The notes: generated by a model from the letters alone, not told the origin. DNA of 32,272 nt from Acidobacteriota bacterium (GCA_003222305.1 QHVQ01000046.1:1-32272); one strand, 5' to 3'. Numbered from the stretch's first letter, positions 1 through 32,272 are shown. Program-made: numbers and translations.

Positions 1-66
1 TTGATCGTTTCGATTGATCAAATTTCTCCGCAGGCCGGTATTCACCCATGAAGGAGGAGCCGCCTG

Positions 67-1227
67 ATGGTCGGAGAAAAGGATCCACAGTTGACTCTTT
101 ACTACAGCCTGTCGCTTGAGACGTTCGTGCCGCAGGATCACCCTCTTCGGAGGATTCGTCCGCTGATCGACGATCAGGCCATTCGGCGGGAGTGCCGTCC
201 CCTCTACTCCCCGATCGGCCGACCTTCGATTCCTCCCGAGCAATTGTTCCTGGCGCTGGTGGGCGGCTACCTGCTCGGGATTACGAGCGAACGCCGACTG
301 GTGATGGAGCTGCAGTGCAATATGGCGCTTCGATGGTTCGTGGGGCTCAACCTGGATCAAAACGCCTGGGACCATTCCACCTTCAGCCAGAACCGGCGTC
401 GCCGTTTCGATCGGGCCGGCGTGCTGGAGCGCTTCTTCGACCAGACGGTGAAGAAAGCGCTGGAGGCAGGACTGGTGAGCCGACATGCCACGGCGGACGG
501 GACGCTGGTGCGGGCGAACGCCAGCTTCAAGAGCTTCGTGCCGATCGAGCTGACGCTGGACCCGGAAGAGTATAAGAAGAGGATGCGCTCCCAGGACCGG
601 GACGATCGGGATGAGCCGAAAGACCCCGGGAACCGGGCGGTGAACTTTCGGGGGGAGAAGCGGAGCAACCGGACCCATCGCTCGATCACGGACCCGGACT
701 GCCGCTATGTCTCCAAGGGAACGTCGGGGACAGGAGCCTTTCCCGGGTATCTGGTGAACGGAGTGATGGAGAATCGCAACCGGATATTGCTGGGGATTGG
801 CGTGGAGATCTTTCAGGGGAGCACTTCGGAAGAGCGGGGATGCCTGGCGATCCTGGACCATGCGAAGCGCCGATTCGGGTATCACCCGGAGAGCCTGGGC
901 GCCGACAAGGGGTTCTTCCACGAAGAGTTCATTCGCGCGGTGCTGCGGCGGAAGGTCGCGCCTCACATCGCTCCCTTGGTGAGGGGGAGCAGCCTGGCCC
1001 ACGCGCGAGTGAGGATGCGGGTCCGGGGAGAGCCTTACCGTCTCTCTCAGCGCTGTCGAAAGAAAATCGAGGAGCTGTTCGGCGAAGGAAAGGACTGGCA
1101 CGGACTGCGGCGCTTCCAGCGCCGGGGACTTCTCAAGGTTCGACAAGAAAGTTTCCTGATCGGATGGGTCCTGAATCTGAAGCGTCTGGCCAAGCTCTTG
1201 ATACCGGAGCCCCAGCTCGCGGGATGA
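67..1227 (+). CDS. DDE transposase, IS5/IS1182-like family
   Basis: 386 aa ORF. N-terminal DUF772-like segment (LETFVPQDHPLRRIRPLID...GRPSIPPEQLFLALVGGYLLGITSERRLVMEL), then H(A)TADGTLVRANASFKS and a C-terminal HGLRRFQRRGLLKVRQESFLIGWVLNLKRLAKLL block. Strong SD aaggagga at about 51-58. Terminal inverted repeats not resolved. Confidence 0.85.
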   Translation: MVGEKDPQLTLYYSLSLETFVPQDHPLRRIRPLIDDQAIRRECRPLYSPIGRPSIPPEQLFLALVGGYLLGITSERRLVMELQCNMALRWFVGLNLDQNAWDHSTFSQNRRRRFDRAGVLERFFDQTVKKALEAGLVSRHATADGTLVRANASFKSFVPIELTLDPEEYKKRMRSQDRDDRDEPKDPGNRAVNFRGEKRSNRTHRSITDPDCRYVSKGTSGTGAFPGYLVNGVMENRNRILLGIGVEIFQGSTSEERGCLAILDHAKRRFGYHPESLGADKGFFHEEFIRAVLRRKVAPHIAPLVRGSSLAHARVRMRVRGEPYRLSQRCRKKIEELFGEGKDWHGLRRFQRRGLLKVRQESFLIGWVLNLKRLAKLLIPEPQLAG

Positions 1228-1404
1228 GTAGAGCCGGCACGGGCCGCGCTCCGCGAGAACGAACGGAACACACGGTCGAGGGGTACCAGCAAGGAGCGTA
1301 AGAGTGTCATGGCTCATGAGGAACCCACTTTCAACCCATCCTTGGTCAACGACCTGTTAGGGGAGGGAGGGCTCCCAGAAGGGAAAATATCGACCATTTC
1401 CTTG

Positions 1405-1433
1405 TTGACAACTTCATATTTGGCGGTATTAAC
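1405..1433 (+). promoter_or_regulatory. Putative sigma70-type promoter (TTGACA, about 16 nt, TATTAA) upstream of the exported-protein gene
   Basis: TTGACA at 1405-1410 and TATTAA at 1427-1432. Lies in the gap between the transposase and the next gene. Confidence 0.45.
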
Positions 1434-1570
1434 GGGATGTGTTCCATCTCCGAAGACGGTGGGGGGCCGTCGTTTTCCGTCTTCCGAACATCAACAGTTC
1501 TCCACAAACTCAGCTTCGTCGCCCTCGGGGTGTGGTGCCCCGATTCCATGAGCATCAGGGAGGTGTTGGC

Positions 1571-2122
1571 ATGCGAGGGATCATGAAGAGGACATTCTGG
1601 AAGGGTCTTCTCATCGTTATGGCTTTGGGCATGGCCCTGGCACCGGCCTGCTGGGCGGCCGGGAAACAGGGCGAGAAGACCCGGGGGCGGGAGCGGTCGA
1701 AGCCTGCTCTCGAAGTGGAACCTTCTCTTCCGCTCTCATTGCAGGTGCGCCTGGTCAACCTTCAGAAAAACCCGAAAGGGGGTGTGGCCTCGGTGGCCCT
1801 GCACGCGCTCTCCGACTCTGATATGGATGGAGTGACGGTCACCGTGACCCTTCCGCAGGAAGTCACCTTCGCGGATGGAAGTCATGTGTTTACGCAGACT
1901 CTCCGCCTCTCCGCCGGCTCCACACTGGAAATCCCCAAGGATCTTCTGGTGGGCAAGGATGGCAAGTACGTCGTCCAGGTGGAAGCCGCGGGAACCACCC
2001 CCCAGGGGAAGCTGGTCCATCGCGGCACGGCGTTCAAGCTCCTGGTGGGCGCCCAGGAATCGCTTCCGCCTGTCAAAGACGGAGCCATCGAGTATCAGGG
2101 TGTTCCCGGCGGGGGCTTCTAG
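1571..2122 (+). CDS. Hypothetical exported protein
   Basis: Start chosen at ATG 1571 (MRGIMKRTFWKGLLIVMALGMALAPACWAAGK), giving a clear signal peptide. The listed longer ORF begins upstream. Stop 2 nt before the next gene. Confidence 0.65.
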   Translation: MRGIMKRTFWKGLLIVMALGMALAPACWAAGKQGEKTRGRERSKPALEVEPSLPLSLQVRLVNLQKNPKGGVASVALHALSDSDMDGVTVTVTLPQEVTFADGSHVFTQTLRLSAGSTLEIPKDLLVGKDGKYVVQVEAAGTTPQGKLVHRGTAFKLLVGAQESLPPVKDGAIEYQGVPGGGF

Positions 2123-2124
2123 AC

Positions 2125-4464
2125 ATGTCCCACATAGCGAAGAGAAGCGCCGCGCTCTGCATGCTGTGCTGGGCAGCCTCAGGCATGGCCTACGCCAATT
2201 GGACCGCCTCGGGAACTTTTCGGTACGTCGATCGGGAATTCGATCAGAGTGGCTTCACCGGAGTGGAGCCCCCCCTTCCCATCCGGCTCGCCACGGTGGA
2301 AGTGCGCGATTTCAATGCCAGCGGATCTAAGGCGTTGCTGGCCACCGGCTCCACCGATGCCAACGGGAACTTCAGCATCGCCGTGAGCGACACGAAAACG
2401 AGGACGGTTTACGTCCGTGTGTTGTCCACTTCGACCTCCGTCCCGACGCTTTTCCTCAAGGTGCAAAACGTCCTGACACCCATCAACCCTTACGCGGTGG
2501 CCAGCTCCAACGTGGCCAACCACAATCCCAACACGAACGTGAGCTTCGGAACGATCACCGCCGCCATCGGTTCGGGAGGGGAACCCTTCAACATTTACGA
2601 CGTGGCCCTGAGATCCGTCGATTACATCGCCGCGCTGAACGGGTCGCGGCCTGGCTCGGCCGATCTGCTGACTCTGGAGTGGCAGCCCAACACAGGCGCA
2701 GTGTCCGACTACAATGCAGCCGTCAAGAAAATCCACGTGGGAGACCCCTCCGGCTACAACGACACGGTCATCCTGCACGAGACGGGGCACTACGCGTATC
2801 AACTGAATTCCGCCAACGACAACCCCGGTGGCACGCACCACCTCACCGACTGCAATCAGGACATTCGCCTGGCCTACGATGAAGGCCGAGCCACCTGGTT
2901 CGGCCAGTCCGTGCGCCGGTATTTCGGTCTTCCCCGCCCCGATCTGTACGTGAAGACCACCGGAGCACCGGGACCCGGCAATCTCGATTTCTACTTCAAT
3001 GTCGAAACCGAGACCCCCTATTACTGTGACGGCGCTGCCAGCGAAGTAGCGGTCTACGCGGCCCTTTGGGACATCAATGACGGCGCCGCCACGGGGGACG
3101 GCACCCCGGGCGTCGACGATGACACCCTGACCCGTCCTGACACCGACAACTGGGACGTGGACAAGAACTACATGCCTTCCGCTCTCAATAAGAGCCTGGA
3201 GGATTTCTGGGACGGCTGGTTCAGCCGCGGAAAGGGCTTCAAGTCCGACATGCAGGCGGCATTCGATCGCACCAACGTAGAGTTTTTTCCGGATTCCAGC
3301 GAGCCGAACGACGTGGTCGCCAGTGCCATGCCCAACGCCGGCACGGGGAGCACGGTTCACCTCACCTATTTCGCCGACACCAACAATGATGGAATAGGCG
3401 AGACCGATATCGATTTTTTCTCGTTCGGCACCACGGCGGGAAGGGCTTATATCATCGAGACGCTGAACCTCTGGGGGGACGCCAACACTTCGCTGCAACT
3501 CTTAGGCACTGACGGGAGCACGGTCCTGGCGTCGAACGACGACCGAAGTCCAACCGACGCTTCGTCGCTCATCAACTACACCCCGGCGAGCAGCGGCACG
3601 CTCTTTGTGAAATCCTCCCATGCGGTCGACCTGGGGACTTACGGGTCGTATGACTTTCGGATCAGCGGCAACAACCCCGTGGACGCCGACGGCGATGGTT
3701 ACTTGAGCGACGTGGACTGCAACGACAACAACGCCAGCATCCACCCCGGAGCTACCGAGGTCTGCGACGGCATCGACCAGAACTGCAACGGGATTAGGGA
3801 TGACGGCTTCCCGGACGTGGATGGTGATGGCTGGGCCTCTTGCGGCGGGGACTGCAACGACAATAACGCCGCCGTTCATCCGGGCGCCACGGAAGTCTGC
3901 AATGGGATCGACGACAACTGCGTCAATGGCGTGGACGAGGGTTTCGACGCGGATGCGGACGGCTACACTACCTGCGGTGGGGACTGCAACGACGCCAATG
4001 CCGCGGTGCATCCGGGAGTTACGGAAGTCTGCAACGGGATCGACGACAACTGCGTCAATGGCGTGGACGAGGGGTTCGATGTGGACGGAGACGGCTACAC
4101 CACCTGCGGTGGGGACTGCAACGATAGCGACCCCGCCATCCATCCCAATGCTACCGAGAACTGCAGCAACGGCGTGGATGACAACTGCAACAACCTCATC
4201 GATTCCCAAGACCCAGCGTGCCAGAGTGATACGGTGGTCATCACCAAGGCGGAATGGAAGGCCGCCAACCGGAGGCTCACGGTCTGGGCCACCAGTACCG
4301 GCGCTCCGCAGGCGGTCCTGACGCTGGTCGGGTACGGGACCATGACTTACGACAGTGCCAACAACCGCTACACGTTTACCCGGAACAACACAAGCAATCC
4401 CGGGACCGTCACCGTAACATCTTCGCTGGGGGGCTCCGATACAGAGCCGGTCACGGTGAACTGA
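2125..4464 (+). CDS. Secreted HExxH putative metalloprotease-like protein with C-terminal MopE-type metal-binding repeats
   Basis: Signal peptide; VILHETGHYAYQ zinc-binding motif (about 2767-2800) with downstream YDEGRATWFG; four C-terminal repeats of the form DxDGDGY..CGGDCNDxxxxxHPGATEVCNGIDDNC. Confidence 0.8.
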   Translation: MSHIAKRSAALCMLCWAASGMAYANWTASGTFRYVDREFDQSGFTGVEPPLPIRLATVEVRDFNASGSKALLATGSTDANGNFSIAVSDTKTRTVYVRVLSTSTSVPTLFLKVQNVLTPINPYAVASSNVANHNPNTNVSFGTITAAIGSGGEPFNIYDVALRSVDYIAALNGSRPGSADLLTLEWQPNTGAVSDYNAAVKKIHVGDPSGYNDTVILHETGHYAYQLNSANDNPGGTHHLTDCNQDIRLAYDEGRATWFGQSVRRYFGLPRPDLYVKTTGAPGPGNLDFYFNVETETPYYCDGAASEVAVYAALWDINDGAATGDGTPGVDDDTLTRPDTDNWDVDKNYMPSALNKSLEDFWDGWFSRGKGFKSDMQAAFDRTNVEFFPDSSEPNDVVASAMPNAGTGSTVHLTYFADTNNDGIGETDIDFFSFGTTAGRAYIIETLNLWGDANTSLQLLGTDGSTVLASNDDRSPTDASSLINYTPASSGTLFVKSSHAVDLGTYGSYDFRISGNNPVDADGDGYLSDVDCNDNNASIHPGATEVCDGIDQNCNGIRDDGFPDVDGDGWASCGGDCNDNNAAVHPGATEVCNGIDDNCVNGVDEGFDADADGYTTCGGDCNDANAAVHPGVTEVCNGIDDNCVNGVDEGFDVDGDGYTTCGGDCNDSDPAIHPNATENCSNGVDDNCNNLIDSQDPACQSDTVVITKAEWKAANRRLTVWATSTGAPQAVLTLVGYGTMTYDSANNRYTFTRNNTSNPGTVTVTSSLGGSDTEPVTVN
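3680..4230 (+). repeat. Four tandem MopE-type repeats (about 44-45 codons each)
   Basis: acCGAGGTCTGC/acGGAAGTCTGC landmarks at 3754, 3889 and 4021, with spacings of 135 and 132 nt. The last two units are nearly identical at DNA level (ggaagtctgcaaYgggatcgacgacaactgcgtcaatggcgtggacgaggg). Confidence 0.85.
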
Positions 4465-4484
4465 TCGCCCGCGGCGAGGAGAAA

Positions 4485-4525
4485 CAAAAAACCCCCGCTC
4501 CGGAGTCCCGGAGCGGGGGTTTTTC
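4485..4525. terminator. Bidirectional intrinsic terminator between convergent genes
   Basis: Perfect 13-bp stem acccccgctccgg / ccggagcgggggt (4491-4503 / 4508-4520), 4-nt loop, flanked by A-run on the left and T-run on the right. Confidence 0.93.
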
Positions 4526-4542
4526 CTTCAGCGAAAAAAGTG

Positions 4543-5019
4543 TCAGGCCTCCACCAAGGGCTGGTCATTCCGGAAGAGAGCTCCCAGGAACCGGTTCACA
4601 GGGTTCCCGCGGGAGAGGAAAGGGAGGAGAGGCTTGCGGCGTAATCCCAGGGAGCGAAGATCGCCAAGGATTCCCCGATGACTCGGATGAAGCTGCAATC
4701 CCCGCAGGAGCACGGGGTAGGCCCGATCCCGGCGCCCCATTCGAAGATGGACTCGGGCCAGGTTGTGAAAAAGGTCGGGATTGTAGAACTCCACGGCCAC
4801 CGAGCTCTCGCACAGCTCCAGCGCGGTTTGGGATTTGGTCGAGACCATGGCCAGACAGAGTCCATAGTAGGAGAGATACTTGGGCGGAGGTGCAATCTTC
4901 TCTACTTTTTTGGCCAACTCGATGGCGGCCTCGAAATAGGCCAGCCCGGAGAGGAAATCCCCTTTGGCCACTGACTGCACGCCTTTGGAAAAACTCTTCT
5001 CGGCAACGACGTTGCTCAT
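4543..5019 (-). CDS. TPR-like repeat protein
   Basis: Start chosen at MSNVVAEKSFSKGVQSVAKGDFLSGLAYFEAAIELAKKV; helical repeats ALELCESSVAVEFYNPDLFHNLARVHLRMGRRDRAYPVLLRGLQLHP. Longer ORF upstream of this Met lacks recognisable protein character. Confidence 0.75.
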   Translation of the reverse strand: MSNVVAEKSFSKGVQSVAKGDFLSGLAYFEAAIELAKKVEKIAPPPKYLSYYGLCLAMVSTKSQTALELCESSVAVEFYNPDLFHNLARVHLRMGRRDRAYPVLLRGLQLHPSHRGILGDLRSLGLRRKPLLPFLSRGNPVNRFLGALFRNDQPLVEA

Positions 5020-5158
5020 GAATGAACACCCCCAGGTGTACACGACGATCCCAGCGGTTCGGGTCTTCTCCGAATATAGGTCCCGGGGAGGCGAGGTCAA
5101 CCTCTCTTGGATCACGACTCTGTAAGGCAAGAGGAGGGATCGCCCCGCAAGATAGCCC

Positions 5159-7072
5159 TCAGGTCCTGTCCACCTGCGCGACAAGCGCGGTATTGATTTC
5201 TGCGGGATGGGTGGCCCGCAAGCGATCCAGATAGGCGCGGAAGAGTTCGTCCTTCTTCGACCGAAGAAGGCTGTCGCGCAAAGTTTCCTTCTGCGCATCG
5301 AAGCCCTGCAGGGGGTCGGGCCGCTCCACCATTTTGACCACGGCCGCGGATCCGGAAGGGAGCGCCAGGGGAGGAGAAACCTCTCCGACCTTGAGCGCGA
5401 AGATCTTGCTCAGCAGAGCCCCGTCGCTCCCTAGGTCAGCAGCAGGGCCACTTCTTCCCACAGGGCCCGTACTCTTCAGCTCCACCTTAAGTTTTTTCGC
5501 GGCGGCTGCGAGATCGGAGACACCACCCGCCGCCTCTAACATTTTACGTGCTCCTTCCACGCGCAGCTCTTGGAGCAGGTCGCTTCTTACCCGATCGTGC
5601 ACTTTCGCCAAGGGCAGGGAACCGCTGGGTGAGGCTTGCAGGTACTGTAAGACGACCGGTCCCGCGGTCACCGAGAGGGGAGCGCTGACTTCCTGGGGCT
5701 TGAGGGCGAACAGCACGGGGGTCAGAGAAGGCTCAAGACCCAGATCGGCCACGGACTCCCCCGCATGGACGTCTCTGAACTCTTTGGGCACCACTCCGGC
5801 GTCGCGGGCGGCCTGTTGAAAGTCTCCGCCAGAGGATTTGACGCCCTCCGTGAAATCCGAGGCGCGCCGCTGCGCTTCGTTGCGGGCCCGGGCCTCCTTC
5901 AACGAAGCCAGGATCTTGGGACGCGCCTCCTCCAAAGATTCCTCCCGAGCCGGTTGAACGTCGGCGAGGCGGATCAGATGAAAGCCGAAGGAAGAGCGGA
6001 CGGGCTCGGAGATCTGTCCCACTTTCAACGACCAAGTGGCATCGGAGAATTCCCGAACCATCTGATCCCGGACAAAGTAACCCAGGTCCCCGCCTGAAGA
6101 GGCCGTGGAGTCCTCGGAGACTTCCTTAGCCACCTTCGCGAAGTCTTCTCCCGCGTGTACTCGGTCCAAAGCCTTGCGGATTTTCGCCTCCGCTGCCCTC
6201 ACTCGATCCGGTGGAGCGTCCGCGGACACCTTCACCAGAATGTGACTCGCCCGGCGCTTTTCCGGAATGCTGTACAGGGTCTTCTGGTCCTGCAGATACT
6301 GGGACCGAATCTCCGACTCAGGAACGTCCACGCTGGCGGCTATCTCCCGGGTATTGAAGAGTACATATCGGCCCGAGCGACCCTCCCCACTCGGATAGTC
6401 GGCAGGGTGTTTCCGGTAATAGGCTTCGAGCTGTCCATCGGAGGGGTTGGCGGAAGGGAGCTTCGAGGTATCCAGCAGGAGGTATTGGAAGGTCGCCTTC
6501 TCGTTCTGCCGTTGGAAGGCTTCCTTCACTTCCACTTCGCTGACGGTGACCGAGTCCTCGAGGAGCGAGCGGAGCTTGTTGAGTAGGACCTGGCGCTTGA
6601 CCGACTCTTCATAGTTTTCGAAAAGCGTTGGGTTGGAGCGATAAAGCTTTTCGTAGCGATCGCGACCGATGAACACTCCATTCTGCTGCAGGGAGGGATC
6701 CTTCATAATGGCGTCGACCACTTCCTGCTCGGACACATCGAGGCCGGCCTTGGCCGCCTCACGAGCCAGCAGGTTCTCGTCTACCAAACGTGTGATCGCG
6801 GTCTGCCCCAACCGTAGGAAGGCCCGCTGCTGGTCGAATTGTGCCCCGAGGAGCTGGCGGTAGGTGGATTCCAGGTTGCGTGCCTCGGTCTGAAAAGACT
6901 GGATGCTGATGACCTGGCCGTCCACGCGCGCGGCCCAAGGCACGATGTCTTTGTCGGGAGCGTTGCGAACCAAGGAGCCTATCCCATAAACAAAGCCCAG
7001 AACGAAGGAGGCGATGACCACCCACAGCACCCACTTCAGGTGTTTGAACTTTTCGCGGAACACGTTGAGCAT
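5159..7072 (-). CDS. ppiD: SurA/PpiD-like peptidyl-prolyl cis-trans isomerase
   Basis: N-terminal membrane anchor MLNVFREKFKHLKWVLWVVIASFVLGFVYG, SurA_N-like region, parvulin domain (RRASHILVKVSADAPPDRVRAAEAKIRKAL...GGDLGYFVRDQMVREFSDATWSLKVGQISEPVRSSFGFHLIRLADVQ). Confidence 0.88.
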   Translation of the reverse strand: MLNVFREKFKHLKWVLWVVIASFVLGFVYGIGSLVRNAPDKDIVPWAARVDGQVISIQSFQTEARNLESTYRQLLGAQFDQQRAFLRLGQTAITRLVDENLLAREAAKAGLDVSEQEVVDAIMKDPSLQQNGVFIGRDRYEKLYRSNPTLFENYEESVKRQVLLNKLRSLLEDSVTVSEVEVKEAFQRQNEKATFQYLLLDTSKLPSANPSDGQLEAYYRKHPADYPSGEGRSGRYVLFNTREIAASVDVPESEIRSQYLQDQKTLYSIPEKRRASHILVKVSADAPPDRVRAAEAKIRKALDRVHAGEDFAKVAKEVSEDSTASSGGDLGYFVRDQMVREFSDATWSLKVGQISEPVRSSFGFHLIRLADVQPAREESLEEARPKILASLKEARARNEAQRRASDFTEGVKSSGGDFQQAARDAGVVPKEFRDVHAGESVADLGLEPSLTPVLFALKPQEVSAPLSVTAGPVVLQYLQASPSGSLPLAKVHDRVRSDLLQELRVEGARKMLEAAGGVSDLAAAAKKLKVELKSTGPVGRSGPAADLGSDGALLSKIFALKVGEVSPPLALPSGSAAVVKMVERPDPLQGFDAQKETLRDSLLRSKKDELFRAYLDRLRATHPAEINTALVAQVDRT

Positions 7073-7231
7073 GCGAATGTCTCCGACTGAAGTCCCGGGT
7101 GGCCCGGTCGGCTCCCGCCTGGCGCCTGGATGATCCTCGGAAGTGACGAGAGATTCTAGCGAAAGACAGCCCAGCGAATCAAGGAGGGCGTGTGCGGGCC
7201 TGAGGGGGCTTCTCCTTCTATTTCAATGGGG

Positions 7232-7259
7232 TTGCGCCGCGGGGGAATCCTCCTATATT
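7232..7259 (+). promoter_or_regulatory. Putative promoter for the FecR-domain gene
   Basis: TTGCGC (7232-7237), 16-nt spacer, TATATT (7254-7259). Confidence 0.4.
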
Positions 7260-7341
7260 TGATTCGGCGGCGGTGCGGGCCTGCCAGGATCGGTCCTTCC
7301 AAGCTCGTCTGTCCACTCTCCGCACGGAAGGGGCAAACAAG

Positions 7342-8805
7342 GTGGCATCCAGCCGACACGCGGCCCCGGGCAACGTTCTGCTCGACTGGTTCACGGTCTC
7401 CTATAGGAGCATCGTGCTGGGCCTGGTTTTCCTAGTGGGTGCCGCTGGAGCGGTTTCGCTCTATTTCTACCTGCGGGCGGCGACGGGGGACACCCCTGAG
7501 GGAACGGCCCTTCACGAGCTCACGCGCGCCGAGCGGCTCTTTTCGGAAGCGGAGTCTACGGCCCACGGTGATCAGTTCGCCCATGTGATCAACCAAGCGG
7601 GAAGGCTCCTCGAGTCGGCCCGACGCTCCTACCGCGACCGTCGTTTCGCTGAGAGCAAAGCCAATTCGCTGCAGTCCCAGAGCCTCTCGCGGAAAATCCT
7701 CGATTCCACCACCGCCGAGAGCAGTTTCACCGCAAAGATCTACCGCTTCGAAGGAGATGTGAAGATTAAGCGCGTGAAGCAGTTCGTCTGGGAGAACATC
7801 ACAGGGAATGCCGCCCTGAAGGTGGGGGATCAGATCAAGACCTCCTCCAACGGCAGCGCTCAGATTGTCTATTTCGACGGGACCATCACCACCATCAAGC
7901 CCGGCTCCCTGCTTGAAATCCGGGAGCTGTTCGAGGACCCCGCCACCAAGGTCCGCAAGGTTCGAGAGCGGCTGAATTTCGGTGGCGTCCAGGCTACCAC
8001 CCAGGGCGGGAACGCCACAGGTTCCTTCCACGAGGTCTCCACGGACACCACCGTGGCCCGCACCCAGGATCGCGCGGAGGTGTCCGTGGAGTATGACCAA
8101 CACGCCAAGACGACCCGTACCTCGGTGGCGAGCGGCGAAGCGGAGATCACCGCCGGCGGAAACACGGTCAAACTCGCCTCGCTGGAGAGCGTCACGGTGC
8201 ATCCCACGCTCCAGATGTCGCCCAAGGAGGATATCCTCGCGGCACCCACTCTCGTGGAGCCCATCGATCAACGCGTCTTCGTCTTCGACCGCGGCGGGCC
8301 CTCCAGCACCGCGTTGCGCTGGGAGCGGATGGCGGGGGCTTCGACCTATCGGCTCCAGATTTCCCAGCAGCCGCTCTTCGGTTTTTTCCTCCTGGACAAG
8401 CCCGACATCAACTCCACCACAGTGGTCCTGCCGGACCTCACCAGCGGCAGCTATTACTGGCGCGTCAGTGCCCGCGATGGGAAGGGGAACGAGGGAGCCT
8501 TCTCCGAGACCCGGAAGTTCCGGATTGGCTCGGAGCGGGGGCGTGGGATAGAGGACCGCGTGCCGCCCGCCCTTCAGCTGGTGGACTTCCTCCCCAGCGG
8601 CGCGCTGGTAATCATCCGTGGAAGGACCGAAGCGGCGGCCAGCGTTGCCATTGACGGCCAGCCGGTGGACGTGGATGACGACGGTGCCTTCACGGCGGTT
8701 GTAAAGATGAAGCACGACGGCCCCAACACGGTGGAGATCGTGGCCCAGGACATCGCCGGGAACGAGACCCGAATGAAAAAGAACGTCTACGTGGAAACCT
8801 TCTGA
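7342..8805 (+). CDS. FecR-domain membrane protein with FN3-like/Ig-like C-terminal region
   Basis: TM helix SIVLGLVFLVGAAGAVSLYFYL; FecR-like VRERLNFGGVQ...GDQIKTSSNGSAQIVYFDGTITTIKPGSLLEI; later WERMAGASTYRLQISQ...GSYYWRVSARDGKG. GTG start at 7342 inferred; ORF extends to 7273. Confidence 0.75.
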   Translation: MASSRHAAPGNVLLDWFTVSYRSIVLGLVFLVGAAGAVSLYFYLRAATGDTPEGTALHELTRAERLFSEAESTAHGDQFAHVINQAGRLLESARRSYRDRRFAESKANSLQSQSLSRKILDSTTAESSFTAKIYRFEGDVKIKRVKQFVWENITGNAALKVGDQIKTSSNGSAQIVYFDGTITTIKPGSLLEIRELFEDPATKVRKVRERLNFGGVQATTQGGNATGSFHEVSTDTTVARTQDRAEVSVEYDQHAKTTRTSVASGEAEITAGGNTVKLASLESVTVHPTLQMSPKEDILAAPTLVEPIDQRVFVFDRGGPSSTALRWERMAGASTYRLQISQQPLFGFFLLDKPDINSTTVVLPDLTSGSYYWRVSARDGKGNEGAFSETRKFRIGSERGRGIEDRVPPALQLVDFLPSGALVIIRGRTEAAASVAIDGQPVDVDDDGAFTAVVKMKHDGPNTVEIVAQDIAGNETRMKKNVYVETF

Positions 8806-8806
8806 T

Positions 8807-9031
8807 ATGGGGGCCCCCCCCGAGATTCTGCTGCTACTGGATGGGGAGAGCCGCTCCCAGGGACTGGTCCGGGTGGCGGGGGCCGCGGCGCGCCTGCGTG
8901 TGTTGCGCTGGGACCGGGTTACCGGAGAAGACCTGACCCAGCCGGATCTCAAAGCGGTGGTCTTTGAGCCGAGCGACACGGCCTCGGACTGGAATCGGCG
9001 CGAGGCTTTGCGTCGGCAGGTGCCCGCGTAG
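8807..9031 (+). pseudogene. N-terminal part of a receiver-like domain, ended by an in-frame TAG; probably the 5' part of the downstream GGDEF gene
   Basis: 74 aa ORF in the same frame as 9032-10222. PEILLLLDGESRS...LKAVVFEPSD resembles the first half of a degenerate receiver domain; TAG at 9029-9031 is followed directly by continuing coding sequence. Confidence 0.55.
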
Positions 9032-10222
9032 GTGGCCCGGGTTTCTCTGGTGCCTCGTGGGAACCGTTCCGGAAGAGGACGGCGGATCTCTCCGGCGGAT
9101 CTCCATCTCGAGGCACCAGTGGACCTCCGGGCGCTCACCACCCTGCTGGCCCTGAAACGGCGCTGCGAGGAGCTCGAGGAAGCGTTCCGACGCTCCCGCA
9201 GGGTGGCGGGACAGCTCTCCCGACACCTCAAAACCGTGGCAGAGGTCCTCCGGCTTTGCAGCGGCGAGTCGGAGCCGGGCCGTATTGTGCAGGTCGCCCA
9301 GGCCCGGATCCAACGTTTTTGTCCCGTCGATTTTTGGTCGGTCCTCCTGGTCGATTCGGAAAAAAGCTGCCTGACATTCGAGTCCTGTGGAGGCAAGGAG
9401 ATGTCCGCCTTGGTGGGTTGCAGGTTGGGGATGGGAGAGGGCGTCGCCGGGCGAGTGCTGCGGACCCGCTCGCCCCTGCTCCTCTCCCGAGGCGCCTCGC
9501 CGGCAGCGGTGCCGGGCGTTCCGGAGATTCCCGAGAAACTGGCCTGGACCCAGGTCCTTGCCCTACCGCTGATGAGTCGGGGAAAGGTCATCGGCGTGGT
9601 GGAGATGATTCGCGGAAATCAGGGGAAACCGTTCCGTCGCCGCGACGTGAGGGTCCTTTCCTTGATGCTGGAGCCCATGGCGGTGGCGCTCGAAAACTCC
9701 CAACTCCTGAAGCGCTCCGAAGAGCTCTCGGTCACCGACGATCTCACCAAACTGTACAACTCGCGTTACCTGAACGCGTGTCTGCTGAGGGAAGTGCATC
9801 GGGCGAGGCGGTACCGTTCCCAGGTTTCGCTGATCTTCCTGGATCTGGACGGATTCAAGAACGTGAACGATCAGCACGGGCACCTGGCGGGGAGCCGCGC
9901 CCTCGTGGAGGTCGGAGCGGTGATCAAGAACATGGTCCGAGAGATTGATGTGGTCTGCCGCTTCGGTGGCGACGAATTTACCGTCATCCTGCCACAGACT
10001 GGCCTCGAAGGGGCCAGGATTATCGCCGATCGGATCCGGCGTCGCCTGGAGGAAACGGTCTTTCTCGAGGCTTTCGGATTCTTGGTGCGCATCACGGCCA
10101 GCTTCGGCATCGCTTCCTTCCCCGATCATGCGGGGAGCGAGAAGGCCCTCATCCAAAAGGCGGACGAGGCCATGTATAAGGTGAAGGGGAGTGGAAAAAA
10201 CGCCATCGCCGAGGCGGTCTGA
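9032..10222 (+). CDS. GAF-GGDEF diguanylate cyclase
   Basis: GAF-like segment (LRLCSGESEPGRIVQVAQARIQRFCPVDFWSVLLVD...LALPLMSRGKVIGVVEMIRG...LMLEPMAVALENSQLL), then VTDDLTKLYNSRYL...LIFLDLDGFKNVNDQHGHLAGSRALVEVG...REIDVVCRFGGDEFTVILPQTG. GGDEF active site and RxxD I-site intact. Confidence 0.9.
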   Translation: MARVSLVPRGNRSGRGRRISPADLHLEAPVDLRALTTLLALKRRCEELEEAFRRSRRVAGQLSRHLKTVAEVLRLCSGESEPGRIVQVAQARIQRFCPVDFWSVLLVDSEKSCLTFESCGGKEMSALVGCRLGMGEGVAGRVLRTRSPLLLSRGASPAAVPGVPEIPEKLAWTQVLALPLMSRGKVIGVVEMIRGNQGKPFRRRDVRVLSLMLEPMAVALENSQLLKRSEELSVTDDLTKLYNSRYLNACLLREVHRARRYRSQVSLIFLDLDGFKNVNDQHGHLAGSRALVEVGAVIKNMVREIDVVCRFGGDEFTVILPQTGLEGARIIADRIRRRLEETVFLEAFGFLVRITASFGIASFPDHAGSEKALIQKADEAMYKVKGSGKNAIAEAV

Positions 10223-10229
10223 CGGAAGT

Positions 10230-10258
10230 TTGACAAGGGCGGACCCAGAACCTATATT
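10230..10258 (+). promoter_or_regulatory. Near-consensus sigma70-type promoter of the mreB operon
   Basis: TTGACA (10230-10235), 17-nt spacer, TATATT (10253-10258), 64 nt before mreB. Confidence 0.75.
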
Positions 10259-10321
10259 GGGTCAGCCTGGCGGCAAGCGGTTTTATTTCGAACCGGTTAC
10301 GACCGAGGTCAGAGCACGGTA

Positions 10322-11368
10322 ATGGCGAAGAACGGCATGGGCTGGAGCCCGCGATCGATCCTGAGTCTGTTCTCCAACGACCTGGCCATCGATCTAGGGA
10401 CCGCCAATACTCTGGTTTACGCCAAAGGAAAGGGAATCGTGGTTTGCGAGCCTTCGATCATCGCCGTGAACCAGAAGACTGGCAAGGTGGAGGCGGTGGG
10501 CAAGGAAGCCAAGGAGATGCTGGGTCGCACTCCCGGCAACATCATCGCCATCCGGCCCATGAAGGACGGTGTCATCGCCGATTTCGAACACACCGAAAAA
10601 ATGTTGGACCATTTCATCAAGAAGGCGCACAACCGCTCCTTGGGGGTGCGCCCCCGCATCGTCATCGGCGTTCCTTCGGAAATCACCCAGGTGGAAAAAC
10701 GGGCCGTGAAGGATTCTGCCTATCGCGCCAAGGCCTCTGAGGTCTATCTCGTGGAACAGGCCATGGTGGCAGCGGTGGGTGCCGGTCTGCCCGTGACAGA
10801 GCCCACCGGAAACATGGTGGTGGACATCGGTGGTGGCACCACCGACGTCGCGGTAATCTCCATGGCTGGCATCGTCTACAGCCGGTCGGTGCGCATCGCC
10901 GGAAACAAGATGGACGAAGACATCGTCCAGTACATCAAGCGAAAGTACAACTTGTTGGTGGGAGAGAGGACGGCGGAGGAAATCAAGATCAACATAGGGT
11001 CCGCTTTCCCCCTGGAGGAAGAGCTCACCATGGAGATTAAGGGCCGGGATCTCGTGGAGGGAATTCCCAAGACTCTCGTGGTCTCCGACGAGGAGATTCG
11101 GGAGGCCCTTTCCGAGACGGTCTCCAACATCATCGAGGCCGTGCGAGTGGCGCTGGAGCAGACACCTCCCGAGCTCTCGGCGGATATCGTGGACAAGGGC
11201 ATCGTGCTCACGGGAGGAGGCTCCCTTCTCAAGAACCTGGATAAGCGACTAAGGGAAGAGACCGGCCTCCCCGTCTCCATGGCGGACGATCCCCTCGCGT
11301 CGGTGGTGCTGGGCACCGGGAAGATGCTGAACGATTTCAATCTTCTTCGGAAGATCTCCATCGACTGA
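10322..11368 (+). CDS. mreB: Rod shape-determining protein MreB
   Basis: [56 protein letters not shown]...[20 protein letters not shown]...[26 protein letters not shown]. Confidence 0.98.
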
Positions 11369-11413
11369 GGGTTCTAGACAAGCCTCGATTGCCCCCGGGA
11401 AACCGTTCCAGCC

Positions 11414-12265
11414 ATGGCCATAAATAAGTCCTTCCCGGAGCGCCGGCCCTTTCTCCTCCTGGTGCTGATCCTCTCTTCCCTTCTGGTCCTCATGTCCCAC
11501 CAGGTGCGGACGCGCCGGGGGAGCACTCTGCTGGAGGACAGCCTGCTAAACGTCTCGGCTCCCCTTGTGAAGGGTGCCTCGGGAGGCGTGGGGCTCCTGT
11601 CCGGAGTGTGGCAAGGGTATCTAGATCTGAGAGCTTCCCGAAGGGAAAACCTGGCCCTCAAGGCGCACCTGGGAGAGCTGGAAGAACGGGGTCGCGAAGG
11701 CGAAGAGTTCCGTCGGGAGAATCTTCGGCTCAGGGACCTGCTGGACTTGAAGCAGAGTTCGGAAGTGCCGTCTTTGGCCGCCGAGGTGATTGCCCTGGGC
11801 ACTTCCTCCCAGGCGCGCACCGCCCTCATCAACCGGGGCAGCAAAGACGGCGTCAAGCGCGACATGCCTGTGGTGAGCCGCAAAGGTGTGGTGGGAAGGG
11901 TTATCGCCCTGGGGACCGGGATGGCCAAAGTGCAGCTCCTCATTGATCCCAACAGCGGGGTGGCGGGAATCTTTCAGCGAACTCGGGGACAGGGAATGGT
12001 GGTGGGTATGGGAGACCATGGCTGCCGCATGGAGTACGTCTCGGAGCTGGAGGACGTGGAGGTCGGCGACGTGGTGGTCACTTCGGGGCTGGATCAGATT
12101 TATCCCAAGGGGGTGACCATCGGGGTTGTCTCGTCGGTGACCGAAGGCGACCAGCTCACAAAAAACATCTATCTTAGCCCCGAGGTGGACTTCAGGCACT
12201 TGGAGGAGGTGCTGGTCCTCTTGAAACCCGGCGTGCCTGCGGCCACGGAGGAGCTCTCGCCATGA
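11414..12265 (+). CDS. mreC: Rod shape-determining protein MreC
   Basis: N-terminal TM, coiled coil, then LINRGSKDGVKRDMPVVSRKGVVGRVIALGTGMAKVQLLIDPNSGVAGIFQRTRGQGMVVG...EVGDVVVTSGLDQIYPKGVTIGVVSSV; position after mreB. Confidence 0.95.
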   Translation: MAINKSFPERRPFLLLVLILSSLLVLMSHQVRTRRGSTLLEDSLLNVSAPLVKGASGGVGLLSGVWQGYLDLRASRRENLALKAHLGELEERGREGEEFRRENLRLRDLLDLKQSSEVPSLAAEVIALGTSSQARTALINRGSKDGVKRDMPVVSRKGVVGRVIALGTGMAKVQLLIDPNSGVAGIFQRTRGQGMVVGMGDHGCRMEYVSELEDVEVGDVVVTSGLDQIYPKGVTIGVVSSVTEGDQLTKNIYLSPEVDFRHLEEVLVLLKPGVPAATEELSP

Positions 12266-12729
12266 CGCCGGTGTGGCGCGGCATCCTGACACTCATCCTG
12301 GCGGCCGGCGGACAGGTCCTTCTTTCACGGTATTTCCCAACCGCGGCCAGGTTGGTCGATCTCTACACCGTGCTCGTCCTTTACTACGCCGTGTCCCGCC
12401 GGCGGGTGGCAGTGATGTTCATGGGGACTACCGCGGGACTGGTGGAAGACCTATTGGCCCACACGGTCCTAGGGATGAACGCGTTCAAGAAGACATTGGT
12501 GGGATACGTCATGGGAGCTCTGGGCTCCTTCTTCATGCTCAGCCAACCCCTTCCCCGTTTTGGCGTGCTCTTCCTGGCCACGATCCTGGAGGCGCTGATC
12601 GAGGCAGGGCTACTGTTGGTTCTGGGACAACATATGGTACTTCCGGCGGCGGGGGACCTGATCCGGCAGGGCATGGGAAACGGCGTCGCCGGGATTATGA
12701 TGTATTGGATCGTTTCCAAGCTGGAGTGA
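12262..12729 (+). CDS. mreD: Rod shape-determining protein MreD
   Basis: Small multi-TM protein (DLYTVLVLYYAVSRRRVAVMFMGTTAGLVEDLLAHTVLGMNAFKKTLVGYVMG), 4-nt ATGA overlap with mreC, operon position. Confidence 0.9.
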   Translation: MTPVWRGILTLILAAGGQVLLSRYFPTAARLVDLYTVLVLYYAVSRRRVAVMFMGTTAGLVEDLLAHTVLGMNAFKKTLVGYVMGALGSFFMLSQPLPRFGVLFLATILEALIEAGLLLVLGQHMVLPAAGDLIRQGMGNGVAGIMMYWIVSKLE

Positions 12730-12733
12730 AGCC

Positions 12734-14561
12734 GTGGCTTGGGATTATCGGAGCAGCAAGGACTTCAAGGATTACTACGAGGAGCGCCGGCTCCAGCGCA
12801 GGATCGGGTTTATCTTCGTGCTGCTGGCAGGCCTCTTTCTATCTTACCTGTTCAACCTCTGGTACCTCCAGGTGGTCAATGGGGAGAACTACCGGCGCCT
12901 GGCCGACAATAATCGCCTGCGTCAGGTGGTGGAAAACCCTTTGCGAGGGGTCATCCTGGATCGGCAGGGCCGCCCCATCGTTCGCAACCGCATCGCATTC
13001 AATGTTCTGCTTGACCGGGAGAAGATCACCCGGCTCGACGAGACGGTGCGCACCCTCTCTCAAATCTTGAAACTTCCCGAAGCAACCGTCAAGGAGCGCA
13101 TTGCCCGGTACCGAAACCGTCCTACCTTCGAGCCCGTCATCGTGAAGGAAGACGTGGATCTGGCCGAAGCGGCCTACTTGGAGTCGCGCCGACTGGAGTT
13201 GCCGGAAGTCTCGGTCGCCATCGAGCCCAAGCGAAGCTATGAGGATGGCGACCTGGCCGCCCACGCCCTGGGGTATGTGGGCGAGATCTCCGAATCCCAG
13301 CTGGGAAAGCCGCACTATGCTGGCTACCAGCTGGGGGACGTGGTGGGCAAAGCGGGGCTGGAAAGCTTCTACGATGCCGACCTGACGGGGGAGAAGGGGT
13401 GGAAGCAGGTCATCGTCAATAGCCTGGGCCGCGAAATCCGTGAGCTCCCCGTGGGCAAGCGCCCGGTGCCCGGAAACGCCCTGCACCTTACCTTGGACCT
13501 GGATCTGCAGGAAGAGCTGGAACGAGCGTTCGAGGATAAGACAGGTTCTGCCGTTTTCCTGGACCCCGACACGGGCGAAGTGCTGGCCATTGTCAGCAAG
13601 CCCTCCTTCGATCCCAACGTGTTCGCTCGACGTTTCTCGGCGGAGGACTGGAGAGCGCTCATCAATTCCGAGGCTCACCCGCTCCAAGACCGTGCCATCC
13701 AGAGCAAGTTCGCGCCGGGGTCGGTTTTCAAGATTGTTCTGGCCATTGCAGCGCTGGAGTCGGGAAAGGCCTCGCCGAGTCGCACCGATTTCTGCCCCGG
13801 GTACACGGTAATCTACGGCAGAAAATTCCTCTGTCATCAAGAGGGAGGCCACGGCACCATCGCGATGGTGGAAGCGATCAAGAAATCCTGCAACGTCTAT
13901 TTTTATCATCTTGGAAAAGACCTCGGGATCGAGCTGATATCCCAGTGGGCGCATCGCCTGGGCTTCGGCCAGCGGACCGGGGTGGATCTCATGCATGAAG
14001 AAGCCGGGCGAGACCATCTCGGTCGCCATCGGACAGGGAGCGCTGGAGGTGACTCCCATGCAGATGGCGGTTTTTGCCTCGCTCATCGGGAACGGAGGCA
14101 CCTTCTACCGGCCTCACCTTCTGAGAAGCCGCGAGATCCGCGGAGGAGTGGAGGACGCTATTCGGCCGCCGGAGGTCGTGGGTCGAGTGGACCTGAAGCC
14201 CGCCACGCTCCAGGTGGTAAAGCAGGCTATGTGGGAGGTGGTGAACCAGGGAGGTACCGGGACCAAGGCTGCCATCCCAGGGCTGGACGTTTGCGGCAAG
14301 ACCGGCACCGCGCAGGTGGTCAAGGCTTCCGCGGGGGTCAAGAGCGAGAAACTCGCCGAGTCCATCCGAGACAATGCTTGGTTCATCGGGTTCGCGCCGC
14401 GCGAGCATCCCCGCATCGCCTTCGCAGTATTCGTGGAGCGAGGGGGTCATGGAGGTGAAGTGGCGGCGCCCATTGCGCAGCGCATCATGATGAAGTTTTT
14501 CGAGAAGGGGGAACGCCCCGAGGAGAGGCGCCAAGTTGCTCGAGCGTCGCAGCATTCATAA
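12734..14561 (+). pseudogene. mrdA: Penicillin-binding protein 2 (MrdA), reading frame disrupted near 13990-14010
   Basis: Frame 12734-: RLQRRIGFIFVLLAGLFLSYLFNLWYLQV, SKFAPGSVFK (SxxK), KKSCNVYFYHLGKDLGIELISQWAHRLGFGQRTGVDLMHEE. The protein continues in another frame from 13995: KKPGETISVAIGQGALEVTPMQMAVFASLIGNGGTF...DVCGKTGTAQ. The segment normally between GIDL..EE.G and GETI..IGQG is missing. Confidence 0.88.
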
Positions 14562-15627
14562 CCTGGACTGGCTGTTGACCTTCTCTGTTCTCTCGCTGTG
14601 CGTCGTGGGATTGGGGATGGTCTACTCCGCCACCGCGGGCAGCCCCCTGGCCCCCCTTGCCACGAAGCAGCTCGTCTACTTCGGCGTGGGGCTGATGGGA
14701 CTCCTCCTGGCACTGGCCATCGATTACCATACCTTGGCTTCCCTGAGCTATCTCTTCTACGCCGCCAGCCTCATTCTGCTCGTTTATCTTCTATTCTTCG
14801 GTCGTGCCATCGCCAACACCCGCGGGTGGTTGGAGCTGGGACCGGTCAATCTCCAGCCGGCGGAGATGACCAAGTTGACCACGCTGTTGGCCCTCTCGGC
14901 GTTCCTGAGTCGACACCGATCCGCCTCTCTGACCCCCTCCAACATGGGAGGCATCGTGCTCATCGTTGCGGCTCCCGTGATCCTCATTGCACGGCAGCCG
15001 GATTTGGGGACGGCCATCACTTTTGTTCCCCTCGTGGCTGTGGCCGCCTTCTTGGGAGGGATGCGGCTGCGTACCATCCTGATTCTGATTATGATTCCAA
15101 TTCTGGCGTTCCCTATCCTCTGGAAACACTACCTCAAGGACTACCAAAAGACGCGGGTGGTGACCTTTCTGAATCCCGCCCAAGATCCGAAGGGAGCGGG
15201 GTACCAGGTCCTCCAATCCCGAATCGCCGTGGGATCGGGAGGCCTGACGGGGAAGGGCTTTCTGGAAGGAACTCAAGGACAACTCAAATTCCTGCCCGCC
15301 CAGCACACCGACTTCATCTTCGCGCTCATGGCGGAGGAGAGGGGTTTTTTGGGAAGTTTGGTTGTGCTATCTCTTTATTTCGTAGTAATCTACCGCTGCA
15401 TCGCCATCGCCCGGGCCGCCCGCGACATCTTGGGTGTCTATCTTGCCATGGGTGTGATGGCACTGTTTGCCTGCCAGGTTCTCATCAATATAGGGGTAGT
15501 GTTGGGACTCATGCCTACCACGGGCGTCCCTCTCCCCCTGATGAGCTACGGCGGCTCCTCCCTCATCACCACTCTGGCGGGGATGGGTCTAGTGCTCAAC
15601 GTATGGATGAGGCGCCTGGTCAATTGA
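14536..15627 (+). CDS. rodA: Rod shape-determining SEDS protein RodA
   Basis: Multi-TM SEDS protein: ANTRGWLELGPVNLQPAEMTKLTTLLALSAFLS...ARQPDLGTAITFVPL...SRIAVGSGGLTGKGFLEGTQGQLKFLPAQHTDFIFALMAEERGFLGS...LPLMSYGGSSL. Confidence 0.97.
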   Translation: MLERRSIHNLDWLLTFSVLSLCVVGLGMVYSATAGSPLAPLATKQLVYFGVGLMGLLLALAIDYHTLASLSYLFYAASLILLVYLLFFGRAIANTRGWLELGPVNLQPAEMTKLTTLLALSAFLSRHRSASLTPSNMGGIVLIVAAPVILIARQPDLGTAITFVPLVAVAAFLGGMRLRTILILIMIPILAFPILWKHYLKDYQKTRVVTFLNPAQDPKGAGYQVLQSRIAVGSGGLTGKGFLEGTQGQLKFLPAQHTDFIFALMAEERGFLGSLVVLSLYFVVIYRCIAIARAARDILGVYLAMGVMALFACQVLINIGVVLGLMPTTGVPLPLMSYGGSSLITTLAGMGLVLNVWMRRLVN

Positions 15628-15669
15628 GGGGGGTTTCGGAGTGACTTCGCCCCTACCCCGGGAGCATTC

Positions 15670-18285
15670 ATGATGAGCGTCTATAGCGAGGCCATCGAGC
15701 GCATCCTGCCGCGCGTGCAGAAGCCCACCCGTTACATCGGCGGCGAATGGAATTCGGTAGTTAAAGACCCGACCCAGGTCGATGTCCGAATAGCTCTGGC
15801 GTTTCCCGACACCTACGAGCTGGGGATGTCGCATCTGGGACTGAGAATCCTCTACTCCCTGCTCAACTCTCGCCCCGACATCTGGGCGGAGCGGGTGTTC
15901 TGCCCGTGGATTGACATGGAAGCGGAGCTGAAGGAAAGCCACATCCCTCTCACGACTCTCGAGAGTGAAACGCCCTTGAGGCAGTTCGATGTCATCGGGT
16001 TCTCCCTTCAGTACGAGCTGAATTACACCAACATCCTCACCATGCTCCACCTGGGAGGCGTTCCATTGCTGGCCTCGGACCGAGGAGAGAATGAGCCGCT
16101 GATAATCGGGGGAGGCTCCATGGCCTTCAATCCCGAGCCCCTGGCCGACTTCTTCGACTGTATTCTGGTGGGGGACGGAGAAGAGTTGATTCTGGATTTT
16201 CTAAGCAAGTTCAAGGCGCTGCGCCGCGCCGGAGCTTCGAAGGAAGAGACCCTCAAAGAGCTGGCCCAGGTGCCCGGGGTGTACGTCCCTTCATTGTACC
16301 CTACGGCCCTGGATCCGAAGACCGGCTTCCTTCTGCCCCAGTCCATCCAGGGCGCCCCATTTCCAGTCAAGCGGCGGATCCTCTACGACATCGATCGTTA
16401 CCCGTTTCCCGACGACGTCGTGGTTCCCTTCCATGAAATCGTACATGACCGGGTGTCGGTGGAGATCATGCGAGGCTGTACCGTGGGGTGCCGTTTCTGC
16501 CAGGCGGGAATCATCTACCGGCCGGTGAGAGAGCGCTCACCCGAATCCATCAAGGCGGTGCTGGAGAAGAGTCTGCGGCGGACCGGCTTCGACGAGGTTT
16601 CGCTCACCTCTCTGAATTCGGGTGAATACGGTTCCGTGGCCGACCTGATCGCGGATCTCATGGACGATTTTCAGGAAGACCGGACCTCGCTCTCCCTCTC
16701 ATCCCTGAGACCTTCCAGCCTCAACGAGCGGATCGCCGAGCAGATTCGGCGGGTGCGCAAGACCGGTTTCACCATGGCCCCCGAGGCGGGGACCCAGCGC
16801 CTCCGGGATGTGATCAACAAAGGGACGAGCGAGAGGGACATTCTCTTCGGCGCCGAAAACGCCTTCCGGCAGGGATGGGAAGTGCTGAAGCTTTACTTCA
16901 TGATCGGGCTGCCCACCGAAACGGATGAGGACATCCAAGGAATCCTCGACCTGGCTCACAAGATTCTCCGCCTTGGCAGGCAGCACGCCCGCAGGGCCGC
17001 CCGGATCACCGTCTCGGCCTCCTCCTTCATTCCCAAGCCGCACACGCCCTTCCAGTGGCTGCCGATGGAGAGAATGGAAGCCCTGCGCGAAAAGCAGGCC
17101 AAGATTCGCAGTGGCCTCAAGAATCCCAATATCCAGTTCAAGTGGCATGATGTGGAAATCTCCTGGATGGAGGGGATCTTCGCGAAGGGTGATCGCACGC
17201 TGGGGCGCACGTTGCTGCGGGCATGGGAGCGGGGGTGTCGGTACGACGGGTGGACCGAGCAGTTTCGGTACCGCGACTGGGTTGCGGCGCTGGAGGAGAC
17301 CGGGGTGGACCCGAATCGATTCCTTTATCAGCGGCTGGAAGTCGGTGCGCGGCATTCCTGGGACCACATCGACTCCGGCGTTTCGGAACGCTACCTGGCC
17401 AAAGAGCTGGAGCTGAGCCTGACATCGGTCCCCACGGACACGTGCGGTATCGACAAGTGCTACGGGTGCGGCTCCTTCGCTAGGCAGTGCCTGTCCGGGG
17501 AGCTGGTGCCCGGCAAGATGGAGGAGAAATCGGAGGTGGAGGCTCCCCGGCCCGTCCCTCCTTCCCCGCCTCCCCAACCGAGGCATCGCTACCGAGCCCG
17601 CTACCACAAGGTGGGTAGGATGCGTTATCTCTCGCACCTGGAATTGTCCCGCAGCATGATCCGCGGTTTCCGTCGGGCCGGGATTCCCCTGGCGCACACC
17701 GAGGGTTTCCATCCCATGCCGCGACTCTCCTTCGCTTCTGCCCTGGCGGTGGGAGTCGAGTCGAGGGGAGAATATCTGGATTTCGAAATCTGTCGCCCCA
17801 TGCCGCCGGAGTCCCTCTCACGCAGGATCAACCAGTGCCTGCCCACTGGCCTTGGGCTGGACCAGGTGGCGGAAGTCGAGACAGGGGCCAAGAGCCTGGG
17901 TGAGCTCATCAACGCGGCGCTCTATTGGGTCCGGCTGCAGGAAGCTCCGGACGCCATCTCTCTGGCAGACGATCTTGCCGGAAAGCTGAAAGGAGCCTCC
18001 CATCTGAAGGTAGTGCGTGAGCGCAAGGGCCAGACGGAAGAGCTGGATATCCTTCCATCCATCTATCGGATCAGCGCCGCCCAAGATGGAACTCTCGAGA
18101 TGATCCTCCGCCTGGGGGGTAGCGGCAACGCCCGTCCCGACGATGTCGTCCGAGGCCTGTTCGGGCCCAACGCCAGTGCCCGCATCGTCCGGCAAGACCT
18201 CCTGGTCCTGCTCGAGGGTGAGTTTCTTTCCCCCATGGCATGCCGCGGGAACGACCCGACCCCGGCTGCTGTGGTTTCCGCTTGA
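15670..18285 (+). CDS. Radical SAM protein (TIGR03960-like) fused to a C-terminal DUF2344 domain
   Basis: VSVEIMRGCTVGCRFCQAGIIYRPVRERSPE (Cx3Cx2C), CGIDKCYGCG, and C-terminal YRARYHKVGRMRYLSHLELSRSMIRGFRRAGIPLAHTEGFHPMPRLSFASALAVGVES typical of DUF2344. Confidence 0.93.
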   Translation: MMSVYSEAIERILPRVQKPTRYIGGEWNSVVKDPTQVDVRIALAFPDTYELGMSHLGLRILYSLLNSRPDIWAERVFCPWIDMEAELKESHIPLTTLESETPLRQFDVIGFSLQYELNYTNILTMLHLGGVPLLASDRGENEPLIIGGGSMAFNPEPLADFFDCILVGDGEELILDFLSKFKALRRAGASKEETLKELAQVPGVYVPSLYPTALDPKTGFLLPQSIQGAPFPVKRRILYDIDRYPFPDDVVVPFHEIVHDRVSVEIMRGCTVGCRFCQAGIIYRPVRERSPESIKAVLEKSLRRTGFDEVSLTSLNSGEYGSVADLIADLMDDFQEDRTSLSLSSLRPSSLNERIAEQIRRVRKTGFTMAPEAGTQRLRDVINKGTSERDILFGAENAFRQGWEVLKLYFMIGLPTETDEDIQGILDLAHKILRLGRQHARRAARITVSASSFIPKPHTPFQWLPMERMEALREKQAKIRSGLKNPNIQFKWHDVEISWMEGIFAKGDRTLGRTLLRAWERGCRYDGWTEQFRYRDWVAALEETGVDPNRFLYQRLEVGARHSWDHIDSGVSERYLAKELELSLTSVPTDTCGIDKCYGCGSFARQCLSGELVPGKMEEKSEVEAPRPVPPSPPPQPRHRYRARYHKVGRMRYLSHLELSRSMIRGFRRAGIPLAHTEGFHPMPRLSFASALAVGVESRGEYLDFEICRPMPPESLSRRINQCLPTGLGLDQVAEVETGAKSLGELINAALYWVRLQEAPDAISLADDLAGKLKGASHLKVVRERKGQTEELDILPSIYRISAAQDGTLEMILRLGGSGNARPDDVVRGLFGPNASARIVRQDLLVLLEGEFLSPMACRGNDPTPAAVVSA

Positions 18286-18316
18286 GGGGGACAAGCCCGT
18301 CCCCAAATCCACTGAC

Positions 18317-19786
18317 GTGATCAAAGATCTCGTCATCAACGCCGGCCTCCAGGAAATCCGCGCCGCCCTGCTAGAAGAAGGTCTTCCCGCCGAAATCTTC
18401 GTGGAGCGTGCCCTGAGGCCGCCCCTGCTGGGGAACATCTACAAAGGGAGGGTCAGCAATGTCCTCCCGGGGATGCAGTCGGCTTTTGTGGACATCGGGC
18501 AGGACCGCGACGCTTTCCTGTTTGTCGCGGATCTTTTTCCCGGGACGCGCTCCGGTGGGGGCCCCTCTCCCTCCCACGGCCGAGTTCCCTCGGTGGAATG
18601 CCTTGTCAAACCGGGGCAGGAGGCGCTGGTCCAGGTGATCAAGGAGCCCTTGGGGGGAAAGGGGCCCCGGGTAACCACCCAGATCTCCCTGCCCGGGAGG
18701 AGCCTGGTCTTCGTGCCAGGGCGCGCCGGACGTGCGGTCTCACGGCGCATCGAGCCGGATGGGGAGCGCCTTCGTCTTCAGCAGCTCGCGGACGCGATCC
18801 CAGGGGACGGAGGATTCATCGTTAGGACCGCGGCCTACGGCAGCCCGCCGGGGCTTCTGGGAGAGGAGGCGCGCTGGCTCCGCCGCCGCTGGGAGGAGAT
18901 CCGTTCAGCCTCGGCGGGCGCAGCCGCTCCCGATTGCCTCCACCGTGAGGAAAGTCTCGCCGTGCGAGTTCTCCGGGACCTTCTCACGGAAGAGGTTCGC
19001 CGGGTGGTGGTGGACGACGAGAGCACGCTGGAAAAGTGCCGCGTGTTCCTGCGCTCCTACGCCCCTCATTTGGTGACGCGCCTGCAACGATATGAGGGCG
19101 GGGGACCGGTTTTCGAGGTCATGGGCATCGAAAAGGAGATTCAAAGGGCGCTCCGTCGCAGAGTTTGGCTCCCCTCGGGAGGCTATCTCGTGATCCATCC
19201 CACGGAGGCCCTGGTGGCCATCGACGTGAACACCGGGAAATACGTGGGCCGCAACGCCCGGTTCGAAGAGACGGCGTTGGCCACCAACGTGGAGGCTGCA
19301 CGGGAAATAGTCCGACAGATCCGGCTCCGGGATCTCGGTGGGATTCTGGTCATAGATTTCATCGACCTGGAGCACGAGGAGAACCGCCAGGAACTGGCTC
19401 GAGCTCTGGAACAGGAGCTGAAGTCGGACCGGGCGAGGAGCCGGGTATTGCCGATTAGCGAGTTCGGCTTGGTCCAAATCACCCGACACAGGGCCCGACC
19501 AGGCCTGGAAAGCCTCCTGTGCGGCCCGTGTCCCGTTTGCCAAGGATCCGGGCGTCTCAGGACCCCGCAGACACTCCGCTTCCAGATCCAAAGAGAGCTC
19601 AAGCAGACCGCGGGACTGGCTCCCGAAGGCCCGTGGCTGGTCCGGGCCCATCCCGCCGTCGTGGCGGAGATTCAGGGAAACTGGTCCTCGTTTCTCGAGG
19701 ACACGGGATTCGTCAGCGCGGAAGGCATCCAGATAGAATCGGTGAGGGACTTCCATCCCGAGGAATACGAGATCCGGACCTCCTAA
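18317..19786 (+). CDS. rng: Ribonuclease G/E family
   Basis: VFVERALRPPLLGNIYKGRVSNVLPGMQSAFVDIGQDRDAFLF (S1-like), VAIDVNTGKYVGR, ILVIDFIDLEHEENRQEL, GLVQITRHRARPGLESLLCGPCPVCQGSGR. GTG start at 18317 inferred; ORF is open further upstream. Confidence 0.9.
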   Translation: MIKDLVINAGLQEIRAALLEEGLPAEIFVERALRPPLLGNIYKGRVSNVLPGMQSAFVDIGQDRDAFLFVADLFPGTRSGGGPSPSHGRVPSVECLVKPGQEALVQVIKEPLGGKGPRVTTQISLPGRSLVFVPGRAGRAVSRRIEPDGERLRLQQLADAIPGDGGFIVRTAAYGSPPGLLGEEARWLRRRWEEIRSASAGAAAPDCLHREESLAVRVLRDLLTEEVRRVVVDDESTLEKCRVFLRSYAPHLVTRLQRYEGGGPVFEVMGIEKEIQRALRRRVWLPSGGYLVIHPTEALVAIDVNTGKYVGRNARFEETALATNVEAAREIVRQIRLRDLGGILVIDFIDLEHEENRQELARALEQELKSDRARSRVLPISEFGLVQITRHRARPGLESLLCGPCPVCQGSGRLRTPQTLRFQIQRELKQTAGLAPEGPWLVRAHPAVVAEIQGNWSSFLEDTGFVSAEGIQIESVRDFHPEEYEIRTS

Positions 19787-20295
19787 TCACGGCGGATCTT
19801 TTCCCGCTCCTGGAGTCGGTAAGCGCGGCGCCTTTCCGCATCCTGCACGAGTCGGCGGTCCGCTTCGGTCTCCAGCAACAGTGGGGGAGCCGGGACGGGT
19901 CGCCCCGTGGTGTCGATGCAGACCACCGTCACATAGGCGGTGGTCGTGTGGCGCCGCTCGCCCGTGAGCCCATCTTCCGATTCCACCCGGACGCCCACTT
20001 CCATGGAAGATCGGAACACCGCGTTGAGCCGCGCCTCAAGAACTACGATGCTTCCCAGGCGGATGGGCGAATGAAACGTGAGGCTGTCCACCGAAGCGGT
20101 GGCCACCTGGCTCCGGCAGTGCCGCAAGCCCACCACGGCCGCTGACTTGTCGATGAGGGCCATCACCCGCCCGCCGAAGATGTTTCCCTGGGGATTGGTG
20201 TCCTCGGGAATCACCAGCTCCGTCATGATGACACGCGAAGCCGAGGCAGGCTTGGGCGCCTGCCGGGGATCGGCGGGAGCGGACGGTTTGGTCAT
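19783..20295 (-). CDS. Acyl-CoA thioesterase/hydrolase, hotdog fold (YciA-like)
   Basis: MTELVIPEDTNPQGNIFGGRVMALIDKSAAVVGLRHCRSQVATASVDSLTFHSPIRLGSIVVLEARLNAVFRSSMEVGVRVESED. Confidence 0.88.
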   Translation of the reverse strand: MTKPSAPADPRQAPKPASASRVIMTELVIPEDTNPQGNIFGGRVMALIDKSAAVVGLRHCRSQVATASVDSLTFHSPIRLGSIVVLEARLNAVFRSSMEVGVRVESEDGLTGERRHTTTAYVTVVCIDTTGRPVPAPPLLLETEADRRLVQDAERRRAYRLQEREKIRRD

Positions 20296-20347
20296 GAACG
20301 CAGTCTACAATAGGGTACTCCCGACGTGCCAACCCCCTGGTGTGCGC

Positions 20348-20376
20348 TTGACAGGGTTCGGGCCTGCGCTTAGACT
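20348..20376 (+). promoter_or_regulatory. Putative promoter of the fur-apbE cluster
   Basis: TTGACA (20348-20353), 17-nt spacer, TAGACT (20371-20376); about 55 nt before the fur-family start. Confidence 0.6.
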
Positions 20377-20430
20377 CCCCGCGCCCAATTGAGACTGAGT
20401 CGCAGTTCTGTTCGCCGCGGAGGCACGTCC

Positions 20431-20949
20431 ATGGACCGACAGAGCCTTTTCACCCAGTTCCTGGAGAGCCGCAAGTTGCGCAACACGGCCGAGCGACGGG
20501 CCATTCTCCGGGAGATAGTCGCCCCGGGGCGGCGGCATTTCTCCGCGGAGGACCTGGTGGCTAGGTTTCGAAGGCGAGGGGTCGCCGTGTCCCGGGCCAC
20601 GGTGTACCGAACCCTGGAACACCTGGTGCAGGGTTCTCTGGTGCGGCGGCTGAGCCTGGGACATAAGCACGCTCTTTTTGAGAGCAACCTCGATCGGCGC
20701 GACCACGAGCATCTGCTCTGCTTGCGTTGCGGCGAAGTTTCAGAGTTCGCCAGCCCCGCCCTGGAACGGCTCCTGGAAAGGGTCTGCCGCCGCAAACGGT
20801 TCACACCCCAGCGTCGCTCCGTGCAGCTGCTGGGGATCTGCGGAGCGTGCGCCCGAGGGAAGCGCCCGGCGGAGGGTGGCCGTACGGCTCGCCAGTTCCC
20901 ACGCTCGAAAACGACGGAGAGAGATCGTTCCCGTGGCGGCAATCCGTAA
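20431..20949 (+). CDS. Fur-family transcriptional regulator
   Basis: LRNTAERRAILREIVAPGRRHFSAEDLVARFRRRGVAVSRATVYRTLEHLVQGSLVRRL...DHEHLLCLRCGEVSEF...ICGACARG (two CxxC). ATG 20431 chosen. Confidence 0.88.
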   Translation: MDRQSLFTQFLESRKLRNTAERRAILREIVAPGRRHFSAEDLVARFRRRGVAVSRATVYRTLEHLVQGSLVRRLSLGHKHALFESNLDRRDHEHLLCLRCGEVSEFASPALERLLERVCRRKRFTPQRRSVQLLGICGACARGKRPAEGGRTARQFPRSKTTERDRSRGGNP

Positions 20950-22018
20950 GCCAGCGGTAGTGGCCCCGGCGGCGGCCCTGGTGATCGTGCTGGGGGCGGG
21001 TCTTTCCGAGGGTTCCGATGCAAACCAGCGGCCCGCGCCGACTCTGGTTCGGGCGCGCTACCTGATGGGAACCGTGTTCCGCTTTGAAGCGCCTGTGGAA
21101 GGAGATGGCGCAGGAGTGGGGGAGTCGCTGGAGTCCGCCCTGGACGAGGTCCAGCGTCTGGAAACCCTCCTGAGTAACTGGCGGGACGACAGCGAACTCT
21201 CCCTTCTGAACGCTCGGTCCGGACAGGGTGCCGTCCCGGTGAGTCCGGAACTGTTCGAGGTGGTGGAATCAGCCCTCCGCTGGGCCCGGCTAACGGAGGG
21301 TACCTTCGATCCCACCGTGGAACCCCTCACGCGCCGCTTCCGCGAGCGAACCCTTCCAAGGTCTTCGGGAGCTATAGGCTCGCCCATCCGCGGGATCTCC
21401 TCCGTTGTAGGATGGCGCCGGGTCTCGATGGACCCGGTGCGGCGGACCATCGCGCTCCCCGAGGGAGGCGGTCTAGATCTAGGGGGGATCGGAAAGGGGT
21501 ACGCCCTCGACCGTGCCGGTCGAGTGCTGGCGGTCCGGGGCATTCACGCGGCGTTGCTGGACGCTGGCGGCCAAATTCTGGCCATGGGCACGCCTCCGGG
21601 GGAGTTTGGCTGGCGGGTGGACGTAGCGGATCCCGAGGATCGGAATCGTCCAGCGTACGAGTTTTTGCTGCGGGACGCGTCGGCAGCCACCAGTGGCAAT
21701 ACCGTGCGACCGGGCGAAATCATCAATCCTGCCACGGGAGCTCCGTTAGCGGAGACCCTCACAGCAACGGCCATTGCCCCGGATGGGACCTCGGCCGATG
21801 CCCTCTCCACGGCGCTTTTCGTCATGGGTCCCGAACGAGGAGAGGCCTGGGCTCTCCACCGGGACGATCTGCGGGTGCTCTACCTGAAGCCGGCAGCCCG
21901 CCCCGGAAAAGCCCCTCGGTTCACCGGGACCTTGCCCCAGGCTCCCGAGCGACACCTTCTAATCATCACATCCCGTCAAGCCACCGCCCACAGGAGCTTG
22001 CATGCTGAGATTCGATAG
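20933..22018 (+). CDS. apbE: FAD:protein FMN transferase (ApbE family)
   Basis: RARYLMGTVFRFEAPVEG...EVQRLETLLSNWRDDSELSLLNA...GGLDLGGIGKGYALDRAGRVLAVRGIHAALLDAGGQILAMGTPP...NPATGAPL...TATAIAPDGTSADALSTALFVMGPERG. GTG start 20933 overlaps the fur-family gene by 17 nt. Confidence 0.92.
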   Translation: MAAIRKPAVVAPAAALVIVLGAGLSEGSDANQRPAPTLVRARYLMGTVFRFEAPVEGDGAGVGESLESALDEVQRLETLLSNWRDDSELSLLNARSGQGAVPVSPELFEVVESALRWARLTEGTFDPTVEPLTRRFRERTLPRSSGAIGSPIRGISSVVGWRRVSMDPVRRTIALPEGGGLDLGGIGKGYALDRAGRVLAVRGIHAALLDAGGQILAMGTPPGEFGWRVDVADPEDRNRPAYEFLLRDASAATSGNTVRPGEIINPATGAPLAETLTATAIAPDGTSADALSTALFVMGPERGEAWALHRDDLRVLYLKPAARPGKAPRFTGTLPQAPERHLLIITSRQATAHRSLHAEIR

Positions 22019-23423
22019 GCTGATTCCAGCCGCGACTCTGGTCGCCTTCTGGGTTGGAGTGGCGCCCGGGCGAGCGGCCGATTCGCCGGCCGCTCCCCAG
22101 GTCCCTGTTTCCGTTGCGGAACTGGAAGCGCGTCTGAAGCTCTTGGAGGCGGAAGTGAAGGAGCTGGCGACTCTGGTGGAGACACTCCGGAAGGCAAAGG
22201 GGTCGCCTGAGAGCGGGAGAATCGCGGAACTGGAAAAACAGATCGACGCCCTGACACGGGAGATCGAGGTCCTGAAGCTGGGGCAAGCGGCGGCGCCCCC
22301 CGAGGATCGTTTTCCCTACGGCCTTGGCCCCGCGGCCTCGAAGGTGTATCACGTCCGCGAAGGGGTCTCGGTGGGTGGTTACGGGGAGATCCTCTACAGC
22401 GACTTCAGTGGACGGAATGATTCGGGTGCCCCCTCCGGGGAAGATGATCGCCTCGATCTCCTCCGTGCCGTTCTCTACTTCGGTTACAAATGGAATGACA
22501 GAATCCTGCTCAATTCCGAGATCGAATTCGAGCATGCCACCACGGGGGAAGGGGCCGAGGAGAAGGGTGAAGTCTCGGTGGAATTCGTCTACTTGGACTT
22601 TCTGGTCAAGAAGGGGTTCAACGCTCGGATCGGCCTCGTGCTTGTCCCGCTGGGCATTATCAATGAAATGCACGAGCCGACCACCTTCCCTGGAGTGCTC
22701 CGCCCGAGAGTGGAGACTCAGGTGCTTCCCTCTACCTGGAGCGAGAACGGCGCCGGCGTCTTCGGGGAGACCCGCTGGCTCTCCTACAGGGCCTATGTGG
22801 TGGCCGGGCTGGACGCTTTGGGGTTTTCCGCCAAAGACGGAATCCGGGGGGGAAGACAGGAGGGCTCCCAGTCGCTGGCCAATGACTTCGCGTTTACCGG
22901 AAGGCTGGACGTGACGGGATTGCCGGGACTGATTGCGGGAGTCTCAGCCTTCTCAGGCGACGCCGGCCAGGGAAGGATCCCGGCGCACGCCAGAGTCACT
23001 TTGTTCGACGTCCACTCCCTGATTCAGTGGCGAGGGTTGGAGGGGCGCGGCCTCTGGTCGCACGGCTCGATCGGGAACACAGCTCAGATCGACGAGGCCC
23101 TCGGCATCCTGCCGGGCAGCAGCGCATCGGTGGGGGGGAAGATCAGGGGATGGTACCTTCAGGGCGCGTGGGATCTTTTTTCACTACGAGAGAATGCGAG
23201 ACAATCCTTCGCTCCCTTCCTCCGGTACGAGGCGCTGGACACCCAGGACTCGGTGCCTTCGGGATTTCAGGAGGACCCAGAGTTCCAGCAGCGGATTCGG
23301 ACGGTGGGTCTGACCTGGAAGCCTATCCCGCAGGTGGCCATCAAAGCGGACTACCAGGACGTGGACAACGCGGCACGAGCCGGGGTGGATGAATTCCATG
23401 TGGGGCTGGGCTGGATTTTCTAG
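22002..23423 (+). CDS. Outer-membrane porin-like beta-barrel protein with N-terminal coiled coil
   Basis: Signal peptide; coiled coil VAELEARLKLLEAEVKELATLVETLRKAKG...IAELEKQIDALTREIEVLKLG; GGYGEILYSDFSG, alternating beta-strand pattern and terminal aromatic residue (FHVGLGWIF). Confidence 0.75.
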   Translation: MLRFDRLIPAATLVAFWVGVAPGRAADSPAAPQVPVSVAELEARLKLLEAEVKELATLVETLRKAKGSPESGRIAELEKQIDALTREIEVLKLGQAAAPPEDRFPYGLGPAASKVYHVREGVSVGGYGEILYSDFSGRNDSGAPSGEDDRLDLLRAVLYFGYKWNDRILLNSEIEFEHATTGEGAEEKGEVSVEFVYLDFLVKKGFNARIGLVLVPLGIINEMHEPTTFPGVLRPRVETQVLPSTWSENGAGVFGETRWLSYRAYVVAGLDALGFSAKDGIRGGRQEGSQSLANDFAFTGRLDVTGLPGLIAGVSAFSGDAGQGRIPAHARVTLFDVHSLIQWRGLEGRGLWSHGSIGNTAQIDEALGILPGSSASVGGKIRGWYLQGAWDLFSLRENARQSFAPFLRYEALDTQDSVPSGFQEDPEFQQRIRTVGLTWKPIPQVAIKADYQDVDNAARAGVDEFHVGLGWIF

Positions 23424-23919
23424 CACAAGATATCGAGCCCGGGTCCTGATGCTGCTGGCGACGGGCTTCCTCCTGGTGTGGACCGATTCCCCTGCGGTAT
23501 TGGCGCGAGTCTATCTCACTCAGGACGAAGCCTTGAAGGGCGCCTTCCCCTCCCCTGCGCGGGCGGAGCGCAAGACCCTCTTTCTGGATGAGGCCCAGGC
23601 CGGCGCCATTGAAAAGGAGGCCGGCTCCAAGCTCGGCAGTCGCGTCTTTTCCTATTACGTAGGCAGAGGTGCGGACGGGCTGCTGGGTTATGCCTACTTC
23701 GACACCCACTTGGTGCGGACGCTTCCGGAAACCATCATGGTTCTCCTCGGGCCGGACGGGAAGATCAAACGGGTGGAGGTTCTTTCCTTTTCCGAGGACT
23801 TGGCCCTCCACCGCGGCATTCGCAACCTCACAGGCGCTTCGCTGACGGCCGAGGCGATTACTGCCGCCTGCAGGAGGATTCTCGCCCTGCACCGTCGGGT
23901 GGGAGGGGGGAAAGAGTGA
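23389..23919 (+). CDS. Exported FMN-binding-domain protein
   Basis: Signal-like LMLLATGFLLVWTDSPAVLARVYLTQDEAL; FMN-binding-like core YYVGRGADGLLGYAYFDTHLVRTLPETIMVLLGPDGKIKRVEVLSFSED...LTGASLTAEAITAACRRIL. Alternative start ATG 23449. Confidence 0.75.
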   Translation: MNSMWGWAGFSSTRYRARVLMLLATGFLLVWTDSPAVLARVYLTQDEALKGAFPSPARAERKTLFLDEAQAGAIEKEAGSKLGSRVFSYYVGRGADGLLGYAYFDTHLVRTLPETIMVLLGPDGKIKRVEVLSFSEDLALHRGIRNLTGASLTAEAITAACRRILALHRRVGGGKE

Positions 23920-24401
23920 TTGGCCGGTTCGAAAAGCTGCTGTTGGCCACGGCGACGGTGCTGGCAGGAGGCTCGGGCCTCGTTTATGCATGGATGAAAT
24001 ACATCACCGCGAACAGGGATCCCTTCTCCGTCGTGAACCATCCCTGGCAGCCTTATATGCTCTCCGCCCACGTGCTCTCCGCCCCCGCGCTTCTCTTCGC
24101 CTTCGGTCTCATCGTCCGCGAACACATTCTGGGGCGGTATCGGGACCCCCGGGCGCGCCGGGGGCGCAGGACCGGTATCCTGGCCTCCTGGCTGCTCGCC
24201 CCGATGGTCGCCTCGGGGTACGCGCTCCAGGCACTCGCCTCCCAGAGCCCCCGTCGGGCCACGGGCCTTTTCCATCTGGGAGCGGGAATTCTCTTCCTGG
24301 TTTTTTACGCGGCCCACGTGATACTCGGCTCGCGAGGGCTTCCCGCGCAGGGATCCCTTCGCCTGAGTGGCCGGGGACGGACCACCCGGGCCAAGGATTG
24401 A
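23916..24401 (+). CDS. Small 4-TM membrane protein, possible heme-b-type partner (His in TM2 and TM4)
   Basis: GTGA overlap with the upstream stop; four hydrophobic segments; histidines in MLSAHVLSAPALLFAFGLIVREH and LFHLGAGILFLVFYAAHVILG. Confidence 0.55.
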   Translation: MIGRFEKLLLATATVLAGGSGLVYAWMKYITANRDPFSVVNHPWQPYMLSAHVLSAPALLFAFGLIVREHILGRYRDPRARRGRRTGILASWLLAPMVASGYALQALASQSPRRATGLFHLGAGILFLVFYAAHVILGSRGLPAQGSLRLSGRGRTTRAKD

Positions 24402-24426
24402 AGCGGTGGAAGCTTGTTCCTATAAT
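24398..24426 (+). promoter_or_regulatory. Putative promoter of the TPR protein gene
   Basis: TTGAAG (24398-24403), 17-nt spacer, consensus TATAAT (24421-24426). Confidence 0.55.
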
Positions 24427-24471
24427 CGAGGTGAACCGGGTGTATTCTTCTGCCCGGGAGGAGTGAAGATC

Positions 24472-25839
24472 ATGTCGAGCAGGATGAGGAGAACCGTTCG
24501 AGCGGGAGCAGCGCTGCTGGGCGCGGGGCTTCTGGCCCTGGCCACGGGAGGCCGCCTGTATGCCACAGACACAACGAAGGTGAACGGGACCGTCACCGAC
24601 GTAACCGGCAAGCCGCTGGAAAAGGTGGAAGTCTGGTTCGAAAACGCCAAGATCCAGGGGAAGCGAGTCGGTCCCGTGAAGACCAACAAGAAGGGAAAGT
24701 ACATCTACCCCTACCTGGACGTCGGGATCGAGCCTGAGTGGCGGGTGGTGCCCAAACTGCCAGGCTACCTGGTGCTCAAGGTGAACTGGAAGCTCATCGA
24801 CTCCCAGCGGAACGATCGTGGCAGCAACGAAGCGATCCTGAACACCAAGCAGGAAATCCCCTCCCTCCATCCAGTGCTGGTCGGCGACAGCGGCGTCAAT
24901 GAGGTGGACTTCGTGATGGTCAAAGAGGAGGAGTTCAACAATGCGCTGCGCCAGGCCGTGGCGGCCAAGCAGGGAGGCTCCGCCAACGGGGGCGTTGCCC
25001 CGCCGGGAGGGAACTCCGCCCCCGCTACGCCCGGAACTTCCGCTGCTCCAGCGCCGCCCCCGGAGCCGACGGCTCCAACCCACTCGGTCACGGAAGCAGT
25101 GGACTTGATCAAGGCGGGAAAAAACGAAGAAGCCATCCCCATCCTGAAGGAGTTTCTTGAGAAGAATCCCAACAATGCGCCCGTGCAGTTCACGCTGGGC
25201 AAGGCCCTGGTGAACACGAAGCAGTTCGACCAGGCGGTCCCAGCGTTGCAGAAGGCCCTCGCCATCAAGCCAGATCAGCAGGGGGCGCACTTCTTTCTCG
25301 GGATCGCTTACTCCCAGATGGGACAGGATGCGGACGCCCTGAAGGAATTTGAGGCGGAGATTCCCCTGAGCCCTGCGCAGGATGCCGCCTATTCCAATGC
25401 AGCGGCTATCTGCGAAAAGCAGGGGAATCAGGACAAGGCACTGGAGTATTACAAGAAGGCCGTCGAGATCGCGCCCAACCGGGCTGAGCTGCACGCCAGC
25501 TTGGCGGGGATTTATGAGAAGAAGGGGAACCAGCCCGCCGCCCAGGCAGAATACAAGGCCCTGGCAGAGGTCGATCCCGACCATGCCGCGGTTACCTGGT
25601 TCAACATCGGGGCGATTGCCAAGAACAACGATAGGAACGAGGAGGCGGTCAAGGCCTTCCAGAAGGCCGTAGAGTTGGATCCCGGATACGCCCTGGCCCA
25701 TCGGGAGCTCGGATACGCCTTGGTGAAACAAGGGGACTTCAAGGGAGCGGTGACCCACTTCAATAAGTATCTGGAACTGGTCCCCAAGGCTCCCGATGCC
25801 GGGGAAATCCGATCCATGGCCAAACAGCTCAGCCAATAG
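24472..25839 (+). CDS. Exported TPR protein with N-terminal carboxypeptidase-regulatory-like domain
   Basis: Signal peptide; KVNGTVTDVTGKPLEKVEVWFENAKIQGKRVGPVKTNKKGKYIYPYLDVG; Pro/Ala linker; TPR repeats (PVQFTLGKALVNTKQFDQAVPALQKALAIKPDQQGAHFFLGIAYSQMGQDADALKEFEAEIPL...). SD ggaggagtg before ATG 24472. Confidence 0.85.
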   Translation: MSSRMRRTVRAGAALLGAGLLALATGGRLYATDTTKVNGTVTDVTGKPLEKVEVWFENAKIQGKRVGPVKTNKKGKYIYPYLDVGIEPEWRVVPKLPGYLVLKVNWKLIDSQRNDRGSNEAILNTKQEIPSLHPVLVGDSGVNEVDFVMVKEEEFNNALRQAVAAKQGGSANGGVAPPGGNSAPATPGTSAAPAPPPEPTAPTHSVTEAVDLIKAGKNEEAIPILKEFLEKNPNNAPVQFTLGKALVNTKQFDQAVPALQKALAIKPDQQGAHFFLGIAYSQMGQDADALKEFEAEIPLSPAQDAAYSNAAAICEKQGNQDKALEYYKKAVEIAPNRAELHASLAGIYEKKGNQPAAQAEYKALAEVDPDHAAVTWFNIGAIAKNNDRNEEAVKAFQKAVELDPGYALAHRELGYALVKQGDFKGAVTHFNKYLELVPKAPDAGEIRSMAKQLSQ

Positions 25840-25900
25840 AGGACGCTATCAGGTTCCAGAGCCCCGGGTTATTTCCAAGGGCCGTTTCGTTGGGTGCAGA

Positions 25901-26527
25901 TCAGGAGGAGCTACGCGGGAGCGGAAAGAGGATGGTCTCCACCTCCTCGCACAGGAGGTGTCCCGCGAAGAGATGGACTTCTTGAATCCGAGCGGTACAG
26001 GCCGCTTGCACCACGAGTGGGATGTCCGCCAGCACTCGGGCGCGGCCTCCGTCCCCCCCCAGAAAGGCCACGGCCCGGATTCCGAGTCTTCGGGCCGCTT
26101 CCAGCCCCTGGAGGATGTTGGGGGAGTTTCCCGAGGTCGAGAGGGCGATGGCCACGTCGCCTCTCCTGCCCAGGGCCTCCATTTGTCGCGAAAAGACTCT
26201 TTCATACGCGGAGTCGTTCGCAATGCTGGTCAGCGACGAAGTATCGGTGCTGAGAGCGAGAGCAGCCAGCGCGGGACGATCCCGGGTCATTCGATTCACC
26301 AGCTCCGCTGCCAAGTGTTGGGCTTCGGCGGCACTGCCACCGTTTCCGAAGAAGAGGGCCTTGCCTCCTCTGGAGAACGCCTCGGCGATTTCGCGGGACG
26401 CGCGCAGGATTCCTTGTTCGTTCATGGCAAGGAACTCCCTCACGGCAGTCTCTAGACTTTCCCGCTCGGCCTGGAAGTTTTTCACGAGCTCCTCCCCCAA
26501 GGGATGAAGAATGAAAGCCGGCTCCAT
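25901..26527 (-). CDS. gmhA: SIS-domain phosphoheptose isomerase, GmhA-like
   Basis: GGKALFFGNGGSAAEAQHLAAELVNRM...ALSTDTSSLTSIANDSAYERVFSRQMEALGRRGDVAIALSTSGNSPNILQGLEAARRLGIRAVAFLGGDGG...QEVHLFAGHLLCEEVE. Confidence 0.9.
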   Translation of the reverse strand: MEPAFILHPLGEELVKNFQAERESLETAVREFLAMNEQGILRASREIAEAFSRGGKALFFGNGGSAAEAQHLAAELVNRMTRDRPALAALALSTDTSSLTSIANDSAYERVFSRQMEALGRRGDVAIALSTSGNSPNILQGLEAARRLGIRAVAFLGGDGGRARVLADIPLVVQAACTARIQEVHLFAGHLLCEEVETILFPLPRSSS

Positions 26528-26551
26528 GCTAGGGGGCGCTCCCCGCCGCTG

Positions 26552-27292
26552 TCAAGAATGAGGTGACGAGCCCAGGAAGGTCAGGATCCTGCCGGTGCCG
26601 GAACCATCGCGACGGTAGGAAGGGAAGAGACCGGCCAGACAGCGCGTGCACAAGCCCACGGAGTGAATGCGCGATGGGTCCAGTCCAGAGTCCACCAGGT
26701 CTCGGCGGTTGGCCTCTGGCAGATCTAGAAACGCCCCGTCACCATCCTCCCGAAGAACGACATCGGGCGAAAAGCCTGCCGAGAGGAATGCCTCAACAAC
26801 CTCTCGCCCCACGCGGTAACAGCAGTGCCCGATGGCGGGTCCGATCATGGCCCGCAGCCCTTCGGGACGGCAGCCGAAGCTGCGGCGCAACGCCTCCACC
26901 CCACCGCGGGCGATCCGGGAGCGCGTCCCTCGCCAGCCGGCATGGATGACCGCCCCAGCCGGCCGATCCGGATCGAACAGCACCAGAGGCACACAGTCAG
27001 CGGAGGCGACGGTCAAGACGAGCCCGCGGCAGGCAGTGGTGAGGCCGTCCGCTTCCTGCAAAGGCCGCGACGCTTCCTCCAGGGAAAGGATGTTGACTAC
27101 CCGTGAACCATGCCGCTGGGCAAGACGAACCACGGGGAGACCCTCCCACCCCAGAAGTGGGAGAACGCCGCTCAGCTCCCCGCCGGCCCGCCGCGTGGTG
27201 AAGCCGGCCCTCCAGCCCTCCAGGCCAGGAAACCCCGTAAGCTCCATCCACAGAGGCCCTGTGGCGGGCGTGGCGGTTCTTGAGGCGCTCAT
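26552..27292 (-). CDS. YfiH/PgeF family (laccase-domain, peptidoglycan editing factor-like) protein
   Basis: VVRLAQRHGSRVVNI...EADGLTTACRGLVLTVASADCVPLVLFDPDRPAGAVIHAGWRGTRSRIARGGVEAL...MIGPAIGHCCYRVGREV...CTRCLAGLFPSYRRDGSGTGRILTFLG. Start at MSASRT chosen. Confidence 0.9.
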   Translation of the reverse strand: MSASRTATPATGPLWMELTGFPGLEGWRAGFTTRRAGGELSGVLPLLGWEGLPVVRLAQRHGSRVVNILSLEEASRPLQEADGLTTACRGLVLTVASADCVPLVLFDPDRPAGAVIHAGWRGTRSRIARGGVEALRRSFGCRPEGLRAMIGPAIGHCCYRVGREVVEAFLSAGFSPDVVLREDGDGAFLDLPEANRRDLVDSGLDPSRIHSVGLCTRCLAGLFPSYRRDGSGTGRILTFLGSSPHS

Positions 27293-27457
27293 GAGAATTC
27301 CCCGGCGATGAGCCCGCCGGAGCAAAGCGCTCCGGCGAAAAGCTGCGGGAGTCTAGGACAGCAATCCGGCGAGGTCAACTCCTCATCGCGCCTCATTGCA
27401 CGCCTTGACAATTCTCGCTCGTTCGGGCACCCTATCGCCTCGGACTTTGCTCTGGCG

Positions 27458-27500
27458 ACCGTTCCCGTTGGGTCCCCCCGGCGGGAACGGTTCTGTTTTG
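27458..27500 (+). terminator. Strong terminator-like hairpin in the leader of yajC-secD-secF
   Basis: accgttcccg(ttggg)tccc(cccgg)cgggaacggt at 27458-27491: 10 Watson-Crick pairs plus five inner pairs (two G-U), 4-nt loop, followed by tctgtttt. TTGACA lies upstream at 27405. Confidence 0.6.
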
Positions 27501-27563
27501 AAAACGGGTCTCCGGAGCACGCGGGACATTTTGAGAATTCTCTCGGGCCTCGCATTGAACCTG

Positions 27564-27857
27564 ATGCCGCCGCCGCAGGGGCAGGGAAGCCAGAACTTTC
27601 TGGTGACCTTCCTGCTACCCATGCTCCTGATGTTCGGCATTTTCTACTTCTTGCTGATCCGGCCGACCCGGACCCGGCAGAAGGAAATGCAGGCCATGTT
27701 GGAGGCCCTCAAGCCGGGAGATCGCATCGTCACTTCCTCCGGGATTCATGGGACCGTGGTCGCCCTCCAAGACGAGATCGTTCAGGTGCGCATCGCCGAC
27801 AATGTCAAAGTAGACTTTTCCAAGAGCGCCATCGCGAGCGTAAAACAGAGGGAGTGA
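27564..27857 (+). CDS. yajC: Preprotein translocase subunit YajC
   Basis: FLVTFLLPMLLMFGIFYFLLIRPTRTRQKEMQAMLEALKPGDRIVTSSGIHGTVVALQDEIVQVRIADNVKVDFSKSAIASV. Start at 27564 ATG (27555 TTG possible). Confidence 0.93.
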   Translation: MPPPQGQGSQNFLVTFLLPMLLMFGIFYFLLIRPTRTRQKEMQAMLEALKPGDRIVTSSGIHGTVVALQDEIVQVRIADNVKVDFSKSAIASVKQRE

Positions 27858-27861
27858 ACAC

Positions 27862-29448
27862 ATGCCGCTGAAGTGGCGCTGGGTCATCATCGCCTGCGTA
27901 ACCCTCCTGGCCTCCTATCTCTGCTATCCCCTCCAAGAAAAAATCAAGCTCGGGCTGGATCTGAAGGGCGGCATCCACCTGGTCATGCGAGTTAAGACCG
28001 ACGACGCCATCAAGGCCTCCACCGACCTGGACCTTGAGACGCTGCGCAGCGAGTTGGGTAAGAAGGGTGTGACGCCCGAGAAGATGGAGTCGGCCTCTCC
28101 TGGCCGGATTCGGATCACCGGCGTCGACTCGGCAAAGGTTTCCATCCTGCAGGATGTGGTGTCGAGCCAGTTCTCGGCCTACGCCGTCTCCTCCCGCGGG
28201 GGCGGCGAGTACCAACTGGAGATGAAGCCGGCAAGGATGCGGGAGATCCGCGAATCGTCGCTGCGTCAGGCCCTCGAGACGATTCGGAACCGGGTGGACA
28301 AGTTCGGTGTGGCGGAGAGCGTCGTCCAGCAGGTGGGGTTCGCCGGGGGAGGGGACGAGCGGATCCTCGTCCAGCTCCCGGGAATCCAAAATACCGAGCG
28401 GGTGACGGAGTTGATCGGCTCACCCGCCTATCTGGAGTGGAAGCTGGTGAGCATTCCACCGGGCTACCGGGCGGACGATGTTCATTCGGTGCTCCCTGCC
28501 CCCAAAGACCGCCTCCTCTCCCTTTTCGGCGGTTCACTCCCTGCCGACACTGACCTTTATCCTGGCGAGAAGCAGCCCGCCGGCGAGACGCTCTACTGGC
28601 CCTGCAAGAAGACCTCGCCCATCACCGGCAACGACCTGCGAGACGCCCGGCGTGAAGTGGGGCGGCTGGGGGACGCAGTGGTTCAGTTCCGCCTCACCGC
28701 CGATGCCGGGCAGCGCTTCGAGGCTCTGACCTCCGCCAACGAAGGACAGCTCCTGGCGATCTTGCTGGACAAGAAAGTCATTTCGGCCCCGCGCATCAAC
28801 GCCACCATCCGCGACACGGGGATTATCGAGGGGAGTTTCACGGTGGAGTCCGCGGAAGATCTGGCCATCAAGCTCCGCTCCGGAGCCCTCCCTGCAGGAA
28901 TGGAGCTCCTCGAGGAACGAACCGTGGGGCCGTCACTCGGATCCGACTCGATCCGCCAGGGTGTCGTGGCCTCGCTCCTGGGCGCCATCCTCGTGGTTTT
29001 CTTCATGCTGATCTACTACCGCCTGGCGGGAGTGAACGCCAATCTGGCGCTGGGCCTAAATGTCCTGCTGCTCCTGGGTGCCATGAGCTATTTCCACGCC
29101 ACGGTCACCCTCCCGGGAATCGCCGGAATCGCCCTGACCATCGGGATGGCTGTGGACGCCAACGTGCTCATCTTCGAGCGAATCCGGGAAGAGCTCAGGC
29201 TCGGGAAGACCGTCAAGGGCGCGGTGGCCAACGGTTTCACGAAGGCCTTGAGCACCATCGTCGACTCCCACGTCACGACGCTCATCGCGGCCCTCTTCCT
29301 GTTCGGCTACGGCACGGGTCCGGTCCGGGGCTTTGCCGTGACCTTGTGCATCGGCATCCTGGCGAACTTGTATACCAACATCTTTGTCTCCCGCGCCCTT
29401 TTCGACGCCTACTTGAGTGCCCGGCGCGTCGAGATCTTGAGCATCTGA
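27862..29448 (+). CDS. secD: Protein translocase subunit SecD
   Basis: KLGLDLKGGIHLVMRV...RNRVDKFGVAESVVQQVG..RILVQLPGI...TGNDLRDARR...GASLL-equivalent region, LALGLNVLLLLGAMSYFHATVTLPGIAGIALTIGMAVDANVLIFERIREE. Confidence 0.97.
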   Translation: MPLKWRWVIIACVTLLASYLCYPLQEKIKLGLDLKGGIHLVMRVKTDDAIKASTDLDLETLRSELGKKGVTPEKMESASPGRIRITGVDSAKVSILQDVVSSQFSAYAVSSRGGGEYQLEMKPARMREIRESSLRQALETIRNRVDKFGVAESVVQQVGFAGGGDERILVQLPGIQNTERVTELIGSPAYLEWKLVSIPPGYRADDVHSVLPAPKDRLLSLFGGSLPADTDLYPGEKQPAGETLYWPCKKTSPITGNDLRDARREVGRLGDAVVQFRLTADAGQRFEALTSANEGQLLAILLDKKVISAPRINATIRDTGIIEGSFTVESAEDLAIKLRSGALPAGMELLEERTVGPSLGSDSIRQGVVASLLGAILVVFFMLIYYRLAGVNANLALGLNVLLLLGAMSYFHATVTLPGIAGIALTIGMAVDANVLIFERIREELRLGKTVKGAVANGFTKALSTIVDSHVTTLIAALFLFGYGTGPVRGFAVTLCIGILANLYTNIFVSRALFDAYLSARRVEILSI

Positions 29449-29470
29449 TGCGCGTAACGGAGAATCCGTC

Positions 29471-30676
29471 GTGAAGCAGTTCCATCTCCTGACCAACACC
29501 AATTTCGACGTAATGGGGAAGAAATTTCTGTTCATCGGAATCTCGGCAGCGGCGGTGGTCGCCAGCCTCTTCGCGTTATTCACTCGCGGCCTCAACTGGG
29601 GCGTCGATTTCCGTGGCGGCACCGAGGTCAGGGTCCGCTTCCTGACTGAGCCCTCCGTGGAACAGGTCCGGAAGGACCTGGAAGCGCTGGCGATCGGAGA
29701 GGTGGATCTGCAGCGTCTGGGAAAGCAGGAGGACCACGAAATCCTCATTCGCATCGGCCAGAGTAAGGAGGCGAAAGGGGAAGGGGGATTGATCGGCTCC
29801 GGAGACGTCTCCCAGAAGGTTCTCGCGGCCCTCGCGACGGAAGAGGATCGTCGACAGGCCGCGGCCGGCAAGATCGATCTGAACCAAGCCAGCGCGGGTT
29901 CCCTGGAGACCTGGCTCGCGAGTAGGATCGAGGCAGCGAAGCAGACGGGCACACTTCCCGCCGGCACCACCGTCGACGCGCGAGTCTCTGCGGAGACGGT
30001 CATCGCGGCCCGGGACGCGAAGGGAGGAATATTCCGATCGGTCGAGGAAGTCCAGCGAATCCCAAGCCTTTCTCCTGCCGTCCAAACCCTCCTGAAAGAG
30101 GGGACCTTCATCGGACAAACATCACCCCGCAGCGTGGAGTACGTGGGCCCCAGCGCCGGCCGGGATCTCATCCGAAAGGCCACGTGGGCCGTCGTCGGAT
30201 CCAACGTCGGAATCCTCATCTACATCTGGATCCGCTTCCGCTTCATCTGGGGCATCGCGGGAGTGGTCGCCTTGTTCCACGACGTCATTGTCGCGATGGG
30301 AGGGCTTGCCATCACCCAGAAAGAATTCACCCTCCCGGTTGTGGCGGCGCTGCTCACCATCGTCGGTTATTCCATCGCCGACACCGTGGTTGTTTTGGAC
30401 CGGATTCGCGAGAATCTCCGCCATCACAGGTCCGCCGACTTCGAGCTGGTGGTCAATGCCTCCATCAACCAGACCTTCAGCCGAACGATTCTGACGCAGT
30501 TCACGGTCATGCTGTCTACCACCGCCCTGTTTCTGTTCGGCGGGGATCGCCTGAACGCCCTGTCGTTCACCCTCCTGGTAGGGTTTGTCTCAGGAGCCTA
30601 CTCCTCCGTCTTCGTGGCCAGCCCCATCCTGGTGTTGCACCAGCGCTGGTGGAGTGAGCGTCGTCGCCGGGCCTGA
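29471..30676 (+). CDS. secF: Protein translocase subunit SecF with periplasmic helix-hairpin-helix-like insert
   Basis: LNWGVDFRGGTEVRVRF...VEYVGPSAGRDLIRKATWAVVGSNVGILIYIWIRFRF...LFHDVIVAMGGLAITQKEFTLPVVAALLTIVGYSIADTVVVLDRIREN...SRTILTQFTVMLSTTALFLFGG. GTG start. Confidence 0.96.
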   Translation: MKQFHLLTNTNFDVMGKKFLFIGISAAAVVASLFALFTRGLNWGVDFRGGTEVRVRFLTEPSVEQVRKDLEALAIGEVDLQRLGKQEDHEILIRIGQSKEAKGEGGLIGSGDVSQKVLAALATEEDRRQAAAGKIDLNQASAGSLETWLASRIEAAKQTGTLPAGTTVDARVSAETVIAARDAKGGIFRSVEEVQRIPSLSPAVQTLLKEGTFIGQTSPRSVEYVGPSAGRDLIRKATWAVVGSNVGILIYIWIRFRFIWGIAGVVALFHDVIVAMGGLAITQKEFTLPVVAALLTIVGYSIADTVVVLDRIRENLRHHRSADFELVVNASINQTFSRTILTQFTVMLSTTALFLFGGDRLNALSFTLLVGFVSGAYSSVFVASPILVLHQRWWSERRRRA

Positions 30677-30687
30677 AGTGCCGCCCG

Positions 30688-30716
30688 TTGCAGCTCATCT
30701 CTCCGTAGGCTATCCT
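30688..30716 (+). promoter_or_regulatory. Putative promoter of the relA/spoT homolog
   Basis: TTGCAG (30688-30693), 17-nt spacer, TATCCT (30711-30716). Confidence 0.4.
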
Positions 30717-30774
30717 TTATCGCAACCAGCGCTTTGTCCCGGGACGGAGACGGCCGACGGGCATCCTTCCCGCC

Positions 30775-32272
30775 ATGGGATCCGAAGCCTTGATCCGCAT
30801 TGAAGACATCCAGGAACAGGTCCTCTCCTACATGCCCGACGCGGACCTGGAACTTCTCCGCCGGGCCTACGTCTTCTCTGCCATGGAGCACCGCGGGCAG
30901 GTTCGCTCTTCGGGCGAGGCCTACCTAACCCATCCGCTGGAAGTCGCTTACATCCTCGCCGAACTTCGGCTGGACCTCACGTGTGTCATCGCGGGATTGC
31001 TCCACGACGTCATCGAGGACACTCTCACCACTCGGGAGGTTCTGGAGGAGTATTTCGGCAAGGATATCGCCCACCTGGTGGAGGGGCTCAGCAAGATCAG
31101 CCGGATTGCCTTCACCTCCCGCGAAGAGGCGCAGGCGGAGAATTTCCGCAAGATGATGTTGGCCATGGTGGATGACATCCGGGTGATTCTGGTCAAGCTC
31201 GCCGATCGGCTGCACAACATGCGCACTCTGGAGCACCTCTCCTCGCGCCAGCAGCAACGTATTGCCCTGGAGACTATGGAGATCTACGCCCCCATCGCGA
31301 ACCGCCTGGGTATGGGAAAAATCAAGAGCGAATTGGAGGATCTCTGCCTCAAGTATCTGGATCCCTCGGGCTATGCCTCGCTGGTCTCGGCGCTGGAAGA
31401 GCGGCGCAAGATTAGCGACGACTTCATCCAGGAGATCCGGCAGACCCTGGAGAGCAAGTTGACGGAGCAGGGCATTCCCTGCGAGATCACCGGCCGGATC
31501 AAGCACCTCACGAGCCTCTATAAGAAGCTCCGTGTCCAGGGGATCGACGTGAGCCAGGTTTATGACTACCTGGCCTTCCGCATCCTGACCCCTACCGTGA
31601 AGGACTGCTACGCCGCCTTGGGAACCATCCATTCCTTATGGAGGCCCGTACCGGGGCGCATCAAGGACTTCATCGCCATGCCCAAGCCCAACATGTACCA
31701 GTCCCTACACACCTCGGTGATGAGCGACAAGGGACAGCCCTTCGAGGTCCAGATCCGGACCCCGGAAATGCACCGCATCGCCGAGGAAGGGATCGCCGCC
31801 CACTGGAAGTACAAGGAGGGGAAGAAGGTCAAGGCCGGGGAGGATCCCAACATTCAATGGCTGCGCCAGATCATGGAATGGCAGCAGGAGATGCGGGACC
31901 CGCGGGAGTTCCTGAAAATGGTGAAGCTGGACCTCTACCCTGAGGAGGTGTACGCCTTCACGCCGCAGGGGCAGGTCAAGAGCTTTCCTCGCGGGGCCAC
32001 GCCCGTGGACTTCGCTTATTCGGTCCACACCGAAGTTGGCCATCACTGTTACGGGGCACGGGTGAACGGCAAGCTGGTGCCCCTCAAGACCGCGCTGAAC
32101 AACGGCGACATTGTGGAGATTCTTACCAGTCCCAGTCATCGGCCAAGTCAGGACTGGCTCAGCTTCGTGGTGACCTCCCGGGCCCGGAGCAAGATCCGGC
32201 AGTGGCTCAACACCGACCGGCGGGACAGCAGCATCCAGCTGGGGAAGTCCCTCGTCGAGCGAGAGCTGAAGC
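30775..32272 (+). CDS. RelA/SpoT-family (p)ppGpp synthetase/hydrolase, 3' end beyond the window
   Basis: Not in the ORF track because it runs off the end. HRGQVRSSGEAYLTHPLEVAYILAEL, LLHDVIEDT (HD hydrolase), VKLADRLHNMRTLEHL, GRIKHLTSLYKKL, VYDYLAFRI, GRIKDFIAMPKPNMYQSLHTSV, EEGIAAHWKYKEG, TGS-like VYAFTPQGQVKSFPRGATPVDFAYSVHTEVGHHC. Confidence 0.96.
   Translation, partial: MGSEALIRIEDIQEQVLSYMPDADLELLRRAYVFSAMEHRGQVRSSGEAYLTHPLEVAYILAELRLDLTCVIAGLLHDVIEDTLTTREVLEEYFGKDIAHLVEGLSKISRIAFTSREEAQAENFRKMMLAMVDDIRVILVKLADRLHNMRTLEHLSSRQQQRIALETMEIYAPIANRLGMGKIKSELEDLCLKYLDPSGYASLVSALEERRKISDDFIQEIRQTLESKLTEQGIPCEITGRIKHLTSLYKKLRVQGIDVSQVYDYLAFRILTPTVKDCYAALGTIHSLWRPVPGRIKDFIAMPKPNMYQSLHTSVMSDKGQPFEVQIRTPEMHRIAEEGIAAHWKYKEGKKVKAGEDPNIQWLRQIMEWQQEMRDPREFLKMVKLDLYPEEVYAFTPQGQVKSFPRGATPVDFAYSVHTEVGHHCYGARVNGKLVPLKTALNNGDIVEILTSPSHRPSQDWLSFVVTSRARSKIRQWLNTDRRDSSIQLGKSLVERELK

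Follow-up and report, generated by a model that had tools for sequence, protein, structure and literature searches.

The window, a stretch of 32,272 nucleotides from an Acidobacteriota genome (GCA_003222305.1, QHVQ01000046.1:1-32272; 2.82 Mb, 223 contigs, 87% complete), carries five genes on one strand, in the order Fur-family regulator, ApbE, porin, FMN-binding protein (FMNb), and 4-TM protein (TM4). The genes and the features associated with them are as follows, with positions counted from the first letter of the window.

20348–20376, + strand: sigma-70-like promoter, TTGACA-N17-TAGACT, with 10/12 consensus matches
20388–20406, + strand: Fur-type operator, ATTGAGACTGAGTCGCAGT, an imperfect 7-1-7 palindrome conserved upstream of the operon in relatives
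20431–20949, + strand: Fur-family regulator, 172 aa (PF01475, E=1.6e-26)
20933–22018, + strand: ApbE, FAD:protein FMN transferase family, exported (PF02424, E=6.9e-59)
22002–23423, + strand: 16-strand outer-membrane porin with an N-terminal coiled coil, from a predicted model
23389–23919, + strand: FMNb, an exported FMN_bind-family protein of 176 aa (18.9 bits, below the 22-bit cut-off)
23796–23797, + strand: junction of a 63-nt (21-codon) in-frame deletion in FMNb, relative to all relatives examined
23830–23847, + strand: flavinylation motif TGASLT, predicted acceptor Ser151 (homolog pattern [TSAVLG]G[ASC][TS]-x-[ST])
23916–24401, + strand: TM4, predicted di-heme b-type membrane cytochrome, from invariant His and predicted fold

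The initial annotation had placed five overlapping same-strand genes behind this promoter, and both points were borne out: the ORFs overlap at all four junctions (20933/20949, 22002/22018, 23389/23423, and 23916/23919) by 17, 17, 35, and 4 nt, in gene order, and the promoter lies ahead of the genes at the position listed. Promoter-like sites number three in the 6-kb region versus 0.5 expected from shuffles, and a GGAGG ribosome-binding site precedes the ATG of the Fur gene. Downstream, a TPR gene at 24466 has a promoter-like site of its own (24398–24426); it had been missed earlier, as had the Fur-type operator, the 63-nt deletion in FMNb, and a His-to-Glu change in ApbE. For the porin, FMNb, and TM4, an NCBIfam search added nothing, and comparison of the sequences with the PDB retrieved nothing useful.

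The porin matches no Pfam family above its cut-off. In its structural model (pLDDT 88), an N-terminal coiled coil precedes a 16-strand barrel, and Foldseek matched the model to OmpU with E-values as low as 4.2e-13, as well as to OprO, OprP, and OmpF. The porin-like barrel first read from the sequence is upheld, and the predicted protein has a general porin fold. Four residues of strand 3 (Glu173, Glu175, Glu177, and His178) and two of the long loop that follows strand 5 (His224 and Glu225) are invariant in 50 sequences, and these acidic and histidine side chains may line a cation-selective constriction.

TM4 had been noted for paired histidines in two helices, with structure prediction suggested as a check for heme ligands, and the histidine pairs were borne out. 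H52 and H70 lie on helix 2 and H120 and H134 on helix 4, all four being invariant in 37 of 37 sequences, and the protein also has an HPW/LQP motif at residue 42. The model has four helices (pLDDT 90, pTM 0.81), and its best PDB fold matches are the cytochrome b of E. coli hydrogenase-1 (HyaC) and the cytochrome b of bc1 (probability 0.99, TM-score 0.57); because the E-values of these matches are weak (best 0.28), the likeness is one of fold class and not proof of descent. Four central membrane histidines are a trait of the DUF4405 cytochromes, and TM4 has them in all 37 sequences. Membership of TM4 in DUF4405 (PF14358) was rejected on score (14.0 bits against a cut-off of 26.7, with relatives at 16.7–17.4). 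The invariant histidines and the di-heme cytochrome b-like predicted fold support a role for TM4 as a heme-type electron donor.

The two proteins of the flavin branch both carry changes in the window's copy. The window ApbE, the only ApbE found in its genome, has Glu262 (codon 21716–21718) at the position of the catalytic His, which is thus not retained. The equivalent His257 of V. cholerae ApbE is reported to be absolutely conserved, and its H257G mutant abolishes flavin transfer (PMC5655446). Glu replaces the catalytic His in all four genomes of the window's family, and the His is kept in 73 of 87 aligned cassette ApbEs. In FMNb, the segment missing between SE and DLAL, where the nearest relative has PEDYFPREAWLGQFAGRSLDA, lies directly ahead of TGASLT, with the reading frame and acceptor Ser151 retained; with this deletion the window protein scores 18.9 bits for FMN_bind, and three relatives score 23–28 bits (cut-off 22). 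The acceptor Ser/Thr is retained in every FMNb homolog listed, the first residue of the motif being variable, and the [S/T]GA[S/T] acceptor motif is present in the window FMNb as TGASLT, on which ApbE may attach flavin. Because of Glu262 and the deletion, flavin attachment in the window's family is in doubt, even if the wider system is flavin based. The same two changes would also fit decay of the window's copy, leaving it non-functional or altered whatever the rest of the family does, but we consider this unlikely: the five overlapping frames all remain open and in register; all four family genomes, where the other genes look intact, share the Glu substitution; and the FMNb deletion may stem from misassembly of the MAG, which is in 223 contigs.

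To place the operon among its relatives, we called neighboring genes with profile HMMs on six-frame ORFs, chosen because plain clustering of ORFs merged families and brought in antisense noise. An FMNb search of 297 genomes of the phylum found 83 carriers, and in 60 wider loci of the phylum the porin–FMNb–4TM order is almost constant, with ApbE ahead of the porin or behind TM4 and nearby in most. Across the 297 genomes, FMNb lies within 2.5 kb of 78 of 80 TM4 homologs and within 4.5 kb of 76 of 77 close porin homologs. Gene order and linkage are far beyond chance, and the co-occurrence of porin and TM4 with flavinylation genes in other genomes, on which the first functional reading depended, passed this survey.

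Beyond the phylum, a porin scan of public genomes found at least 591 matching stretches, the best 80 of which formed our named survey. Represented among these 80 are Acidobacteriota, Gemmatimonadota, Elusimicrobiota, Planctomycetota, Bacteroidota, KSB1, Caldithrix, Bdellovibrionales, Ignavibacteria, Verrucomicrobia, Kiritimatiellia, Methylococcales, Tectomicrobia, Dadabacteria, and others. Among the same best 80 of at least 591, FMNb adjoins the porin in 74 loci, ApbE is near it in 42, and a window-type 4-TM gene is present in 38; FMNb was undetected near the porin in 6, some at contig ends. Plasmids of Ideonella, Bradyrhizobium, and Methylocystis carry the set as porin–FMNb–ApbE–4TM. The gene set is conserved across a dozen or more bacterial phyla. 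A different 4-TM protein, of 170–190 aa, is found near the porin in thirty loci (some counted twice), directly after FMNb in 29 of them; it has conserved His, SMLEVSHAHLPMM...THL...GWLVRFVHP, and the three examples searched have no Pfam family. Weaker porin relatives form a separate subfamily, with FMNb near in 3 of 25. Nine of 10 inspected adjoin a CxxCH protein similar to a di-heme oxidoreductase, and 3 of 10 have a gene like a DtxR/MntR-type regulator, both likenesses being read from sequence and not from Pfam matches. In Bacteroidota plasmid relatives, the porin is paired with imelysin and an annotated di-heme oxidoreductase.

The regulator encoded by the first gene has two CxxC pairs (residues 97–100 and 137–140), an HxH motif at 92–94, and Glu105, which we take to occupy the position that discriminates Fur from PerR, where PerR has Asp; this residue argues against a PerR-like role. 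Fur-family genes adjoin about 12 loci of the phylum and 7 of the 80 named loci (the best 80 of at least 591). The operator lies just 3′ of the −10 box and 5′ of the Fur start codon, and its 7-1-7 inverted repeat follows an architecture described for Fur operators (PMC11353095, PMC3050691). The ATTGAGACTGAGTCGCAGT site is found again, exactly or nearly so, upstream of the operon in relatives, three of which (L037, L038, and L044) have exact copies (ATTGAGACTGAGTCGCAAT). The 15-mer TGAGAATNATTCTCA, presumably a common Fur-box variant, occurs with at most three mismatches upstream in 96 of 140 distinct loci versus 4 of 140 downstream. A generic Fur-box 19-mer gave the same picture: with at most five mismatches it was found upstream in 84 of 140 loci, downstream in 3 of 140, and in 4.6 on average after dinucleotide shuffling, and with at most three mismatches in 35 upstream versus 0 downstream. 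Among these 140 loci, the TGATAATNATTATCA operator type was found at 40 upstream versus 9 downstream, and Nur boxes, at 58 versus 40, were weakly above background. Zur (zinc) control was rejected, the two Zur types giving 9 versus 6 and 7 versus 2 upstream and downstream, and so was PerR-type (peroxide) control (10 versus 6). By the Fur-type operator at its promoter, the operon is a predicted member of the Fur regulon. Of the metal or peroxide control originally put forward, the metal half stands, given the enrichment of Fur-type operators in 96 of 140 loci, and the peroxide half does not.

Iron-transport genes recur beside the cassette. FeoB adjoins 12 of 147 loci, sharing the strand of the cassette in 11, and its identity was confirmed by Pfam for two loci. 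The 147 loci amount to 1.96 Mb, in which fewer than one FeoB would be expected by a rough estimate that assumes about one FeoB per 4-Mb genome. The order Fur–FeoB–ApbE–porin–FMNb–4TM occurs in L077 and L097, both from Acidobacteriota, and at another locus (L129) the alternative 4-TM protein carries a fused FeoA domain (E=8.8e-21), with FeoB following. An iron-dependent DtxR-type regulator adjoins L125, and a ZIP transporter adjoins L116. A link to a ferrous importer is thus found at some of the loci, through FeoB beside 12 of 147 and the one FeoA fusion, and not in the window's own family, whose four genomes have no FeoB_C match. No ZIP was found in that family either; three of its four genomes have NRAMP, and on the contigs that carry it no Fur-type operator is present upstream of NRAMP. 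Because Fur-type operators are strongly enriched and FeoB or FeoA is linked or fused, the choice among metal, peroxide, acceptor, and ligand narrows to iron. The initial annotation had left the cargo of the porin as a metal, an acceptor, or a ligand; the operators and the Feo links favor the metal.

On these grounds, the operon is probably an iron-starvation system for assimilatory iron reduction, as judged from its sequence and those of its relatives. Fur with Fe(II) bound to the operator at 20388–20406 would block the promoter, and at low iron the operon would be expressed. The porin, with its acidic and His-rich lining, would pass iron, free or loosely chelated, through the outer membrane. 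TM4, as a di-heme b-type cytochrome, would accept electrons of the quinol pool and hand them through the inner membrane to the exported FMNb, which ApbE would have flavinylated on the Ser/Thr of TGASLT, and the FMNb flavin would reduce periplasmic Fe(III) to Fe(II). The Fe(II) would then be taken in by a ferrous importer: FeoB where it is linked, and otherwise a transporter elsewhere in the genome. More tentatively, this would amount to a widespread outer-membrane iron route free of TonB receptors, in which a dedicated, Fur-controlled, acidic/His-lined porin is combined with a flavin reductase that traps Fe(II) and with interchangeable 4-TM donors.

Against the iron reading, we count that only 12 of the 147 loci have a linked FeoB and FeoB_C is lacking in the window's family (four genomes), that NRAMP has no operator there, that the window's ApbE and FMNb are without the catalytic His and 21 residues, respectively, that six loci have no FMNb detected near the porin, and that multicopper oxidases and a P-type ATPase lie beside some plasmid copies. 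Flavinylated proteins elsewhere serve respiratory acceptors (PMC8238504), and the operon could likewise be a respiratory or extracellular electron-transfer module in which TM4 and FMNb pass electrons from quinol to an acceptor, outside or periplasmic, that the porin admits, iron control serving only to save heme. The absence of a siderophore receptor from the gene set and a cytochrome c peroxidase gene ahead of the Ideonella cassette would fit such a module, yet among the recurrent neighbors of the cassette there is no terminal reductase gene, whereas iron-transport genes recur, and we regard it as improbable. It is quite improbable, too, that the same machinery serves a redox metal other than iron, chiefly copper or manganese, which would enter through the porin and be reduced in the periplasm ahead of import: the Methylocystis cassette has multicopper-oxidase genes on its flanks, the Manganitrophus porin homolog has a heavy-metal P-type ATPase nearby, and NRAMP, which can transport Mn, occurs in the window's family, but the operators are of the Fur type, neither Zur nor PerR, and the linkage and fusion are to FeoA and FeoB. 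A role in periplasmic redox defense or repair (of peroxide or methionine-sulfoxide type), in which the Fur protein would serve as a PerR, is highly improbable, since PerR-type boxes are not enriched and the cassette has no repair enzyme, although PerR belongs to the Fur family and MsrQ-type repair draws on flavin and b-heme donors (PMC11334425, PMC8238504).

Our literature search for an iron system of porin–FMNb–4TM with ApbE found no description, though unindexed or subscription papers may hold one, and the porin–FMNb–4TM gene set is apparently undescribed. If the assimilatory iron-reduction reading is correct, it would add a recurrent iron-acquisition system for bacteria of many phyla, mostly uncultured, and would explain one unannotated porin family and two unannotated 4-TM families. 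Flavinylation would gain a defined set of partners (porin, flavoprotein, cytochrome, and Feo), testable in cultured carriers such as methanotrophs.

The closest known relatives of such a system are the PepSY-like and MsrQ-like flavinylation clusters, implicated in iron assimilation as proposed iron reductases (Meheust et al. 2021, PMC8238504). These likewise combine ApbE, an FMN-binding protein, and a heme-type membrane donor; some are Fur-repressed, and some have linked genes for ferrous transporters (VIT1) or TonB receptors. Here, by contrast, the 4-TM donor belongs to no Pfam family, a dedicated porin takes the place of the TonB receptor, and FeoAB serves as the ferrous partner; the word "porin" is absent from that paper. 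The flavinylation- and ferrosome-associated cytochromes DUF4405 and FezC, which bind heme b, are also small membrane proteins with four central His encoded near apbE (PMC11334425), but DUF4405 is described as six-TM, whereas the window protein has four TM helices and scores 14 bits against 26.7. The HiuABC/FoxB ferrisiderophore reductase systems share a Fur-regulated outer-membrane transporter and a di-heme inner-membrane reductase, with FeoAB downstream, but use a TonB receptor and a PepSY protein where the present operon has a porin, a flavoprotein, and a 4-TM protein (PMC13001220). In E. coli, the general porin OmpC works with Feo in ferrous uptake (PMC7315122), with no dedicated co-transcribed porin or reductase, unlike the arrangement here. 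Finally, the pairs of porin and di-heme oxidoreductase, in some cases with imelysin, a protein implicated in iron uptake (PMC3143127), also set a member of the porin superfamily beside a redox protein, but there the porin is of a paralogous subfamily, a c-type di-heme enzyme replaces the flavoprotein, and ApbE, FMNb, and TM4 are absent.

In the ApbE gene of the operon, codon 21716-21718 encodes Glu in place of the catalytic His, a substitution found in the window's genus/family, and the ApbE proteins of two loci in surveyed genomes (L073 and L133) are likewise of the AEI type at this position. Sequence comparison of the FMN-binding gene revealed that 63 nt are missing in frame at 23796-23797 relative to the homologs examined, immediately 5' of the flavinylation motif, which may represent either a real deletion or an assembly error. 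Separately, at L089 a second FMN-binding gene (6732-7268) lies approximately 7 kb away from a complete cassette.

The operon is flanked by two genes:

19783-20295, divergent to the operon, acyl-CoA-thioesterase-like gene
24466-25839, TPR protein, N-terminal region carboxypeptidase-like as judged by eye

Within the window's taxonomic order, and in part of its class, both neighbors are retained beside the cassette, the thioesterase-like gene upstream; the TPR gene has a separate promoter-like site at 24398-24426.

Among iron-transport genes, L129 encodes a FeoA domain fused to the alternative 4-TM protein (7125-7904), with FeoB adjoining. The NRAMP match in the window's own genome (L195, G000:C109:1947-3031) is split into two separate pieces, possibly through a frameshift or assembly error.

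Porins of a paralogous subfamily are adjoined by a CxxCH di-heme-oxidoreductase-like protein in nine of ten loci (L198-L207). Some of these loci also encode a cupredoxin-like protein, along with a regulator resembling DtxR/MntR, all named from their sequences.
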